Below, one piece after another: positions 1 through 64,000 of a DNA stretch of 64,000 bases. This DNA comes from Rhodococcus sp. PAMC28707 (lineage in GTDB: Bacteria > Actinomycetota > Actinomycetes > Mycobacteriales > Mycobacteriaceae), in assembly GCF_004795915.1 (NCBI RefSeq), contig NZ_CP039253.1:3437501-3501500 (forward strand), written 5' to 3'. Both the position numbers and the translations under genes were made by a program. The notes under the pieces were generated by a model that did not search any database, was not told the origin of the DNA, and worked only from the letters and a program-made list of their open reading frames with translations. Positions within the stretch are counted from its first letter, which is position 1; each line of letters starts with the position of its first letter.

Positions 1-1509
<1,509 letters not shown>

Positions 1510-1640
1510 AAAGAAGCTACGCGTCCACTGTGCAATATCTGAAACAGCACACGTTTCAGTGTTACAAAATTGAATGAACCAACACTATTCACCACTGTGT
1601 GAATAGTCCGTTGTGTTCCGTGTGTAACTGTTTCATAGAG
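1510..1640 (+). other. 23S-5S internal transcribed spacer with hairpin
   Basis: Spacer between 23S and 5S, richer in A and T than its surroundings. It holds a perfect 9-base hairpin: ACTATTCAC at 1584-1592 and GTGAATAGT at 1599-1607 with a 6-base loop. It also holds TGAAAC/GTTTCA pairs around 1539-1558 and 1629-1635. These are the usual type of pre-rRNA processing stems. No tRNA is present in the spacer. Confidence 0.6.
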
Positions 1641-1757
1641 TTACGGCGGCCATAGCGGAGGGGAAACGCCCGGTCCCATTCCGAACCCGGAAGCTAAGCC
1701 CTCCAGCGCCGATGGTACTGCACTCGACAGGGTGTGGGAGAGTAGGTCACCGCCGAA
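1641..1757 (+). rRNA. rrf: 5S ribosomal RNA
   Basis: About 117 bases starting TTACGGCGGCCATAGCGG and ending CACCGCCGAAC. The 5' and 3' ends pair (ACGGCGG with CCGCCG), and the internal CCCATTCCGAACCCGGAAG block is the universally conserved loop B/helix III region of 5S rRNA. It lies 131 bases after 23S on the same strand and is followed at once by a strong terminator, as expected for the last gene of an rRNA operon. End positions may be off by one to three bases. Confidence 0.95.
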
Positions 1758-1771
1758 CACCTTTTCCAGTG

Positions 1772-1799
1772 AAGCCCCCAACCTGTTGGTTGGGGGCTT
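1772..1799 (+). terminator. Rho-independent terminator of the rRNA operon
   Basis: Inverted repeat AAGCCCCCAACC / GGTTGGGGGCTT with a very short loop, then TTTGCTGCGTTT. It sits 14 bases after 5S and ends the rRNA operon. Confidence 0.9.
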
Positions 1800-1838
1800 T
1801 GCTGCGTTTCATGTCTTTTTTGTGTGGGTGACGGCACT

Positions 1839-1890
1839 GCTTCGATGGCGCACTGATGCTATCTGATCGTATGAGTGGACCATTCAAGCG
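1839..1890. repeat. 52-base dispersed repeat, copy 1
   Basis: Matches 2787-2838 at 43 of 52 bases; the core at 1858-1884 differs at one base only. The core contains TGAGTGGACCATTCA, close to the palindrome TGAATGG-N-CCATTCA. The two copies have the same orientation and bracket the DUF2071 gene. There is no open frame in it. It may be a small intergenic repeat family or a binding site. Confidence 0.6.
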
Positions 1891-1938
1891 ATCAGCGGGG
1901 AGCCAGTAGCCTTCGTTTGGAAATCGCCGGCGGGCCAA

Positions 1939-2691
1939 TCAGCCGACCGCACGCACCGCATAGGGCCGTCCGAACTGTGTTGCGACGTGATCCGAGTACA
2001 GCACCGAGTCCGGTGATCTGCCGGCGAGGTTCGGTAGACCTGCAGCCTCGATCAGCTGATCCGAGCAATGAGTCAACTCGGCGTCGAGAAGTTTCCACCG
2101 GCTGTGCAGGTTCGGTGCGTACATGAGCCGTCCAGCGGCCGATGTATGTAAACCCCAACGTGCTGTGAGGAATTGGGCTAACGGGTCGTTTGACATATCC
2201 CGTGACCCGCGCACGACGGCGAAGTCGGTCGAAACTCCGCGGTGGGGTGGAGCGATGCGTCTACTTCGGTATCTGACGGTGGATCTGTCGTCATAGATTG
2301 TCATCGATGCCCATCGATACGGAACGCGAGCGAGGTTGGTTCCCATGACGACTGCGAGTCGGCTAGCTTCCAGTGATCGAAAAACCACTCCCCGTCGTCC
2401 CTCGCCATCAATGGAGTACAGTCGAACGTTGATTTCGGCGAAGGTCCCGAAGTAGGGGACTGGATGGCGGTATCCGAATCCGGCGCCGACCATCTCGAAC
2501 CCGATCAGACCGACCCAAGACGAGCCGTCGAATTCGTCCGGGGTGCAGCCTCGGGGCAGTAGCGGTGAGACGACGGCGCTGGGGACCTTCCAATGCAAGA
2601 AGACCACACGTTCCCAGCGCTGGTCCATCATGATCGGTCGCGGGAGAATCGGTGGCCGAGGCCAGAGGCGTTGTGCACTATGTCGGTCCAC
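1939..2691 (-). CDS. DUF2071 (YqjF-like) family protein
   Basis: 250 residues, the usual length of the DUF2071/COG3361 family. The N-terminal stretch RPIMMDQRWERVVFLHW and the following VVSPLLPRG are the family's opening signature, which also supports using the far upstream start rather than the Met at residue 21. YFGTFAEINVRLY and GVVFRSLEASR are further family blocks. Members are soluble and probably lipocalin-like barrels of unknown biochemical role. It stands alone: the rRNA operon is convergent on the 3' side and the SNF2 helicase ends 188 bases upstream. A 52-base repeat lies on each side. The family call is firm; the function is not known. Confidence 0.85.
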   Translation of the reverse strand: MDRHSAQRLWPRPPILPRPIMMDQRWERVVFLHWKVPSAVVSPLLPRGCTPDEFDGSSWVGLIGFEMVGAGFGYRHPVPYFGTFAEINVRLYSIDGEGRRGVVFRSLEASRLAVVMGTNLARVPYRWASMTIYDDRSTVRYRSRRIAPPHRGVSTDFAVVRGSRDMSNDPLAQFLTARWGLHTSAAGRLMYAPNLHSRWKLLDAELTHCSDQLIEAAGLPNLAGRSPDSVLYSDHVATQFGRPYAVRAVG

Positions 2692-2786
2692 ATCTCGAGC
2701 CTAGGCGTGAACGAGACGGTGACGAACTCCGGCCGTGTTCAGCGGTCAATCTGATCGTTTGTCGGTGTCGATCGTGATGTGTTGCC

Positions 2787-2838
2787 GCTTGAATGGAGCC
2801 CACAAGCTATCTGATCGTATGAATGGACCATTGAAGCG
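2787..2838. repeat. 52-base dispersed repeat, copy 2
   Basis: Second copy of the element at 1839-1890, in the same orientation. Its ends form an imperfect inverted repeat (CGCTTGAATGG at the left, CCATTGAAGCG at the right), so the element could fold. A further partial match to the CTGATCGT core lies just to the left at 2748-2764. It lies in the 188-base gap between the SNF2 helicase stop and the DUF2071 start, where nothing else was seen. Confidence 0.6.
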
Positions 2839-2879
2839 GAGGGGAAGGAACCTACCAAAGCACTCCCCTCCGCCGGCGC

Positions 2880-5800
2880 TTACTCGATCAACCCTCGAAT
2901 GTCGTCTGCTGTGAGTCCGCCGGCAAAGGCGCCGCCGTCGTCCATGACACTTGCGAAGAGTTTGGCTTTGCGCTCCTTGAGTTGCATTACCTTTTCCTCG
3001 ATGGTGCCGCGTGCGACGTAGCGGTTGACGAACACGGTGCGCGCCTGACCGATACGATGAGCACGGTCGACTGCTTGCGCCTCGGTCGCGGGATTCCACC
3101 AGGGATCGAGTACGAAACAGTAGTCCGCTTCGGTGAGCGTGAGGCCTACGCCGCCGGCCTTGAGGCTTATCAGGAACACAGGTGCTTCCCCGCTACGGAA
3201 ACGTTCGACGACATCGCCGCGGTTTCGGGTACTCCCATCGAGGTAGACGAGAGCAATGCCTTCGGATTCGAGGCGATCTCGCACCAACGACAGAAACCTG
3301 GTGAACTGGCTGAAGACGAGCGCTCGGTGGCCGCCTTCGATGATCTCGTGTAACTGATCGACCAACTCGTCGATCTTGGCGCTGGGTATATCCGAGTGCT
3401 TCTCATCGACCAGAGACGCATCCAAGCTGAGCTGACGCAGAGTGGTCAGTGATTGCAAGATCGTGACCCGGTTGCGTTGAAAGTCGTCGAGCAGCCCGAG
3501 TATCTTCTGACGCTCCCGGGCCAATCGCGTTTCGTAGACGCGCTGATGGCGTGGATGGAGGTCGACTTCGACGGTCTGCTCCTGCTTCGGGGGTAGGTCC
3601 TGCACCACAGTATCTTTCGACCTCCGAAGCACCAGCGGCTTGATGCGTCGCCGAAGGGTTCTCAGTTGGTCGGTGTCACCGTCTTTTTCGATGGGATTGC
3701 GGTAGTTGTCGGTGAACTTCTTAGGTGAGGGAAATAGTCCGGGTGCGGTGATCGACAACAGGGACCACAGCTCCATAACGTTGTTCTCCATCGGGGTGCC
3801 GGTGATGGCGAGCTTGTATGGAGCGGACAGCCGCCGAGCGCACTGGTAGGACTTGCTCTTGTGGTTCTTGACGTATTGCGCCTCGTCGAGGATGAGCCCT
3901 GACCACGACACCGCTTCGAAGTCTTCGTAGTCGAGGCGAAAGACTGTGTAGGACGTTACGACGATGTCGGCACCGAGAGCGATGTCGCCCACCGGGCCTC
4001 GCCGCCGTGCGCGCGTTTCGCCGGCAGTGACCACGCTGAGGTCCGGCGCGAACTTTTCTGCTTCTTTGGCCCAGTTGTGCACCACACTCGTAGGGGCCAC
4101 GATGAGGAACGGGGCCGGCAATGGTCCGCTCTCTCGAATCTTGGTGATCATCGCCAGCGCCTGGATTGTTTTGCCGAGGCCCATATCGTCGGCGAGGATT
4201 CCTCCGAGACCGTGGGTCCACAGGAAGAGCAGCCATGAGTAGCCTTCGAGCTGGTACGGCCGCAACTGAGCGCCTATACCCGCAGGAGCGGGCTGGGGCG
4301 GGATCGAATCGAGTTTCAACAGCGCCGTGACCTGCTCGCGCCACGCTGTTGCCTGCCGAGTCACTTCACCGAGTTCGGCGAGCTCCTCCCACAGCGAGGC
4401 TTGGTATCGGCTGATTCTCAACGGTCCGTTCACGTTGTCCTGCAACGACCGGGCTTCTTCCACCAACCGTCGAAGGGTGAGCAACGAAGAGCGCTCCAGG
4501 GAGAAGAACCGGCCATCGGAGAGCATCAGGTGGGTCTCGCCGCGAGCAATGGCAGTAATGACTGTGGCAAGTTCGACGTCGGTGCCGTCGACGGTGACTG
4601 CGATGCCGAGATCGAACCAATCGTTGTCGCCTCGAATCGCTTTGGTGGACAACGATATGCCGACGTCGTCGCTGACATTGCGGAAATCTGGAAGCTCACC
4701 GACAGTCGTCACATGCACGTCGTCGTACTCGACCAGGAGCGGTAGCTGGTCGGTGACGAGTATGCCGGCCGAGATCCCGACGGCAGTGAACGAGATGAAT
4801 TCATTGACAGGGGGTCGACCCAGTACCGGAAGGACTCTGCGCAGCAGCGCAACCTCCGAGTCGGGATCGCGAATTCCCTCGGCTGATCTGTAAACGTCGG
4901 CGGGATAGTCGATTTCGGTACTGTCGAGGTAGTAGCGCCACTGGCCGGAGAACGTCAGTCGGTTGTCTCCGGTGTGAGTCACCGTGATGTGGAGTTCGGG
5001 GCCGGTGACGACGGGTGCGGTGTACGAGCCGTCCGAGGATACGACATCGCTGGCACGCTCGAGTGCGGGTAGGTACGTCGTCGTGAAGTCCGCACGATCC
5101 GAGGACGGTATCTCGATGGGATCGATGGTGGTGGTGATCCGTCGAAGCGCGGACGGGACCGGCCTCGACAACCGCGCGAGTCGAAACTCGCGGGTTGCGT
5201 GGTTTGTGTGCGCTTCGTCGTCCCAGTACACAATCCCTGAACCGTCATTGCCGAGAAAGCTCCGACGGTTGGGTGGAATTATGTTGCCGTCGAGGGTGAT
5301 TCGGCCGACCACGAAAAGGGATCCGGAATCACCGGAAGTGATGTCGACGGTGAACTCCCCTTCTCCTGGCCAAGGGATTTCACCGAGTATCCGATGTGCG
5401 TTGATCAACGGAAGTCCGACTTCGCGTGCCTCACCCAGCAGATCCCACAGCAGCCGACCGGATATGTCTGCGAGGTCGATCGTCGCGGAGTCGGTCCGTT
5501 GGAACGAGTATGCCGAGCGCCCACGCGAGCGCACTTGATGCAGCGCATACAGCTCCCGCAGAATGTCGACCTGACGCGCGACGCGTCGATCCGTGGTGGA
5601 CGGCAGCGACGACCACGAGACGCCGCCGCCGACCCAGGCTTTACGCTCGTTGAACATCACCGGGCGGGCCAGTAGTCGAATTGCGTCGGCGCGGTCGACC
5701 GACGGTTCCAAGCCCAACTGAAGCCCGACACGAATGCGCCCGCTGCTCGGCCCGTCGAGCTCGGCGGGCTTGGCGGAGATGACTGATGCAAGGGCCTGAG

Positions 5801-6152
5801 ACCAATGGCCCGCGGTGTTCACCGGCCCGCGCGCGGGCGTCCGGACGCTGTCCGCCTTCGCCTGCAGAATCAGTGCGACGGCGTGTTTGCAGTTGAAGAC
5901 CACGGGGCAATTGCAGCGGCCGTATTCCACGGCCACGATGCTGCCCATCCGTGTCGACATGGTGGCTACTGTCGAATACGGGGTGGCGCGGTTACCCCGT
6001 ACTTGCGAGGACAGTGTCGACGCCCGTCGATCCCACGTGACCTGCCCAACTCTGCCCTCATCGAAGTATTTCGATCCGCGCGTGAACGTGTCGGTCCCGA
6101 AGCGGATTTCGAGGGCGTCGACTTCAAGCTCGTCCATGGTAGGAATGGTCAC
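2880..6152 (-). CDS. SNF2-family DEAD/DEAH helicase with SWIM zinc finger
   Basis: 1090 residues, the full length of bacterial SWIM/SNF2 proteins. Order seen: SWIM zinc finger with ligands C80, C82, C88 and H90; a long SNF2-associated middle region (about 110-620); SNF2 ATPase with Walker A ADDMGLGKT ending at T662 and DEAQ at 756-759; helicase C domain (about 890-1070) with ALVFSQF and the motif VI-like AVDRAHRIGQ. Members are double-stranded-DNA translocases thought to remodel protein-DNA complexes. The start is GTG at 6152; an in-frame ATG at 6137 is an alternative. No partner gene is coupled: the next gene upstream starts a new unit 40 bases away and there is nothing downstream but the repeat region. 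Confidence 0.95.
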   Translation of the reverse strand: MTIPTMDELEVDALEIRFGTDTFTRGSKYFDEGRVGQVTWDRRASTLSSQVRGNRATPYSTVATMSTRMGSIVAVEYGRCNCPVVFNCKHAVALILQAKADSVRTPARGPVNTAGHWSQALASVISAKPAELDGPSSGRIRVGLQLGLEPSVDRADAIRLLARPVMFNERKAWVGGGVSWSSLPSTTDRRVARQVDILRELYALHQVRSRGRSAYSFQRTDSATIDLADISGRLLWDLLGEAREVGLPLINAHRILGEIPWPGEGEFTVDITSGDSGSLFVVGRITLDGNIIPPNRRSFLGNDGSGIVYWDDEAHTNHATREFRLARLSRPVPSALRRITTTIDPIEIPSSDRADFTTTYLPALERASDVVSSDGSYTAPVVTGPELHITVTHTGDNRLTFSGQWRYYLDSTEIDYPADVYRSAEGIRDPDSEVALLRRVLPVLGRPPVNEFISFTAVGISAGILVTDQLPLLVEYDDVHVTTVGELPDFRNVSDDVGISLSTKAIRGDNDWFDLGIAVTVDGTDVELATVITAIARGETHLMLSDGRFFSLERSSLLTLRRLVEEARSLQDNVNGPLRISRYQASLWEELAELGEVTRQATAWREQVTALLKLDSIPPQPAPAGIGAQLRPYQLEGYSWLLFLWTHGLGGILADDMGLGKTIQALAMITKIRESGPLPAPFLIVAPTSVVHNWAKEAEKFAPDLSVVTAGETRARRRGPVGDIALGADIVVTSYTVFRLDYEDFEAVSWSGLILDEAQYVKNHKSKSYQCARRLSAPYKLAITGTPMENNVMELWSLLSITAPGLFPSPKKFTDNYRNPIEKDGDTDQLRTLRRRIKPLVLRRSKDTVVQDLPPKQEQTVEVDLHPRHQRVYETRLARERQKILGLLDDFQRNRVTILQSLTTLRQLSLDASLVDEKHSDIPSAKIDELVDQLHEIIEGGHRALVFSQFTRFLSLVRDRLESEGIALVYLDGSTRNRGDVVERFRSGEAPVFLISLKAGGVGLTLTEADYCFVLDPWWNPATEAQAVDRAHRIGQARTVFVNRYVARGTIEEKVMQLKERKAKLFASVMDDGGAFAGGLTADDIRGLIE

Positions 6153-6192
6153 GGTTACCCATCGTAGGCGTGATCTCCGACAGGTCGCAGGC

Positions 6193-7308
6193 TCAGGTCA
6201 CATCGAGGCCGTCAGCAGTGGCGATCGTTTCGAGTACGTCGAAGGGGAGGGGATCGGCGCCGGAAGAACGGACGACAATTCGCGTCCCGGACGCTCTGGT
6301 TACTGTCACTGTGTCGGTTCGCGGTGTCACGTCGTTTCCTTGCCCAGTCGACGACTTCGTGGAGCGTTCGACGACGAGTCCGTCGGGCGGGATGTGCGGA
6401 ACAACCCCGTCTACTGCCGGCGGAAATGGTTGACCACCGATCACTTCTACTGTCAGTTCCATCGCGGCACCGACGGCGTGCAGAGACTCGCACACTCCTC
6501 CGGTCATCCATTCGTCCGGAAGCAACGATCCGAGACGCCGGTCGAATTGCAAGCCGCTCAAAGGAATTGCGTCGAGTACGTCGTTGAGTCGCCCGGTGGT
6601 TTCTTCGTCGATCGGTGGTGCGGTCGAGGAGAAGGACTCGATCGTGCAGATGCCGAGCGCTCCTGCGGTCGCAGCAGGAACCGGCGTCGACACTCGCAAG
6701 CCGGGCGCGGTGACCAGGTCGAGGAGTTGCTCGGTGGTCAGCGTGTCGTCGGCCGAGGCGTCGATCGAGGTTCCATCCGGCGTGTATGCGCGAACTCCGC
6801 CCTCGCGGAGATCGACGACGGTGCCGTCGTCTAGGGTGCGTCGCTCGTCGACGTATCCCTCGAAGCAGGGGCCGGGCGGCTCCTCGGACTTCTGGACCGA
6901 GACTGTCAACGGGCCGGTCTTGCCGCCGACGGCGATTGTGCCGCGGGCCGTCGTGATGCCACCGGCCGGGTTTCCTTCCTGGCTGCCGATCGGTCCGAAG
7001 TACAGCGCGCGTGCTGGAGCATCGAAGGCCACATCTGTTCCGGGTGGTAAGGACTGTGCCAGAGCCTCGGACATCGCGGTTGCCTTGGTTTCGGTGAACC
7101 AGGGGTGGTCGGGGTTGTCGTAGGACTCTTCGCCGACGAATGTGAAGTTGATCCGCTGTGCTTTCGCGGGTTGGACGACCTCTTCGCACCCCGCAATGTC
7201 GGTAGCGGGATCATCGAGCACGCCCGCTACGGCGGTACCTGCGGCGAAAATCGCGAAAATGACTGCGGCTGTCGACCACTTCGAGCTGTGCGTCCCTGCG
7301 GTCTTCAT
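6193..7308 (-). CDS. Secreted or membrane-anchored protein of unknown function
   Basis: 371 residues. Residues 12-30 (STAAVIFAIFAAGTAVAGV) form one hydrophobic segment after a Lys-containing N-terminus, so a signal peptide or single anchor is likely; no lipobox is seen. The rest is acidic and soluble with five cysteines, which in an exported actinobacterial protein may pair. The start ATG has AAGGG a few bases upstream. It lies 40 bases upstream of the SNF2 helicase on the same strand and 35 bases downstream of the SIMPL gene. I do not recognise a family and infer only an extracytoplasmic location. Confidence 0.7.
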   Translation of the reverse strand: MKTAGTHSSKWSTAAVIFAIFAAGTAVAGVLDDPATDIAGCEEVVQPAKAQRINFTFVGEESYDNPDHPWFTETKATAMSEALAQSLPPGTDVAFDAPARALYFGPIGSQEGNPAGGITTARGTIAVGGKTGPLTVSVQKSEEPPGPCFEGYVDERRTLDDGTVVDLREGGVRAYTPDGTSIDASADDTLTTEQLLDLVTAPGLRVSTPVPAATAGALGICTIESFSSTAPPIDEETTGRLNDVLDAIPLSGLQFDRRLGSLLPDEWMTGGVCESLHAVGAAMELTVEVIGGQPFPPAVDGVVPHIPPDGLVVERSTKSSTGQGNDVTPRTDTVTVTRASGTRIVVRSSGADPLPFDVLETIATADGLDVT

Positions 7309-7343
7309 GCGGCCCTTCGTGGAGTGATGCGAACACGGTCCGA

Positions 7344-8009
7344 TCAGTTGGCGGCGAACCGCGCGTGCACTTCGGCCCGTAGGACGATGTCCTGGGGCTT
7401 CAATTCGAACCCCTCGGCTTCTCGGCCGGCGTAGGCGCGTGTGGCCATCCCGTAGTCCTGATGTCCTGCGGTAACGCCGAGCAAACCGGGGTCGGCGATG
7501 GCCAGTGCCTTCACCGACGCGAGTCCGACGCTCTGGGCGTACACCTCGGCCTTGCTGAGAGCGTCCTGTACTGCCAGCTTGCGAACGTGTCGCGTGTTGT
7601 CCTGGACGCTCTCCTCGGTCAGCGTCCAGTCGAAGCTGCCGATGTCGACGCCGTCGAGCGCGGTCACCGCATAGACGAATGCGTCGATGACATCTAGCTG
7701 GCTGAACTCGACGTCGATGGAGGCTACGGCCTGATAAACGTAGGGGAGTTGCTCACCATCGTGATTGAACGGCCGATTTCGGCTGTGCCGCACCTGATCG
7801 AGCGACCACCTGTCGATCGGGCCGAATTTCTGGTTGTAGAGGGGATCGATGAGTTCGGTCAGCTCGCGGACCAACCGGTGGGCGGGCTCGGTAGCAGCCT
7901 CCGCCGAGCGCCCGTCGGACCTCACCGTCAGCGATATCGTGCAGCGTTCCGGTGCGAATGTGGCCTGGCCCTGTCCGAGGACGGTGATTTCGACGGGGTT
8001 CGAGTCCAT
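7344..8009 (-). CDS. SIMPL-domain (DUF541) protein
   Basis: 221 residues. The opening MDSNPVEITVLGQGQATFAPERCTI is the classical SIMPL/DUF541 N-terminus, so I start at the ATG at 8009; the longer frame upstream only reads through the divergent promoter. Other family blocks are LSKAEVYAQSVG and the YGMATRAYAG stretch near the C-terminus. Members (YggE/BP26-like) are often exported and linked to oxidative stress, but no signal peptide is visible here, so a cytoplasmic location is likely. It is transcribed divergently from dinB across an 81-base gap. Confidence 0.85.
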   Translation of the reverse strand: MDSNPVEITVLGQGQATFAPERCTISLTVRSDGRSAEAATEPAHRLVRELTELIDPLYNQKFGPIDRWSLDQVRHSRNRPFNHDGEQLPYVYQAVASIDVEFSQLDVIDAFVYAVTALDGVDIGSFDWTLTEESVQDNTRHVRKLAVQDALSKAEVYAQSVGLASVKALAIADPGLLGVTAGHQDYGMATRAYAGREAEGFELKPQDIVLRAEVHARFAAN

Positions 8010-8090
8010 GGTTGTGAGTGTTTCACAGCGCTGGAGGTTCGTCGCTGCAAAGGAACGCGCGTGCACCGGTATACGGGTCACAATGAACTT

Positions 8091-9176
8091 ATGACGATCT
8101 CGGCGCGCCGACGATGGGTCATGCACGTCGATATGGATCAGTTCATCGCCGCGGTGGAGGTGCTTCGTAATCCAGCACTGGCCGGCAAACAGGTGGTCGT
8201 CGGCGGCCGCGGCGATCCGACCGAACGCGGGGTGGTCGCCACCGCGTCGTACGAGGCCCGGGCCTTCGGTGTCGGATCCGGGATGCCGCTACGAGTCGCT
8301 GTGCGAAAACTACCTGATGCGATATTCCTGCCTGTCGACGCCGAGGCATACACCGCCGCGTCGAAGACCGTCATGGACACGCTTCGATCGCTGGGTGTCA
8401 TTGTCGAGGTAATGGGTTGGGATGAAGCATTTCTCGGGGTCGAAACCGCGGATCCTGTGTCGTTTGCTCGGTCGGTGCACGATGCCGTGTTCGCGGCGAC
8501 AGGGCTGCATTGTTCGGTGGGTATCGGCGACAACAAGTTGCGGGCCAAAATTGCCACGGACTTCGGTAAACCCGAGGGCATTTATACGCTCACGAACGAA
8601 AATTGGTTCGAGGTGATGGGGGAGCGAACAACCGATGCACTGTGGGGAATCGGAAACAAGACTGCGAAGAAACTGGCGGTGCTGGGGATCACCACGGTAG
8701 CGGAACTGGCGGCGACGGACGATGAGCTACTTGCCGCCGCGTTCGGCCCGAAAACTGGTCCGTGGATCGGGACGAAGGGCCGCGGCGTCGACGACTCGCC
8801 GGTGTCGGCGGAGCCGTGGGTTGCGCGCTCGCACAGTCGCGAAGCGACATTTCAACAGAATTTGACCGATTGGGTGGCGGTGCGCCAGGAAGTGCGCCGA
8901 CTCGCCCGCCTCGTTCGCGACGATCTACTCGCCGAGAAGAGGCAGGCGGTGCGCGTCGCCCTGAAGGTTCGGTACGCACCCTTCGAAACCCACACGGCCA
9001 CAGCAGCACTCGCCGCGCCGACGCTCGATGGGGACACGATCGTCGGCGCGGCGGCTGCTCTCGTCGATCGCCTGGATCATGCGAGAGAGGTCAGGCTATT
9101 GGGTGTTCGGCTCAAGATGACTCCGCCGAATGATCAGACTCTGGCGAACAGTGCAGGCGAGGATTCCGGTACCTGA
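8091..9176 (+). CDS. dinB: Y-family DNA polymerase IV, DinB2-like
   Basis: 361 residues starting MTISARRRWVMHVDMD; earlier in-frame codons only overlap the divergent SIMPL gene. Palm metal ligands are D14 and the D111-E112 pair in WDEAFLG. The fingers sequence ASYEARAFGV, the LWGIGNKTAKKLA helix-hairpin-helix, and a little-finger domain ending RLLGVRL follow. The steric-gate position, Phe in ordinary DinB (motif DxDxFF), is Ile19 here (DMDQFI). Mycobacterial DinB2 likewise has a non-aromatic residue (Leu14) and readily uses ribonucleotides, so a relaxed sugar choice is inferred. No beta-clamp motif of the usual C-terminal form was seen. The 3' end overlaps the convergent hydrolase gene by 43 bases, and both C-termini look intact. 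Confidence 0.93.
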   Translation: MTISARRRWVMHVDMDQFIAAVEVLRNPALAGKQVVVGGRGDPTERGVVATASYEARAFGVGSGMPLRVAVRKLPDAIFLPVDAEAYTAASKTVMDTLRSLGVIVEVMGWDEAFLGVETADPVSFARSVHDAVFAATGLHCSVGIGDNKLRAKIATDFGKPEGIYTLTNENWFEVMGERTTDALWGIGNKTAKKLAVLGITTVAELAATDDELLAAAFGPKTGPWIGTKGRGVDDSPVSAEPWVARSHSREATFQQNLTDWVAVRQEVRRLARLVRDDLLAEKRQAVRVALKVRYAPFETHTATAALAAPTLDGDTIVGAAAALVDRLDHAREVRLLGVRLKMTPPNDQTLANSAGEDSGT

Positions 9177-10129
9177 GCAACTCGGTTCAGTGCCACCAAA
9201 TGGCGGAGGTGAGCAGCGGCCTCCGACAGTGCCATGGTCTTGCCGAACGGAGAGATATCAGCCCACGGCTTGTACCACTTCATTCGTTCGGCAACCTGCC
9301 ACACGGTGATCTCGTTGTCGCCGAATGCCTCGTACAGGTGATCGAGGCGCTCCCCGTGATGGTTGATCAATTCACCGGCACGGCCTGCAACGTCGTCGAT
9401 CGGGATGCCGTGCGCCCCGAGGCCACGGGTGATGTCCAGCGTTTGGACGCGTCGAAGTGAGTCCATGAACTCAGCGAGCGCGTCGCGTTCTTCCAGCGGA
9501 TAGACGAAGTTCCCGACGTGTGGCGTCGTCTTCTGAAGAACGTGGTCGCCGGTGAACATGACGTCGGATTCGGGTAGATAGAAGCACACATGGCCGGGGG
9601 TGTGCCCGGGGGTGTAGACGACTTCGAGTTCGCGGCCGGCGAGCTTGATGATCTCGCCGTCGGTGAGCACGCGGTCCGGGGCTGACTTCGGTCCGGTAGG
9701 GGCCGATGGGGCATTTTTCTGCCATGCCTCGATGTCGACATCGGGGGCGCCCGCAGCCACGAGGTTGTCGAGCTGCAGATTGATCCACTCCGGGCCGCGA
9801 TCGGCAGTCATGGCCTCGAAGTACGTGTGATCGGCCTCGTGCATTGCGATCCACGCGCCGGAGGCTTCCCGGACTCGACCGCACAGCCCGGTGTGATCGG
9901 GATGAAAGTGCGTCAGCACGACGCCTTCGACGTCGGTGATCGAGTGTCCCAGCGATTCGAGGCCGGTGGTCAGACCATTCCATGCGTTGTCGTCGTCCCA
10001 CCCTGCGTCGACCAGGATCAAACCGCCGGGGGATTCCATTGCGTATACGAGGGTGTTACCCAGCGGATTGTCCGTGATGGGGACCGGGATCTGAAAGATA
10101 CCGTCGCCGATTGCTGCTGCGTCGCTCAC
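9134..10129 (-). CDS. Metallo-beta-lactamase-fold hydrolase
   Basis: 331 residues. The zinc motif HFHPDH gives H74, H76, D78 and H79; TPGHTPGHVCFYLP and MFTGDHVL supply the further ligands. The C-terminal 110 residues form a helical extension seen in the MBL subgroup related to lactonases and glyoxalase-II-like hydrolases. The start is GTG at 10129 with GAGGTGG shortly upstream. Substrate cannot be told from sequence; a thioester or lactone is plausible. It is last in the minus-strand run that begins at the repeat-peptide gene, but a 95-base gap separates it from the DoxX-like gene, so co-transcription is uncertain. Confidence 0.9.
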   Translation of the reverse strand: MSDAAAIGDGIFQIPVPITDNPLGNTLVYAMESPGGLILVDAGWDDDNAWNGLTTGLESLGHSITDVEGVVLTHFHPDHTGLCGRVREASGAWIAMHEADHTYFEAMTADRGPEWINLQLDNLVAAGAPDVDIEAWQKNAPSAPTGPKSAPDRVLTDGEIIKLAGRELEVVYTPGHTPGHVCFYLPESDVMFTGDHVLQKTTPHVGNFVYPLEERDALAEFMDSLRRVQTLDITRGLGAHGIPIDDVAGRAGELINHHGERLDHLYEAFGDNEITVWQVAERMKWYKPWADISPFGKTMALSEAAAHLRHLVALNRVAQVPESSPALFARV

Positions 10130-10223
10130 TACGCCACCTCGTTGCTTAGTTCATGTAATCAGTTGTACTTACCTCCATACTGACCGTGCGGTTACGAGCG
10201 GTCGCATCCGGGTGCTGTTCTAA

Positions 10224-10634
10224 CTACCGCAGCCGGGCACCCGATCGCCGCGATCGCCAGGCGCCCCACGCACCTGTACACCACAACGCCCATGCAACGA
10301 GTATCGGTTGGAAGAGCAATCGGATACCGCGAGCTGCATCGGTATCGAGGCCGAAAGCATCACTGTGAGTGAGAAATTGCGAAATATTGCCAGGGAAGAC
10401 CGCAACGAAGAATGCCGCGACGATCCAGCCGAGAGCTACTCGCCGACGTACCAGCACGACAAGGGCCAGGCCGAGGGCGATCTCCACGACGCCGGAGGCC
10501 AGCACCACGAGGTCCGCGTCGAACAGCACCCACGAAGGCACCTGCGCGTGAAACGCCTCACGCGCCCAGAACAGGTGACTCAGACCGGCGAACGTCAAGA
10601 ACGAACCGAGCAGAATACGTGCAATCGTCTTCAT
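10224..10634 (-). CDS. DoxX-like four-helix membrane protein
   Basis: 136 residues from ATG at 10634 (MKTIARILLGSF); a GTG five codons upstream is possible, and neither start has a good ribosome site. Four hydrophobic segments are seen (about 1-20, 41-62, 67-86 and 105-126), with FLTFAGLSHLFWAREAF and FFVAVFPGNISQFLTH typical of the DoxX/DUF417-like group of small integral membrane proteins. Members are linked to thiol or redox homeostasis in some actinobacteria, but the role here is open. It lies 29 bases downstream of the VOC-family gene on the same strand. Confidence 0.75.
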   Translation of the reverse strand: MKTIARILLGSFLTFAGLSHLFWAREAFHAQVPSWVLFDADLVVLASGVVEIALGLALVVLVRRRVALGWIVAAFFVAVFPGNISQFLTHSDAFGLDTDAARGIRLLFQPILVAWALWCTGAWGAWRSRRSGARLR

Positions 10635-10663
10635 CGGTTCATCGTGCACCCAGTGCTATCCGA

Positions 10664-11080
10664 TCAAGAGTGGGTACCGGTGATGTTGACCAACCAGCTG
10701 ATGCCGAATTTGTCGGTGAGCATGCCGAAGGTATCGCCCCACGGTGCCTTCTCGAGCCCCATCGTATGCTTCGCGCCGACGACGAGTTTGTCCCAATAGC
10801 CCCGCAGTTCCGCTTCGTCTTCGCCGCTGAGGGAGACGGAAATGTTGTCGCCGACGCTCAACGCCATGCTTGCGGGGGTGTCGGAACACATCAGGGTCAG
10901 CCCACTCGGCGAGTCGAGTTGGCCATGCATGATCTGGTCCTTTTCGGAAGGGTCGGCGACGGCCCCGAAGTCGCCGAAGGTGCTCAACGTCAATTCACCC
11001 CCGAGCACGTGCTTATAAAACTCCAGCGCCTCGCGCGCTTGCCCGCGGAAATTCAGGTAGGGATTGAGTCGAGTAGGCAT
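10664..11080 (-). CDS. VOC-superfamily (PhnB/glyoxalase-like) protein
   Basis: 138 residues. The start is the ATG at 11080 because AGAGGAGGACAC lies directly upstream, one of the best ribosome sites in the window; the in-frame codons further upstream lack one. RLNPYLNFRGQAREALEFYK, GELTLSTFGDFG and WGDTFGMLTDKFGISWLVN are the hallmarks of the PhnB / 3-demethylubiquinone-like branch of the VOC fold, dimeric metal-binding or antibiotic-binding-like proteins whose substrates are mostly unknown. It is 70 bases downstream of the Suc_Fer-like gene on the same strand. Confidence 0.9.
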   Translation of the reverse strand: MPTRLNPYLNFRGQAREALEFYKHVLGGELTLSTFGDFGAVADPSEKDQIMHGQLDSPSGLTLMCSDTPASMALSVGDNISVSLSGEDEAELRGYWDKLVVGAKHTMGLEKAPWGDTFGMLTDKFGISWLVNITGTHS

Positions 11081-11150
11081 GTGTCCTCCTCTGTCGATGG
11101 GTTCGTCGACCATCGTAGGCAGGGGGAAGAGCAGCCGACGAGGATTTGTG

Positions 11151-12029
11151 CTACCGCATTGCGATGTCGATCAACTCGAATGTTCTGACTGCACCGGCGC
11201 GCACTGCCGCGCAGGTCGTGGTGATGGGCTCGGACACGCCCTGCTCCAGCGTCACGACGATTCGAGCACCGTCGTGGTCCAGTTCTACGGTCCATGTGCT
11301 GCCGTGTTGCGTCGTCGACAGCGGACTCAACGTGTCGATTCTTTCCTCGCGCAATGCCGCACGGGCATGATGCTGGGCAACCTGTACCGGCGCCGATTGT
11401 GAGCTTCGGCCCCGGAGGAAGCGCGGCTCGAGAAATCCATCCCGGTGCCGGTCGACGATCGTCGCGACGTCGGCGTCGTCGACGTTGCCGTAGTAAAGGC
11501 CCTGCGGAAACACGATCATCGTTCCGGCGAAGCGGTCGCCGCCCAGGTGAGAGCACTCCCAGGTCACCGACTCGTGGTGTTCCCTCAATGCCGGGAGCAC
11601 CTTCCGTCCGCGCACGGCGCAGCATCGGTCGTGGCGGCCGTGAGTGCAGACAGCAACGATCGGATCCGGCGAGGGTTCTCCGGTCGATCCGTCGAGTGGA
11701 ACGTCGAGAAGCTCCTCGTATGCCTCGACCTCGCCCCATCGGATGGACTCCGAACCTACCTCGCAGTCGACAATGGCCCATCTCATTCGGGCCTCGCTCA
11801 GCCGCCGAGCAGGTCGCCGGATGGCAAGGGTGCGCATGCCGGCCCCTTCGATACGGCGAACGATGCGCAAACCCAGGTCCGGATCGATCACCCTGGCCGA
11901 ATTCAGGAAAGCAGAGTGTCCCCAGGGTCCGTCGATCTCGACGAGAAACCATCGGCTTCCCGGCGACCCGGATCCTGCCAAGGCGTCACCGCGCTCGCGG
12001 GCGCGGTCGCTGCAGGCATGCCCGCTCAT
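11151..12029 (-). CDS. Suc_Fer-like (Apd1-type) thioredoxin-fold [2Fe-2S] protein
   Basis: 292 residues starting MSGHACSDRARERGDALAG. The ATG overlaps the stop of the cupin gene by 4 bases, so translation is coupled. Candidate cluster ligands are C128 (VCTHGRHDRCC), C136 or C137, then C159-S-H161-L-G-G-D165. In fungal Apd1, which belongs to this family, two Cys and two His hold the cluster; by my alignment the second His corresponds to Asp165 here, a form I believe common in actinobacteria. The N-terminal half (SRWFLVEIDGPWG) and the C-terminal wHTH-like segment fit the family. Tight coupling to the oxygenase suggests it supplies or senses electrons for that enzyme; this is inference. Confidence 0.85.
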   Translation of the reverse strand: MSGHACSDRARERGDALAGSGSPGSRWFLVEIDGPWGHSAFLNSARVIDPDLGLRIVRRIEGAGMRTLAIRRPARRLSEARMRWAIVDCEVGSESIRWGEVEAYEELLDVPLDGSTGEPSPDPIVAVCTHGRHDRCCAVRGRKVLPALREHHESVTWECSHLGGDRFAGTMIVFPQGLYYGNVDDADVATIVDRHRDGFLEPRFLRGRSSQSAPVQVAQHHARAALREERIDTLSPLSTTQHGSTWTVELDHDGARIVVTLEQGVSEPITTTCAAVRAGAVRTFELIDIAMR

Positions 12030-13285
12030 ACTGCCGGTACCAGTACTCCCTCGCGGAGAAGACGGCGAGTCACGACGATGGCACTCTCGGTGTTCAGGCC
12101 GGCCAGGTCGCCGACGCGGCAGACCTTCCCTGCGCGAAGTTGGATCACCGCGGCCGAACATTCGGCAGGGAGCGAGATCGTCGTACCGCGAAGACCGAGA
12201 CGAACTTTGCCTCCGTCGACGTCGATGGAGGCAGTCAATCCGCGACGCCACACCACCGAACTGTCGGCGTCGAGCGAGGTCATGAAGGCGACAGTCTTCA
12301 GCGGCTGCACTGGTTCGGGTCGCGTGGCGGAGACGAAGCGTTTTGCGAGTCCTCTGGCGATACGGCGTCGGAACTCGGGGTCGCCTTGGATGTCGGCGAC
12401 GATGGATCCGATGGAGTCGAGCACTCGGTCGATATGCGGTGCGAGAGCGTCGGAGTCGGTGAGATCGATGCCGGCGGGCAGCGGTTCACGAAGACCGGCG
12501 TCATCCGCGAGCAGACCGATCAGCTGGGTCGCTACGTCGAATCGATTGAACGATGCAACGCCGATGGTGAGGTGAATGGTTGTATCGCCCAATGCTTCTG
12601 CCGAGTGTATCCACCCACGAGGTAAATACAGTGCGTCACCGGGCTCGAGCACTGTATCGACAGCGGGCGCCTCGAGTGCCTGCTGCTCGACGGCACTGCG
12701 CCGGTCGGACCAGGGCTGATCGGCCAAGGGGTGCGTGTGCACGGGCGGATGGAGAATCCACCGCTTCTCACCGCTGATCTGGAGGACGAATACATCGTGC
12801 ACGTCGTAGTGTGGATCGAATCCCCGAGACGAGGCCGGGGTGATGTAGGCGTTGACCTGTGACGGGTGACCGATGTCGTCGACCAGATCGCGAACGAAGT
12901 CGATCAGGGGAGGCCACAGTCGATGCAGGCCTTGTAGAACAAGAGTGTGACCTCCGGCGAACGCGGACAGAATCGCCGCGGAGTCGAGCTGATCGGGCAT
13001 CTCGGCGCCGAAACCACCGGACGAAGTGAACTGGGATTCGTCCAGCAGTGAGCCATCTTTGGCCATCCTCGCGAAGGGAGTGCGCACCCCGCGACGCGAT
13101 ATCAATCCGTCCGCGGCCGAGGGCGTCATCAAATCGTCGAACGAGGCGGTGAGGTCGGATGCCCGCGAGAGCAGTGGCTTCTTCCCCCAGTACTCATCGG
13201 CGAAGGTTCGCCCGTCGACGGATATCAAACGACCGAGCGCGGACCGGAATTCCGGTCCGCGCTGGTCGACATCTGTCAGGCTCAA
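12026..13285 (-). CDS. JmjC-type cupin 2-oxoglutarate/Fe(II) oxygenase (ROXA-like)
   Basis: 419 residues. A JmjC/cupin barrel carries the Fe(II) triad H159-x-D161 (DPHYDVHD) and H227 (PRGWIHSAEAL); YWGKKPLLSR near residue 33 and VFVLQISGEKRWILH after the first ligands match the bacterial ribosomal-oxygenase/cupin_4 group. A C-terminal winged-helix-like region follows. Known relatives hydroxylate protein side chains such as Arg, His or Asn. The gene begins inside the stop of the repeat-peptide gene and ends inside the start of the Suc_Fer-like gene (4-base overlaps at both ends), so the three are made together. The peptide, rich in Asp, Asn and His, is the obvious candidate substrate; that is inferred from linkage alone. 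Confidence 0.88.
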   Translation of the reverse strand: MSLTDVDQRGPEFRSALGRLISVDGRTFADEYWGKKPLLSRASDLTASFDDLMTPSAADGLISRRGVRTPFARMAKDGSLLDESQFTSSGGFGAEMPDQLDSAAILSAFAGGHTLVLQGLHRLWPPLIDFVRDLVDDIGHPSQVNAYITPASSRGFDPHYDVHDVFVLQISGEKRWILHPPVHTHPLADQPWSDRRSAVEQQALEAPAVDTVLEPGDALYLPRGWIHSAEALGDTTIHLTIGVASFNRFDVATQLIGLLADDAGLREPLPAGIDLTDSDALAPHIDRVLDSIGSIVADIQGDPEFRRRIARGLAKRFVSATRPEPVQPLKTVAFMTSLDADSSVVWRRGLTASIDVDGGKVRLGLRGTTISLPAECSAAVIQLRAGKVCRVGDLAGLNTESAIVVTRRLLREGVLVPAV

Positions 13286-13536
13286 GCCGCGCCGTCCGCA
13301 CCGCCGTCGTGGCCATTGGGGTTCGATCCGCCATCGGCTGGACCCTCACCGGATCCTGCAGCACCGTCGGCGCCACCGTCGTGGCCACCTGGATTGGAGC
13401 CGCCGTCGGCTGGGCCTTCGCCGGGGCCAGCCGTGCCGTCGGCGCCGCCGTCATGTCCGTTGGGGTTGGAGCCGCCGTCGGCTGGGCCTTCGCCTGCTCC
13501 GCCGGTTGTGGTGATGTCGTCGTCGTTGATGTTCAT
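13282..13536 (-). CDS. Small tandem-repeat peptide, candidate modified precursor
   Basis: 84 residues: a 14-residue leader-like N-terminus (MNINDDDITTTGGA) followed by three near-identical 24-residue units of the form GEGPADGGSNP(N/G)GHDG plus GADG(T/A)A and a two-residue linker. It has no Cys, no Lys or Arg, and no hydrophobic segment, so it should be an acidic, flexible, cytosolic peptide. The start is the ATG at 13536 with GCGAAAGG upstream; the longer frame has no such site. The stop overlaps the ATG of the JmjC-type oxygenase by 4 bases. Position, repeats and short N-terminus fit a RiPP-type precursor with repeated cores. A structural or metal-binding peptide is the alternative. I know of no characterised relative. 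Confidence 0.75.
   Translation of the reverse strand: MNINDDDITTTGGAGEGPADGGSNPNGHDGGADGTAGPGEGPADGGSNPGGHDGGADGAAGSGEGPADGGSNPNGHDGGADGAA
13285..13494 (-). repeat. Three tandem 72-base coding repeats
   Basis: Units at 13423-13494, 13351-13422 and 13285-13350 (last one shortened by two codons). The unit is 24 codons, so any gain or loss of a unit keeps the reading frame. DNA identity between units is high even at third positions, which points to recent expansion or gene-conversion-like upkeep. Confidence 0.85.
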
Positions 13537-13710
13537 CGAATACCTTTCGCTCGACGGTAATGAAGGATCGACGGGTCTAGCCCGTTCCAGCGAGTGGATT
13601 GACGTATCTTCCACATTCCAAACACTGTGCTCGACTGTTACATGTTCCCTCTGGTTTGGGGCCACAACCCTCGAAAGAGACAAGGATCCCGAAGCGTCGA
13701 TGTGCGTAAA

Positions 13711-13998
13711 TTACTCGGTCGCCTCGCCCACGACTGCGGGTCGCGCGATAGCCCATGCAGCGAAGATGAGCGCGGCGGCGAGCATGACAAGTCCGACCCA
13801 CAGGTTGGCGCTTGTTCCTACGCTCATATCTACGACGTTGTTCGAGGGAGACGAGTGTGTCTTGTTGCCGAATACCGAGGGAAACAGGCCTGCGAGTGTG
13901 AGCAGAATTCCGTAGATACCCAGTAGCGCGCCGATGACGGATCGGATGTCGAACAGTCTTGCGACTAACCCTGGTGATGTCTTCTCGGGAGTGGTCAT
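13711..13998 (-). CDS. Small two-helix membrane protein next to sodium symporter
   Basis: 95 residues. Two transmembrane segments are clear: about 21-42 (IGALLGIYGILLTLAGLF) and about 67-88 (LWVGLVMLAAALIFAAWAI), joined by a polar loop of about 24 residues. It begins 25 bases after the stop of the symporter on the same strand. Small membrane proteins encoded beside SSS symporters (for example YjcH with ActP, YhdT with PanF) act with the transporter in some systems, but this one does not look like those families. A link to the symporter is inferred from position. Confidence 0.75.
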   Translation of the reverse strand: MTTPEKTSPGLVARLFDIRSVIGALLGIYGILLTLAGLFPSVFGNKTHSSPSNNVVDMSVGTSANLWVGLVMLAAALIFAAWAIARPAVVGEATE

Positions 13999-14023
13999 GT
14001 CAGTTACCTTCTCGAATCGAATG

Positions 14024-15730
14024 TCAGTGGAAGACGACGTTGAGGATGACGACCAGACCGAGGGCGAATCCTGCCAATGGGACTGGGCGTCGGTACCACG
14101 GGTTGGTGGCGTCCTGGGGATCGGTGAACATCTCGCGCGGTGTCTCCGAGTAAACGAAGCCGACCAGTTCCTTCGCCGGCTTCGGCTGCGTCACCATGCT
14201 GACGACGATGCTGACGACGATGTCGACAACGAACGCCGCGGAGGCCGCTACGAACGGCATTCCTTGGCCAGGCAGGTTGATAACGCCGACCTGGGAGAGA
14301 ATGAAGACGAAAACGGCCGCACCGGTACCGGATACGAGTCCGATCCAACCTGCTGCGGGGGTCATCTTCTTCCAGAACATACCGAGAATGAACGTCGCGA
14401 ACAGTGGAGCGTTGAAGAAACCGAACAGCGTCTGCAAGTAGTCCATCAGGTTGGAGTAACCCGAGGCTATCAGCGCGGTGAAAATCGCGAGGACAGTCGC
14501 AGCTACTGTCGCCACGCGACCAACCGAGATGTAGTACTTGTCTTCGCGACCCTTGACGATGTATTGCTGCCACAGGTCGTAACTGAATACTGTGTTGAAG
14601 GCCGAGATGTTGGCTGCCATACCGGCCATGAATGCTGCCATGAGACCGGCGATCGCGACGCCCAACAGGCCGTTGGGGAGGATGTCGCGCATCATCAACA
14701 GCATGGCGTCGTTGTAGGTGATGTCGCCTGTGCCGTTCTCTTTGAGGTTGATCATGTCGCCGATTGCGGCGGCGGCGATCATGCCGGGGACAACGACGAC
14801 GAAGGGCACCAACATCTTCGGGATTGCGCCGATGATCGGGGCGCGCCTGGCTGCAGACATCGAGCTCGAAGCCATAGCGCGCTGGACCTCGACGAAGTTG
14901 GTGGTCCAGTAACCGAAGGAGAGGACGAAGCCGAGTCCGAACACGATACCTACGACCGAGAGAATCGGGGATTCGAAACCGCTGAGTGCTTGTCCCGGCC
15001 ACGACGAAAGTTGCTCACTCGTCGAGGCTGTGACCGACCCGTCGGTGACAGTGGGTACAACCTTGTCCTTGAGGCCGGACCACCCGCCGACCTTGATCAG
15101 ACCGATGATCGTCAGAGGCACGAGTGCGGCAAGGATGACGAAGAACTGCAGGACCTCGTTGTAAATGGCGGCAGACAATCCACCGAGCACGGTGTAAGTC
15201 AGTACGATTGCGGCGGCGACGATCAGCGACACCCAGAGCGACCATCCCAGAAGCACTTTCACGACCGTTGCTAGCAGGAAGAGATTGACTCCGGCGATGA
15301 GGATCTGTGCGACGGCGAAGCTGATGGCATTGACGAGATGCGCCTTGGTATCGAATCGCTTGCGCATGAACTCGGGAACGCTTCGTACTTTCGAGCCGTA
15401 GTAGAACGGCATCATGACGATGCCGAGGAACAGCATGGCCGGAATGGCGCCGATCCAGTAGTAGTGCATCGTCGCGATACCGAGCTGTGCGCCATTGGCC
15501 GACATACCCATGATCTCGACGGCGCCGAGATTTGCCGAGACGAAGGCGATACCGGTAACCCAGGCCGGCAACCTGCGTCCGGAAAGAAAGAAGTCGAGGC
15601 TCGTCGACAGTTGGCGGCGAGCGACATAGCCGATACCGAGAACGAACACGAAATACACGGCGATGAGTACGTAGTCCAGCGCGTTCGTGTTGAACGAAAG
15701 CGCGCCTTCTGCCGCAAGGTTCGACGTCAC
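14024..15730 (-). CDS. Sodium:solute symporter (SSS family), probably galactose
   Basis: 568 residues with about 14 hydrophobic segments and the SSS pattern: YVLIAVYFVFVLGIGYVARR first helix, SLDFFLSGRRLPAWVTG, FVSANLGAVEIMGMSANG in the first repeat helix, and the long GLMAAFMAGMAANISAFNTV region. This resembles the SGLT/vSGLT branch. The gene is divergent from deoR-galT-galK across a 153-base AT-rich gap holding repeats, so a galactose (or another sugar feeding galactose) substrate is inferred. A small two-helix protein gene follows it. The gene's specificity cannot be read directly from sequence. Confidence 0.9.
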   Translation of the reverse strand: MTSNLAAEGALSFNTNALDYVLIAVYFVFVLGIGYVARRQLSTSLDFFLSGRRLPAWVTGIAFVSANLGAVEIMGMSANGAQLGIATMHYYWIGAIPAMLFLGIVMMPFYYGSKVRSVPEFMRKRFDTKAHLVNAISFAVAQILIAGVNLFLLATVVKVLLGWSLWVSLIVAAAIVLTYTVLGGLSAAIYNEVLQFFVILAALVPLTIIGLIKVGGWSGLKDKVVPTVTDGSVTASTSEQLSSWPGQALSGFESPILSVVGIVFGLGFVLSFGYWTTNFVEVQRAMASSSMSAARRAPIIGAIPKMLVPFVVVVPGMIAAAAIGDMINLKENGTGDITYNDAMLLMMRDILPNGLLGVAIAGLMAAFMAGMAANISAFNTVFSYDLWQQYIVKGREDKYYISVGRVATVAATVLAIFTALIASGYSNLMDYLQTLFGFFNAPLFATFILGMFWKKMTPAAGWIGLVSGTGAAVFVFILSQVGVINLPGQGMPFVAASAAFVVDIVVSIVVSMVTQPKPAKELVGFVYSETPREMFTDPQDATNPWYRRPVPLAGFALGLVVILNVVFH

Positions 15731-15804
15731 GCGTCAACCTCCCTGGTTGAGTGAGCTGGCTCACGGGCGTGAGCGATCTGAACACAAAGTAACAGGTCTA
15801 AACA

Positions 15805-15841
15805 ATTACTTACATCAAGAGTGGATATTTCAAGAAGTAAT
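15805..15841. promoter_or_regulatory. Probable DeoR operator between symporter and deoR-galTK
   Basis: Inverted repeat ATTACTT (15805-15811) and AAGTAAT (15835-15841), 23 bases apart, continuing into a direct repeat TAATGTT (15838-15844 and 15848-15854). The gap is markedly AT-rich relative to its surroundings and serves two divergent promoters. DeoR-type repressors bind spaced repeats of this kind. Binding by the adjacent regulator is inferred. Confidence 0.45.
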
Positions 15842-15883
15842 GTTTGGTAATGTTCGTTTCACCCGATCCAGAGGTAGGTGCGG

Positions 15884-16666
15884 ATGCTAGCAGCCGAGCG
15901 GCACGCCAAGATTCTCGCTGCGCTTCGCAGCGACGGTGCAGTGAAAGTGGTCGATTTCGCCGAACTGCTCGATGTCTCCGAGATGACGATCCGACGCGAT
16001 CTCGACGTTCTCGACGAGCGGGAACTTCTGCGGAAGGTCCACGGTGGCGCGATCGCCAGAAACAATCGCGGAGAGGAACCACTCTCGACGGCCAAAGCCG
16101 CCCGTCAACATGCCGAAAAGGTCGCCATCGGGCGGGCTGCAGTCGATACGGTCGAGGACGGTATGACGATCGCCGTCAGTGCTGGGACGACAACACTCGA
16201 ACTTGCTCGTCTGCTGCGCGGCCGGGCATCGATCACCGTTGTCACGAACTCGATTTCGATCTTTCAGGAGCTGACAGGTCACCACTCGGAACCCAACCCG
16301 ATCGTCTATTTGACGGGTGGCTCTCGGACACCGTCGGACGCGCTCGTCGGACCGATAGCTGACGCCGCCCTCGCCGCTTTTCGTGTCGACGCCGTCTATC
16401 TGGGCGTTCATGGATTCGACGTCGAATCTGGCCTGACCACACCGAACATTGCTGAAGCAGAGACCAATCGGAGGCTCATCGCAACCGGTCGGCGTCTGTT
16501 CGTACTTGCCGACAACACCAAACACCGCGAGGTAGGGACCAACGTGTTCGCACCGATCTCGGCGGTGAACACCCTCGTCGTCGACGATGGGCTCGGCGCG
16601 TCCGACCGCGCTCTGCTTGCACCACATCTAGAGACCATCCTCGTGGCCGAGACGGAGAAGTTATGA
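15884..16666 (+). CDS. DeoR-family transcriptional regulator of galactose genes
   Basis: 260 residues. The start MLAAERHAKILAALR is the standard DeoR opening; GAGG at 15871-15874 is 9 bases from the ATG at 15884 but only 3 from a GTG at 15878, so I prefer the ATG. The N-terminal winged helix (about 1-57) contains VVDFAELLDVSEMTIRRDLD and LLRKVHGGA. The C-terminal DeoRC sugar-phosphate sensing domain carries VSAGTTTLELARLL and LLADNTKH-like blocks. The stop overlaps the galT start by 4 bases. Family members usually repress their operon until a sugar phosphate binds; here the effector would be a galactose-pathway intermediate. Confidence 0.92.
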   Translation: MLAAERHAKILAALRSDGAVKVVDFAELLDVSEMTIRRDLDVLDERELLRKVHGGAIARNNRGEEPLSTAKAARQHAEKVAIGRAAVDTVEDGMTIAVSAGTTTLELARLLRGRASITVVTNSISIFQELTGHHSEPNPIVYLTGGSRTPSDALVGPIADAALAAFRVDAVYLGVHGFDVESGLTTPNIAEAETNRRLIATGRRLFVLADNTKHREVGTNVFAPISAVNTLVVDDGLGASDRALLAPHLETILVAETEKL

Positions 16667-17760
16667 GCGAGCGCAGGGAGCCCGTCAGCAGCGTGCTCGC
16701 CGACGGCCGAGAAATTCTGTTCTTCTCGCTGCCCGGTCACACTCCTCACCCGGTACCGGATCTGCGTCCCCTGGCGGCGAGATCCGCGACCACAGCGTCG
16801 GAAGTTCGCCTGGACCGACAGACCGGCGACTGGGTTACGGTGGCCGCACTGAGGCAGGATCGGACGTACAAGCCGCCGGCAGATCAGTGCCCGTTGTGCC
16901 CATCACCTCGAGGTGATTCGAGTGAGGTGCCTGCGGCGGACTACGACGTCGTCGTGTTCGAGAATCGATTTCCGAGCTTGTCTCATGCTGGGGATGGGGC
17001 TGAGGTACTGGTGCCGGGATCGGTGGTTTCGCCAGGAGTCGGCCGGTGCGAGGTCATTTGTTTCTCCAGCGATCACACGACGTCGTTCGCCGAGTTGAGT
17101 CACCAGCACGCTCGACTGGTGGTCGACGTGTGGCGTCGACGTACCGAAGCATTGTTCGACTTGGACGGCATCGAACAGGTCTTCTGCTTCGAGAATCGAG
17201 GCGAGGAAATCGGCGTGACGCTGTCGCATCCGCACGGGCAAATCTACGGCTACCCGTACCTGACGCCTCGAAGCACGTCGATGTTGCGCCAAGCGGAACT
17301 TTTCGCGGAGGCGAACTCGGACGCAAATCTGTTTGCCGACATACTCGCTCGCGAACTCGACGATGGCGCAAGGGTCATTGTCGAAACCGAGCACTTCACG
17401 GCGTTCGTTCCGTTCGCAGCGCGATGGCCAGTGGAAGTGCATATTTTCCCGAACAGACACGTGCACAACCTGACAGAGCTGTCGGGGGATGAATTGGAAG
17501 ATCTCACTGCCGTCTATCTCGATGTGCTCGGCAGATTCGATCGAATGTATCGAACTCCGCTGCCATACATTTCAGCACTGCATCAGTTCCGGTCCGACCG
17601 TGGTCAGCAACGTGGGTACTTCCATATCGAATTGATGTCGGTGCGAAGAGCTGCGAACAAGCTCAAGTTTCTGGCTGGGTCGGAATCGGCAATGGATGCC
17701 TTCATCACAGATGTCACTCCGGAACAGATGGCGGATCGATTGAAGGGGTTGGCTTCGTGA
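16663..17760 (+). CDS. galT: Galactose-1-phosphate uridylyltransferase
   Basis: 365 residues. It exchanges UDP between UDP-glucose and galactose 1-phosphate (Leloir pathway). The active-site motif HPHGQ places the nucleophile at H191 (H189-P190-H191), and the zinc-site cysteines C76 and C79 (CPLCPS) are present. FENRGEEIGVTLSHPH and HIFPNRHV are typical of the family. The start overlaps the deoR stop and the stop overlaps the galK start, each by 4 bases, so the three form one coupled operon. No galE or galM lies in the window. Confidence 0.96.
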   Translation: MSERREPVSSVLADGREILFFSLPGHTPHPVPDLRPLAARSATTASEVRLDRQTGDWVTVAALRQDRTYKPPADQCPLCPSPRGDSSEVPAADYDVVVFENRFPSLSHAGDGAEVLVPGSVVSPGVGRCEVICFSSDHTTSFAELSHQHARLVVDVWRRRTEALFDLDGIEQVFCFENRGEEIGVTLSHPHGQIYGYPYLTPRSTSMLRQAELFAEANSDANLFADILARELDDGARVIVETEHFTAFVPFAARWPVEVHIFPNRHVHNLTELSGDELEDLTAVYLDVLGRFDRMYRTPLPYISALHQFRSDRGQQRGYFHIELMSVRRAANKLKFLAGSESAMDAFITDVTPEQMADRLKGLAS

Positions 17761-18848
17761 ACGTAGTGGTGGCGCGGGCGCCCGGGCGGATCAATCTGAT
17801 CGGTGAGCACACCGACTACAACCAGGGCTTCGCAATGCCGATTGCCCTCGAAGAGCGCACCACGGTCCGATTCGAGCCGGATGGCTCCGATGTCATCACC
17901 GTGCGCAGTACTCGGGAGAGCATCGGGTCCACTTTCGCGGTGCACGTGCAACCCGGTGAGGTCGATGGATGGTCCTCCTACCCTGCAGGAGTGGTGTGGG
18001 CGCTACGGGCGGCAGGGCACCCGGTAGTCGGTGGCACGATGTCGGTGACGAGTGATGTGCCGATCGGTGCTGGGCTGTCTTCTTCCGCTGCGTTGGAATG
18101 TGCTGTGCTACTTGCCATCACTGCCGCCACCGGGACGGATCTGGATCTGCTCGAAGTAGCCCTTGTCGCGCAACGCGCGGAGAACGAGTTCGTCGGGGCC
18201 CCCACCGGATTGATGGACCAGTTGGCGTCCCTCCACGGTGAAGTCGATCGAGCACTGCTCATCGATTTCGAGGACTTCTCCGTCAGTCCGGTGGTCTTTG
18301 ATCTCGCCAGTCATGGGCTCAGCTTGCTGGTAATCAACTCCAATGCGGCACATCATCATTCCACCGGGGAATATGCGTCGCGCCGCGAATCGTGTACGCG
18401 GGCGGCCGCAGTGTTGGGCGTCGAATCCTTGCGGGATGTGCAAGGCCGAGAAGGGGTTCTGGACCGTATCGACGATCCGACCGACCGCTGCCGAGTCCGA
18501 CACGTCCTGAGCGAGAACCAACGAGTTCTCGATTGTGCAGAAGCATTGACTACCGGAGATTTTCGACGAGTCGGTGAATTGATGACGCAGTCGCATGCCT
18601 CGATGCGGGACGACTTCGAGATCACCACGCTTAACATCGATCTCATCGTCGAATCTGCGGTTCGTCACGGGGCACTCGGCGCGCGGATGACCGGCGGTGG
18701 CTTCGGCGGATGCGTCATCGCTGTCGTACCTGCGGCGGACGCGGCTGCCATCACTACTGCCGTCGAGCATGATGTCGTGGCTGGTGGTCATCCTGCGCCG
18801 ACGACGTTCACAGGGCAGGCGGGGGCAGGTGCTTCATGGTACGAGTGA
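17757..18848 (+). CDS. galK: Galactokinase
   Basis: 363 residues of the GHMP kinase family, phosphorylating galactose at C1 with ATP. Motif 1 RINLIGEHTDYN is at about 11-22, the glycine-rich ATP loop PIGAGLSSSAALE at 102-114, and motif 3 RMTGGGFGGCVIA near 316. The start is GTG at 17757 inside the galT stop. It is the last gene of deoR-galT-galK. The following 220 bases up to the next gene hold no clear terminator. Confidence 0.96.
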   Translation: MNVVVARAPGRINLIGEHTDYNQGFAMPIALEERTTVRFEPDGSDVITVRSTRESIGSTFAVHVQPGEVDGWSSYPAGVVWALRAAGHPVVGGTMSVTSDVPIGAGLSSSAALECAVLLAITAATGTDLDLLEVALVAQRAENEFVGAPTGLMDQLASLHGEVDRALLIDFEDFSVSPVVFDLASHGLSLLVINSNAAHHHSTGEYASRRESCTRAAAVLGVESLRDVQGREGVLDRIDDPTDRCRVRHVLSENQRVLDCAEALTTGDFRRVGELMTQSHASMRDDFEITTLNIDLIVESAVRHGALGARMTGGGFGGCVIAVVPAADAAAITTAVEHDVVAGGHPAPTTFTGQAGAGASWYE

Positions 18849-19071
18849 ACGCGAGGTCGGAGATCGCGAGAAATCGACGCCGTCTTCGAACTGCATCCGA
18901 AAATCGAAGCGTAGCAATCTGCTCACGTGTTCGCACACGATGAATTTCCTACACTGACCCACCGCTACGCCTTGTGACGAGGTACGGTTGTCATCGTCGT
19001 TGCCGTAAGCGAGGAGGGTTCCCCGGGCGTCGAATCTTGACGCATGCTACCCGAAGGCAGACGATGACTTC

Positions 19072-19422
19072 ATGACCGGTGACGACGAAAGACTGCAGAT
19101 CGAACAGGTCATCGTGCGGTTGATAGCCGGCCATCCGTTCGTTTCGGCGGGCGTGATCGAAGGCGCGGTGCGCATCGAGCACAAACGCTTCGATGAGTGT
19201 CGGAATCGGAATTTCGTTGCCCTGCTCGTGAAGAAGGCGTGCAGACGGGATCTCGAGTGCGAATCCGCGCCCGGACTGGGTTGCGTACTAGCAACCCCGG
19301 CAGCCACTGCGCTGGATTCCGGGGTCGTACATTCGATCGAACGGGAAAGGGTGCGACCCGAAGCGCTGCCTGTAAGCGTCACAGTAGATCCCGAACGTGC
19401 ACGCGCGGACCACGGGCGTTGA
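19072..19422 (+). CDS. Three-helix-bundle dimerisation-domain protein
   Basis: 116 residues. The first 62 residues (IEQVIVRLIAGHPFVSAGVI, then FDECRNRNFVALLVKKACR) match a small actinobacterial three-helix domain often found alone or fused in stress proteins, from memory of such sequences. The second half is acidic, with no recognised fold. It ends 6 bases before the SulP transporter start, so they are probably co-transcribed. Function unknown; the start ATG at 19072 has no strong ribosome site. Confidence 0.6.
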   Translation: MTGDDERLQIEQVIVRLIAGHPFVSAGVIEGAVRIEHKRFDECRNRNFVALLVKKACRRDLECESAPGLGCVLATPAATALDSGVVHSIERERVRPEALPVSVTVDPERARADHGR

Positions 19423-19427
19423 CTCGA

Positions 19428-21149
19428 ATGTACGGAGCAGCGAGCTTGGCGCGGCTACCAGGGATCGCTACGGTGCGGACATACCGCCGCGAGTGGCTAC
19501 GTTCGGACGCCATAGCGGGCCTCGTCCTCACCGCCCTGCTTATCCCCGCAGGCATGGGATATGCGGAGGCTGCGGGGCTTCCTGCCTACGCGGGCCTGTA
19601 CGCCACGATCGTTCCGCTCCTCACCTACGCCGTGGTCGGGCCGTCGAAAATTCTTGTGCTCGGCCCGGACTCGTCGCTTGCCCCACTCATTGCAGTGGCA
19701 GTTCTGCCGCTGGCGGTAGCCGACGATCCGGAGAGCGCGCTGGCTCTCGCGGGCATTCTGGGCGTTTTGGTCGGTCTGATTCTTTTGGTGGGCGGGTTCC
19801 TGCGCCTGGGTTTCGTAACCGAACTGCTCTCGAAACCCATCCGACTCGGGTATCTCAATGCAATCGCGCTCATCGTCGTGGTCGGACAACTGCCCAAAAT
19901 GCTGGGGTTCTCGGTCGACGCCACCGGCCTCATCAGGGAGATCGGGGCGATAGGACAGTCCTTGGTGGCGGGAGACGTCGACCCGGTTGCCGCGGCGGTG
20001 GGCGTCGGCTCCCTCGCCGTCATCGTCGTGTTTCGTATCTGGGTGCCCCGTATTCCTGGCGTACTCGTGGCTGTGGTCGGCGCCATGATCGTTTCCGCGG
20101 CACTCGGCCTCGACGAAGACATCGGGATGGTGGGTGCCTTGCCTGCAGGTCTTCCGTTGCCTTCGTTCGGTGGTGTCGATTGGGGGGACGTGGGCAGCCT
20201 CGTCGGTCCCGCAGCCGGGATAGCACTGATCGCATTTGCAGACACCGGGGTGCTCTCACGTACGTTTGCTGCGCGTCACGGCGAAGACGTGAACGGCAGC
20301 ACGGAGATGAAGGCGGTGGGCATAGCCAACATCGCTGGTGGACTGTTCGGTGGGTTCCCCATCTCTGCGAGCGGCTCTCGGACGCCCGTCGCCGAACAGA
20401 GCGGCGCGCGAACGCAGTTGGCTTGTGTCGTCGGAGCGCTCGCGGTTCTGATCTTCGTTCTCCTCGCACCCGGAGTCACTGCATACCTACCCGATGCGAC
20501 ACTTGGCGCAGTGGTGATCGTCGCGGCTACCGCGCTCGTGGATGTAAGCGGCATGGTTCGGATGTGGCGCATGAGTGCCGTCGAGTTCGCTCTGGCGATC
20601 GCGGCATTCCTCGGAGTCGCTCTGGTGGGCGTGCTCCAGGGAATCCTTGTTGCGATCGGGTTGTCCTTCGTAGCTGTAGTTGCCAGGGCATGGCAGCCAT
20701 ACCGGACCGAACTCGTCCAGGTAGCCGACCGCCCGGGATTCCACGACCTCGAACGCCACCCTGGTGGCCACCGCTTTCCGGGTCTTGTCTTGGTGCGATT
20801 CGATGCAGCCCTGTTTTTCGCCAACGGCGAGATCTTCGACTCGTACGTGCGTTCCGTGGTCGCCGCCGCGCCGAGCACCGTCGAGTGGGTGGTTGTGGCC
20901 GCGGAGCCGATCACCGGTCTCGACACCACCGCGGTCGACGAACTCGTCGACCTCGATATCTATCTCCACAGCAACGGCATTCGCCTGGCATTCGCCGAAA
21001 TGAAGGGTCCGATCAAAGACCGGCTCATCCGGTTCGGCGTCGGCGAGAGGTTCGACTCGTCGCATTTCTATCCCACACTCGAATCCGCTGTCACGGCTTT
21101 TCAGGATCGATCCGTTGAAGATGATCCGCCGAGAATCAATTTGGAGTAG
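19428..21149 (+). CDS. SulP-family anion transporter with STAS domain
   Basis: 573 residues from ATG at 19428; an in-frame extension upstream overlaps the preceding gene and is not needed by the family. The membrane part begins DAIAGLVLTALLIPAGMGYAE, the standard SulP first helix, followed by YAVVGPSKILVLGPDSSLAP. About 12 helices are seen up to residue 415, then a C-terminal STAS domain (about 440-560; LVLVRFDAALFFANGEIF, GLDTTAVDEL). Members move sulfate, bicarbonate or other anions with sodium or protons. The substrate is not shown by the sequence. The 3' end overlaps the convergent lipid-kinase gene by 14 bases. Confidence 0.92.
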   Translation: MYGAASLARLPGIATVRTYRREWLRSDAIAGLVLTALLIPAGMGYAEAAGLPAYAGLYATIVPLLTYAVVGPSKILVLGPDSSLAPLIAVAVLPLAVADDPESALALAGILGVLVGLILLVGGFLRLGFVTELLSKPIRLGYLNAIALIVVVGQLPKMLGFSVDATGLIREIGAIGQSLVAGDVDPVAAAVGVGSLAVIVVFRIWVPRIPGVLVAVVGAMIVSAALGLDEDIGMVGALPAGLPLPSFGGVDWGDVGSLVGPAAGIALIAFADTGVLSRTFAARHGEDVNGSTEMKAVGIANIAGGLFGGFPISASGSRTPVAEQSGARTQLACVVGALAVLIFVLLAPGVTAYLPDATLGAVVIVAATALVDVSGMVRMWRMSAVEFALAIAAFLGVALVGVLQGILVAIGLSFVAVVARAWQPYRTELVQVADRPGFHDLERHPGGHRFPGLVLVRFDAALFFANGEIFDSYVRSVVAAAPSTVEWVVVAAEPITGLDTTAVDELVDLDIYLHSNGIRLAFAEMKGPIKDRLIRFGVGERFDSSHFYPTLESAVTAFQDRSVEDDPPRINLE

Positions 21150-22485
21150 TCGATCCGGGCGCGCTATGTGAGCGGAACGCCAGCCGCCGCAACTGAACCC
21201 AGTCGAAGGTCGGCGCCGCCGTGCGTACTCCGGGTCTGTTTCGAGGAACACGCACCCGTAGAGCTTTCGGCTCGATTGAGCATCGCACAGGTGTGCGCAG
21301 CACAAGAGATTCACCATCGACTCCCACGGGGATATCCGGGGCATCAGCCCGGACGACAACCTCGGAGGCCGTCTGCTGAGTCAGACCACTAGTACGCGTG
21401 CGGCGCAACAGCCCGACGGCCTGTCGAGTATTCGCCACCGACACCGTGATGGCGCCGAGTACGCCTCGGTCGAGACGGCTGCGGCGGCTCAGGCCTGCCA
21501 GATCGCCGGCGCCGTACGCATTGTTGCTCACCAGTACCGCCTGCGGCTCCGTCATCACAGAGTCTCCGATCTGTGCTTCCAACCGAGGTCCGGCATGCCC
21601 GGTGAGTAGATCGGGGAATACTTCGAGCATGGTGGCAGTCTTGTCGTCGCGGTAGTCGGGCCTGCGTACGATCTCTGCGTAGACCCCGAACGAGGCGTTG
21701 TTGACGAAGGGGCGACCGTTGATCGTGCCGAGGTCCACACGTAGCTCGACACCGTCGCTCAGAGCATCGAGGGACCGGGTCGGATCGTCGCGATCGAGTC
21801 CGAGATCCATTGCAAAGTGGTTACGGGTTCCGGCGCTGATCACGAGAAACGGCAGGTCGTTTTCGGCCGCCACCGCAGCGACCAGTGCCTGAGTGCCGTC
21901 ACCGCCTGCGACTCCCAGTAGATCCGCCCCGTCCAGCACTGCTTGCCTGGCAAGCGCGACGACGTCGACCAGGTCCGGACCGTCGAGCAGTACGACCTCG
22001 GCACCCAATTCCTCGGCTTTGTGCTTCAGGCCGAATTTTGCAACCTTTCCACCTCCAGAATGAGGATTCATGATCACGAACGGATGGTGGGACGGTGAGG
22101 CCGAATATTCGGGCATCGACCTATCCGCAGTTCGGCTTCGCAGCGCGGCGCGGGCGCAGACGACAGCCAACAGCGCACATGCGCAGGAGAGCAGTACAAC
22201 CCACAGTAGGTGGGCGCGGATGAACAGTACGAGGACGACGATGGGTGCGGCGATTGCCACTGCCATCGATATCCATCTGAGCGTGCCGCGGCGGGTGAGG
22301 AACCAGTACAACGCTGCCACTGTGATCACGACTCCGCCAGTTCCGACGACGAGCAAAGCGACGGTACCGAACGCACCGGCCAGAAGTACGGGCGCAGCAG
22401 CTGCACCGACGAAGAACACGAAGACTGCACGTGCCCACCAGCGCTGAGCGTCGCTGCCGATCTCGGCCAGAGTTGCTTCGTTCAC
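21136..22485 (-). CDS. Diacylglycerol-kinase-family lipid kinase with membrane N-terminus
   Basis: 449 residues from GTG at 22485, chosen because GGGAAGG lies 9 bases upstream; a longer frame lacks such a site. Four hydrophobic segments fill about residues 17-110, then a DAGK catalytic domain: FVIMNPHSGGGK (about 135), GGDGTQALVAAV (about 192), ISAGTRNHFAMDLGL and NNASFGVYAEIV. The membrane N-terminus is unusual beside soluble DgkB/YegS and suggests it works on membrane lipid in place. A second, soluble DAGK-family gene lies at 50469. The lipid substrate is open. Confidence 0.88.
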   Translation of the reverse strand: MNEATLAEIGSDAQRWWARAVFVFFVGAAAAPVLLAGAFGTVALLVVGTGGVVITVAALYWFLTRRGTLRWISMAVAIAAPIVVLVLFIRAHLLWVVLLSCACALLAVVCARAALRSRTADRSMPEYSASPSHHPFVIMNPHSGGGKVAKFGLKHKAEELGAEVVLLDGPDLVDVVALARQAVLDGADLLGVAGGDGTQALVAAVAAENDLPFLVISAGTRNHFAMDLGLDRDDPTRSLDALSDGVELRVDLGTINGRPFVNNASFGVYAEIVRRPDYRDDKTATMLEVFPDLLTGHAGPRLEAQIGDSVMTEPQAVLVSNNAYGAGDLAGLSRRSRLDRGVLGAITVSVANTRQAVGLLRRTRTSGLTQQTASEVVVRADAPDIPVGVDGESLVLRTPVRCSIEPKALRVRVPRNRPGVRTAAPTFDWVQLRRLAFRSHSAPGSTTPN

Positions 22486-22643
22486 GCGAAAACACCTTCC
22501 CGCCGGCAACTTGTTCGTGGGGAACGAATTCCATCGTAAGTCCGGAGTGTGCAGATGTGAGCAGATTCGTGACGGTGACCTCCGCGCCGGCGTAAGTCAT
22601 GTGTTCGTCAGCGCTACAGCGAAGAGCGTCACATTCCGAGGCC

Positions 22644-23999
22644 TCACTGCAGTGTGTCGAGGAGCAGTTCGACATCACTGGTGTGCGGCAACAGATCGAT
22701 CAGAGTCGCGAGCTTCCCGGCGGTGTCTTCGCCGATGAGGCGCGCGATCTTTGCCTCGATCGCGGCGTGGTCCATCGGAAAATGGTCGACGTCGCCGACC
22801 GGATTCGGTGTCATCGCGGATATTTTCTCTCCGCTGCGTAGGACGACCGTGACCTCGGCGGCTCGACGTCCGGGCAGCAGCTCGTCCAATTCTGTTGCTG
22901 CGGTTACGTCAACTCGATTGCTGAATTCTTCGGCGATAGTGAACACCGGCCCGGCGGGGTCGAGGGCTTCGGTGTCGATTCTGTCTGTGACGAATGCGGC
23001 TGCGACCGCGAACGGTAGGGAGAACATCGCACCGAGCCGTGTTGTGGGATGACGTTGGAATAGTGGTGCTGCCAGTGAATGTGTCCGTACCCGAACCTGT
23101 TCGACGTCTTCGGCGTTCCATGGTGCATGGGCCCGCAGGCTCTGCACGGTGTCGATGGCGGCATGGGTGTAGGAACAGCTTGCGTGTTGTTTCGCGTAAC
23201 CCTCCATGGTGAGCCAGCGCGTGCCGAGGTCTTCGGTGAGGCGGGGGTAGTCGAGGGTGCCGACGATGTCTCCGAGAGAGTGCACAAGCGCCCCCGAGTT
23301 GTCTACCAGCGCAGCCTCGGACAGCCGTGCGGCATCGAGTCCGGCACGAACTGCGCCTGCGATCCAGAGGTTTCGAGCAAAGTTTCCCTCCAACACGACG
23401 CCCCAGGGAGATACGTGGATCAACGCCGCCGATGAGTCGATCGCGGCGGCGACTCGGTCGACGTCGGCGCCCCAGATGGATGCGGCAGCGGCAGCTGCTC
23501 CCGTCGCACCCCAATGGCCGTGCGTGTGCCATCGCGAGTCCCGGGTGAGTGCGTGGCCGAATCTTGCCGCGACCTCGTAGCCTGCGACGATCGCCGCGAG
23601 AAATGTGTGACCGTCGACGGGCGTCGAAGACAGCCGGGTCGCGGCTATGGCAGCGGGAACCACGTGGGCGGCCGGGTGCCCTGCGGCGTACTTGTTGCCC
23701 TCGTCGAGTTCGAGGCAGCACGCTGCTATTGCGTCGAGTTCGGCGGCGGCGGAGATCGTAGTTGCGATTCTGCTTCCCAGAGTGCGGGTTTTTCCTTCTT
23801 CCAGTCGCCAGGTGGCCGACAATGCTCGCAGCTCGTTCGTGCGCGCGCCGGCAATGGTGACGCCGAGCAGATCGAGCAGGATCGACCGAGCGCGCTCGGT
23901 GAGTTCGGGTGGGATGTCCCCGTCGCGCAGTTCGCACACGATCCTTGCCAGTGATGCTGTCGAACGTTCCGCTGAAAGGAACATAGAGTCGGTCGTCAT
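22644..23999 (-). CDS. MmgE/PrpD-family protein, paralogue A
   Basis: 451 residues from ATG at 23999; the codons further upstream run into the divergent promoter. Family blocks: ARSILLDLLGVTIAGARTNE at the N-terminus, CLELDEGNKYAAGHPAAHVVPA, HGHWGATGAAAAAA, EGYAKQHASCSYTHAAID, and the C-terminal swivelling domain. Members include 2-methylcitrate dehydratase, cis-aconitate decarboxylase and others of unknown reaction. It is divergent from the cyclase and from paralogue B, and a palindrome shared with the IclR promoter lies within its first codons, so it is likely part of the same regulon. The substrate is not known. Confidence 0.88.
   Translation of the reverse strand: MTTDSMFLSAERSTASLARIVCELRDGDIPPELTERARSILLDLLGVTIAGARTNELRALSATWRLEEGKTRTLGSRIATTISAAAELDAIAACCLELDEGNKYAAGHPAAHVVPAAIAATRLSSTPVDGHTFLAAIVAGYEVAARFGHALTRDSRWHTHGHWGATGAAAAAASIWGADVDRVAAAIDSSAALIHVSPWGVVLEGNFARNLWIAGAVRAGLDAARLSEAALVDNSGALVHSLGDIVGTLDYPRLTEDLGTRWLTMEGYAKQHASCSYTHAAIDTVQSLRAHAPWNAEDVEQVRVRTHSLAAPLFQRHPTTRLGAMFSLPFAVAAAFVTDRIDTEALDPAGPVFTIAEEFSNRVDVTAATELDELLPGRRAAEVTVVLRSGEKISAMTPNPVGDVDHFPMDHAAIEAKIARLIGEDTAGKLATLIDLLPHTSDVELLLDTLQ
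23966..23982. promoter_or_regulatory. IclR-type palindrome, site 1
   Basis: GTTCCGCTGAAAGGAAC, 15 of 17 bases identical to the inferred palindrome GTTCCGCTGAGCGGAAC. It lies in codons 6-12 of MmgE/PrpD A, just inside the divergent gap; being coding, it could also be a chance match. Confidence 0.4.
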
Positions 24000-24098
24000 C
24001 GGTCGACTGTATGAATTTTGATTCGTGTGGTCAATGAACGGAGATTGAAAGTCCAGCAATGCTAGCCTGTGAGGCACTGCAGCCACCCTCAATGCGTC

Positions 24099-24115
24099 GT
24101 TTCGTTGAGCGGAAC
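24099..24115. promoter_or_regulatory. IclR-type palindrome, site 2
   Basis: GTTTCGTTGAGCGGAAC, 15 of 17 bases identical to the inferred palindrome. It lies 49 bases upstream of the cyclase ATG in the 164-base divergent gap, a natural operator position. Confidence 0.55.
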
Positions 24116-24163
24116 GGCACGACTCATGAACCGTTCATGTTGCGAGCGAAGGAGACATACGCA

Positions 24164-24976
24164 ATGTCCGATCAACTTCTCCAGGCAGTTGAAGCCGGGG
24201 TACAGATCGTCGACCTGGGTCGGCAATTGCGCGTGGGAATGCCGCAATCGCCCAATCACCCACAGTTCTGGCATACGTTGCCTCGCCGTCACGGCGACAT
24301 GACGCGATCGGACGGCGGTAGCGCTGCCAACGACATGATCACGACCGGCACGCACGTCGGCACCCACATCGACGCGCTTGCGCATGTCTCACACGACGGC
24401 AAATTGCACGGCGGCGCCGATGCAGGCCAGTCCTGCATCGGTGGAAAATATGTCGAGCACGGGGTTCATACCATTGCACCGATGGTGAGGCGCGGCGTCC
24501 TACTGGACATTCCATCGGTGCTCGGAATCGACCGCTGTGAAGGCGGTTACGAGATCACCGTTGCCGACTTGGAAGCGGCCGCGAGCGCGGAGGGCGTAGC
24601 GGTGTCCGAGGGGGACGTCGTACTGATCCGCAGCGGTTGGGGTCAATTGTTCGACGAGGGGCAACCCTACGTTGGGGGTCCTTCGGGAGTTCCCGGCGTC
24701 AGCGAAGCAGGCGCGCAGTGGCTCGCATCCAAGAAGGTGCATGCCGCAGGTGCCGACACGATCGCGTTCGAACAGCTCGCGCCAGGTGGTGGGCACGCAC
24801 TTCTTCCTGCCCACCGAGTTCTTCTCGTAGAGAGCGGGATCTACATCATCGAAGCGCTCGACCTCGAAGAACTGTCCACGAAGAAGCAGTACGAGTTCAC
24901 TTTCGTGCTGGTCCCGCTCAATATCTTCGGTGCGACAGGCTCCCCGGTTCGACCGTTGGCCGTGACCAACTCATGA
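24164..24976 (+). CDS. Cyclase-family (kynurenine formamidase-like) metal hydrolase
   Basis: 270 residues from ATG at 24164, with AAGGAG 9 bases upstream. The metal motif of the cyclase family is present as TGTHVGTHIDALAHVS (HxGTHxDxxxH), and VSEGDVVLIRSGW plus LAPGGGHALLPAHRVLL follow. Family members hydrolyse amide or ester bonds (arylformamidase KynB, isatin hydrolase) and bind manganese or zinc. The stop overlaps the start of MmgE/PrpD B by 4 bases, so the two are coupled. Within this cluster it probably opens or hydrolyses a ring-derived amide; that is inference. Confidence 0.88.
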   Translation: MSDQLLQAVEAGVQIVDLGRQLRVGMPQSPNHPQFWHTLPRRHGDMTRSDGGSAANDMITTGTHVGTHIDALAHVSHDGKLHGGADAGQSCIGGKYVEHGVHTIAPMVRRGVLLDIPSVLGIDRCEGGYEITVADLEAAASAEGVAVSEGDVVLIRSGWGQLFDEGQPYVGGPSGVPGVSEAGAQWLASKKVHAAGADTIAFEQLAPGGGHALLPAHRVLLVESGIYIIEALDLEELSTKKQYEFTFVLVPLNIFGATGSPVRPLAVTNS

Positions 24977-26397
24977 CCGATACCACTCTTGCCCAGCACC
25001 TGGCGCGCTTTGCAGCCGCGACCACGTTCGAGGACCTGCCCGACGCAGTCGTGGACAGCGTCGGAATGCGCGTACTCGACACGTTGGGTATCGCCATTGC
25101 GGCAACCGATCTCGATACCAGCCGCGCCGCAATAGCCTGGGCAACCGAGCAAGGCGGAGCGGCAAAGGCTTTCGCGGTAGGCGTCGAGGCTGCGCTCCCG
25201 GGACCGATGGCTGCATTCGTCAACGGCGTGCTGGCACATTCTCTCGACTTCGACGACACCCACCTGCCCTCGATCCTGCACCCGAGCGCCACCGTCGTAC
25301 CTGCAGCCTTGGCCGCGGCCCAGCAACACGGCGCCGACGGGCGAACGTTGGTTCGTGGCATAGCGATCGGCTTGGAAGTCTGTGTCCGGATCGGGATGGC
25401 AGGTTTCGACCCCGAGACCCAGAACTCGGTGTTCTTCGAACACGGTCAGCACGCGACGTCGATCTGCGGCGCCATGGGTGGAGCGGTAGCAGCTGCCGTC
25501 ATCGGCGGCGCATCGGAAGCAACGATCGTCGACACTCTCGGAATCGCTGCGTCGATGGCGTCGGGAATCATCGAGGCGAACCGCACCGGCGGCACCGTCA
25601 AGCGCATGCACTGCGGGTGGGCAGCACATTCGGCATTGGCTGCTGCGGGACTTGCGCGTCACGGCATCACCGGCCCGCCGACCGTGCTCGAAGGCCGATT
25701 CGGCTTCTTCGAAGCGTGGCTGCATCAACCGGGCCGGGCGTCGGAGATCGTCGACGGCCTCGGAACGGAATGGGCTGTGCCCAACATCTTCTTCAAGCCT
25801 TACCCGGCGAATCACTTCACCCATGCTGCGGTCGACGCGGGTGCTGCGCTCCGCAATCGCGGCATCGCACCGTCCGATGTGGAGAAGTTGGTTCTCGGCG
25901 TGCCCGCGGCGAACCTGCGAACCATCGGTGAGCCGATCGAGGTCAAACGCACACCGACGACCGGATACATGGCGCAGTTCAGTGGGCCGTACGCACTTGC
26001 AGTGGGCATGTTCGGCGGCGGCGGGCTCGGTGCAGCGTTGGAAGACTATTCGGACGAACTGGCCAATGCCGAGGACCGCCGAGCGTTGATGGCCAAGGTC
26101 GATGTGGTTCCGGATGCTCGCTGCGACGCCATCTTCCCGCACCAGTTCCCGGCAGTGCTGACCGCGACGTTGACGGATGGAACCACGGTGGTCGAGGAAG
26201 TCCTCACCACCCGAGGTGGCCCCGAGCGACCACTGTCCTTCGAGGAGGTCTCGGCGAAGTTCCGTGCGAACGCCGGACCGTTCATGTCCGAATCGGATGT
26301 GGCCCAGCTGGCCGAGCGGTGCCATGGACTGCCCGATCTGACGGACATCGGCACCCTGCTCGCCCCGCTGAGGAGAATCGGTACTGCCACTCGGTAG
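24973..26397 (+). CDS. MmgE/PrpD-family protein, paralogue B
   Basis: 474 residues from ATG at 24973, overlapping the cyclase stop; the longer upstream frame is the cyclase gene read in another phase. Family blocks: VGMRVLDTLGIAIAATDLDT, VLAHSLDFDDTHLPSILHPS, AAVIGGASEATIVDTLGIAA and FFKPYPANHFTHAAVD. It differs clearly from paralogue A (LDFDDTH in place of LELDEGNK), so the two likely handle different steps or substrates. It ends 3 bases from the convergent lyase gene. Reaction unknown; hydration, dehydration, isomerisation or decarboxylation are all known in the superfamily. Confidence 0.88.
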   Translation: MTDTTLAQHLARFAAATTFEDLPDAVVDSVGMRVLDTLGIAIAATDLDTSRAAIAWATEQGGAAKAFAVGVEAALPGPMAAFVNGVLAHSLDFDDTHLPSILHPSATVVPAALAAAQQHGADGRTLVRGIAIGLEVCVRIGMAGFDPETQNSVFFEHGQHATSICGAMGGAVAAAVIGGASEATIVDTLGIAASMASGIIEANRTGGTVKRMHCGWAAHSALAAAGLARHGITGPPTVLEGRFGFFEAWLHQPGRASEIVDGLGTEWAVPNIFFKPYPANHFTHAAVDAGAALRNRGIAPSDVEKLVLGVPAANLRTIGEPIEVKRTPTTGYMAQFSGPYALAVGMFGGGGLGAALEDYSDELANAEDRRALMAKVDVVPDARCDAIFPHQFPAVLTATLTDGTTVVEEVLTTRGGPERPLSFEEVSAKFRANAGPFMSESDVAQLAERCHGLPDLTDIGTLLAPLRRIGTATR

Positions 26398-26400
26398 TGA

Positions 26401-27240
26401 CTACGCCCGAGCCAGGACTTCCCGCGCCCCGCGCATCACGGCTTCGTCGACGAAGCGGCCATGGTCGTCCACAGTCGGACCGCCATCGGACAGTTCGTAC
26501 AGTTCCACCAATCGGCGGGCCGAGGCGATTGTTTCGTCCGACGGCGTCAAGGCCGCGTTGATGATGGGAACCTGGCTCGGGTGCAGTGCTGTTCGGGCGC
26601 GGAAGCCCATGTTCACGAAGTGCTGGGTGGTGGTCACGAAGCCGTCAAGGTCGCGGAAGTCTGTCGAAGTCGGGGCAACGGGAGCGGCCAGAGACGCTGC
26701 AGCGCAACCTATGACGACCTGCATGCGGATGGTGTCGATCACGGCTTCGGTTTCCGGGGTGCGCGCGATGCGCAGGTCGGCGAGCAGGTCCACCTCGCCG
26801 ATTCCGAAGGTGCGAACACGCGCGTATTCGGCCATCGCAGCAATGGAGCGTAAGGCGTCGGCAGTTTCTAATAGCCCGATCACGGCGAGGGGTTCCATCA
26901 TGCGTGTCGACTCGAGTTCGGTGAGGAGCGCATCCGCGCGGGCCAGCGTGGCGGTCGAGCATTTGGCGATCATTATGCCCGCGACACCGGACTGAGCGGC
27001 CGCGTCGAGGTCTTCTGCCAGAAATTCGGGAGTGATCCGGACCCATATCTCGGTGCCCGAAGGCTCGCGCGTCATCAACCAGTCGCTGACGGCTTCTCGT
27101 GCACTTGCCTTCTGGGACAGGGGCACCGCATCTTCGAGGTCGATGATGACGGCATCGGTGTCACCGCGGACAGCTTTGTCGAAGAGTGCGGGCTTGATTG
27201 CGGGGACATAGAGGAACGAGCGAGAATCTGTGCGAGTCAT
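26401..27240 (-). CDS. CitE-like CoA-ester lyase (HpcH/HpaI superfamily)
   Basis: 279 residues. RSFLYVPAIKPALFDKA at the start and DAVIIDLEDAVPLSQK (about 29-44) are the CitE/MclA signatures; WVRITPEFLAEDLDA, PLAVIGLLETADALR and RTFGIGEVDLLADL follow, with acidic magnesium ligands. The C-terminus RTALHPSQVPIINAAL closes the barrel. Relatives cleave or condense beta-hydroxyacyl-CoA esters such as citramalyl-CoA or malyl-CoA. With the CoA-transferase 9 kb away this suggests that the pathway ends in a CoA-ester cleavage. The gene is coupled to iclR by a 4-base overlap. Confidence 0.9.
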   Translation of the reverse strand: MTRTDSRSFLYVPAIKPALFDKAVRGDTDAVIIDLEDAVPLSQKASAREAVSDWLMTREPSGTEIWVRITPEFLAEDLDAAAQSGVAGIMIAKCSTATLARADALLTELESTRMMEPLAVIGLLETADALRSIAAMAEYARVRTFGIGEVDLLADLRIARTPETEAVIDTIRMQVVIGCAAASLAAPVAPTSTDFRDLDGFVTTTQHFVNMGFRARTALHPSQVPIINAALTPSDETIASARRLVELYELSDGGPTVDDHGRFVDEAVMRGAREVLARA

Positions 27241-28037
27241 CGAGTAGCACGAGCTTCCAGGATCTGGGTGATCGACCGAGCTGCGGTGACCACCTGGCGG
27301 GCATGGATGGCATGTTTCTCGTCCGCGGTCGAGGCATAGCGGAAAGCCGGGCCGGAGGAACTGACCGAGCCCAGAACATGATTGGACGCGTCGAAGAACG
27401 GCGCAGCGATGGAGGCCGCGCCAGTGTTTCGTTCGTTGATCGATGTCGCGTATCCGATGTCGCGGATCTCGGCGAGACGCTCACGAAAGGACACAGCGTC
27501 GACGTCGGGAGTGGTTCCCTGAAGCTCCTCGAGTGCTTCGACGGCGAAGTGGTCCGGCAGGAAGGCGAGGATTGCGCGGCTCGATGCCCCTGAGTGCAGC
27601 GGGAACTGGGGACCGATCTCGACAACCATCTTCACTTCCTGCGGACTTTCGTACTGATCGAGATAGACGCGCCGGTGGCCGACGAGAACGGACAGGGTCG
27701 CCGTCTCACGGGTTTCCGCGCGCAGTGTCCGAAGCACCGGGGCGGCGATCGATCGGACGTCGAGTTGGCTCCATGCCTTCGTGCCGAGGCCTATTGCAGC
27801 CGGGCCGAGCGAGTACGTCGATTCGCCGGCCATCGGCTGCACGATCGAGCGTGAGGCCAGCGACTGCAGAATCCGATGCACGACGGCCTTGCTCAGGTGC
27901 AGGCGTCGGGCGATCTCGGATACTCCGAGCGCGCGATCGGACTGTGCGAATGCGAGGAGCACATCTGCCACACGATCTGCTGACTCTGTGCCGGTGGATG
28001 TTTCGGCCAGTGAGGTGGAGCTGGGCGGCGTGACCAT
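27237..28037 (-). CDS. IclR-family transcriptional regulator of the catabolic island
   Basis: 266 residues. The N-terminal winged helix (about 20-80) contains VADVLLAFAQSDRALGVSEI and LHLSKAVVHRILQSL; the C-terminal effector domain has the IclR blocks HSGASSRAILAFLP and YATSINERNTGAASIAAPFFD. The ATG at 28037 has GGAAGGA 8 bases upstream. It is divergent from the ABC importer operon and its stop overlaps the lyase start, so it also controls its own operon. Two of the four palindromes that may be its operators lie in its promoter gap. The effector is probably a pathway intermediate. Confidence 0.92.
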   Translation of the reverse strand: MVTPPSSTSLAETSTGTESADRVADVLLAFAQSDRALGVSEIARRLHLSKAVVHRILQSLASRSIVQPMAGESTYSLGPAAIGLGTKAWSQLDVRSIAAPVLRTLRAETRETATLSVLVGHRRVYLDQYESPQEVKMVVEIGPQFPLHSGASSRAILAFLPDHFAVEALEELQGTTPDVDAVSFRERLAEIRDIGYATSINERNTGAASIAAPFFDASNHVLGSVSSSGPAFRYASTADEKHAIHARQVVTAARSITQILEARATR

Positions 28038-28097
28038 TCGGCCATCCTTCCGGAATTAGGGGGAAAATGTAGTTCTCCAAAGAGAGTCGACTCTAGC

Positions 28098-28113
28098 GTT
28101 CCGCTGAGCGAAC
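28098..28113. promoter_or_regulatory. IclR-type palindrome, site 3
   Basis: GTTCCGCTGAGCGAAC: the inferred 17-base palindrome with one base missing in the right half. It lies 61 bases upstream of the iclR start. Together with site 4 it forms the inverted pair AGCGTTCCGCT (28095) and AGCGGAACGCT (28215). Confidence 0.55.
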
Positions 28114-28205
28114 CGTACGCGTAACAAGAATTTCATCAAAGATGCTGTTCTATGGACGTGATGCGTGCCATACTCGGTTTTACGCGAATAGATCACCGAT
28201 TCCCT

Positions 28206-28222
28206 GGTGCGCTGAGCGGAAC
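28206..28222. promoter_or_regulatory. IclR-type palindrome, site 4
   Basis: GGTGCGCTGAGCGGAAC, 15 of 17 bases identical to the inferred palindrome, with an intact right half. It lies 58 bases upstream of the start of the ABC substrate-binding protein gene. Confidence 0.55.
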
Positions 28223-28279
28223 GCTTGACGCAGTGAGAGACGGTTCGACTCGACGCCTCGTGGGCGCGAAAGGCAGACA

Positions 28280-29500
28280 ATGAAGAAGCTTGTAGGCGTG
28301 CTGACAGCCGTCGCGGTAATGGGTGCAGCAGCGTGTGGATCCTCTTCGGGGTCCGACGACTCGGGTTCCATCAAGATCGGCTCCGTTCATCCCACCACCG
28401 GTGCCCTCGCGGGGGTCGGTGGATTGATGAACGACGGCGCCGCATTGGCGGTTGCCGATATCAACGCCGCCGGCGGAATCTCCTCACTCGAAGGCCGTCA
28501 GTTGGAGCTAGTCTCCGGTGACAGTCAGGGCAAGGCCGAGGTCGGGCAGAGTGAGGCGCAGCGATTGATCGACGAGGGTGCCGTCGCACTGGTCGGCACC
28601 TATCAGAGCGACGTCACGCAGAATGTCGCCTCGGTAGCCGAACGGTCCCGCGTGCCGCTCGTCATCGATGTCGCCGTGGACGACAAGATTCTCGATCAGG
28701 GCTATCAGTACTCGTTCCGTATGCAGCCCAACGCGTCCAGCATGGGAACCGACGGCGCCAAGGCATTGGCGGCGATCGGACAGCAGACCGGACAGTCCAT
28801 CGACAAGGTGTCCTACCTGCACATCGAAGGATCGTTCGGAGACAGCGTCTTCAACGCATTCGAAGCGGAAGCTGCCAACCAGGGCATCTCCTCGGTGCAG
28901 GAAATCACCTATCCCGCAACGAACTTCTCCGACGCAACCACTCAGGTTCGGGAAGCAGCCGTCAGTAACCCCGACGTCATCGTCGCCACCGGTTACTACC
29001 CGGATGGTCTCCTCATCGCCAAAGCGGTGCAGCAGCTGAACTTGAAGGTCAAGGGCGTCTACGGAATTGCCAACGGCGCGTTCGACGACAGCTCCTTCCC
29101 TGCGGCGGCCGGAGCTGCCGGTGAGGGCGTGCTCAGCGCCAATTACCACTTCGACGCGACGAGCGAGCGCACCAACGAGATTCGAGGCCGCTTCCAGCAG
29201 CAGTTCGGCCGCCCGATGGAGACCGCAGCAATGCTGTCCTACCAGGCCGTCGAGGTCATCGCTGCAGGTCTCGAGGACGGCAAGGACACCGATCCAGAGG
29301 CTCTGCGCGACGCCATTTCCGGTGTCTCCATCGAAGATCCACTGCTCGCGTTCGACGGACCCATCGAGTTCGACGAGACCGGTCAGAACAAGAACGCAAC
29401 GGTCATCGTCATGCAGGTCCGCGATGGTGCAGTAGCGCAGGTCTTCCCCGCGGAATTCGCCACGGACGCAATCGAATTCCCAGTCGGGGCCGGGCAGTGA
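28280..29500 (+). CDS. ABC importer substrate-binding lipoprotein (HAAT/Liv type)
   Basis: 406 residues. Signal peptide MKKLVGVLTAVAVMGAAACG with a lipobox ending at C19, then a Ser/Gly/Asp-rich linker and a two-lobed periplasmic-binding-type-1 fold (SIKIGSVHPTTGALAGVGG; INAAGGISSLEGRQLEL; ALVGTYQSDVTQ). This is the branched-chain-amino-acid-type family, which also takes up amides, urea and aromatic acids. GAAAGG precedes the ATG. It is the first gene of a nine-gene plus-strand run to 37625 whose genes mostly overlap by 4 bases. The ligand is presumably the substrate of the downstream enzymes. Confidence 0.93.
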   Translation: MKKLVGVLTAVAVMGAAACGSSSGSDDSGSIKIGSVHPTTGALAGVGGLMNDGAALAVADINAAGGISSLEGRQLELVSGDSQGKAEVGQSEAQRLIDEGAVALVGTYQSDVTQNVASVAERSRVPLVIDVAVDDKILDQGYQYSFRMQPNASSMGTDGAKALAAIGQQTGQSIDKVSYLHIEGSFGDSVFNAFEAEAANQGISSVQEITYPATNFSDATTQVREAAVSNPDVIVATGYYPDGLLIAKAVQQLNLKVKGVYGIANGAFDDSSFPAAAGAAGEGVLSANYHFDATSERTNEIRGRFQQQFGRPMETAAMLSYQAVEVIAAGLEDGKDTDPEALRDAISGVSIEDPLLAFDGPIEFDETGQNKNATVIVMQVRDGAVAQVFPAEFATDAIEFPVGAGQ

Positions 29501-30486
29501 CCGACGCAGCAACTGCGACGGCACCGGTCAAGCGGCGCACGCTGTCGGGGATGAACCCCGCGGTGGGCGTGGCGACCGTCGTGGTGGTGATCATGGCCGT
29601 CATTTATCTGGTGGGCGGCAAAGATCAAGGACTGGTGACCCAGTCGCTGGTTTCAGGATTGCTTCTCGGCGGCGTGTACGCGCTGATCTCGGTCGGTCTG
29701 ACACTGATTTTCGGAGTCTTGGGCATCGTGAACTTCGCCCAGGGCGCGATGCTGACGATGGCGATGTACATCGTGTATGCGCTGTCCACCGCCGGGCTAC
29801 CGGTGTATCTCGCCACCGTCATCGCGGTGCCGCTGATGTTCGTGTTCGGCATGATCGTGCAGGCAACGCTGTTGACGAAGCTGACGATCAGCGGCAGCCA
29901 CGACGGTCCACTACTGGTCACGCTCGGTCTGTCCCTGCTCATCATCAACGTCTTGCTGATGATCTTCGGGGGAAGGCCCAAATCGGTTCAAGCCCCGATC
30001 GACGGTTCGGTCTCGATCCTCGGAGCCGTGGCGTCGTGGCCGCGGGTTCTGGCCTTCATCGGAGCCGCTCTCGTCGCCGTCGCATTGACTGCCGTGCTCA
30101 AGCGCACCCCGCTCGGGCTGTCCATTCGCGCAGTGGCGTCGAACTCCGAAGGAGCCAAACTCGTCGGAGTCGACATCGGCCGCGTCTACGCCCTGACCTT
30201 CGGCATCGGTGCGGCATGTGTCGCCGTCGCCGGGGGATTGATGACCCCGTTCACCAGTCTCACCCCGTCGGTGGGAGAGCAGTTCACCATCCTCGCATTC
30301 GTCATCGTCGTGCTCGGTGGTCTCGGAAGCGTTGTCGGTGCCGTGATCGGCGGTTTGGTGATCGGCCTGGTGCAGACGGTCGGAGCTCTCTTCCTCCCCG
30401 GTACCGGATCACTCATTCTGGTGTTCGCGGTGTTCATCCTCGTCCTGTTTCTCAAGCCCGAAGGATTGTACGGAGCCCGCCGATGA
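29497..30486 (+). CDS. HAAT ABC importer permease, LivH type
   Basis: 329 residues. GTG start inside the preceding stop. About eight hydrophobic segments are seen; LVSGLLLGGVYALISVGLTL and FGVLGIVNFAQGAMLTMAMY are the LivH signatures, and SNSEGAKLVGVDIGRVYAL is the EAA-like loop that contacts the ATPases. It pairs with the LivM-type permease that follows. Confidence 0.93.
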   Translation: MTDAATATAPVKRRTLSGMNPAVGVATVVVVIMAVIYLVGGKDQGLVTQSLVSGLLLGGVYALISVGLTLIFGVLGIVNFAQGAMLTMAMYIVYALSTAGLPVYLATVIAVPLMFVFGMIVQATLLTKLTISGSHDGPLLVTLGLSLLIINVLLMIFGGRPKSVQAPIDGSVSILGAVASWPRVLAFIGAALVAVALTAVLKRTPLGLSIRAVASNSEGAKLVGVDIGRVYALTFGIGAACVAVAGGLMTPFTSLTPSVGEQFTILAFVIVVLGGLGSVVGAVIGGLVIGLVQTVGALFLPGTGSLILVFAVFILVLFLKPEGLYGARR

Positions 30487-31526
30487 CCGACACTGTGACA
30501 GCACCGACATCGGTGCCAGAAGATTCTCGACTGAAAGACACCTGGCTGAAACGGCAGCTCATCACGCTCGTCATCGGCTTCGTCGTCGTAGCTGCGTTGC
30601 CACTGATTCTCGGTGAGCAAGCTCAGACCGTTGCCGTTCGGACGCTGATCTTCGCCCTCATGGCAGTGGCGTGGAACATCATGAGCGGCTTCGGCGGGAT
30701 GTTCAGCTTCGGCCACGCCGCGTTCTTCGGTATCGGTGCGTACACCGGGGCCTACCTGCTGGTGGACTATGGAATCTCGCCCTGGATCTCGATGGCGGTC
30801 GCCGCGGTGATCTCGGCCTCGGTCGGAACGCTGCTCGCCTATCTGTGTCTGCGCTACCGGCTTGCCGGTTCCTATTTCGCGTTGGCTACCTTCGCCTTTG
30901 CTCAGATGTTCCTGTTGCTGGTGCAGAACCTGGAGGTCTTCCACAAGACCGAAGGATTCAATGTGCCGCTTCTACCACGTGATTCGTGGTGGATGCTGCA
31001 GTTCGAGAAAGGAAGTCCCAACTACATCTGGATCCCATTGGTGATTCTCGCGCTTGCCGTGCTCGGCACTATCTTCTACGTGCGTTCCCGAGCCGGCCAG
31101 TTCGTCCAAGCGGTGCGCGACGACGAGACCGCAGCCGCGTCACTTGGCATCGATACGATGAAATACCGCCTCATCGCGGTCGCGTCCAGCTGTGCACTGA
31201 TCGCGGTCGCCGGCGTGTACTACACGCAGTACTACTTTTTCGTCGGTCCGGAACAGGCCTTCGGATCCGCGGTATCGGTTGAAGCCATCGTTCCCGCCGT
31301 CATCGGTGGGATCGGCACCATCTGGGGCCCGGTCCTCGGCGCCGCAGTGATCGGGCCACTGTCGGAGATCATCAACGAACTCCTGCGCAACCCGCCGGGA
31401 TTTCTCGGATTTCTCGATGGTGCAATCGGTCTAGACGTAGCGGTGTACTCGGTGATCTTGATCCTGATCGTCATATTCCTCCCCAAGGGGATCTTCGGCA
31501 CTATCCGTGAGAGGTGGTTTCGATGA
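30483..31526 (+). CDS. HAAT ABC importer permease, LivM type
   Basis: 347 residues from ATG at 30483, overlapping the LivH stop; an in-frame extension upstream is only LivH in another phase. LMAVAWNIMSGFGGMFSFGH is the LivM opening signature, and RDDETAAASLGIDTMKYRL is the cytoplasmic EAA-like loop. About nine hydrophobic segments are visible. The stop overlaps the ATPase start by 4 bases. Confidence 0.93.
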   Translation: MTDTVTAPTSVPEDSRLKDTWLKRQLITLVIGFVVVAALPLILGEQAQTVAVRTLIFALMAVAWNIMSGFGGMFSFGHAAFFGIGAYTGAYLLVDYGISPWISMAVAAVISASVGTLLAYLCLRYRLAGSYFALATFAFAQMFLLLVQNLEVFHKTEGFNVPLLPRDSWWMLQFEKGSPNYIWIPLVILALAVLGTIFYVRSRAGQFVQAVRDDETAAASLGIDTMKYRLIAVASSCALIAVAGVYYTQYYFFVGPEQAFGSAVSVEAIVPAVIGGIGTIWGPVLGAAVIGPLSEIINELLRNPPGFLGFLDGAIGLDVAVYSVILILIVIFLPKGIFGTIRERWFR

Positions 31527-32245
31527 GCCTGCTGAGCATCGAAGGTCTGAGTAAATCCTTCTCCGGGATTCATGCCGTACGAAACGTCACCCTCGACGTT
31601 TCCGAGCACGAATTTCTGGGCATCATCGGCCCCAACGGTGCGGGCAAGACCACACTGTTCTCACTTCTGTCCGGTGAGCAACCGCCCACCGAGGGGCGAA
31701 TCGTTTTCGACGGCAAAGACATCACCGGTTGGCCTGCCAACAAGATCGCACGCAGCGGACTAGTTCGGACTTTCCAGCTCATGCGACCGTTCGAATCGAT
31801 GTCGGTGCTCGAGAACGTCACCGTCGCAGCGCTGAGCAAGCGTCGATCGCGTAAGGACGCGCGCCGACATGCACTCGAGGTACTCGATCGAGTGCAGCTT
31901 TCGGACCAGGTCGGCGGCACAGTGTCGACCATGTCCACCGCCGGTCTCAAACGGCTCGAGCTGGCACGCGCGCTGGCTATGGAGCCACGTGTCGTGCTGC
32001 TCGACGAGGTACTCGCCGGATTGGTACCAGCCGAGCGGGCCCCGATGATCGAGTTGCTGCGCACCCTGCACGACGAGGGCCAGACCGTGTTGTTCGTCGA
32101 ACACATCATGGCGGCTGTCATGGCGCTTTCCGAGCGCCTCGTCGTCATGCACGAAGGTGCGGTGTTGACCTCGGGGGATCCACGCACGGTCATCGAGGAC
32201 AGCCGCGTCGTCGAGGCATATCTCGGTGAGGAGAAGACGGCATGA
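31523..32245 (+). CDS. HAAT ABC importer ATPase, LivG type
   Basis: 240 residues from ATG at 31523. Walker A is GPNGAGKTT (about 36-44), and the Walker B region is VVLLDEVLAGLVPAE. The C-loop, usually LSYGEQRRLE in LivG, reads MSTAGLKRLELARAL, so the canonical Ser-x-Gly-Gln/Glu is altered. LivF downstream has an intact C-loop, which would leave one normal ATP site in a LivG-LivF pair. DEV in place of DEP occurs in some HAAT ATPases. Start and stop both overlap neighbours by 4 bases. Confidence 0.92.
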   Translation: MSLLSIEGLSKSFSGIHAVRNVTLDVSEHEFLGIIGPNGAGKTTLFSLLSGEQPPTEGRIVFDGKDITGWPANKIARSGLVRTFQLMRPFESMSVLENVTVAALSKRRSRKDARRHALEVLDRVQLSDQVGGTVSTMSTAGLKRLELARALAMEPRVVLLDEVLAGLVPAERAPMIELLRTLHDEGQTVLFVEHIMAAVMALSERLVVMHEGAVLTSGDPRTVIEDSRVVEAYLGEEKTA

Positions 32246-32946
32246 TGCTCGAGATCGACAACTTGCACGCCGGATATCGGCGTTTGGAAATTCTGCATGG
32301 ACTGGATATGTCCATCGCAAAGAACGAGATCGTTTCGCTCATCGGCGCGAACGGTGCAGGCAAGACGACGACCTTGCGAGCATTGTCCGGACTGGTCTCA
32401 CCGACCGGCGGCCGAATCATGTTGGACGGGGTCCCTATTCACGGGATGCGAGCCGACCGGATCGTCAAGGCGGGCTTGGTCCATGTCGCACAGGACCGTG
32501 CACTGTTCGGTGCCCTGCCGGTCTTCGAGAATCTCGAAATGGGTGCGTACACACAGAAGCGCACTACGGTCAAGGAGTCCCTGGACCAGGTATACGATCT
32601 GTTTCCCATCCTCGCCGAGCGTCGTGATCAGCTCGCCGCCACCATGTCCGGCGGACAGCAACAGATGCTTGCCATCGGTCGTGCGTTGATGGCGAAGCCT
32701 CGGCTTCTCACGCTCGACGAACCATCGGTGGGGTTGGCCCCTAAACTGGCCGCTCAGGTTTTGGACGCAATTGTGCGTATCCGCGATACCGGTGTGACAG
32801 TGCTCATCGTCGAACAGAACGCTGCACAAGCGCTCGACATCTCCGATCGCGCCTACGTGATCGAGAGCGGCTCGATCGTGCTCACAGGCACGGGATCCGA
32901 GCTTGCTCACGACGATCGCGTCAAGGCCGCCTACCTCGGAATTTAG
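32242..32946 (+). CDS. HAAT ABC importer ATPase, LivF type
   Basis: 234 residues. Walker A GANGAGKTTTLRALSGL (about 32-48), intact C-loop MSGGQQQMLAIGRAL, Walker B LLTLDEPSVGLAPKL, and the switch His replaced by the usual LivF Gln/Asn-type VEQNAAQAL. The ATG overlaps the LivG stop; a second ATG three bases later is equally possible. It completes the five-gene importer; the enzyme genes start 13 bases later. Confidence 0.93.
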   Translation: MMLEIDNLHAGYRRLEILHGLDMSIAKNEIVSLIGANGAGKTTTLRALSGLVSPTGGRIMLDGVPIHGMRADRIVKAGLVHVAQDRALFGALPVFENLEMGAYTQKRTTVKESLDQVYDLFPILAERRDQLAATMSGGQQQMLAIGRALMAKPRLLTLDEPSVGLAPKLAAQVLDAIVRIRDTGVTVLIVEQNAAQALDISDRAYVIESGSIVLTGTGSELAHDDRVKAAYLGI

Positions 32947-32959
32947 GAGTTACGCCCAC

Positions 32960-33592
32960 ATGCGCCTCTTGGCATTCACCCCCATCGATGTCGACGACAC
33001 AGAACTGCGTCGTCGACAGGAACGCTACGATCAGCTCGCACCCGAGACAGTGTCCGTCGAACTACGAAACATCGGTGCAGTTGCACCTTCGGCACTCGAC
33101 ACCGAGGAAGAGATCCGAGCATCGGAAAAGGTTCTTGCAGAGGCATTTCGGACAGTCGATCCGACCGGATTCGACGGGTTTCTACCAGACTGCGTTCTCG
33201 ATCCATGTGCGGAAGAAGCGGATTCGTTCGCACGTCCGCTGTATGGATTGTCGCGATTGACAGCTTCGTTCTTCCTCTCACAGGGATTGCACGTCGGCGC
33301 ACTGGCTCGAAACGGTGCCATCGCAGCAGAATTGGACTCTCGACTGGCGTCCTACGACATAATTGCCGATCCGACGAAAGTCCTCGGCCTCGATGTCGCC
33401 GATATCGCCGACTCACAGGCCTGGGGCCGCGCGGTGACCGAGCGTGCGGCATCGATGACCTGCGACGTCGCCATCAACGCCTGCTCGGCGGTGGAACTGG
33501 CTGATCCCCCCGCGCGACCACTGGTCGTCGACCCGACCGCGATTGCGCTCCAACTCCTGGGGCTGCAGTCGAGATGGGTAACGCAGGCATGA
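32960..33592 (+). CDS. Asp/Glu racemase-superfamily protein (hydantoin-racemase-like)
   Basis: 210 residues from ATG at 32960; AGGAG lies 9 bases upstream, directly after the LivF stop. The two half-sites typical of the fold are seen around the Cys of PDCVLDPC (about 75-80) and the Cys of VAINACSAVEL (about 180). Relatives include Asp/Glu and hydantoin racemases, maleate isomerase and arylmalonate decarboxylase. Linkage to a cyclic amidohydrolase fits a hydantoin-racemase-like role, but the Cys surroundings are atypical, so isomerase or decarboxylase remain possible. The stop overlaps the next start by 4 bases. Confidence 0.72.
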   Translation: MRLLAFTPIDVDDTELRRRQERYDQLAPETVSVELRNIGAVAPSALDTEEEIRASEKVLAEAFRTVDPTGFDGFLPDCVLDPCAEEADSFARPLYGLSRLTASFFLSQGLHVGALARNGAIAAELDSRLASYDIIADPTKVLGLDVADIADSQAWGRAVTERAASMTCDVAINACSAVELADPPARPLVVDPTAIALQLLGLQSRWVTQA

Positions 33593-34944
33593 GCGAGAAC
33601 GGACCCGACCTCGTCGTGGCAGGAGCGGGCGGCGGTCTCGTCGCTGCGCTTCGGGCCGCCCAACGTGGGCTCGATGTCTTGGTCGTCGAGGCGAGCGAGC
33701 ACTTCAAGCGCGGCAACAACACCGCGATGTCGACGGCCATGATTCCAGGGGCCGGATCGCGATGGCAGCGTGAGTCCGGGATCGACGATTCGCCAGGACA
33801 ATTCGTCGACGACATCCTCCGTAAAACCAAGGGTACGGCCGACGAACGCCTTGCTCACGCCTTGGCGAATGTCAGCGCGCAACTGGTGGAATGGTTGGCC
33901 GACTACCTGAAGATGCCGCTGGAGCTCGTCACCGACTTTTCCTATCCAGGTCACTCGCAATTGCGTTGCCACACAGTCGAGGGCCGTCACGGTACCGCGA
34001 TCGTCGATCATCTCGTCCGCGCAGTCGCCGACGAGCCGAGGATCGATCTGTTGGTGCCGGCTCGGCTCACCGAGGTCACGGTCGATGTCGAAGGCAGAGT
34101 CGACGGTGTGGTGATCGCACTGCCCGACGGCAGCACCGAATCGATACCGACGAAGGCTGTGCTGTTGGCCACCAATGGTTACGGTGCCGACCCCGATCTC
34201 GTTGCAGATTACGTTCCGGAGATTGCGGCGGCTCGATATCACGGTAGCGAATATTCGGTGGGCGATGCGCTGAGTATCGGTGCACGCCTTGGTGCCGAAT
34301 CGAAGTTCCTCGACTCCTACCAAGGGCATGCAGCGCTGTCGAAGAAGGCCGGAACACTCGTCGGTTGGGCAACGGTGATGCACGGTGGTGTCGTGCTCGA
34401 TCTGGAAGGCCGACGGTTCGGCGACGAGACCACCGGCTACTCCGAGTACGCGGCTGCCCTCGCTGCCCGACCACACTCCGAGGGTTGGATTATCATCGAC
34501 CACTCGATCTATGACAAGTGTTTGTCCTTCAAAGACTTTCGGCAGACTGTAGAGTCCGGTGCGCTCGTCTGGGCGGACGGCGCCGCGGAGCTTGCCGAGG
34601 CGACGGGCCTACCGTCGGACGCAGTCGTGGACGAACTTTCCACTCTCGACAGCGTTGCCCGGGGCATAGTCGCAGATCCATACGGTCGCACCTCTTTCGA
34701 GCACACGCTGGCGGCGCCGTATGCAGCGATCAAGATCGTGCCAGCGTTGTTCCACACCCAAGGTGGACTCGTCGTCGACGAGAACGCTCGGGTGCTGCGG
34801 CCGTCGGGCACGCCTATCGACGGGCTGTTCGCGTCGGGCGGTGCGGCGATGGGAATTTCCGGTCACGGTGCCGCCGGCTACCTTGCGGGTAACGGATTGC
34901 TACCTGCTCTCGGCCTGGCATACCTCGCTGCCGGCTACATCTGA
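33589..34944 (+). CDS. FAD-dependent oxidoreductase, fumarate-reductase flavoprotein type
   Basis: 451 residues from ATG at 33589, overlapping the racemase stop. The N-terminal dinucleotide fold is DLVVAGAGGGLVAALRAAQR with the acidic VLVVEAS; the C-terminal FAD segment is GLFASGGAAMGISGHGAAGY. The middle has the FAD_binding_2 layout of fumarate reductase, urocanate reductase and ketosteroid dehydrogenases. It has no haem motif and no export signal, so it works in the cytoplasm. In this cluster it most likely reduces or oxidises a C=C bond next to a carbonyl in the ring substrate; that is inferred from family and neighbours. Confidence 0.87.
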   Translation: MSENGPDLVVAGAGGGLVAALRAAQRGLDVLVVEASEHFKRGNNTAMSTAMIPGAGSRWQRESGIDDSPGQFVDDILRKTKGTADERLAHALANVSAQLVEWLADYLKMPLELVTDFSYPGHSQLRCHTVEGRHGTAIVDHLVRAVADEPRIDLLVPARLTEVTVDVEGRVDGVVIALPDGSTESIPTKAVLLATNGYGADPDLVADYVPEIAAARYHGSEYSVGDALSIGARLGAESKFLDSYQGHAALSKKAGTLVGWATVMHGGVVLDLEGRRFGDETTGYSEYAAALAARPHSEGWIIIDHSIYDKCLSFKDFRQTVESGALVWADGAAELAEATGLPSDAVVDELSTLDSVARGIVADPYGRTSFEHTLAAPYAAIKIVPALFHTQGGLVVDENARVLRPSGTPIDGLFASGGAAMGISGHGAAGYLAGNGLLPALGLAYLAAGYI

Positions 34945-34974
34945 TTTTCTCCCCATTTCGAAAGGATCCACCAG

Positions 34975-36438
34975 ATGTCTACGTTGATCACCAATGCACG
35001 TGTAGTCCGTCCAGGCTCGGATGCCCCCGAAGACGGTGAGCTCCTCGACCTGCTCATCGAAGACGGCAAGTTCACTCGAATCGAGGCCGGGATTTCTGCC
35101 GACGCGGCGGACACCGTGATCGATGCTGCAGGCAAGATCGCCTTCCCCGGAGTGGTCGATGCACACCAGCATTGGGGAATTTACAACCCGCTCGGTGAAG
35201 ACGCCGAAACCGAGTCTCGAGCCTGCGTGCAGGGCGGCGTCACGACGTCGTTGTCCTACATGCGCACCGGGCAGTACTACATGAACACCGGTGGGTCCTA
35301 TGCGGACGTGTTTCCGAAGGTCCTCGAAGCAACCGAGGGGCGCCCGTACGTCGACTACGCGTATCACCTGGCGCCGATGTCGAAGGAGCACATCGCGGAG
35401 ATCCCGTCGCTCATCGCCGACCACGGCGTGACCTCGTTCAAAATCTTCATGTTCTACGGCAGCCATGGCTTGCACGGGCGCAGCGTCGATCAGAGCGAGT
35501 TCCTGATGACGCCGGAAGGCGAGCGTTACGACCTGGCGCATTTCGAATTCGTCATGCGTGGAATCCAGGCCGCCCGCGAACAGTTGGGCGACAAGGCCGA
35601 GCACATCTCGCTGTCGCTGCACTGTGAGACCGCCGAGATCATGAGTGCCTACACCAAGATCGTCGAAGAAGAAGGAACCCTGCAGGGCCTCGCCGCCTAC
35701 AGTGCGTCCCGCCCGCCACATTCCGAGGGACTTGCGGTCACCATCGCGGCGTTCCTGGCAGACGAGACACAGTTGCCGAACATCAACTTGCTGCACCTGT
35801 CCTCGCGTAAGGCAATGACGGCCGCGATGCGGATGGCGAAAGCGTTCCCGCACGTCAACTTCCGTCGTGAGGTCACCATCGGGCACCTGCTGGCCGATAT
35901 CGAGACCGCCTACGGACTCGGCGGTAAGGTCAACCCGCCACTTCGCCCCCGAGACGACGTCGAAGCACTGTGGGAGCATCTGCTCGCCGGTGACATCGAC
36001 TGGGTAGTCAGCGATCATGCATGCTGCAAGGACGAGAAGAAGTTCGCCGAGGATCGTGGCGACATCTTCGCCGCGAAATCCGGATTCGGTGGTGCCGAGT
36101 ACCTGCTCCCAGGTTTGGTCTCCGAAGGCCGTAAGCGTGGACTCAGCTGGCGTCGCATCGCCGAGCTCACTTCGCTCAATCCAGCTTCGCGCTACGGACT
36201 TCCGGGTAAGGGCGATATCGCTGTCGGCATGGATGCGGACATCGCACTGGTGGACCCGGATCACACGTGGACCGTGCGTCCGGAAGATTCGGAGTCGACT
36301 CAGGAGTACACCCCGTTCGAGGGCTTCGAGCTGGGAGCGAAGGTGACCGACACCTTCGTCCGGGGACAGCGTGTGCTGGCCGACGGCTCGGTATCCGGCA
36401 GCCCGGCCGGTCGCTACCTGCATCGCCCGTACAAGTGA
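34975..36438 (+). CDS. Cyclic amidohydrolase (dihydropyrimidinase/hydantoinase-like)
   Basis: 487 residues, with GAAAGGA 11 bases before the ATG. The full binuclear-metal set is present: H64 and H66 (DAHQHWG), carbamylated-lysine candidate K156 (FKIFMFYG), H216 (LSLHCET), H274 (LLHLSS) and D347 (VSDHAC). The urease-like beta domain flanks the barrel (LITNARVV at the start, GMDADIALVDPDHTW near the end). Members open cyclic amides such as hydantoin, dihydropyrimidines, allantoin or imides. The exact ring is not readable from the sequence. The stop overlaps the CoA-transferase start by 4 bases. Confidence 0.9.
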   Translation: MSTLITNARVVRPGSDAPEDGELLDLLIEDGKFTRIEAGISADAADTVIDAAGKIAFPGVVDAHQHWGIYNPLGEDAETESRACVQGGVTTSLSYMRTGQYYMNTGGSYADVFPKVLEATEGRPYVDYAYHLAPMSKEHIAEIPSLIADHGVTSFKIFMFYGSHGLHGRSVDQSEFLMTPEGERYDLAHFEFVMRGIQAAREQLGDKAEHISLSLHCETAEIMSAYTKIVEEEGTLQGLAAYSASRPPHSEGLAVTIAAFLADETQLPNINLLHLSSRKAMTAAMRMAKAFPHVNFRREVTIGHLLADIETAYGLGGKVNPPLRPRDDVEALWEHLLAGDIDWVVSDHACCKDEKKFAEDRGDIFAAKSGFGGAEYLLPGLVSEGRKRGLSWRRIAELTSLNPASRYGLPGKGDIAVGMDADIALVDPDHTWTVRPEDSESTQEYTPFEGFELGAKVTDTFVRGQRVLADGSVSGSPAGRYLHRPYK

Positions 36439-37625
36439 CCGGCCCACTCGAGGGCATCAAAGTCCTCGACATCTCCACGATTCTCGCCGGCCCCTTGGTG
36501 GCGCAGATCCTCGGCGACTTCGGTGCCGAGGTCGTCAAGATCGAACATCCGACCCGGCCCGACGGCATGCGCGGGCACGGGTTGGACAAGGACGGTCACC
36601 CGCTCTGGTGGACGATGGTGAGCCGAAACAAGCGCACCATGACGTTGAACCTGGGTGAGGAGAAAGGTGCAGAGATCTTTCGCCGTCTTGCCGCCGAGGC
36701 CGACGTCGTGGTCGAGAACTTCCGGCCTGGCACGTTGGAGCGCTGGGGACTCGGCTACGACGTGTTGTCGGCAGACAACCCAGGTTTGATTCTGTTGCGC
36801 GTGACAGGTTTCGGCCAGACCGGGCCCTACGCGAAGCGGCCTGCATTCGGAACTCTCGTCGAATCGATGAGCGGATTCGCGCACTTGACCGGTCCTGCCG
36901 ACGGGCCGCCGACGTTGCCGGCCTTCGGCCTGGCCGATTCACTGGCCGGAATCGCAGGCTCTTCGGCGGTATCCATGGCACTGCTGCATCGAACGAACAA
37001 TGGCGGCAAAGGCCAGGTCATCGACTTGGACTTGCTGAGTCCGATCATGACGGCGGTGGGGCCGGGGATCATCTACGCGGATCAGCTCGGGATCGATCTC
37101 GAACGCACGGGCAATCGATCGAGCAACAATGCACCGCGAAATCTCTACAAGACCTCCGATGGTTTCTGGCTCGCCATCTCCACGAGCGCGAACTCCATCG
37201 CCGAGCGGGTACTGCGGTTGGTCGGACACGCGGAGGTTATCGACGAACCGTGGTTCGCGACGGGGCGTGAACGTGCCGCGCACGCCGATCTACTCGACGG
37301 ATACGTGGGCGGCTGGATCGGAGATCGAACCCGTGACGAAGTCGTTGCCGAGTTCGAAAAGGCCGGTGCTGCGGTGGCTCCGGTGTACAAACCGAGTGAA
37401 CTACTCGATGATCCCCAGGTGAACGCGATAGAGATGGTGACCACCGTCGAGGACGAGGATCTGGGTCCTGTCCGCATGCAGAACGTGATGTGGCGCATGG
37501 GTGACAGTCCCGGCAGCATCCGGCATACCGGGCGCGCGCACGGCGCCGACACCGACGAGGTCCTCGCGGAGTTGGGTTGCAGTGTGGATTCGATCGAGGA
37601 ACTGCACAGGTCCGGCGTCGTCTAG
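36435..37625 (+). CDS. Class III (CaiB/BaiF) CoA-transferase
   Basis: 396 residues from GTG at 36435, overlapping the amidohydrolase stop; the longer frame upstream is not real. Opening PLEGIKVLDISTILAGPLVAQILGD split over the family's first strand-helix, then GAEVVKIEHP, MVSRNKRTMTLNLG, DVVVENFRPGTLERWGLGY and ILLRVTGFGQTGPY, all standard for the family. Members move CoA between acyl-CoA donors and carboxylates such as oxalate, mesaconate or carnitine. It should activate the ring-opened acid so that the CitE-like lyase can cleave it. It is the last gene of the importer-enzyme operon and is followed by a strong terminator. Confidence 0.93.
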   Translation: MTGPLEGIKVLDISTILAGPLVAQILGDFGAEVVKIEHPTRPDGMRGHGLDKDGHPLWWTMVSRNKRTMTLNLGEEKGAEIFRRLAAEADVVVENFRPGTLERWGLGYDVLSADNPGLILLRVTGFGQTGPYAKRPAFGTLVESMSGFAHLTGPADGPPTLPAFGLADSLAGIAGSSAVSMALLHRTNNGGKGQVIDLDLLSPIMTAVGPGIIYADQLGIDLERTGNRSSNNAPRNLYKTSDGFWLAISTSANSIAERVLRLVGHAEVIDEPWFATGRERAAHADLLDGYVGGWIGDRTRDEVVAEFEKAGAAVAPVYKPSELLDDPQVNAIEMVTTVEDEDLGPVRMQNVMWRMGDSPGSIRHTGRAHGADTDEVLAELGCSVDSIEELHRSGVV

Positions 37626-37696
37626 CTGTATCGAATCGTAGAAAGGGCTGCAGCCTCGGAGGTATAGCTGCGGGCCGGAGTGCGGTGAAAGCATTC

Positions 37697-37728
37697 GGAG
37701 GGGCCAGCCGGATTCGGCTGGCCCCTCC
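37697..37728. terminator. Strong bidirectional terminator
   Basis: Perfect 14-base stem GGAGGGGCCAGCCG / CGGCTGGCCCCTCC with a 4-base loop, between the convergent CoA-transferase and alpha/beta hydrolase genes. It has no long T run but is very GC-rich. Confidence 0.8.
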
Positions 37729-37744
37729 GTACTGCGCCTGCGGT

Positions 37745-38476
37745 TCAGTTGGTTCGAGAAACCGCTGAGTGAATCGCCTTGGCGAGGTCGAGGGGACGGC
37801 TCCACATAGGCCAATGACCCGTGGGGAGGTCGATGACGTCGAATTGTTCGAGCTTCGCGACCTCGGCGAACATGGCATGGCCTGATCGGGCCAATTCGAG
37901 CACCTGCGCGCCAGAGATCGAGCAGCACACCAGGGTGGTCTGAACCTTGCGGCGGGCGTCGTTCGTGAGCTCGACGGATTGACGAAGTACGGGGCCGGGC
38001 TCTGGGACGGCCCGGGCCCGAAAACGCTCGAGTACCGCTGCACTCAGGCCTTCGAGGCTCGCCTGCTGCGCGAGGACGTCGAATGGCGGCAGCGCAAGCT
38101 CCTCCAACCCCTCCGGAAGTTCTGGGGCGTGGACACTTCCGGTTGCCACGGGGCCGGAGTCGACCCACACCACCCGCTGGACAAGCTCCGGATGTCGGTC
38201 GATGACGAGGCTGACAGGAGCGTTGGCCCCACTGTGAGCGACGAGAATCACGGGCTGATTCCCGTGTCGAGCAATGACGTCGAGGATCGCTTCGACTTGA
38301 TCGTCGAGAGTCCTTGTCGCACGCTCCGGATCGTCCCTGTCGAGGCCAGGCAGTGTTATTGCGAGCGCACGAGACTGGTCTGTTTTCAGGTGTTCGAGGA
38401 CTTCGTCCCACGCCCAGGCACCCAGCCAGTGGCCGGCAACAAGGATGATGGTCGGACTGCTGATAGTGGTCGACAT
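37745..38476 (-). CDS. Alpha/beta-fold hydrolase
   Basis: 243 residues. Oxyanion region LVAGHWLGAWAWDEV, nucleophile elbow VAHSGAN (Ser in A-H-S-G), and C-terminal catalytic His in TGHWPMWS fit a serine hydrolase of the esterase/lactonase kind. A small, single-domain cytosolic protein. It is divergent from the WYL regulator across a 73-base gap, so that regulator probably controls it. The substrate is unknown. Confidence 0.88.
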   Translation of the reverse strand: MSTTISSPTIILVAGHWLGAWAWDEVLEHLKTDQSRALAITLPGLDRDDPERATRTLDDQVEAILDVIARHGNQPVILVAHSGANAPVSLVIDRHPELVQRVVWVDSGPVATGSVHAPELPEGLEELALPPFDVLAQQASLEGLSAAVLERFRARAVPEPGPVLRQSVELTNDARRKVQTTLVCCSISGAQVLELARSGHAMFAEVAKLEQFDVIDLPTGHWPMWSRPLDLAKAIHSAVSRTN

Positions 38477-38549
38477 GCCACAACTCTCGCAGGCCCGATG
38501 GACAGTGGTATGTCACTATTTGTGTCATGAATTGGCCGCGGTCCGATTA

Positions 38550-39248
38550 GTGAAGCGAGCAGAACGGCTCCATGCTCTGTCAGAGATGTTGCACCGCAGT
38601 GGCGCGCGTGGGGTATCCGCCGAACGGTTGGCGAGAGAGTTCGAAGTGTCCGTGCGGACAATCAAAAGAGACCTCGACGCGTTGGAGAACAGCGGCAGTC
38701 CGCTATGGTCGCGCCCAGGTCCGGGCGGTGGATACGGAATGGCCAAAGGCGCGTTCTTGCCACCTGTCAGTCTGTCTCCAGCGCAGGCTGTGGCGCTCAT
38801 GGCGGCTGTGTCCGCTGCGGCCGATGCCCCCTACTCCGATCTGGCAGCAGCCGGCATCCGAAAGGTCATGGATGTTCTCGATCTCATCACGCGTGCAAGG
38901 GCCGAAAATTTAGCTCGTCGGGTGTGGGTAGACGAGGGTTTTTCATCTTCACGCGCAACGAAATCGGCCATGGAAGAGGCGATGGCCGAGCAGCGAGTGA
39001 TCCGTATTCGCTACACATCGAGAGACGGCGCCACGACCACCCGCGACGTCGAGCCCGTGCTGTTCGCCTCCACGAACGGCCAGTGGTACTTGATCGGATG
39101 GTGCCGAAAGCGCGACGCAATGCGATGGTTTGCGCTCTCGCGCGTAGAGCGGGCCACCGTAACGAGGACGGCCTGCAGCGGCCATACCATCGACGAGGTC
39201 GGAGAACCCCCGGCGAACGCCAGACCGGTACACGGCCGGGTGGAGTGA
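38550..39248 (+). CDS. HTH-WYL-domain transcriptional regulator
   Basis: 232 residues from GTG at 38550 (KRAERLHALSEMLHRSG follows), the usual start for this family; no in-frame ATG with a ribosome site fits. N-terminal HTH_11 winged helix (about 8-60; VSAERLAREFEVSVRTIKRD), then a WYL domain with VEPVLFASTNGQWYLIGWC and RWFALSRV. WYL domains bind small ligands or nucleic acid and often serve as sensor. The divergent gap holds TGTCAC-N5-GTGTCA, an imperfect inverted repeat that may be its operator. The probable target is the adjacent hydrolase. Confidence 0.87.
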   Translation: MKRAERLHALSEMLHRSGARGVSAERLAREFEVSVRTIKRDLDALENSGSPLWSRPGPGGGYGMAKGAFLPPVSLSPAQAVALMAAVSAAADAPYSDLAAAGIRKVMDVLDLITRARAENLARRVWVDEGFSSSRATKSAMEEAMAEQRVIRIRYTSRDGATTTRDVEPVLFASTNGQWYLIGWCRKRDAMRWFALSRVERATVTRTACSGHTIDEVGEPPANARPVHGRVE

Positions 39249-39358
39249 ATCGATCAACCTGTGCGATGCGGTGGCGGGTGTCGGCCTTGGTCACCTCTAA
39301 CGGGTGATCTCCGGCGGATTCAGCTGCGCAATACTGGGCCCCTACAACAGGGGTGTCC

Positions 39359-40966
39359 ATGACTGCCACAACGAAGACTGGCTCGGGTCTGGTGCTGACG
39401 GTGCTGGCGTCGAGCCAGTTCCTGATGACTCTGGACAGTTCGGTCATGAACGTGTCGATGGCTACGGTGGCCGAGGATCTCGACACCACGATTACGGGTA
39501 TTCAAACCGCGATCACGCTGTACACGCTGGTCATGGCGACGCTGATGATCACCGGCGGCAAGATCGGCACCATTGTGGGAAGGCGAAGAGCTTTCGCACT
39601 CGGACTCGTGATCTACGGGGTCGGGACGTTGACCACCGCAGCGGCTCCCAATCTTCCGGTGCTGTTGGTCGGGTGGGCGCTCTTCGAAGGCGTGGGCGCG
39701 GCACTGATCATGCCGGCGATCGTGGCTTTGGTCGCGGCGAATTTTCCGCCGGAAAAGCGAGCTGCCGCATACGGTTTGGTTGCCGCCGCAGGTGCCATGG
39801 CGGTGGCAGCCGGCCCGCTGATCGGTGGTGCGGTCACCACGTTCGCGTCGTGGCGATATGTCTTCGTCGGCGAGGCATTTCTGGTCGTGGCAATCCTGCT
39901 GGTGTTGCGCCGCATCAATGATGTTCCGCCGGTCCGCGTCCGACTCGATCTCGTCGGCTCCGCACTGTCGGTGGCAAGCCTGGGAATGCTCGTCTTCGGA
40001 GTTCTCAGATCGGGGGAGTGGGGGTGGATTCGTCCCACCCCGGGCGGCGCCCAGATAGCAGGACTGTCCCCGGTGATCTGGCTGCTGATGACCGGCGCGT
40101 TGCTCCTGTACGTGTTCATGAGATGGCAGACGCACCTTGCCGAGACCGGACGGGAGCCGCTGATCGATCCGAAGCTGCTTCGCAACCGGCAACTTTCGGG
40201 CGGACTCACGATGTTCTTCGCGCAGTTCACGGTTCAAGCCGGCGTCTTCTTCACGGTGCCGTTGTTCCTGTCCGTGGTCCTGGAACTGAGTGCACTGCAG
40301 ACCGGACTTCGAATCCTCCCACTCTCGGTCGCACTCCTCCTCGCGGCCGCAGGGATTCCCAAGCTTTGGCCCCGCGCCAACCCTCGTCGCGTAGTCCGAT
40401 TGGGCTGGGGGGCGATGATCGTCGGCATTCTCGTACTGGTCACCGGATTGGATCCCGGAGCCAATGCGAGCATCGTGGCGGTGCCGATGGTCCTGCTGGG
40501 GCTGGGACTCGGGGCGCTGGCCTCCCAACTCGGCGCCATCACCGTCTCCGCCGTGCCGGATGAGCAGAGCGCGGAAGTCGGCGGGATACAGAACACTGCA
40601 ACGAACCTCGGAGCATCGCTCGGAACTGCACTGATCGGGTCGGTCCTCATTGCCACCCTGAGCGCGGCGATCGTTGCCGGCGTGCAGACGAACCCCGGCG
40701 TGCCAGAGTCTGTGAAAGCGCAGGCGACCACCGAACTCGCGAGCGGCGTTCCATTTCTCTCGGACACGCAGCTCGAGGCGGCACTGGCCGACGCGGCGGT
40801 CCCGCAGTCGAGTGCCGCGCAGATCGTCGACGTCAATTCCGATGCTCGCCTCGAGGCCCTACGTGTGGCCTTGTCCATTGCCGCACTGATCGGCGTGTGC
40901 GCCCTGTTCTTCACCGGTAGCGTCCCGCGAGAGGCGCCTTCCGCTCAGGTGACCTCCGATCCGTGA
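39359..40966 (+). CDS. MFS drug exporter, DHA2 (14-helix) type
   Basis: 535 residues from ATG at 39359 (a GTG two codons upstream is possible). Motif D1-like LDSSVMNVSMATVAEDL in helix 1 and motif A GGKIGTIVGRRRAF between helices 2 and 3 mark the DHA2/EmrB-QacA family; motif C appears as GAMAVAAGPLIGGAVTTFASW. Fourteen hydrophobic segments are visible. Such pumps export hydrophobic cations or antibiotics with protons. It is separated from the WYL regulator by 110 bases with no clear operator; its inducer is unknown. Confidence 0.92.
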   Translation: MTATTKTGSGLVLTVLASSQFLMTLDSSVMNVSMATVAEDLDTTITGIQTAITLYTLVMATLMITGGKIGTIVGRRRAFALGLVIYGVGTLTTAAAPNLPVLLVGWALFEGVGAALIMPAIVALVAANFPPEKRAAAYGLVAAAGAMAVAAGPLIGGAVTTFASWRYVFVGEAFLVVAILLVLRRINDVPPVRVRLDLVGSALSVASLGMLVFGVLRSGEWGWIRPTPGGAQIAGLSPVIWLLMTGALLLYVFMRWQTHLAETGREPLIDPKLLRNRQLSGGLTMFFAQFTVQAGVFFTVPLFLSVVLELSALQTGLRILPLSVALLLAAAGIPKLWPRANPRRVVRLGWGAMIVGILVLVTGLDPGANASIVAVPMVLLGLGLGALASQLGAITVSAVPDEQSAEVGGIQNTATNLGASLGTALIGSVLIATLSAAIVAGVQTNPGVPESVKAQATTELASGVPFLSDTQLEAALADAAVPQSSAAQIVDVNSDARLEALRVALSIAALIGVCALFFTGSVPREAPSAQVTSDP

Positions 40967-41000
40967 GTGGACCTGGCAACGGCGTCGAAAAGTTTCGGGG

Positions 41001-41951
41001 TTACTTGTTGCCGGTGAGCACCGCGGCAATTGCCTCGACCTGATCTGCGATACGTGGGCCCCAGCGGCTCGAGAGATCCTCGTCCATCGTGTAGATGCGT
41101 CCATCACGCACAGCGCGCATCGAACTCCACCCTGGCCGTGCTACAACGGATTCCGCGGTGACGCCGCAGCACTGCGAATCCGCCAGGAAGATGATGTCGG
41201 GATCGTCCGTCACCACCGACTCGGCGGCGAGCTGTGGGTAGTTGCTTGCCGCGCCGTCAGCGATGCTCGTGAGTCCGAACAGTCCGTAGAGCCGGCCGAC
41301 GAAACTCTGGCTCGTCACGGTGTACAGCTCGGAGTCGAGTTCGTGAAAATAGGTGAGCTCGCCGGAGGGGACGCTGGCGACAGCGTCCTCGATGCGGGTC
41401 CGAGTCTGCTCGACCACCGCTTCGGCCTCTGTTTCGTGACCGGTGGCGTCACCGACTCGCTCGATCTGGGAGTATGCGTCGTCGATGCTCGTTGCGGCAG
41501 GCAGCAGCAGCGTCGGAATCTGTGCCGTTACGAGGCCGGAGACCAACCCGCCGATATCGTCCGAGGCGATGACGAGGTCTGGTTCGTATCCCACGATCGC
41601 TTCGAGACTGGGGGTGTAGGCCGACAAGTCGGTCTTCGGCGCATCGGTCGGGTAGTCCGACTGGCTGTCGACGGCAACCACCTGATCGCCCGCACCTATG
41701 GCGAACAATGTCTCGGTGGCAGTCGGACTGAGCGACACGATCGACTTCGGGCGGGACTCGATGGTGATGTCGACTCCGGAATCGGCGGGACCGGAAACCA
41801 CAGTTTTAGGAAACGACCCGTCGGCCGAAGACGTCGACGAATCCGGCGCCGATGTGTCCGGTCGGTCGTCTGCTGTCCCACTGCATCCGCCCACCACCAG
41901 GGCGAGTACTGCAGTGCCGAGCAGAACCTTGAACGCTTGCCGCGTGTGCAC
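41001..41951 (-). CDS. ABC-type iron-siderophore/cobalamin-binding lipoprotein
   Basis: 316 residues. Lipoprotein signal peptide with lipobox LVVGGC ending at C23, then a disordered Ser/Thr/Asp linker to about residue 50, and a two-lobe helical-backbone (BtuF/FepB-like) domain: KSIVSLSPTATETLFAIGAG, PSLEAIVGYEPDLVIASDD, YFHELDSELYTVTSQSFVG. No permease or ATPase is nearby, so it either shares a transporter coded elsewhere or works alone. It starts 36 bases after the UvrA-like gene stop on the same strand. Ligand could be a siderophore or corrinoid; no riboswitch was seen. Confidence 0.88.
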   Translation of the reverse strand: MHTRQAFKVLLGTAVLALVVGGCSGTADDRPDTSAPDSSTSSADGSFPKTVVSGPADSGVDITIESRPKSIVSLSPTATETLFAIGAGDQVVAVDSQSDYPTDAPKTDLSAYTPSLEAIVGYEPDLVIASDDIGGLVSGLVTAQIPTLLLPAATSIDDAYSQIERVGDATGHETEAEAVVEQTRTRIEDAVASVPSGELTYFHELDSELYTVTSQSFVGRLYGLFGLTSIADGAASNYPQLAAESVVTDDPDIIFLADSQCCGVTAESVVARPGWSSMRAVRDGRIYTMDEDLSSRWGPRIADQVEAIAAVLTGNK

Positions 41952-41986
41952 GAAAATTTGACCTCCAGCTCGTCGGACGAGATGAA

Positions 41987-44221
41987 TTAACGCCCGAGAC
42001 TACGTGCCAAGTATGTCCCGGTATGCGTCTCGGTCTGCACCAGGTCTGCCACAGTTCCGGTGAAGGTGATCAGCCCGCCGTTGTGGCCGCCTTCCGGGCC
42101 GAGGTCGATGATCCAGTCCGCAGCAGCGACGACGTCGAGATTGTGTTCGATGACGATGACGGTGCGTCCCTCGTCGACCATGCCGGACAGCAGTTCGATC
42201 AGGTTGGCCACATCCGACGGATGCAAGCCCGTAGTCGGTTCGTCCAACACCAGAATCGGCGAAGACCCGACGAGTTCTGCCGCCAGTTTGAGGCGCTGGC
42301 GTTCGCCACCGGACAACGACGACAGGTTCTGGCCGAGCGAAAGATAGCCGAGGCCGACGTCCATGCATCGACGAAGAATGTCGCGAATCTTCTTGACGTC
42401 GAAGAAGTCCTGAGCATCTTCGACGGACATCTCGAAGATGTCGGCGATGCTGACGCCGTCGACGCGGTGCCGGATGGCTCCGGGGCGGAAGCGTCTGCCC
42501 TGACACGTTTCGCACGTGCTCGACACAGGATCGGTGAATCCGAGGTCGGTGAAGATCACACCGCTTCCCTGACAATCGGAGCACGCGCCATCGGAGTTGG
42601 GGGAGAACAACGACGCCGGTTGGCCGGTCTTCTTGGCGAAGTACGCGCGGATGGGATCGAGCAGGCCCGTGTACGTGGCAGGGGAGGATCTTCTGGACCC
42701 GCGAATCGGTGCCTGGTCGATGATGACGGCATCGGGTGCAACTTCGCGAAGATGCCCGTGAACGAGACTCGACTTGCCGGAGCCGGCGACGCCGGTGACG
42801 GCAGTCATCACCCCGAGAGGTATCTCGACGCTGACGTTCTGCAGATTGTGGGTGTTCGCCCCACTGATGTGCAGGTGACCGGTCGGTAGCCTGGGTGTGC
42901 GGAGCGTGGCATTCTCGCGTCGCAGGGCGACGCCCGTACGTGTATCGGCCTTGGTGAGCTCTTCGTACGTGCCCTCGAATACGACCGTCCCGCCGGCTTT
43001 ACCTGCACCGGGACCGATTTCGACGATGCGATCTGCAATCGACATGACCTCGGGATCGTGTTCGACCACGAGGACGGTATTTCCCTTGTCTCGCAATGCA
43101 AGCAGCATCTCGTCGAGTCGATGCACGTCGCGTGGATGCAACCCCGTGGTGGGCTCGTCGAAGACGTAGAGCATGTCGTTGAGCGTGGCGCCGAGGTGCC
43201 GGACCATCTTGATTCGCTGCGACTCGCCACCGGAAAGCGAAGCCGTGGCCCTGTCGAGGCTGAGGTAGCCCAGACCGAGGTCGACGAGTCTGCGCAGCTG
43301 AGTCACGATCTCCGTACGTGGACCATCGAGATCTTTGAGCCTCCACGTGTCGATACGGTCCGCGAGATCGGAGACCTGCATGGCAAACGCGTCGGGCAGG
43401 GAGAGGCCTTCCAGTGTCGCGGTGCGGATTGTTTCGTTGTACCGAGTGCCTCCGCACTCCGTGCAGGTACCGCGAGTGACGATGCGATCGTAGGCGAGCT
43501 TCGCTTTACCCTTGAGCGCGTCGGCATCCTTGGACAGATAGCTGCGCCGGAACCGAGAGATGATCCCCTCGTAGCTCTTCATCACGGCTTCGGGGTTGAG
43601 CACGTCGATCTCGCCTGGTTCGGCGTCGAAGAAGATGTGGCGTTCGCGGGCAGAGTATTGCTCCACGGGCACATCGAGATCGAACAATCCGGAATCCGCG
43701 AAAACTCGGTACGGCCATTTGCCGGGTTCGAAATCCGGATGTTTGAAAGGTCCCTCGCGCAAAGACTTCGACTCGTCGACGAGTTCGTCGCGATCGACGA
43801 CCTTGGCCTCGCCGAGCCCCTCGCATTCCTGGCACATACCGGCAGGGTCGTTGAATGAGAAGGCGTTGGCATAGCCGATGGATGGGGTGATTCCGCGAGA
43901 GAACAGCATCCGTAGCCAGTCCCCGATGTCGGTGATCGTGCCGACCGTGGAGCGGGGCCCACCGAAGAGCCGCTTCTGGTCGACGATGATGACCGCCGAG
44001 AGATTGGCGATGAGGTCCGCGTCGGGCCGTCCGTAGGACGGGAGGAACGTCTGTGCGAAGGCGGTGAACGTCGAGTTGATCTGCCGTTGCGCTTCGGCGG
44101 CAATGGTGTCGAACACGAGGGAGGACTTGCCCGATCCGGAAACTCCCGCGAAGACTACGAGCTTTCGCTTCGGAAGGTCCAGATCGACCTCGCGGAGATT
44201 GTTCTCGCGTGCTCCGCGCAC
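41987..44221 (-). CDS. Short UvrA paralogue (UvrA2/DrrC-like ABC ATPase)
   Basis: 744 residues, about 200 shorter than housekeeping UvrA, with two ABC modules. Walker A GVSGSGKSS (26-34) and GVAGSGKSS; signatures LSGGESQRI and LSGGERQRL; Walker B FDEPTTGLHP and LDEPTTGLHP; zinc pairs CQEC, CTEC, CSDC and CETC. The missing length fits loss of the UvrB-binding region, as in UvrA2 and DrrC proteins tied to resistance to DNA-binding drugs. The only standard start is GTG at 44221, but the frame stays open upstream, and an ATC at 44255-44257 has GAAAGG 10 bases before it and would give the natural N-terminus ITTSADPLSTILVRGAREN. A TetR-type operator lies upstream. Confidence 0.92.
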   Translation of the reverse strand: MRGARENNLREVDLDLPKRKLVVFAGVSGSGKSSLVFDTIAAEAQRQINSTFTAFAQTFLPSYGRPDADLIANLSAVIIVDQKRLFGGPRSTVGTITDIGDWLRMLFSRGITPSIGYANAFSFNDPAGMCQECEGLGEAKVVDRDELVDESKSLREGPFKHPDFEPGKWPYRVFADSGLFDLDVPVEQYSARERHIFFDAEPGEIDVLNPEAVMKSYEGIISRFRRSYLSKDADALKGKAKLAYDRIVTRGTCTECGGTRYNETIRTATLEGLSLPDAFAMQVSDLADRIDTWRLKDLDGPRTEIVTQLRRLVDLGLGYLSLDRATASLSGGESQRIKMVRHLGATLNDMLYVFDEPTTGLHPRDVHRLDEMLLALRDKGNTVLVVEHDPEVMSIADRIVEIGPGAGKAGGTVVFEGTYEELTKADTRTGVALRRENATLRTPRLPTGHLHISGANTHNLQNVSVEIPLGVMTAVTGVAGSGKSSLVHGHLREVAPDAVIIDQAPIRGSRRSSPATYTGLLDPIRAYFAKKTGQPASLFSPNSDGACSDCQGSGVIFTDLGFTDPVSSTCETCQGRRFRPGAIRHRVDGVSIADIFEMSVEDAQDFFDVKKIRDILRRCMDVGLGYLSLGQNLSSLSGGERQRLKLAAELVGSSPILVLDEPTTGLHPSDVANLIELLSGMVDEGRTVIVIEHNLDVVAAADWIIDLGPEGGHNGGLITFTGTVADLVQTETHTGTYLARSLGR

Positions 44222-44319
44222 AAGGATGGTGGACAGTGGGTCGGCCGAGGTTGTGATGGGAGTGTCACCTTTCGCGGAGCCGGATGGTCTCGCACTCGAA
44301 GCGTGCAGCTCGCCATCCT

Positions 44320-44336
44320 ACCGTACGCTGTACGGT
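44320..44336. promoter_or_regulatory. TetR-type operator upstream of UvrA paralogue
   Basis: Perfect inverted repeat ACCGTAC-GCT-GTACGGT, 7-base arms with a 3-base centre, about 65 bases upstream of the presumed ribosome site of the UvrA-like gene. This is the usual form of TetR-family operators in drug-resistance loci. No tetR gene is adjacent, so the regulator would be coded elsewhere. Confidence 0.6.
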
Positions 44337-44387
44337 GACGCTAGTAGTGATGCGTACTCGCCCGCCTGTAGTTCGCCCGCCTGGCGT

Positions 44388-44765
44388 TCAGTTGCCGGCT
44401 TCTCGTTGACGCCGCTCGCGCTCGGTCCGACGTTGACCCTCGGCTCTCGCCCGGCACTGGCGCAGAAACTCCTCATCTGCCGCCGGGTCTTGCGCAAGAT
44501 GACGACCCGGGCGGGTTTCGTACTCCGGGAACTCGGACGAGTTCTGCCGCCGCGCGATACTTCCGCCGCCGGCGCCGCCCCAGATCCCGCCACCGATAGG
44601 TCGGCCCGCCACCAGCCACACCACCGACCCCGCCAATGGAACGAAGACCACGAGTAGCAACCACACCATCTTCGGCAAGTAACGCACCCCGCCGTCGTGC
44701 GCGGTGATCACGTCGATGAGACAGAACACCCACAGCAGCGTCACCAGTAATCCGAAATACGGCAT
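44388..44765 (-). CDS. PLDc_N-type small membrane protein
   Basis: 125 residues. Two transmembrane segments (about 5-22 and 34-54) with FCLIDVITAH and PKMVWLLLVVFVPLAGSVVWLVAGRP, the hallmark of the phospholipase-D-nuclease N-terminal (PLDc_N) domain found in actinobacteria. The rest is a charged, Arg/Glu-rich cytoplasmic tail. A stand-alone PLDc_N protein has no catalytic domain; the role is unknown. It is read toward the UvrA-like gene with a 166-base gap that holds the TetR-type operator. Confidence 0.85.
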   Translation of the reverse strand: MPYFGLLVTLLWVFCLIDVITAHDGGVRYLPKMVWLLLVVFVPLAGSVVWLVAGRPIGGGIWGGAGGGSIARRQNSSEFPEYETRPGRHLAQDPAADEEFLRQCRARAEGQRRTERERRQREAGN

Positions 44766-45019
44766 TTCGTCACCCTTCTACATCCAAGACCATGCGGTCT
44801 TTTACCGATGGGATCGTAACAATTACCTCGAGTCGGGCATCCTCGCGCTGGACCATGCCGAATTCCACGCTTGTAATTCTGCAAATCACCAATTTGTCAA
44901 GTAATGACACGTCTCGATTTCTTGCGTGATCAATGGATATGAGTAACACTCTCCCCAACAGTCTCAGGGGTAACACCAGTAACACCAGCGAAGTGCACAC
45001 CAACGAGGGGGGAGCGTTA

Positions 45020-46279
45020 ATGCGCGCACGTAGTCGGCAGATCGCGGTGGGGGCAGCGATGACCCTGCTGGCCAGTGGGCTCAGCATTCTCTCCTCACCT
45101 ACTGCGACCGCCGAACCGTGTGGCGGCGCCGGAGGCTCAGGATCGTCGCCGCTGTTCGGCTCTTCGGGTAGCTCGCGCGGTGGACCGGGCAAGGCTCCCG
45201 CAGGACCTCAAGGCCCTTTGCCTGCGATCTCGGGCAATACCTCCTCGGTAGCGTGGGTGACCGGCCCGGTCAGCCCCAACAACACCTACGACCGATTCGG
45301 CATTTCCGGGACCGACCTCGGCATCAGCTGGGACAACGGTGCCGGGCAGACGTTGATGGCGTTCGGTGACACGTTCGGCAACTGCTCTTTGCCAGGGTCG
45401 GAGTGGCGCAGCAACGTACTGATGCGATCCAGCGACACGAATCTGTCCGACGGCATCACCATCACCGACGGAGTACCTCTCGACACGAATTCCGGTGCCG
45501 TCGTCGAACCCGGAGCGCCAAGATTTGCGACCGAGGTTGTGCCGAGCCTCGGAGTGGCAGGCGTCGAGGACACCGTCATTCCCACTGCGGCCATCTCCAT
45601 CGAGGGTGTGCAGTACATGAACTACATGTCGGTCCGGGAATGGGGTGCACCGGGACGGTGGGTCACCAACTTCTCGGCGATCGCAACCTCCACCGACAAC
45701 GGACAGACCTGGACGACGTCATTGCCCACCATTCGAGCCAATGCGGGCGTCACGGTCCCGGGACTTGCGCAGGTCGAGGAGAGCAATGGCAAGTATCAGA
45801 TGAATGCGTACGCGAAGGGTCAGGATGGGTACATCTACCAATTCGGTACGCCCAACGGACGTTTCGGCGCAGCCTTCGTGGCACGCGTGATGCCCGACAA
45901 AATTCTGGACCTCGGTGCCTACGAATACTCGACGCAGGATCCGGCCAAGCCATGGTCGAAGAATGTCGCCGACTCCGTTTCCACCGTCAAGGAGCCGGTC
46001 AGTGAGATGTCCGTTGCGTGGAACGATCACTTGCAGCGGTACGTGATGATGTACGGCAACGAAAACGATCGAACTCTGTTGGCGCGCACCGCCGAGAAGC
46101 CCGAAGGCCCGTGGAGCGGGCCGACCACGTTGCTGGACTCGCGGCAGACGGCAGGCGGCATCTACGCACCCTTCATCCATCCGGTGACTAGTGGCAACAA
46201 GCTCTACTTCACGGCCTCGAGATGGTCGGACTACAACGTACTGTTGCTCGAGACCAACCTCGACGCACTCGCTCACTGA
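45020..46279 (+). CDS. Secreted DUF4185-domain protein
   Basis: 419 residues from ATG at 45020, preceded by GGGGGGAG; the frame upstream of it lacks signal-peptide features. Signal peptide about 1-36 (VGAAMTLLASGLSILS, cleavage near ATA-EP), then a Gly/Ser-rich stretch and a DUF4185 beta-propeller-like domain (GISWDNGAGQTLMAFGDTFG; ATSTDNGQTW; GGIYAPFIHP). The family is secreted and common in mycobacteria and rhodococci; some members sit near cell-wall glycan enzymes, and glycosidase activity has been proposed for relatives. The 254-base gap upstream holds a short direct repeat (GTAACACCA twice near 44982) and no gene. Confidence 0.88.
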   Translation: MRARSRQIAVGAAMTLLASGLSILSSPTATAEPCGGAGGSGSSPLFGSSGSSRGGPGKAPAGPQGPLPAISGNTSSVAWVTGPVSPNNTYDRFGISGTDLGISWDNGAGQTLMAFGDTFGNCSLPGSEWRSNVLMRSSDTNLSDGITITDGVPLDTNSGAVVEPGAPRFATEVVPSLGVAGVEDTVIPTAAISIEGVQYMNYMSVREWGAPGRWVTNFSAIATSTDNGQTWTTSLPTIRANAGVTVPGLAQVEESNGKYQMNAYAKGQDGYIYQFGTPNGRFGAAFVARVMPDKILDLGAYEYSTQDPAKPWSKNVADSVSTVKEPVSEMSVAWNDHLQRYVMMYGNENDRTLLARTAEKPEGPWSGPTTLLDSRQTAGGIYAPFIHPVTSGNKLYFTASRWSDYNVLLLETNLDALAH

Positions 46280-46289
46280 CAGTCCTTAG

Positions 46290-46682
46290 CTAACGAGCCC
46301 AACGAATTCGAATTGGTCCCTTTGCCGTCGACGGGTCCACCACCGAGCCCTTCTGAGTGACCTCCACCTCGCCGGCGTCGACCATTCGCCTGGCGGCTTT
46401 CCGCACCGGTTCCATCAGATCCCGCCAGTCGTTGTCGGACATCGCCCGGGCAACATCGGACGGACAGATCGTCGCGTCCCGAGCCCGCGCGTCGAGTAGC
46501 TCTTTGATCTTCTGCTCGATTCGGAGGTCGGTGCCGCTCACCTTGTTCGTTCGGCATGCGGCGCTACAGTATTCGACGTCATCGAAGTTGTTCGCCCATT
46601 TCTTGCGCCATTCGATGCGCCGCCCGCAGGACTTACAAGTCTTGTCCTCTGGTGACGGCTCTGCGCGCTTCTTGTGGGCCAC
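46290..46682 (-). CDS. DUF2256-DUF3253 fusion protein
   Basis: 130 residues from GTG at 46682, which gives the usual distance to the zinc-ribbon-like DUF2256 part (KTCKSCGRRIEWRKKWANNF, with C-x2-C and YCSAAC supplying four Cys). The second part (about 58-130; IEQKIKELLDARARDATICP, DVARAM, GPIRIRW) is the DUF3253 winged-helix-like domain. Both parts suggest nucleic-acid contact, but no function is known. It converges on the DUF4185 gene with a 10-base gap and lies 39 bases from the glpD stop side. Confidence 0.85.
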   Translation of the reverse strand: MAHKKRAEPSPEDKTCKSCGRRIEWRKKWANNFDDVEYCSAACRTNKVSGTDLRIEQKIKELLDARARDATICPSDVARAMSDNDWRDLMEPVRKAARRMVDAGEVEVTQKGSVVDPSTAKGPIRIRWAR

Positions 46683-46712
46683 CTCATCCACTGTAGATCG
46701 GCTGCGCGACGG

Positions 46713-48251
46713 CTAGTGGACGAACGTTGCGGCGACGTCGACCACTGCCGCACGATCCGCGGCGACCAGACCGATTCGGGTGCGACGGTCGACGATGTCG
46801 GACACGTCGAGTGCGCCTTCATACCGCACTGCGAACTCGAACTCGGCGCGGGTGACGTCGATCCCGTCGGCAACCCGCTCGAGGGGGCGTTCGCACGTTG
46901 CATTCTCGATGACTGCCGAGGCCTCGCCTCCATACCGTGCGACGATGGATGCCGGTACATCGTCCCGCGGGGGAGCGAGTGGCGTCGCCGGATTTCCAGG
47001 AGCACCTACCAGCGGCAACGAACGAGTCCGACACGGCGCGAGCTCGAGACCCCGGGCCCGCCCGGCGCGGTCGAGGACGTCCTGCGCCATATGCCGGAAC
47101 TCGGTAAGCTTCCCGCCGACCACGCTGAAGACGCCGTTCGGGGACTCCAGCACCGCATGGTTGCGAGACACATCCGAAGTTCGACCCTCGCCGGTATCGA
47201 TCAACGGCCGTAGACCTGCGAAACTTCCCAGCACATCCTTTCGGGTGACTGCAGTGCCGAGTGCGGTGTTCACGGTAGCGAGCAGAAAGTCGATCTCCTT
47301 GTCCGTCGCTACCGGTTCGTCGGGGATCGGGCCTGGGGCCTCTTCGTCGGTGAGGCCCACGTACACCCGGCCCAACTGCTCCGGCATCGCGAAGACGAAT
47401 CGGTTCGTCTCACCGGGGATCGGCACCGTCAATGCTGCTGTCGGGTTCCCAAAAGACTTCGCGTCGAACACCAGATGTGTTCCACGACTGGGGCGTAGAC
47501 GGATGGAGGTATCGACCTCGCTGGCCCATACGCCGGTCGCGTTGATGACGAGACGAGCCGCGAGATCGAAGCCCTCCCCGGTCAGTTGGTCGGTCAATCG
47601 CACCGATGAACCAGTGGCCTGCGACGCCGCGACTTTGGTGAGAATTCGCGCGCCGTGCTGAGCTGCCGTGCGAGCAACCGCCACGACGAGGCGGGCGTCG
47701 TCGATCAGCTGTCCGTCGTAAGCGAGCAAACCGCCGGTAAGCCCGTCCCTTTCCACAGCAGGCACCAGTCCGATTGCCCGCGCGGCGCTGACCTTACGCG
47801 AGCGAGGCAGCGTCGACGCCGGGGTGCGCGCGGCGAATCTCAGCACATCTCCAGCGATAAACCCCGTCCGCACCAACGCTTTCGACCCGGCCGACATCGA
47901 TGGCAACAGGGGCACCAACTGTGGCATTGCCGTCACCAGGTGAGGTGCGTTGCGCGTCATCAGCAAACCGCGTTCGACGGAGCTGCGTCGTGCTATCCCG
48001 ACGTTGCCGGTGGCGAGATAGCGCAGACCTCCATGGACGAGTTTGGAGCTCCACCGGCTGGTGCCGAAAGCCAGATCGTGCTTCTCCACGAGAACCACGC
48101 TGAGCCCACGAGATGCTGCATCGAGCGCAACTCCGGTACCGGTGATACCGCCACCGATGACGACGACGTCGACAGGCTCGGTGGTGTTGCCGAGTACGGC
48201 CAGGTCATTCGTGCGGCGCGCGCGATCGAGCGATGCGGACAAAGTAGTCAC
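46713..48251 (-). CDS. glpD: FAD-dependent glycerol-3-phosphate dehydrogenase
   Basis: 512 residues. FAD-binding VDVVVIGGGITGTGVALDAA (about 27-46), then VVLVEKHDLAFGTSRWSSKL and HGGLRYLATGNVGIARRSS, the GlpD signatures; the C-terminal DUF/GlpD cap domain follows. It oxidises glycerol 3-phosphate to dihydroxyacetone phosphate at the membrane, passing electrons to quinone. The GTG start overlaps the tetR stop by 4 bases. Its position opposite an alkyl-DHAP-synthase-like gene suggests it supplies DHAP for lipid synthesis as well as catabolism; the second point is inference. Confidence 0.93.
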   Translation of the reverse strand: MTTLSASLDRARRTNDLAVLGNTTEPVDVVVIGGGITGTGVALDAASRGLSVVLVEKHDLAFGTSRWSSKLVHGGLRYLATGNVGIARRSSVERGLLMTRNAPHLVTAMPQLVPLLPSMSAGSKALVRTGFIAGDVLRFAARTPASTLPRSRKVSAARAIGLVPAVERDGLTGGLLAYDGQLIDDARLVVAVARTAAQHGARILTKVAASQATGSSVRLTDQLTGEGFDLAARLVINATGVWASEVDTSIRLRPSRGTHLVFDAKSFGNPTAALTVPIPGETNRFVFAMPEQLGRVYVGLTDEEAPGPIPDEPVATDKEIDFLLATVNTALGTAVTRKDVLGSFAGLRPLIDTGEGRTSDVSRNHAVLESPNGVFSVVGGKLTEFRHMAQDVLDRAGRARGLELAPCRTRSLPLVGAPGNPATPLAPPRDDVPASIVARYGGEASAVIENATCERPLERVADGIDVTRAEFEFAVRYEGALDVSDIVDRRTRIGLVAADRAAVVDVAATFVH

Positions 48252-48829
48252 GAGGTGAGGTATCCGTTCAACATGTAGGCGAGTTCCGTTGCGAGTGAAT
48301 CGCCGTCGAGAATCGACTCGACGAGCTGTCCTGACTGGAGGACGGACTGCACGGTGAGCAGCACCATAGCGGCCAGTTCGCGGGTATTGCCGTTGCGGAT
48401 GCTGCCGTGAGCTTGACCTCGCGCGATCCCGCCTTCGAGTGCTGCGATCGCGAAGTGCTGACTGGTGCCGAGTCTTCCGGTGATGTAGACCATCAAGAAT
48501 TCGGGTGCAGTGTGCAGCACCGACATCACTACCGCGTCACTGCGCAGCAGGCCTGCGATGGACACGATTCTCTCCACCAACTGCTCACGCGAATCGCCGC
48601 GCTCGGGAACGTGAACGACGGCCCCGGTGATTCGGTCGGTCAAGACCGCGGCCAACACGGAGTTCATGTCAGGCCATCTTCGGTAGATCGTCGGTCGGCT
48701 CACTTCGGCGCGGCGGGCGATTTCGGCGAGTGTGACCCTCGCGAAACCGTAGTCGACGACGCACTGCGCCGCAGCGTCGAGCACCTGAGCCTCGACTGCG
48801 TCGATGGCATCGTTACAGGTTGACAGCAT
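48248..48829 (-). CDS. TetR-family regulator of the glycerolipid locus
   Basis: 193 residues from ATG at 48829; a TTG three codons upstream is less likely. HTH at about 20-60 (VTLAEIARRAEVSRPTIYRR). The C-terminal ligand domain is helical with no special signature. It is coupled to glpD by a GTGA overlap and divergent from the oxidase gene; TGTAAC repeats fill the 17-base gap and its own start region, so it probably controls both sides. A fatty acyl or glycerol derivative as effector is a guess. Confidence 0.9.
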   Translation of the reverse strand: MLSTCNDAIDAVEAQVLDAAAQCVVDYGFARVTLAEIARRAEVSRPTIYRRWPDMNSVLAAVLTDRITGAVVHVPERGDSREQLVERIVSIAGLLRSDAVVMSVLHTAPEFLMVYITGRLGTSQHFAIAALEGGIARGQAHGSIRNGNTRELAAMVLLTVQSVLQSGQLVESILDGDSLATELAYMLNGYLTS

Positions 48830-48844
48830 GTGTAACAATGTAAC
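48812..48844. promoter_or_regulatory. TGTAAC repeat cluster at divergent tetR/oxidase starts
   Basis: GTTACA at 48812-48817 facing TGTAAC at 48831-48836, and a second TGTAAC at 48839-48844. The inverted and direct copies straddle the tetR start codon and stop 2 bases before the GTG of the oxidase gene. This is a likely operator for the adjacent TetR protein. Confidence 0.55.
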
Positions 48845-48846
48845 AC

Positions 48847-50472
48847 GTGACTACCTCGGACTCCCGTATGGGCGGACTGCCGCTACCCCCGATGAAGTGG
48901 AATGCATGGGGAAGCGCGAATGCCGCGAAGCCTCTCTCCGCAAACATCAGCAACTTGCTCGAGCAGGTGCTCGGCGTGCACAAGGCAGACGCCAACGGTC
49001 CCGGTGTGGAGCAGGTACGGCTACGGTCGACCGCGATCACGGAGAATGATCGCGCGGCACTGGCCGAGATCGTCGGCGAAGAGCACATCAGTACGGCAGA
49101 CGCCGACCGCCTGTACCGAGCAGGCGGAAAGTCCACCATGGATCTGCTGCGCCGAAAAAGCACCGACGAGCAGGATGCGCCGGACGCGGTGCTCGCGCCT
49201 TCCAGTGAGGACGAGATCGCTGCCGTTCTTGCCTATTGCTCGTCCGCGCGGGTGGCGGTCGTTCCCTTCGGCGGAGGAACCAGCGTGGTCGGCGGTCTCG
49301 ACCCCGAACGAGGACAGTGCAAGGCAGTCGTCTCAGTGGATCTGCGACGCTTCGACGAACTCCATTCGCTCGACGAGGTGTCCGGAGAGGCCGTTCTCGG
49401 CGCCGGTGTGACCGGGCCGAACGCCGAGGAGTTGTTGCGGGCCAAGGGCTTTTCGCTGGGGCACTTCCCGCAGAGCTTCGAGTTCGCGACCATCGGGGGA
49501 TTCGCGGCGACGCGATCCTCCGGTCAGAATTCGGCTGGGTACGGCCGTTTCGACGACATGATTCTAGGTCTTCGGATGGTCACTCCCGCCGGAGTTCTCG
49601 ATGTCGGCCGTGCGCCTGCGTCGGCGGCGGGTCCTGATCTGCGTCAGTTGATTGTCGGATCCGAGGGCATCTTCGGGATCATTACTCAGGTTCGCGTGCA
49701 GGTGCATCGTGTCCCAGATACCACGCGATACGAGGCCTGGAACTTCCCGGATTTTGCAACAGGCGCAGCAGCGTTGCGCGCGGTCGAGCAGACCGACAGC
49801 GGACCCACTGTCATCCGACTGTCCGACGAGGCAGAAACAGGCGTCAACCTCGCGACCTCGGACAAGATCGGTGGTGAACAGGTCGCCGGTGGATGTCTGG
49901 CAATCACCCTGTTCGAAGGGACCGCCGCGCACTCTGCCAGCCGGCACGCGGAGGCCCGCGACCTGCTCGTGGCTCACGGTGGAACCTCTCTCGGCGAGGA
50001 CATTGCGCGTGATTGGCAGCACGGCCGGTTCGGGGCACCGTACTTGCGGGATGCACTTCTCGACTCGGGCGCATTGTGCGAGACGCTGGAGACCGCTACT
50101 ACGTGGTCCAACTTGCTTCACCTCAAAGCCACCGTCACCGAGTCCTTGACCTCCGCACTGAGTGAAACCGGTACCCCCGCCTTGGTTCTGTGCCATATTT
50201 CGCACGTGTACCGCACCGGTGCGTCGCTGTACTTCACCGTGGTCGCAGGTCAGCGTGGCGATGCCATCGACCAGTGGAAGACCGTGAAAGCTGCTGTGTC
50301 GCAATCGATCGTGAGCAACGGCGGCACCATCACTCATCATCACGCAGTCGGCGCCGACCATCGGGCCTGGATGACCGAGGAAATAGGTGACCTCGGAATC
50401 GAGGTGCTGCGCGCGGTGAAGAGAACATTGGACCCTGCAGGCATCCTCAACCCGGGTAAGCTGATCCCGTGA
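48847..50472 (+). CDS. FAD-linked oxidase, alkyl-dihydroxyacetonephosphate-synthase-like
   Basis: 541 residues from GTG at 48847. PCMH/VAO-type FAD domain with VVPFGGGTSVVGGLDPE (about 138-154), the long N-terminal MKWNAWGSANAAKPL typical of AgpS, SLGHFPQSFEFATIGGFAAT and SSGQNSAGYGRFDDMI (typical of alkylglycerone-phosphate synthase), a histidine-rich THHHAVGADH loop matching the AgpS active site, and the C-terminal DPAGILNPGKLIP. AgpS exchanges an acyl for an alkyl chain on DHAP in ether-lipid synthesis. Actinobacterial homologues are not well characterised. It is coupled to a lipid kinase by a GTGA overlap. Confidence 0.9.
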   Translation: MTTSDSRMGGLPLPPMKWNAWGSANAAKPLSANISNLLEQVLGVHKADANGPGVEQVRLRSTAITENDRAALAEIVGEEHISTADADRLYRAGGKSTMDLLRRKSTDEQDAPDAVLAPSSEDEIAAVLAYCSSARVAVVPFGGGTSVVGGLDPERGQCKAVVSVDLRRFDELHSLDEVSGEAVLGAGVTGPNAEELLRAKGFSLGHFPQSFEFATIGGFAATRSSGQNSAGYGRFDDMILGLRMVTPAGVLDVGRAPASAAGPDLRQLIVGSEGIFGIITQVRVQVHRVPDTTRYEAWNFPDFATGAAALRAVEQTDSGPTVIRLSDEAETGVNLATSDKIGGEQVAGGCLAITLFEGTAAHSASRHAEARDLLVAHGGTSLGEDIARDWQHGRFGAPYLRDALLDSGALCETLETATTWSNLLHLKATVTESLTSALSETGTPALVLCHISHVYRTGASLYFTVVAGQRGDAIDQWKTVKAAVSQSIVSNGGTITHHHAVGADHRAWMTEEIGDLGIEVLRAVKRTLDPAGILNPGKLIP

Positions 50473-51401
50473 CCCGGGACGGTGAACGACGCCAACGCGA
50501 AATTCGCCGCATCACGCTCCTGGCCAACCCCGCAGCTGGGCACGGTAATGCGCCGCACGCAGCCAGCCGCGCAGTGACACGGTTTCAGCAGTTGGGGATC
50601 GACGTGCGCGCCATCGTCGGAATCGACAGCACACATGCACTGGCCCTGGCGCGTGAGGCACTCGAACTCGGTACCGATGCATTCGTCGTCGTGGGCGGAG
50701 ACGGAGTCATCTCCATCGCCTTGCAGGTCCTCGCCGGCACCGACGTCCCGCTGGGGATCATTCCAGCCGGAACCGGAAACGACCACGCCCGTGAATACCA
50801 TTTGCCCACAAATGATCCCGAGGCGGCAGCCGAGATCGTGGCCGATGGCTGGACCGAACATGTCGACCTCGGACGTATCCGCACGCAGGACGGCACCGAA
50901 CGCTGGTTCGGCACCGTCATGGCGTCCGGTTTCGATTCACTGGTCAGCGATCGCACCAATCGGATGCGCTGGCCACACGGGCGAATGCGCTACAACGTTG
51001 CCATCGTCGCCGAGTTCCTGAACTTGAAACCGTTGCCGTTTCGGCTGGTGCTCGACGGCAACGAGGTCCTCGAACTCGACGTGACCCTGGTGGCGGTCGG
51101 TAACACCCGCTCTTACGGCGGCGGCATGCTCATCTGTCCCGAAGCCGACCGAACCGACGGACTGCTCGACATCACTGTTGTCGCTTCAGGTTCGCGCATG
51201 CGGCTGATTCGATTCTTCCCCAGCGTATTTCGCGGTACTCACGTCGAGCGGGAAGAGGTGAGCACCTACCGAGCCCGATCCATCACTGTCGACTCGCCCG
51301 GAATCAACGCCTATGCAGACGGCGAACGCGTCGGCAGGCTTCCCGCCGAAGTCGAGTCGGTGCCACGGGCGTTACATGTCCTCGTGCCCCACAGCAGCTA
51401 G
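50469..51401 (+). CDS. Diacylglycerol-kinase-family lipid kinase (soluble)
   Basis: 310 residues, GTG start inside the oxidase stop. DAGK catalytic domain: ITLLANPAAGHGNA (about 12-25), FVVVGGDGVISIALQVL (GGDG loop; V where T is usual), LGIIPAGTGNDHAREY, VMASGFDSLV, and a C-terminal beta domain with INAYADGERVG. No membrane segment. Relatives phosphorylate diacylglycerol, ceramide or similar lipids. Coupled to the AgpS-like gene, it may act on an alkyl- or acylglycerol. Converges on the next gene with a 2-base gap. Confidence 0.9.
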   Translation: MTRDGERRQREIRRITLLANPAAGHGNAPHAASRAVTRFQQLGIDVRAIVGIDSTHALALAREALELGTDAFVVVGGDGVISIALQVLAGTDVPLGIIPAGTGNDHAREYHLPTNDPEAAAEIVADGWTEHVDLGRIRTQDGTERWFGTVMASGFDSLVSDRTNRMRWPHGRMRYNVAIVAEFLNLKPLPFRLVLDGNEVLELDVTLVAVGNTRSYGGGMLICPEADRTDGLLDITVVASGSRMRLIRFFPSVFRGTHVEREEVSTYRARSITVDSPGINAYADGERVGRLPAEVESVPRALHVLVPHSS

Positions 51402-51403
51402 AG

Positions 51404-52354
51404 CTACTCGGCGTCGAGGAGCTGTCGATATGCCTCGGCAACAAGGTCGTTCGCGAGATCGTTGTTGTGATGGTCGGCGTACGGCGAGTCGTGCTGGTTC
51501 ATGAGGCGGGTGTTGAGGTTGTACGCGAGATCGTCGAACACATCATCTGCGACCCCGAAGTCGACCTCGGCGTCGCCGGACAACAGTGCCCCGATGTCGA
51601 TCTGCCATGACCACACATCATGGCTCTCGTATTCCCCTCGCGCCGCCGTGACGACATCGTTCGCGAACTCGAGTTGGGTGTCGGAGTAACCGGTCGGAAT
51701 ATCGGTATTGACGGTCATGACCAGCTCGATCGAATCATCGTCGTCGTTGGTGTACTCCGTGACGAACAACGTCTCCAGGCTGCCGCAGTTCAACGTCAGA
51801 AGTCGCCGACTGCCTTCGGCTTTCGCAGTCGAGGGCAGCGCGGTGATATTCCAGAGGTAGCGCGCAGTGTTCGCGGGATCGGAGATCGACGCGTTGATGT
51901 AGTCGGCGACTATGCTCCGAATATCCTGATACGCAATATGATCGGACAACTCCCAGAAGCGTGACCGAGCTGAGGTGGTCGCACCGGCGGTGATGGTGAT
52001 TCGCTCACTGCGATCGGACGGAAACGGCGACGGACCGGCAACTGCATCCGACGTCTGCGCCGTCCGTGCTCTGAGCACGGAGGTCCGGGCGAGAAGTTCC
52101 TGCAACTCGGCGAGCGCACGTTCGGCATCGTCTGCGGGCCAGGACGCAAACTCGAGAAACTCGATATCGGACCACTCACGACGGTCATCGAGGAACCGTG
52201 CAGCGACGTCCAGAGATCGGCCCGCGTAGGCCTCGTTGTTCGCGAAGTGCAGTACGTACAGACCGCTGGTGAATCCTTTCGCTGCGAAGAGGGCTGAGAT
52301 CGAACCCAATTCCGATACGTCGAAACGGGTGAGATCGAACGAAGGAGAGTTCAT
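51404..52354 (-). CDS. Unknown protein with GIY-YIG-like N-terminal segment
   Basis: 316 residues. Residues about 27-75 (FTSGLYVLHFANNEAYAGRS, then VAARFLDDRREWSDIEFLEF) resemble the GIY-YIG nuclease core: G-L-Y for GIY, A-Y-A-G for YIG, and an Arg-containing helix. A downstream Glu (about 82) could be the metal ligand, but the family call is tentative. The C-terminal 200 residues are acidic and unrecognised. The ATG at 52354 lacks a good ribosome site. It may be a nuclease or a degenerate relative. Confidence 0.6.
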   Translation of the reverse strand: MNSPSFDLTRFDVSELGSISALFAAKGFTSGLYVLHFANNEAYAGRSLDVAARFLDDRREWSDIEFLEFASWPADDAERALAELQELLARTSVLRARTAQTSDAVAGPSPFPSDRSERITITAGATTSARSRFWELSDHIAYQDIRSIVADYINASISDPANTARYLWNITALPSTAKAEGSRRLLTLNCGSLETLFVTEYTNDDDDSIELVMTVNTDIPTGYSDTQLEFANDVVTAARGEYESHDVWSWQIDIGALLSGDAEVDFGVADDVFDDLAYNLNTRLMNQHDSPYADHHNNDLANDLVAEAYRQLLDAE

Positions 52355-52471
52355 GGTTCTGATCTAACTACAGTCCGTGTCCTGGTTGTAGGCCAGATGC
52401 CCATCGATGGAGCTGAAGTACCGACGCATCCGGGCCGGCGGTCACAGACCTACTAAATTGCTTGGACGTCC

Positions 52472-52477
52472 TATAAC
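52472..52477 (+). promoter_or_regulatory. -10 box for a leaderless acyl-CoA synthetase transcript
   Basis: TATAAC, 8 bases before the ATG at 52486 and 5 before a GTG at 52483. No ribosome site precedes either start, so transcription is likely to begin at the start codon. The -35 region is weak. Confidence 0.45.
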
Positions 52478-52485
52478 CTTGCGTG

Positions 52486-53997
52486 ATGAGCACCGGTACG
52501 CGCGTCAACACTGTCGATGGCATCTTGCGGCGGTCGGCCGCCCGATTTCCGAACCGCCCAGCCGTAGTCTTCGACGGCCGAAGCCTTACCTACCGTCACC
52601 TCGACGAGACCGTCAGTCGGGTGGCCCGGTATCTGCTCTCTTTAGGCCTGGTGAAGGGCGACCGCGTCGCAGCCTACGGGGTCAACTCGGACGCGTATCT
52701 CGTCGGTTTCTTGGCGTGTGCAAGGGCGGGACTGATTCACGTCCCGGTGAACTACGCATTGGTGGGGAACGAGCTCGGCTACCTCATTGCTCAGTCGGGG
52801 GCGCGCGCCGCACTGGTCGATCCCGAACTCGCCGACGTCTTGCAGTCGGTTCGGCGTGAACACGATATCGATGTCGTTCTTTCCCTTGCGGACTTGGTGG
52901 ATCTGGCGTTCGACGAGGATGCGTCCGAACTCGACTCCGCTGTCGAATCCGGCGATCTCGCACAGCTTCTCTACACCTCAGGAACGACGTCGAAGCCCAA
53001 GGGCGCCATGATGTCTCATGGCGCACTGGTAGCCGAGTACGTGTCCTCGGTAATTGCTCTCGGTCTAGGACGAGACGACAATCCGCTCGTGGTGATGCCG
53101 CTCTACCACTCGGCGGGAATGCATGTATTCACGCTGCCGTATCTGTCGGTCGGCGCAACGATACATCTGATGAGCAAGCCCGTCGTGCCGGAAATTCTGC
53201 GGAGGATCGAAGCTGATCGGATCGGCTCGTTGTTCTTGGCGCCCACGGTCTGGGTCCCGCTCGCCAATCATCCAGATCTCGAGACCCGTGACCTGTCTTC
53301 CTTGACCAAAGCGCAGTACGGGGCGTCGATCATGCCGGTGACGGTCCTCAACCGATTACGCGCGAAGTACCCGAACATCGAGTTCTACAACTGCTTCGGT
53401 CAGTCCGAAATCGGGCCGCTGGCAACGGTATTGCAACCTGAGGAGCACGAGGACCGGCCGGCTTCCTGCGGGAGGGCCGTGTTCTTCGTCGAGACTCGTG
53501 TCGTCGACGCCGACGGTAACGACGTTCCCGACGGCGAACCTGGTGAGGTGCTGTATCGATCGCCGCAGCTGTGCGACGGCTACTGGGACAACCCGGATGC
53601 GACGGCAGATGCATTCCGCGACGGGTGGTTTCATTCCGGGGACCTGGTGACGCGCGACTCGGAGGGCTTCATTACCGTCGTCGATCGCATCAAAGACGTC
53701 ATCAACACCGGCGGTATCCTCGTCGCGTCGCGTGAAGTCGAGGACGCGATCTATACGCACCCTGCCGTCGCCGAGGTCGCCGTCATCGGGACCCCCGACG
53801 ACAAGTGGATCGAGGCTGTCACCGCTGTCGTCGTGCTCAAGGACGGCCACGACGCCACCGCCGATGCACTCATCGCCCATGTGAAGGGATTGATCGCGCC
53901 GTTCAAGGTTCCCAAGAACGTGGTGTTCGTCGACGAGTTGCCGCGCAACCAAAGTGGCAAGCTCCTCAAGCGTGAACTGAGGTCGCCGGTGAAGTGA
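52486..53997 (+). CDS. AMP-forming acyl-CoA synthetase (FadD-type)
   Basis: 503 residues from ATG at 52486. AMP-binding P-loop LLYTSGTTSKPKGAMMSH, YNCFGQSEIGPL (the adenine/acyl region), GWFHSGDLVTRDSEGF with the hinge Asp, VDRIKDVINTGGILVASREV, and the catalytic Lys near the C-terminus in NQSGKLLKREL. It is shorter than long-chain FadD, like medium-chain and aryl/cyclo acid ligases. Activates a carboxylate as acyl-AMP and then acyl-CoA. Fragments of this gene are found in the duplicated block at 54624-54706. Confidence 0.92.
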   Translation: MSTGTRVNTVDGILRRSAARFPNRPAVVFDGRSLTYRHLDETVSRVARYLLSLGLVKGDRVAAYGVNSDAYLVGFLACARAGLIHVPVNYALVGNELGYLIAQSGARAALVDPELADVLQSVRREHDIDVVLSLADLVDLAFDEDASELDSAVESGDLAQLLYTSGTTSKPKGAMMSHGALVAEYVSSVIALGLGRDDNPLVVMPLYHSAGMHVFTLPYLSVGATIHLMSKPVVPEILRRIEADRIGSLFLAPTVWVPLANHPDLETRDLSSLTKAQYGASIMPVTVLNRLRAKYPNIEFYNCFGQSEIGPLATVLQPEEHEDRPASCGRAVFFVETRVVDADGNDVPDGEPGEVLYRSPQLCDGYWDNPDATADAFRDGWFHSGDLVTRDSEGFITVVDRIKDVINTGGILVASREVEDAIYTHPAVAEVAVIGTPDDKWIEAVTAVVVLKDGHDATADALIAHVKGLIAPFKVPKNVVFVDELPRNQSGKLLKRELRSPVK

Positions 53998-54070
53998 CGG
54001 TCGATTAGTAACGCGACCGACGTGGCAGTCGATATCTCTCCCGATACGAATCGTCTACTTCGGGGGAGCC

Positions 54071-54532
54071 ATGAACAAACGCACAGGTATTACCGGTGGA
54101 ACTTCGCGAGTTGGCAGGGCCATCGCAATTTCGTTCGCGGCTTTGGCGGTGATGTTCGTGGTGACACCATCTGCGGGGGCCCAGCCGGGTGTCGGTTCGA
54201 GCGACTTCTCGTCACCAGTCGTCGGTCTCAATGTTCAAAATACCGGCTATGCGGGCGGCGAAACTCCCTTCGTCTACTCGACACTGGTCGCGCAGACGGA
54301 TTCCAGCCAGCCAGGTAAGACGCGCTTTCTTCACAACGGCAGCCACTGCGGTTGCACCGTGAACTGGCGCAATCTCGATACCGGGGCCACCGGGTCGTGG
54401 ACCATGCCGCCGGTGTGGGAAGCGGATGCTTGGAAGCCGACCGGTGTCGGGCGCATCGAAGCGACTGCCCGAATTAATGGCAACTTCAGCCTGACGATCA
54501 TCACCGGCCGCGGATCCTGGATCGTTCCCTGA
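54071..54532 (+). CDS. Secreted protein of unknown function, tandem copy 1
   Basis: 153 residues with signal peptide (IAISFAALAVMFVVTPSAGA, cleavage near AGA-QP). The mature part has a close Cys pair (HCGCTVNW), NLDTGATGSW and the C-terminal SLTIITGRGSWIVP, suggesting a small beta-rich domain with one disulfide. It is about 80 percent identical to the copy at 54778-55242. GGGGGAG lies 2 bases before the ATG. It follows the acyl-CoA synthetase by 73 bases and was part of a duplicated block. No family recognised. Confidence 0.72.
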   Translation: MNKRTGITGGTSRVGRAIAISFAALAVMFVVTPSAGAQPGVGSSDFSSPVVGLNVQNTGYAGGETPFVYSTLVAQTDSSQPGKTRFLHNGSHCGCTVNWRNLDTGATGSWTMPPVWEADAWKPTGVGRIEATARINGNFSLTIITGRGSWIVP

Positions 54533-54564
54533 CTCGGAGAATTCGTAAAGGGGCAGTGGGATAG

Positions 54565-54616
54565 CTACTTTCGTCCTGCTGTCCACTTCATGCCCGACCC
54601 GTACTTCTTGTCCAGT
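54565..54616 (-). pseudogene. Fossil 3' end of a terD gene
   Basis: Matches 55275-55326, the last codons of the intact TerD gene, with only a few differences and the same spacing (about 710 bases) from the preceding secreted-protein gene. The rest of the terD copy is missing. It marks the right end of the first copy of a tandem duplication. Confidence 0.7.
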
Positions 54617-54623
54617 GCGCGTT

Positions 54624-54706
54624 GATGTTTCACCTCGCCGTCCACATCTGATGAGTAAGCCCGTCGCGCCGGAAATTCTCATCCCCGACGGCAAGTAGAT
54701 CGAGGC
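54624..54706 (+). pseudogene. Fossil internal fragments of the acyl-CoA synthetase gene
   Basis: Three pieces in order: 54624-54640 resembles 53125-53142, 54644-54679 matches 53163-53198 (34 of 36 bases), and 54683-54706 matches the CCCCGACG region at 53792-53815 (22 of 24). In the intact gene the last two are about 590 bases apart; here 3 bases separate them. It is the collapsed remainder of a duplicated synthetase gene. Confidence 0.7.
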
Positions 54707-54777
54707 AATGGTTTGTAACGCGACAAATGCGGCGGTCGATATCTCTCCCGACACGAGTCGTCTACTTCGGGGGAGCC

Positions 54778-55242
54778 ATGAACAAACGCACGGGTATTAC
54801 CGGTGTAACTTCGAAAATCGGCAAGGGCATCGCAATTTCGTTCGCGGCTTTGGCGGTGATGTTCGTGGTGACACCGTCCGCGGGGGCTCAGCCGAGTGTC
54901 GGTTCGACGAATTTCTCGTCACCGGTCGTCGGTCTCAATATTAAGAGTGACGGTTATGCGGGCAGCGAAAACCTTTTCGTTTACTCGACACTGGTCGCGC
55001 GGACAGATCCCAGCCAGCCGGGTAAAACGCTCTTCCTTCGGAACGGTACCCACTGTGGTTGCACCGTGAACTGGCGCAACCTCGACACCGGCGCCACCGG
55101 GTCGTGGTCGATGCCGGTGGGGGTGGCGGAATGGGATCCGTGGAAGCCGACCGGTGTCGGGCGCATCGAAGCGACTGCCCGAATCGATGGCAACTTAAGC
55201 CTGACGATCATCACCGGCCGCGGATCCTGGATCGTTCCCTGA
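54778..55242 (+). CDS. Secreted protein of unknown function, tandem copy 2
   Basis: 154 residues from ATG at 54778 (the longer frame lacks the signal peptide at its start). Same signal peptide, HCGCTVNW pair and C-terminal ITGRGSWIVP as copy 1; it has one extra codon and differs mainly in the stretch before FVYSTLVA and around the GVAEWDPW loop. Its 5' flank back to about 54721 also matches copy 1. The open frame has been kept in both copies, so both probably remain functional. Confidence 0.72.
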   Translation: MNKRTGITGVTSKIGKGIAISFAALAVMFVVTPSAGAQPSVGSTNFSSPVVGLNIKSDGYAGSENLFVYSTLVARTDPSQPGKTLFLRNGTHCGCTVNWRNLDTGATGSWSMPVGVAEWDPWKPTGVGRIEATARIDGNLSLTIITGRGSWIVP

Positions 55243-55274
55243 CTCGGAGAATTGGTAAAGGGGCAGTGGGATAG

Positions 55275-55961
55275 CTACTTTCGTCCTGCTGCCCACTTCA
55301 TGCCCCACCCGTACTTCTTGTCCAGGTCCGACTGGCTGCCCTCGATGTACTCGACCTCGCGGGTTACGGTAATACCCTGCTTGGTGTTCTCCAGCAGTGC
55401 GATCGAGCAGATGCGGGCGGAGTTGTTGTCGGAGTCGAGCCGAACCTCTACCTGGGGTCCGGTAGTGGGGAAGAGGGTGACGACGCCGTCGACTGCGGCC
55501 CAGTTGGGTGCGCCGTCGTAGATCATGGCGAAGATCAGTATCCGCTTGAAATTCTCCGGCCGCGCGAGGTTGATATGCATGTTCTCGCCGCCGGTCACAG
55601 TGCCTGAACGGTCGTCGCCATCGAGCGCGATGTAGGGCGCTGTGTCGAGGGAGCCGAAGCTTTTTCCGAGTGCTTGGATAACACCCTTGGTGCCGTCGGC
55701 CAGCTCGTACAAGCATCCGAGGTCGAGGTCGACTCCGCCGCTGCCGTACGAGGCGGCAGCGAGCTTGGCGAGGAAACCCTTCTTCTTAGGCTGCGGCGCG
55801 GCCGCGCCGCTCGACCAGTTGAGATTTACGCGCATCGCGCCTTGTTTCTCACCGGACTTCGTCAGGCTGATGGTGGGTGCGGCCTTGGACAAGGTCACCT
55901 TGCTCAGGCTCACTGCCGCCGCCGGCGGTGTCGTGGGCTTGCGGGTGTAGTCGATGGCCAT
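55275..55961 (-). CDS. TerD-family (tellurium-resistance/vWA-associated) protein
   Basis: 228 residues from ATG at 55961, with GAAAGG upstream. GGVDLDLGCLYELADGTKGV, IALDGDDRSGTVTGGENM and the C-terminal DNNSARICSIALLENTKQG are the calcium-binding TerD signatures. The N-terminal 60 residues (VSLSKVTLSKAAPTISLTKS) repeat a short SLSK-like strand and are less conserved. TerD proteins act in membrane-linked stress responses with other Ter genes; none of those is seen here. It ends 33 bases from the convergent secreted-protein gene. Confidence 0.9.
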   Translation of the reverse strand: MAIDYTRKPTTPPAAAVSLSKVTLSKAAPTISLTKSGEKQGAMRVNLNWSSGAAAPQPKKKGFLAKLAAASYGSGGVDLDLGCLYELADGTKGVIQALGKSFGSLDTAPYIALDGDDRSGTVTGGENMHINLARPENFKRILIFAMIYDGAPNWAAVDGVVTLFPTTGPQVEVRLDSDNNSARICSIALLENTKQGITVTREVEYIEGSQSDLDKKYGWGMKWAAGRK

Positions 55962-56017
55962 GGATGAAACCTTTCGCGCTGCGTCGTGCCTGTCCGGTTT
56001 GCGTATTTCCATCCAGA

Positions 56018-57274
56018 CTAGTCGCGTATTGGATCATCTTGCGACCGGGAGTGCGCAGGAAACGCCCGCGCTTGTCGTCCGGATCCGACGGTTCGATGGC
56101 CGGGACCGTCGACGACGAAGCGCAGCGCGGCCCGCATGGATTCCTCGGCTCGACGCCACGCTTCGGCTTTACGGCGGAGCACCGAATCGGTGTTGCCCAC
56201 TGCGATGGCATTATCCGCAAGTTGGACCCAGCTGAAGTGCTCGCTCCCACATGCCCGTAGAAGTTCCAGGATGGTGAGTCGATCATGCCCGCAGACCGAG
56301 GCCACGTGCCGCGAGTCGGGCGCCTGGCCCGGCAGGTCCGGCAGGTCCGAGTAGATTAGCGCCCTCAGCTCTTCGGGGAGGATCGTCTCATCGTTGGACC
56401 GCTGCTGCAGCTGGGCTGCCAGGGCTTCGCCGCACTCGGAGATGAAACGAACGAACATCCCGAGCCCACGCCCGAGGTGCTCCTCGACCAATGGTGAGCA
56501 GTCGATTCTCGTAGTCGCGACCACCGTGTCATCGGTGAATCGGAAATTGATATCGGGCCAGGAAAGTGCGAGGCGCTGAGTTCTCGGCACTGCTGCTCGA
56601 CACTGCGGATCGACGTCGAAAGCAATGAACAGCTCTACGACGGGTTCGGCATCCAACACTCGTAAGTAGGCAGTCCCGCAGTCGAATGGGAAAGCTATGT
56701 TTCCGTCGGCATCCTTGGTCGGCTCAGCGAACATGATCGAGTCGAGTATCGCGTCGACCTGTGACGAAAGTCGATCGTAGGGACTCGGCGCATCCCAGCC
56801 TTCCAAGGCGGACTCGGTGTCGAAAACTGTGGACGGCGGACTGCCGTCGGCCCAGGCAGCGAGAAGAGATGGATGCCTGACGCCGCGGATCTCGCGCAAC
56901 AGGGTGGTGATCGCGGCCGATGCAAATTCGGTGTCCTCGGCTGCGGCAAGGACGTACAAGTCGAGTGAGTGGTGCGCGGAGGGGGAGCCGCTGTCGACTC
57001 CGTCCCACCCCGCGTGCGCCAACATGATGCGATCTTCAGTCGTCATTACTCGAACGATCGCGTGCTGAATCGTCACGTCGACGCGAACGGACCCATCCAT
57101 ACGTCCGGTGACCGTCAGGAACAGGTCGTTCTCGCTCAACCTGTCGCGTGTGGTCGTGGTGCAGATCGAGAGTGTGTCGCCGCATCGCATCGCGGCAAAG
57201 TAGCAACCTAGGCGAACAGTGAATCGGAGCCATGCCGCGTCGAGTCCGGAATCGAACTCGAGTTCCTCGGACAC
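56018..57274 (-). CDS. Large protein of unknown function upstream of terD (YbjN-like?)
   Basis: 418 residues from GTG at 57274, fixed by a perfect AAGGAGG 6 bases upstream; a longer frame ignores it. Two similar-looking halves (residues about 1-150 and 150-300) have the alternating strand pattern of YbjN/type III chaperone-like domains (FDSGLDAAWLRFTVRLG; FPFDCGTAYLRVLDAEP), followed by a helical tail with LRRKAEAWRRAEESMRAAL. The domain call is weak. It ends 57 bases before the terD start on the same strand, so the two may be co-transcribed. Confidence 0.6.
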   Translation of the reverse strand: MSEELEFDSGLDAAWLRFTVRLGCYFAAMRCGDTLSICTTTTRDRLSENDLFLTVTGRMDGSVRVDVTIQHAIVRVMTTEDRIMLAHAGWDGVDSGSPSAHHSLDLYVLAAAEDTEFASAAITTLLREIRGVRHPSLLAAWADGSPPSTVFDTESALEGWDAPSPYDRLSSQVDAILDSIMFAEPTKDADGNIAFPFDCGTAYLRVLDAEPVVELFIAFDVDPQCRAAVPRTQRLALSWPDINFRFTDDTVVATTRIDCSPLVEEHLGRGLGMFVRFISECGEALAAQLQQRSNDETILPEELRALIYSDLPDLPGQAPDSRHVASVCGHDRLTILELLRACGSEHFSWVQLADNAIAVGNTDSVLRRKAEAWRRAEESMRAALRFVVDGPGHRTVGSGRQARAFPAHSRSQDDPIRD

Positions 57275-57480
57275 GTGGTACCTCCTTGATCGCACGCGGA
57301 ACCGTGGATGTAGCTGGTTACCGCCATCGGGAGGTGCCCGATGTGGGTTCGTTCTTGCCTTGCGAATTCACCTTAGTAGTCTGCTCCGACATTGCAGACC
57401 GTCGAACTGGTCGAATCATGCGCGACGGCGGCCGGAAAATGCATCGGAAGCGAAAAATCCCGCGCTGCAATCTAATTGGC

Positions 57481-57504
57481 CATGTCATTCAATCGAATGA
57501 CATG
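57481..57504. promoter_or_regulatory. Perfect 10-base inverted repeat
   Basis: Arms CATGTCATTC and GAATGACATG around a 4-base AATC loop. No T run follows on either strand, so an operator is more likely than a terminator. It lies about 207 bases upstream of the start at 57274. Confidence 0.45.
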
Positions 57505-57566
57505 ACTTTCGGGGTTGGTTCGTTTGCGGCGTGTCGAACACTGATGTGTTCCTACCAACGCGAAAA

Positions 57567-57595
57567 GCCGCGCCGGAAAGGAATTCCGGCGCGGC
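57567..57595 (-). terminator. Terminator after succinate-semialdehyde dehydrogenase
   Basis: Stem GCCGCGCCGGAA / TTCCGGCGCGGC with a 5-base loop, then TTTTCG on the minus strand, 16 bases after the gabD stop. Confidence 0.85.
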
Positions 57596-57611
57596 CCATC
57601 AGATCGACTGT

Positions 57612-58988
57612 TTACTTCTTGGAGACGCGAACGAGCTTCTTGTTCACGAACTCGTCCATGCCCCACGGACCCAGTTCGCGGCCGACGCCGGAGCGCTTGA
57701 CCCCACCGAACGGTAGGCCGGGGAGCGTGGTGCCGTGCTCGTTGACGAAGGCCATTCCCACGTCGAGTTGGTTTGCCACTGTCCGCGCGTTGTCGAGGTC
57801 GGTGCTCCACACCGAGCCACTCAACCCGTATGCGGACGCGTTGGCCAACTCGATCGCTTCCTCGGCATCCTTCACCTTGTAGATCACCCCTGCGGGCCCG
57901 AACAGCTCTTCGCTGTACGCGCGCATATCCGGGGTGACATTGGTCAACAGTGTCGGCTCGACGTACGCGCCTGGTCCGTCGACCTTCTTACCGCCGGTGA
58001 GCAAGGTGGCTCCCTTGGCGACGGCGTCCTCGATCTGCTCGATGAGTGTGTCTGCGGCCGTCTGCGAGGACAACGGTCCGAGGACAGTGTTCTCATCCAG
58101 CGGATCACCTGTGGTAGTTGCGCCGAACGACGCGGTCAGCTTGGTGACGAACTCGTCGAAGTACTGCTCGGTGACGATGAGGCGCTTGGCGGAGTTGCAT
58201 GCCTGACCGGCATTGGACAGCCGCGCACGCGTTGCCGATTGGACGGTGGCATCCATGTCGTCAGTGTCGAGGAGGATGAACGCATCGGAACCTCCCAGTT
58301 CCAGCACGACCTTCTTGAGGTTACGGCCGGCTGTCTCGCCCACCGAAGTGCCGGCGCGCTCGCTACCGGTGAGTGATACGCCCTGGACCCGCGGATCGGC
58401 AATCATGTCTGCGATCTGCTCGTTGCTCGCGAAGATGTTGATGTACGCATCTGCGGGCAGACCCGCCTGCTGGAAGATTTCCTCCATGAGCAGAGCCGAC
58501 TGCGGACAGTTCGGTGCGTGCTTGAGCAGGATCGTGTTACCGAGCATCAGATTCGGGCCGGCGAACCGAGCAACTTGGTAATACGGGAAGTTCCACGGCA
58601 TGACGCCGATGAGCGCACCGATCGGCTTGCGCTGAAGCACGGACTCCTCGGCCCCGGGGACGTCGAGTTTCTCGTCCTCGAGCAACGTCGGGCCGTTGTC
58701 GGCGTAGTACTGGTAGATGGCCGAGGACAACTGAACCTCGCCCTTCGCTTGGGCGAGCGGCTTGCCCATCTCGACGGCAATGCTTCGAGCCAACTCGTCG
58801 GATCGTTCGACATAGAGGTCGGCAACTTTGTGCAGGATCTCTGCACGATGCTTCGGCGACGTCTTGCTCCACGTCAGGTAGCCGGAGTGTGCAGCGGCGA
58901 GCACTCGCTCGACACCGGCAGTGTCGAGGGTCTCGAATTCCTTCACGGTTGTGCCGTTGGCAGGATTGACAGTTTTGTAGGTTGTCAT
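57612..58988 (-). CDS. gabD: NAD(P)-dependent succinate-semialdehyde dehydrogenase
   Basis: 458 residues from ATG at 58988 (MTTYKTVNPANGTTV). Aldehyde-dehydrogenase residues: catalytic Cys264 in NAGQACNSAKR, general base Glu230 in LELGGSD, MPWNFPYYQVARF before the substrate tunnel, and SGVGRELGPWGMDEF at the C-terminus, a mark of the GabD1-type group in mycobacteria and rhodococci. Oxidises succinate semialdehyde to succinate in GABA and related pathways; related aldehydes are possible. It is last in a minus-strand run from the P450 gene and ends at a strong terminator. Confidence 0.88.
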   Translation of the reverse strand: MTTYKTVNPANGTTVKEFETLDTAGVERVLAAAHSGYLTWSKTSPKHRAEILHKVADLYVERSDELARSIAVEMGKPLAQAKGEVQLSSAIYQYYADNGPTLLEDEKLDVPGAEESVLQRKPIGALIGVMPWNFPYYQVARFAGPNLMLGNTILLKHAPNCPQSALLMEEIFQQAGLPADAYINIFASNEQIADMIADPRVQGVSLTGSERAGTSVGETAGRNLKKVVLELGGSDAFILLDTDDMDATVQSATRARLSNAGQACNSAKRLIVTEQYFDEFVTKLTASFGATTTGDPLDENTVLGPLSSQTAADTLIEQIEDAVAKGATLLTGGKKVDGPGAYVEPTLLTNVTPDMRAYSEELFGPAGVIYKVKDAEEAIELANASAYGLSGSVWSTDLDNARTVANQLDVGMAFVNEHGTTLPGLPFGGVKRSGVGRELGPWGMDEFVNKKLVRVSKK

Positions 58989-59083
58989 ACCGGCTTCAAC
59001 AGGATGGGGGTACCTCGTTGTTCCAATTCGATCGCGTCGATTGCCGCACAGCTGGTCGGTGGGGGTGATCGGGTCATGAAGTT

Positions 59084-60529
59084 TCACAGGGAACGCACCC
59101 GGATCAGCCCACTGAGAGTGCCCTGCAGATACTCGCCCCTCGAGGTGATGAGTCCTGACGTCTGCAGTGTGTCGTTCACGACCGAGCCCGGCAACTGCTG
59201 AGTGTCCAGCACCGAACCGGTGCTCGGATCGATCACCGTGTACTCGAATCCGTCCAAAGCCGAGGTAGCGGCGGAGGACAGGGGAAGCTCCTGACGGACG
59301 ACGGTATACAGGTGGCCGTCCGCTGTGGACAGGCGCGGCAAGGCGGCGCTACGCACCTTGTTGTCCCACACTGTGTGGCAGTCGGAGCCGTCGAGGTCGA
59401 CCCTGGTCATCCCTCCGGTGAAGGGTGCCGTGGCCGGCATCGCGGGGCCGGCGTCCTCGGGCACCCTGGGGTACGGGTATCCATAGGTGCTCGCCACGAA
59501 TACCGAGTTACCGACGCCGATCGGTGAGTTCTCGCTACCAGGGCCTCCGGTGGTGAGGACGGGTTGCGAGCACACGAGCTCTCCGGTCGAAGCGCGATAT
59601 ACCTGCAGCGCTACCTGAGCGTCGGCATTGTCGACGATGGTCAGGTAGTCGGCTCCGGTGGTCGGGCCGAAGTATGTCGGTGTGGAGCCGGTACCCCAGC
59701 TCAGTTGGCCGGGCTTGCGAGCGCTACCGCGATCGTAGGATGCACGCCAATCGATCTTCGGAGCGCCGCCGTCGACGCTGAGCTGGTAGAGCGCGTGGGT
59801 GGTGGCGACGGCAATCCCGCTGGTGGAGCTGGAGATGCTGTTTGCCACGTGCTCGCCCGCGGGGAGCTGCAGAGTTCGTATGGTGTCAGCGTCGTCCACG
59901 ATCCCGATTCGGCCGGCGCCAGTGGCGAACCAGATGTTGCCCTCCCAATCGGGGGCAAGCCCGGTGACGTTGTCGCCGTTGGGGATTGACGCGGTCAAGT
60001 CGACGGACTGATCGATGGTCAGCGTCCAGGCGCCCAGCGGCGTCCGGTGGTGCCCCACTCGGACGAGCATGCGGTCACCGCCCACAGCGACGAGTCGATC
60101 GGCGTTGTCCAGGAAGGCATATACGCCCCCGAGGAGGCTGCCCTTCGGAAGTGCGAGGTTCGCGACCGAGGCCGCTGCACCGCTGCCGAGCATCGAGGTG
60201 TCGATCAGGTGCACGATCGGTGTCTGGTCGAGGATTGCGGTGCACAGAGCGAGCACCATCCCATCGGAACTTTCCAACAGGGTTGGGCAGGCGGCAGCCA
60301 ACGGCAGTGAGTCCACCGTGAGTGGTCCGCTGGGACCGGCGAGATGCGTTGCGTCGGAGGAGCCGGCATCGCCATGCATCGTGGATGTACCGACGGGCCC
60401 GAGGAATGGGTTGGCAGGGGCGAGGGGACCCCAAGTGGTCTGCGCCGAAGCGACACCGCCACCGACGGTGGCTATCAGGACGAAGGTGAGTGCGAAAAGG
60501 AACAGAGCCTGCTGGGACTGCCGGTTCAC
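59084..60529 (-). CDS. Secreted beta-propeller-like protein of unknown function
   Basis: 481 residues from GTG at 60529, with GGGAG 7 bases upstream. Signal peptide about 1-29 (FLFALTFVLIATVGGGVASA). The mature part shows repeated strand units with NIWFATGAGRIGIVDDADTI, HALYQLSVDGGAPKIDW, GQLSWGTGSTPTYFGP and DGHLYTVV, in the style of a PQQ/NHL-like propeller. Paired Cys residues may form disulfides. It lies in the same-strand run P450-TetR-this gene-gabD. Five CATCG units lie just before its ribosome site. I do not know a function. Confidence 0.7.
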   Translation of the reverse strand: MNRQSQQALFLFALTFVLIATVGGGVASAQTTWGPLAPANPFLGPVGTSTMHGDAGSSDATHLAGPSGPLTVDSLPLAAACPTLLESSDGMVLALCTAILDQTPIVHLIDTSMLGSGAAASVANLALPKGSLLGGVYAFLDNADRLVAVGGDRMLVRVGHHRTPLGAWTLTIDQSVDLTASIPNGDNVTGLAPDWEGNIWFATGAGRIGIVDDADTIRTLQLPAGEHVANSISSSTSGIAVATTHALYQLSVDGGAPKIDWRASYDRGSARKPGQLSWGTGSTPTYFGPTTGADYLTIVDNADAQVALQVYRASTGELVCSQPVLTTGGPGSENSPIGVGNSVFVASTYGYPYPRVPEDAGPAMPATAPFTGGMTRVDLDGSDCHTVWDNKVRSAALPRLSTADGHLYTVVRQELPLSSAATSALDGFEYTVIDPSTGSVLDTQQLPGSVVNDTLQTSGLITSRGEYLQGTLSGLIRVRSL

Positions 60530-60540
60530 GATTGCTCCCT

Positions 60541-60565
60541 CGATGCGATGCGATGCGATGCGATG
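60541..60565. repeat. Pentanucleotide microsatellite (CGATG)5
   Basis: Five perfect CGATG units, starting 3 bases after the tetR stop codon and ending 12 bases before the start of the secreted-protein gene. Read on the coding strand it is (CATCG)5. Loss or gain of units would change the distance between the two genes without changing any protein. Confidence 0.85.
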
Positions 60566-60568
60566 CGG

Positions 60569-61156
60569 TCAGAACGGTGCCAGCAAGGCCGGCACCACGA
60601 ACTGTTCGATCATGGCGCGCTCGTCGGCCTCGTCGGCGCCGGGGACGGTGAGCAGCGAAACGATCACCCGAACCAGCCACCGGGCGCGCCGTGAAAGCTC
60701 TTGCTGGTCAATGGTTCCGGCGTCGGCGAGCAATTCTGCGCCCAGCACCTCTATAACCTCCGAGGTGTTGGCGATTTCGGAGGCGATGGCTGCATCGCCG
60801 AGTCCGAACCAGGCGGCCAGGATCGGTGTCGCGCGTACCTCTCTCAACGCGCCGAGGATTCCCTCGACGACGCGTCGTCGAGGGTCCTCGAGGACCGCGA
60901 CCTGCTTCCCGAGCCGCTCACCCAACCGTCGAGCTTCACGGTGTACGAACGCCAGGTGCAGTGCCCGACGGTTCTCGAAGTACCGGTACAGCGTTGCCCG
61001 CGAACATCCTGCAGCCTTGGCGATCTCGGCCATGCCGGTGCTCGCCACGCCGCGCACCACGAAAAGCTCCGCGGCAGCGTCGAGGATTCGCTCTGCCGCG
61101 ATCTCGGTGCGCTCATCACGTAGCCAGGATGAGGTCGCTGCATCGGGTCCTGCCAT
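60569..61156 (-). CDS. TetR-family regulator, coupled to P450
   Basis: 195 residues. HTH at about 20-65 (LDAAAELFVVRGVASTGM; AGCSRATLYRYFENR), then a TetR_C ligand domain rich in helices. Its ATG shares one base with the P450 stop (TGATG), so translation is coupled. It may control its own operon, whose promoter at 62395-62424 overlaps no obvious palindrome. The ligand may be the P450 substrate. Confidence 0.88.
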   Translation of the reverse strand: MAGPDAATSSWLRDERTEIAAERILDAAAELFVVRGVASTGMAEIAKAAGCSRATLYRYFENRRALHLAFVHREARRLGERLGKQVAVLEDPRRRVVEGILGALREVRATPILAAWFGLGDAAIASEIANTSEVIEVLGAELLADAGTIDQQELSRRARWLVRVIVSLLTVPGADEADERAMIEQFVVPALLAPF

Positions 61157-62388
61157 CAGTGGACCGCGAACGGCACGTGGGTGGGCCGCCGCACATAGTT
61201 GCCGGGTGCGTACTCCACGGCGTCGATGTCGACGGTGAAGTCCGGATATCTCAGCAGTAGTTCCTCGAGCGCGACGCGGGCCTGCATTCTTGCGGCGGCT
61301 GCGCCGAGGCAGTGGTGAGCTCCGTGGCTGAAGGTCAAAATTTGACGTGGGGCACGCAGCACGTCGAACTCCTCCGCATCGGGGCCGTAGGCACGCGAGT
61401 CGCGATTTGCGGACCCATAGACCAGTAGTACCTTACGTCCCGCTGGAATAGTGACGCCCTCGATGGTGACGTCGCGCGTGGTGGTGCGGGCCAGTCCTTG
61501 CACCGGTGAGGTCAGGCGGAGCAGTTCCTCGATGGCGTCAGGAATGCGAGACGGGTCCTCGAGCAGTAACGCCCGTTGGTCGAGTCGCTGGGTCAGCAAT
61601 TGGACAGCGCCACCGAGCATCCCGGTCGTGGTGTCGTTGCCGCCGGTAACCATGGTGAAGGCGAACCCGAGGATGGACATCAGCCCGGAGATGTCTCCGT
61701 CCGCGCCGACTCCGGCTGCGACCAGATGCGAGATGGTGTCCTCGCCGGTGTTACCCCCGGCCGCTTCGGCGCGACGGCGATTGATCAGGTCGGCGAAGTA
61801 CCCCATCAGATCTCCCACAGCGGAGGCCTCATGGAGGGTTTTTCCGGTGGCGGTAGCCGTGACGATCGAGTCGGTCCAGCCATCGAATTTGCCACGGTCT
61901 TCGGCCGGGACGCCCAGGTAGTGTGCGACGACCATGCTCGGTAGCGGTTTGAACAGTGCCGTGACGATATCTCCGCTGCCGGCCGCGCGGAGTTCCTCCA
62001 GGCGCTCGATGACGAACTCGCGGACCTGAGGTTCGACGGAACTGACCTGCCGTGGAGTGAACCCGCGGGCGACGAGGCGCCGAAAGTCGGTGTGCTGCGG
62101 CGGGTCCTGCATCACCATCGGCGGGTTGTCGCGCAATCCGATTCGGTCCAGCTCACCGTACTGGGTGGTCAGGCCATCCGCGGAGGAGAAAGTCTCGTGA
62201 TCGCGGGCGGCGGCGTACACATCGGCATGTCGGGTCAGCACCCAGTAATCGTTGTCGGGTGATTCTGCCGGCACGACCCGGTGGACGGGGTCATGCTCGC
62301 GCAGAGCGGCGTACATGTCGAAAGGGTTTCGCCAGGCCTCGCCGGTGGGGGGCACGTACGAGGCCTTCGAAGACATTGTGGTCGTCAT
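61156..62388 (-). CDS. Cytochrome P450
   Basis: 410 residues from ATG at 62388 (a Met six codons upstream lies inside the promoter). Oxygen-binding I helix VTGGNDTTTGML, K helix EELLR with the partner Arg, and heme-binding FSHGAHHCLG with C360 as the axial thiolate. It looks like the bacterial soluble type that needs separate ferredoxin and reductase; neither gene is present here. Family blocks such as MQDPPQHTDFRRLVARGFTP resemble CYPs acting on terpenes or sterol-like molecules, but no substrate can be assigned. It leads the run P450-TetR-secreted protein-gabD. Confidence 0.93.
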   Translation of the reverse strand: MTTTMSSKASYVPPTGEAWRNPFDMYAALREHDPVHRVVPAESPDNDYWVLTRHADVYAAARDHETFSSADGLTTQYGELDRIGLRDNPPMVMQDPPQHTDFRRLVARGFTPRQVSSVEPQVREFVIERLEELRAAGSGDIVTALFKPLPSMVVAHYLGVPAEDRGKFDGWTDSIVTATATGKTLHEASAVGDLMGYFADLINRRRAEAAGGNTGEDTISHLVAAGVGADGDISGLMSILGFAFTMVTGGNDTTTGMLGGAVQLLTQRLDQRALLLEDPSRIPDAIEELLRLTSPVQGLARTTTRDVTIEGVTIPAGRKVLLVYGSANRDSRAYGPDAEEFDVLRAPRQILTFSHGAHHCLGAAAARMQARVALEELLLRYPDFTVDIDAVEYAPGNYVRRPTHVPFAVH

Positions 62389-62394
62389 GTATCG

Positions 62395-62424
62395 ATAGTG
62401 AGACAAAGAGTCATATATGTCAAT
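62395..62424 (-). promoter_or_regulatory. Promoter of a leaderless P450 transcript
   Basis: On the minus strand TTGACA (62424-62419), an 18-base spacer, CACTAT (62400-62395), then 6 bases to the ATG at 62388. Transcription should begin at or next to the start codon, so the mRNA would be leaderless, as is common in actinobacteria. Confidence 0.6.
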
Positions 62425-62434
62425 AGCGACAAAC

Positions 62435-62475
62435 CCGCCGGTGGTCGCGTAGACCGACTACGCGACCACCGGCGG
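62435..62475. terminator. Terminator after clpC
   Basis: Perfect 18-base stem (62435-62452 with 62458-62475; CCGCCGGTGGTCGCGTAG and its complement) with a 5-base loop, followed by GGGTTTG on the minus strand, just 10 bases past the clpC stop. The same region carries the P450 promoter on its other side. Confidence 0.85.
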
Positions 62476-62485
62476 GGGAGTGGAA

Positions 62486-64000
62486 TCAACCTACGGTCAG
62501 GGCCAATTCGTCATCGGCTACGTCGACCGACACCGAGCCGCCCTCGGCAAGAACGTCGTCGAGCAGCAGGTCGGCGATACGGTCATCCAGCGAGCGTTGG
62601 ATCGACCGACGCAACGGACGCGCACCGAACTCGGGTTGATGCCCGTTCGAGGCGAGCCAGTCGACGGCCGCGTCGCTGAACTTGATCTCGATACCCCTGG
62701 CCGACAGACGCTCTCGGCTCTCCTGCAGCATCAGATCGGTGATGGTATGCAGCTGCTCGGTGTCGAGCTTGCGGAAGACGACGATTTCGTCGATCCGGTT
62801 GAGGAACTCGGGGCGCATTGCTTCCCGTAGCCGCCCCATCACCCGATCTCGAATCGGCTTCTCGTCCTGAGCGCCGGTGGTGAAGCCCAGTCCGCCCGAC
62901 TTGCTCGAGATGAATTCCGACCCCAAGTTGCTGGTCATGATCACCACAGTGTTGCGGAAGTTGACCGTGCGACCCTGGCCATCGGTCAGACGGCCGTCGT
63001 CGAGCACCTGTAGCAACGTGTCGAACACGTCCGGGTGTGCCTTCTCGATCTCGTCGAGAAGAATTACCGAATACGGATTGCGCCGGACCTGCTCGGTGAG
63101 CTGCCCAGCCTCGCCGTAGCCGACGTATCCGGGAGGAGCCCCGACGAGTCGGCTCACGGTGTGGCGTTCGCCGAACTCACTCATGTCCAGACGCACCATC
63201 TTCTTCTCGTCACCGAACAATGATGCGGCCAATGCCTTTGCCAGCTCGGTCTTTCCGACCCCGGTCGGACCGAGGAACAGAAAGCTGCCGACGGGCCGGT
63301 TCGGGTCGCTCATGCCGGTCCGGCTGCGGCGCACCGCACGTGAGATCGACTTGACGGCCTCGTCCTGTCCGACGACGCGCTCGTGCAATTCCGATTCGAG
63401 CAACCGCAGCCGTTCCTTCTCCGCCTGCGTCATCTGGCTCGCGGGGATACCCGTCGAACGGGAAACCACGAAGGCGATGTCGGTCGCCGTCACCTCGGGT
63501 ACGTCCTCGTCGGACTTGGTGCCGTTCAGGCGTCCCTGCAGTTTCACGGCTTCGTCGCGGATCTGCGACGCCAGTTCGTAGTCCTCGTCGGATATCGCCT
63601 TACCCTTGTCGACTTCCAAAGCGGCAAGCTGCTTTTCGATCGCTTCCTTGTCGATGCTCGGGGTGCTCAACTGCATGCGCGCACCTGCCTGGTCGATCAG
63701 ATCGATCGCCTTGTCCGGCAGGAACCGGTCGCCGATGTAGCGATCGGACAATTCGACGGCAGCAGTGATCGCGTCGTCGGTGTAGCGGACGCCGTGGTGT
63801 TCTTCGTAGCGGGTCCGTAGGCCGGTCAGGATCGCAACAGCGTCCTCGACGCTCGGTTCGGGAACCGTGACGGGTTGGAATCGGCGTTCGAGAGCCGGAT
63901 CCTTCTCGATGTGGGTGCGGTATTCATCGAGTGTGGTTGCCCCGACGATGTGTAGCTCACCGCGAGCGAGCTTGGGCTTGAGGATGTTTCCGGCATCCAT
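62486..64000 (-). CDS. clpC: ClpC-type Clp ATPase, C-terminal part (start outside window)
   Basis: 504 codons are present; the frame is open to the window edge, so about the first 300 residues (N domain and first Walker A) are missing. Seen: end of the first AAA+ module with [20 protein letters not shown] and ALERRFQPV; a middle region with a UVR motif ([19 protein letters not shown]); second AAA+ module with Walker [12 protein letters not shown], Walker [15 protein letters not shown], Arg finger region [11 protein letters not shown]; and the ClpP-docking loop GLGF. ClpC unfolds proteins for the ClpP1P2 protease or refolds aggregates. The next gene upstream is beyond the window. ClpB is less likely because of the UVR motif and ClpP loop. 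Confidence 0.92.

Follow-up and report, generated by a model that had tools for sequence, protein, structure and literature searches.

A repeat-peptide gene tied to JmjC_2 oxygenases across Actinomycetota points to a candidate RiPP-like family

Three consecutive genes on the minus strand of the window, the 64,000-nucleotide stretch of Rhodococcus sp. PAMC28707 DNA analysed here, encode a peptide of 84 aa with tandem repeats, an oxygenase of the JmjC_2 family, and a Suc_Fer-like protein, in that order. The comparisons below confirm that the peptide is a true gene, linked throughout Actinomycetota to a single clade of JmjC_2 oxygenases. Judging from sequence comparisons, the genes probably form a compact RiPP-like cassette, in which a leader-guided JmjC enzyme would beta-hydroxylate Asp residues of the repeat peptide. 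The pair, usually accompanied by the Suc_Fer gene, recurs in many actinobacteria, and open-licence PMC papers gave no account of it, so it has the look of a family of bacterial peptides, modified by an enzyme, that has escaped notice.

Results

The precursor-like peptide gene (13282..13536, minus strand; ATG start, TGA stop) was assigned from its orthologues and codon-position pattern. The original prediction described a 14-residue N-terminus followed by three 24-residue units. The translation agrees on the N-terminus (MNINDDDITTTGGA; 13495..13536), in which peptide alignment places the leader motif DDDIT, and on two 24-aa units (GEGPADGGSNPNGHDGGADGTAGP; 13423..13494, and GEGPADGGSNPGGHDGGADGAAGS; 13351..13422), but the last unit has 22 aa (GEGPADGGSNPNGHDGGADGAA; 13285..13350), all on the minus strand. 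As predicted, the peptide lacks Lys, Arg, and Cys; it also lacks Phe, Trp, and Tyr. The TGA stop of the peptide gene and the TTG that opens the JmjC gene overlap, as do the JmjC stop and the ATG that opens the Suc_Fer gene, so that the predicted three-gene operon was borne out at both junctions. Searches of the peptide against Pfam and NCBIfam profiles returned zero matches. Comparison of the window repeats with orthologous repeats (204 unit pairs) gave 526, 172, and 2059 changes at codon positions 1, 2, and 3, respectively, and this concentration at position 3 indicates that the peptide is under protein-level selection. ORFs as long as or longer than the peptide ORF overlap the gene on both strands. 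No direct repeats were detected in 11000-11600, a stretch that does not include the peptide gene.

The JmjC_2 Fe(II)/2-oxoglutarate (2OG) oxygenase (419 aa; 12026..13285, minus strand) was assigned from Pfam, an AF2 model, and a PDB fold match. It matches PF08007 with an E value of 7.3e-28 (97.1 bits; gathering score 22), as do all 30 members of the alignment of its relatives. Pfam and the alignment place the catalytic domain at residues 141-245 (12551..12865, minus strand), and the predicted triad of H159, D161, and H227 holds: these three residues and K174 are unchanged in 130 of 131 relatives, with a gap in the last. Lys174 aligns with the lysine in the G-R-K-L-W stretch of NO66, which we take to be the 2OG-binding residue. 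The AF2 model (mean pLDDT 91.1) has NO66 as its best PDB fold, in a full-length match with a Foldseek TM of up to 0.72. Its nearest folds are NO66, MINA, RoxA, and FIH, which are protein side-chain hydroxylases. AF2 secondary structure defines a C-terminal winged helix (residues 343-417; 12035..12259, minus strand) with a conserved RRLxREG helix, a candidate leader-binding domain; it did not match the PqqD/RRE Pfam models, although the AF2 model shows winged-helix order.

The third gene (292 aa; 11151..12029, minus strand) encodes a Suc_Fer-like, thioredoxin-like [2Fe-2S] protein, recognized by its match to PF06999 (E 2.6e-19, 70.5 bits; cut-off 34.9) and its predicted ligand pattern, C-x8-C ... 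H-x3-D. Among 38 phylum Suc_Fer loci, C-x8-C was present in all and H-x3-D in 37, the other having H-x3-C. Neither fold nor sequence comparison with the PDB gave a match at E <= 0.001. A Suc_Fer gene adjoins 72 of the 80 JmjC loci kept as the best of 181 candidates and is absent next door in 8; in the family of the window's organism, it neighbours JmjC in 60 of 74 loci among the matches listed. Of the 14 others, 12 had zero matches (11 in the window's genus, plus G454, for which inspection of the downstream sequence confirmed the absence), one (G623) has its match on another contig, and one (G438) was counted on 1.3 kb of downstream sequence before the contig end. Suc_Fer is thus a frequent but dispensable accessory.

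Peptide and oxygenase were tightly linked; the counts below are not phylogenetically independent. In one scan, the peptide lay directly upstream of JmjC in 80 of 80 kept loci; these were the best-scoring of the 181 candidates, hence the figure applies to close relatives, and they include one locus cut by a contig end (L020) and one with a run of N (L039). In 251 genomes of the family, the peptide was found in 69, beside JmjC in every case; JmjC was present in 74, with the peptide seen in 73 and the remaining locus cut at a contig end. All 12 peptide profile matches in 396 phylum genomes adjoined JmjC, so no match without an adjoining enzyme appeared in either set. The phylum genomes hold 68 JmjC_2 genes (in 59 genomes), seven of which already had a peptide of the window's GHDGGADG type. 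The other 61, taken with context, comprise 46 clade and 15 non-clade genes, and 44 of the 46 have at least 450 nt of upstream sequence. All 44 of these loci have an upstream ORF whose last 45 aa are at least 13% Asp. The same was true of 172 of 2179 random windows and of one non-clade JmjC gene among 15, this single case sitting at the 13% threshold; the best ORF ending within 400 nt was used for loci and controls alike.

The original prediction expected conserved synteny with variable repeat number, and the repeat ORF and JmjC are indeed kept together, with varying numbers of units, in well over a hundred loci. It named a widespread peptide-less pair as the refuting case; where upstream sequence sufficed, we saw no clade JmjC without a peptide except at L136 and L161. 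The acidic ORF upstream of L136, a locus inside the clade, shows no leader and no repeats, and L161 has only a 28-aa fragment upstream. In viral contigs, 37 stretches matched a pattern and none was a JmjC relative.

Across the phylum, clade JmjC genes are preceded by other core types, Asp-rich in all 44 testable loci. A short leader resembling DEDIETV precedes these different cores in 38 of the 44, following the pattern [DE][DE]D[IM]x[TS] and close variants; this is a permissive pattern, which at L140 and L157 marked a neighbouring string, with DDDIS and DEDIK following. Peptides of the GHDGGADG type have three units in 70 loci and two in 8, with one locus masked, in a unit table anchored on DGGADG, which fixes two of the three Asp positions. 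L205 has one unit, and L199 and L201-L204 carry long GGAD arrays. When units were anchored on their EGxA start alone, with L039 excluded because of its N stretch, Asp occupied the three positions in 224, 225, and 225 of 225 units (78 loci). His and Asn were nearly as conserved, at 218 and 223 of 225 units, respectively. His is replaced by Ala in the other 7 units and by Gln in all three units of L094/L143, and Asn is missing from the cores of L093, L199, and L201-L204; the enzymes beside all of these cores have intact catalytic residues. Among 38 wide precursors, 22 have neither His nor Asn after residue 15; Asp is present in every wide core. The prediction that JmjC acts on the repeats at Asp, Asn, or His therefore fared unevenly: the linkage and the presence of Asp in every core support it, but not for Asn or His, which are missing or replaced in many cores. 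Because Asp alone persists, Asp beta-hydroxylation is favoured. An idea of His-centred modification, based on a resemblance to the uL2 His sites of NO66, was dropped because His is replaced in several cores. Some cores hold DxDGxD strings, which we take to resemble calcium-binding loops.

We compared leader and winged helix across loci, with 120 rows counted as leader-bearing (L020, L147, and L160 by default, their leaders being off the contig). The RRLxREG signature is missing from nine loci that have no leader motif either. L145 (DEDVQAV) and L161 (unsure), scored as having no leader, keep the signature; L183 has a partial leader motif, NDDDTM, and L164 keeps the leader with the signature lost. 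L136, L142, L143, and L183 form one clade in the JmjC tree, a tree that does not include the five g260 loci. The co-loss therefore probably lies in one clade and may be a single event, as read from a quick tree with long branches among non-clade rows, in which the non-clade L134 falls inside the clade and the clade members L152 and L164 fall outside its two main groups.

No protease, transporter, or regulator recurs widely with the cassette in flanks of up to about 5 kb per side (34 loci and 59 loci). Only the JmjC and Suc_Fer ORFs and their shadows do; other groups reached at most 3 genus labels or 4 loci. Although a dedicated leader protease and exporter are not universal to RiPPs, the lack of a recurring one in the flanks weakens any claim to a classical secreted RiPP. 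In 33 upstream regions, neither IdeR, Zur, LexA, DosR, CRP, SigH, and Fur-like patterns nor shared 6-8-mers exceeded the maximum of shuffled controls; with none of these iron, zinc, or other regulator boxes preceding the operon, the upstream regions lend no support to a metal-related role. Searches of open-licence PMC papers gave no description of the peptide or of the JmjC/Suc_Fer pairing.

Discussion

The layout is the one by which RiPPs are recognized, with a short precursor gene adjoining a modifying enzyme and a conserved leader followed by a variable core. In the mechanism that we propose, the leader would be bound by the enzyme's C-terminal winged helix, and the JmjC domain would then beta-hydroxylate Asp in successive [small]-Asp-[Gly/Ala] core units using Fe(II), O2, and 2OG. 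Suc_Fer, where present, would keep the iron reduced or couple the reaction to redox state, without being essential. Because the flanks showed no dedicated protease, exporter, or immunity gene, the product would probably remain intracellular or exit by general routes, and its most plausible use, speculatively, would be as a poly-(beta-hydroxy-Asp) peptide that binds metal ions. A broader proposal is tentative, and we rate it as doubtful: an old, actinobacteria-wide family of ribosomally synthesized poly-(beta-hydroxyaspartate) peptides, encoded by a minimal system of two or three genes, in which a ROX-type JmjC enzyme would be directed by a DEDIETV-like leader to Asp along tandem repeats whose length varies freely. 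Its members would be metal-binding (Fe, Ca, or Mn) or redox-responsive intracellular peptides with a [2Fe-2S] partner that has an unusual Cys2-His-Asp ligand set.

The JmjC protein could instead be a ribosomal oxygenase, like RoxA, NO66, and MINA, with the acidic peptide serving as a regulator, competitive decoy, or translational-coupling leader. The relatives of solved structure nearest to it are ribosomal oxygenases that share its two-domain layout, and the stop/start overlap suits translational coupling. However, it is patchily distributed (74 of 251 family genomes) and follows the peptide, and neither conserved repeats with 2059 third- against 172 second-position changes nor core types that differ behind a similar leader would be expected of a coupling ORF, which makes this account improbable. 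Linkage to the peptide speaks against a ribosomal protein as the only substrate; ribosomal targets could still be additional shared substrates. Another reading, in which JmjC modifies His or Asn in the GHDGGADG type, as NO66 and MINA or FIH would, and Asp-rich cores reflect a separate specificity, draws on the strong conservation of both residues there; NO66 and MINA hydroxylate His. We consider it unlikely given the substitutions of His by Gln or Ala, the cores that lack Asn beside catalytically intact enzymes, and the near-invariance of Asp at three positions and in every wide core.

The peptide might instead be a metal-binding chaperone that feeds Fe to JmjC and Suc_Fer without being a substrate. 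Its repeats are very acidic, and the DxDGxD strings of some cores may resemble calcium-binding loops, yet a similar short leader before a variable core is an enzyme-substrate layout, and in family genomes the peptide is never seen without JmjC but is seen without a neighbouring Suc_Fer; we judge this explanation very unlikely. Oxidative chemistry on Asp that goes beyond beta-hydroxylation, such as further oxidation to aminomalonate or cross-linking, has a precedent in a graspetide cluster, where SmaO carries out the beta-hydroxylation of Asp and SmaX takes the product on to aminomalonate (cited in PMC13097080), and a second iron protein, Suc_Fer, is often at hand. JmjC_2 relatives of known activity hydroxylate, however, and an obligatory second step by Suc_Fer is unlikely because 14 of 74 family loci have no adjoining copy; we give this variant little credence.

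If leader-guided Asp beta-hydroxylation is correct, a large unnamed RiPP-like family would exist in Rhodococcus, Mycobacterium, Gordonia, Dietzia, Microbacteriaceae, and deeper actinobacterial lines, and the JmjC_2 (ribosomal oxygenase) family would gain a new, genetically encoded substrate class. It would also provide an enzyme that, guided by a leader, could hydroxylate Asp iteratively in designed peptides, and would suggest why bacterial JmjC proteins retain a winged-helix domain. Because the operon encodes its own candidate substrate, the reaction can be checked in a single co-expression.

Comparison with known systems

ROX enzymes carry a C-terminal winged helix after the JmjC domain. NO66/RIOX1, MINA53/RIOX2, RoxA/YcfD, and Rhodothermus YcfD share PF08007, the triad, the aligned lysine, and this two-domain order with the window JmjC, which differs in its identity of only about 22% and in belonging to an operon of overlapping genes that includes a repeat peptide. 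Its distribution follows the peptide, so nothing points to a ribosomal substrate. The Suc_Fer partner can be set beside Aim32/Apd1, which we take to belong to PF06999. As described in PMC8482512, these thioredoxin-like ferredoxins have C-x8-C and a conserved His, features also seen in Suc_Fer; their full motif, C-x8-C-xn-H-x3-H, was not found in Suc_Fer, whose second His is Asp in 37 of 38 phylum loci and which is linked to a JmjC operon.

In the literature closest to our proposal, the RRE-Finder 2025 paper (PMC12710340) remarks, in its available portion, that the bacterial JmjC homologs nearest to eukaryotic RRE-JmjC fusions are found in "RiPP-like genomic contexts"; no precursor, leader, Asp repeat, or Suc_Fer partner is named in that text, with 0 mentions of Suc_Fer or Asp-rich in the main text available. 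SmaO/SmaX resemble the system proposed for the window in Asp beta-hydroxylation of a RiPP precursor (PMC13097080, as cited in its accessible text), but SmaO acts at the peptide N-terminus within a graspetide cluster. As described in the accessible parts of PMC12707348 and PMC12257519, BipG and PbsQ of biphenomycin-type clusters hydroxylate ornithine and are JmjC-type or cupin enzymes that act, as proposed for the window enzyme, on a ribosomal precursor. Their multi-enzyme clusters hold a transporter, a metallopeptidase, and a radical SAM enzyme, none of which recur in the flanks of window-type loci, where the core is a long Asp repeat. FIH is a JmjC hydroxylase with weak sequence similarity to the window enzyme (E about 3e-4), and its targets in ankyrin repeats include Asn, Asp, and His (PMC4543633). 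It acts on folded-protein repeats encoded by other genes, without a dedicated precursor, whereas the window JmjC adjoins its own candidate substrate.

Operon organization and selection on the repeat peptide

The three genes lie on the minus strand: a peptide ORF (13536-13282), a JmjC_2 oxygenase gene (PF08007; 13285-12026) and a Suc_Fer-like gene (PF06999; 12029-11151). Pfam supports the latter two assignments, and a four-base overlap occurs at each of the two junctions, peptide/JmjC_2 and JmjC_2/Suc_Fer-like. These coordinates, overlaps and matches bear out the original prediction of an operon for a repeat peptide, a JmjC oxygenase and a Suc_Fer-like protein. In the peptide, which has no Pfam match, MNINDDDITTTGGA precedes three GEGPADGGSNPxGHDGGADGxA units; the two linker residues are missing from the third. 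The source genome has a single match each to PF08007, PF06999 and the peptide profile. Adjoining the cassette, 14024-18848 holds what we take to be ORFs for an SLC5-like sodium/solute symporter, a DeoR-like regulator, and galT-like and galK-like proteins; among 34 loci, their relatives were seen in close Rhodococcus kin only.

The peptide ORF is a genuine gene rather than a chance reading frame. Changes between window units and orthologous units number 526, 172 and 2059 at first, second and third codon positions, respectively (204 unit pairs). Third positions likewise carry most differences among repeats of the same peptide (231/170/1632; 214 pairs), indicating that the repeats are old and have been maintained by selection. 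When units were located by their EGxA start alone (225 units, 78 loci), Asp occupied three positions in 224, 225 and 225 units, with His in 218 and Asn in 223; a separate unit count gave similar numbers, with an anchor that fixes two of the three Asp positions.

Linkage of the peptide to the JmjC gene

We scanned GTDB contigs with the JmjC protein and analysed the best 80 of 181 relatives. The peptide is encoded immediately upstream of JmjC in all 80, 78 being detected by script and two on re-inspection (L020, cut by a contig end, and L039, with a run of N). The peptide profile matches 12 of 396 phylum genomes, all 12 matches adjoining a JmjC_2 gene by coordinates. Across 251 genomes of the window's family, it matches 69 and the JmjC profile 74, and all 69 peptides form adjacent pairs. 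The five JmjC genes with no peptide-profile match come from one genus: L201-L204 have a divergent upstream precursor (EGPADGGAxGxPGVHDGGADGGADGGAD...) with long GGAD arrays, and at L200 the contig ends 92 nt upstream. The predicted synteny of an upstream repeat ORF with JmjC thus held in 80/80, 12/12 and 69/69 cases, and the peptide is very likely the substrate of the enzyme. In one genome (G587, locus L206), JmjC is divided between two frames, with the break after about 210 residues, beside apparently intact genes for the peptide and Suc_Fer.

Suc_Fer is dispensable to the cassette. Its gene lies downstream in 72 of the best 80 loci (absent in L005-L008, L011, L012, L033 and L036), and by coordinates it adjoins JmjC in 60 of 74 family loci; of the 14 where it does not, twelve are in the window's genus and the other two are G438 and G454. 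Since Suc_Fer relatives are more widespread than the cassette (a match in 175 of 251 family genomes, JmjC in 74), the operon copy alone is linked. The available text of PMC8482512 gives the yeast Aim32 motif as C-x8-C...H-x3-H. Operon proteins share C-x8-C (38/38), whereas their predicted ligand pattern is H-x3-D, with the second His replaced by Asp in 37/38 and by Cys in one. Cys159, neighbouring the ligand motif, is Cys in 23/38. From this pattern, a possible Asp-ligated [2Fe-2S] cluster is predicted in operon copies, including that at 11151-12029. The Suc_Fer AF2 model (88.6) had no PDB relative at E <= 0.001.

A wider family of Asp-rich precursors

Of the 396 phylum genomes, 59 have PF08007, with 68 genes between them; 61 genes were taken with context, and the remaining seven have GHDGGADG-type peptides. 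Scores against the window-type JmjC profile split these 61 into 46 clade loci scoring over 180 bits and 15 that score under 171 bits or have no match; all 38 context loci with Suc_Fer belong to the 46. Among the 44 clade loci with at least 450 nt upstream, Asp made up at least 13% of the last 45 residues of an ORF ending upstream in 44 and at least 20% in 38, compared with 172 and 57 of 2179 random windows of the same loci and one and none of the 15 non-clade loci. An LT-DEDIETV-type leader sits a few residues from a start codon in 38/44. As exceptions, the acidic upstream ORF of L136 lacks leader and repeats, L161 has only a 28-aa fragment, and L145 has the variant DEDVQAV; L142, L143 and L183 fail the leader motif. 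Core types include DADGTDGDATDxxDGDA, DADSTDADADST, DGTDGDSGDGD, GAGDAAGDG, TEDDENLDAPGEHSQDTGDEP (twice) and SADGTDQGVxGGTYGPRDA. In the tree, the GHDGGADG-type rows come together with L136 in a starred group of 19; a second, of 39, holds most Asp-rich rows and the non-clade L134, and L152 and L164 fall outside both.

Short ORFs also precede some other JmjC genes. At the non-clade, Streptomyces-like L125 and L128 they end in SDVSGGRSDGND and TGRSDGND near the JmjC start, hinting that other JmjC_2 clades may also have small precursors. Before JmjC on a Streptomyces clavuligerus plasmid (L185, 3320-3466), an annotated hypothetical protein of 48 aa (SLEPDEIEVIPP... IADNDPSDPPIAIADPDPFDPVI) has a similar leader and an Asp-containing core. 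A 35-aa ORF ending EIEDEELEALSGGLEVI, presumably resembling a lanthipeptide-type leader, lies upstream of a non-clade JmjC (L131) in G352, a genome with five JmjC_2 matches. On a Rhizobium etli plasmid (L188), JmjC clusters with genes for radical SAM/SPASM and GNAT proteins and for a hypothetical protein of 77 aa, another RiPP-like context.

Probable target residue and possible leader recognition

Cys is absent from the 38 wide precursors, which together contain 875 Asp, 30 Asn and 26 His. Beyond residue 15, every precursor has Asp; His is missing from 26, Asn from 25, and both from 22. Catalytic residues are intact in JmjC proteins whose neighbouring cores have no Asn (L093, L199, L201-L204) or have Gln in place of His throughout their units (L094/L143). 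Thr and Ser are also frequent. Because Asp alone of Asp, Asn and His is common to all cores, it is likely, by elimination, to be the target residue. Hydroxylation is reasonably likely as the modification. The original interpretation, that the oxygenase hydroxylates Asp, Asn or His in each repeat, is partly supported and extended: Asp occurs in every core, whereas Asn or His as target is not supported, 22/38 wide precursors lacking both.

H159, D161, K174 and H227 are identical in 130/131 relatives, the other having a gap. The JmjC AF2 model has a mean pLDDT of 91.1. Among solved structures, the enzyme is closest to NO66 (profile E 5e-28; Foldseek 22% identity, TM up to 0.72), MINA, RoxA and Rhodothermus YcfD, followed by YxbC and FIH. 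Residues 343-417 of the model form a winged helix, and in the clade the signature RRLxREG lies on its last helix. Among rows scored leader-bearing, 109/120 have a strict form; of the 11 others, six retain RLxRE (L009, L138, L146, L155, L159, L165), near forms occur in L148 and L166, the signature is gone from L164, and L079 and L152 end early. L145 and L161, set apart because the leader is lacking or unsure, both retain the signature. Where the acidic leader motif is missing, in nine loci (L136, L142, L143, L183, L199, L201-L204), the sequence is xRLLRAG or similar instead, and this joint absence points to the winged helix as a candidate leader reader. The co-loss may be a single evolutionary event, since four of these loci form one clade and the other five, left out of the tree, come from one genus. 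RRE Pfam models did not match JmjC.

Possible roles and relation to known systems

Recurring ORFs in 34 loci (19 genus labels) were JmjC, Suc_Fer and shadow ORFs, with further groups in at most three labels; among 59 wide-set loci, the next group reached four loci, partly close relatives. Within flanks of at most about 5 kb per side, no protease, transporter, immunity or regulatory gene was seen to be conserved, and no recognised regulator box was seen by the cassette, which argues against a secreted antibiotic. Metal binding by the peptide is a speculative and rather improbable role.

We found no description of the peptide-JmjC cassette in the open-licence full-text literature. The nearest remark, in the available text of PMC12710340, places bacterial JmjC homologs in RiPP-like genomic contexts. 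As far as the available portions of these sources state, RiPP-acting JmjC/cupin hydroxylases (BipG, PbsQ; PMC12707348, PMC12257519) and Asp beta-hydroxylation in a RiPP (SmaO, as cited in PMC13097080) are already known, so the cassette is new as a variant system: a minimal operon, spread across the phylum, in which a dedicated ROX-type enzyme accompanies Asp-repeat precursors.
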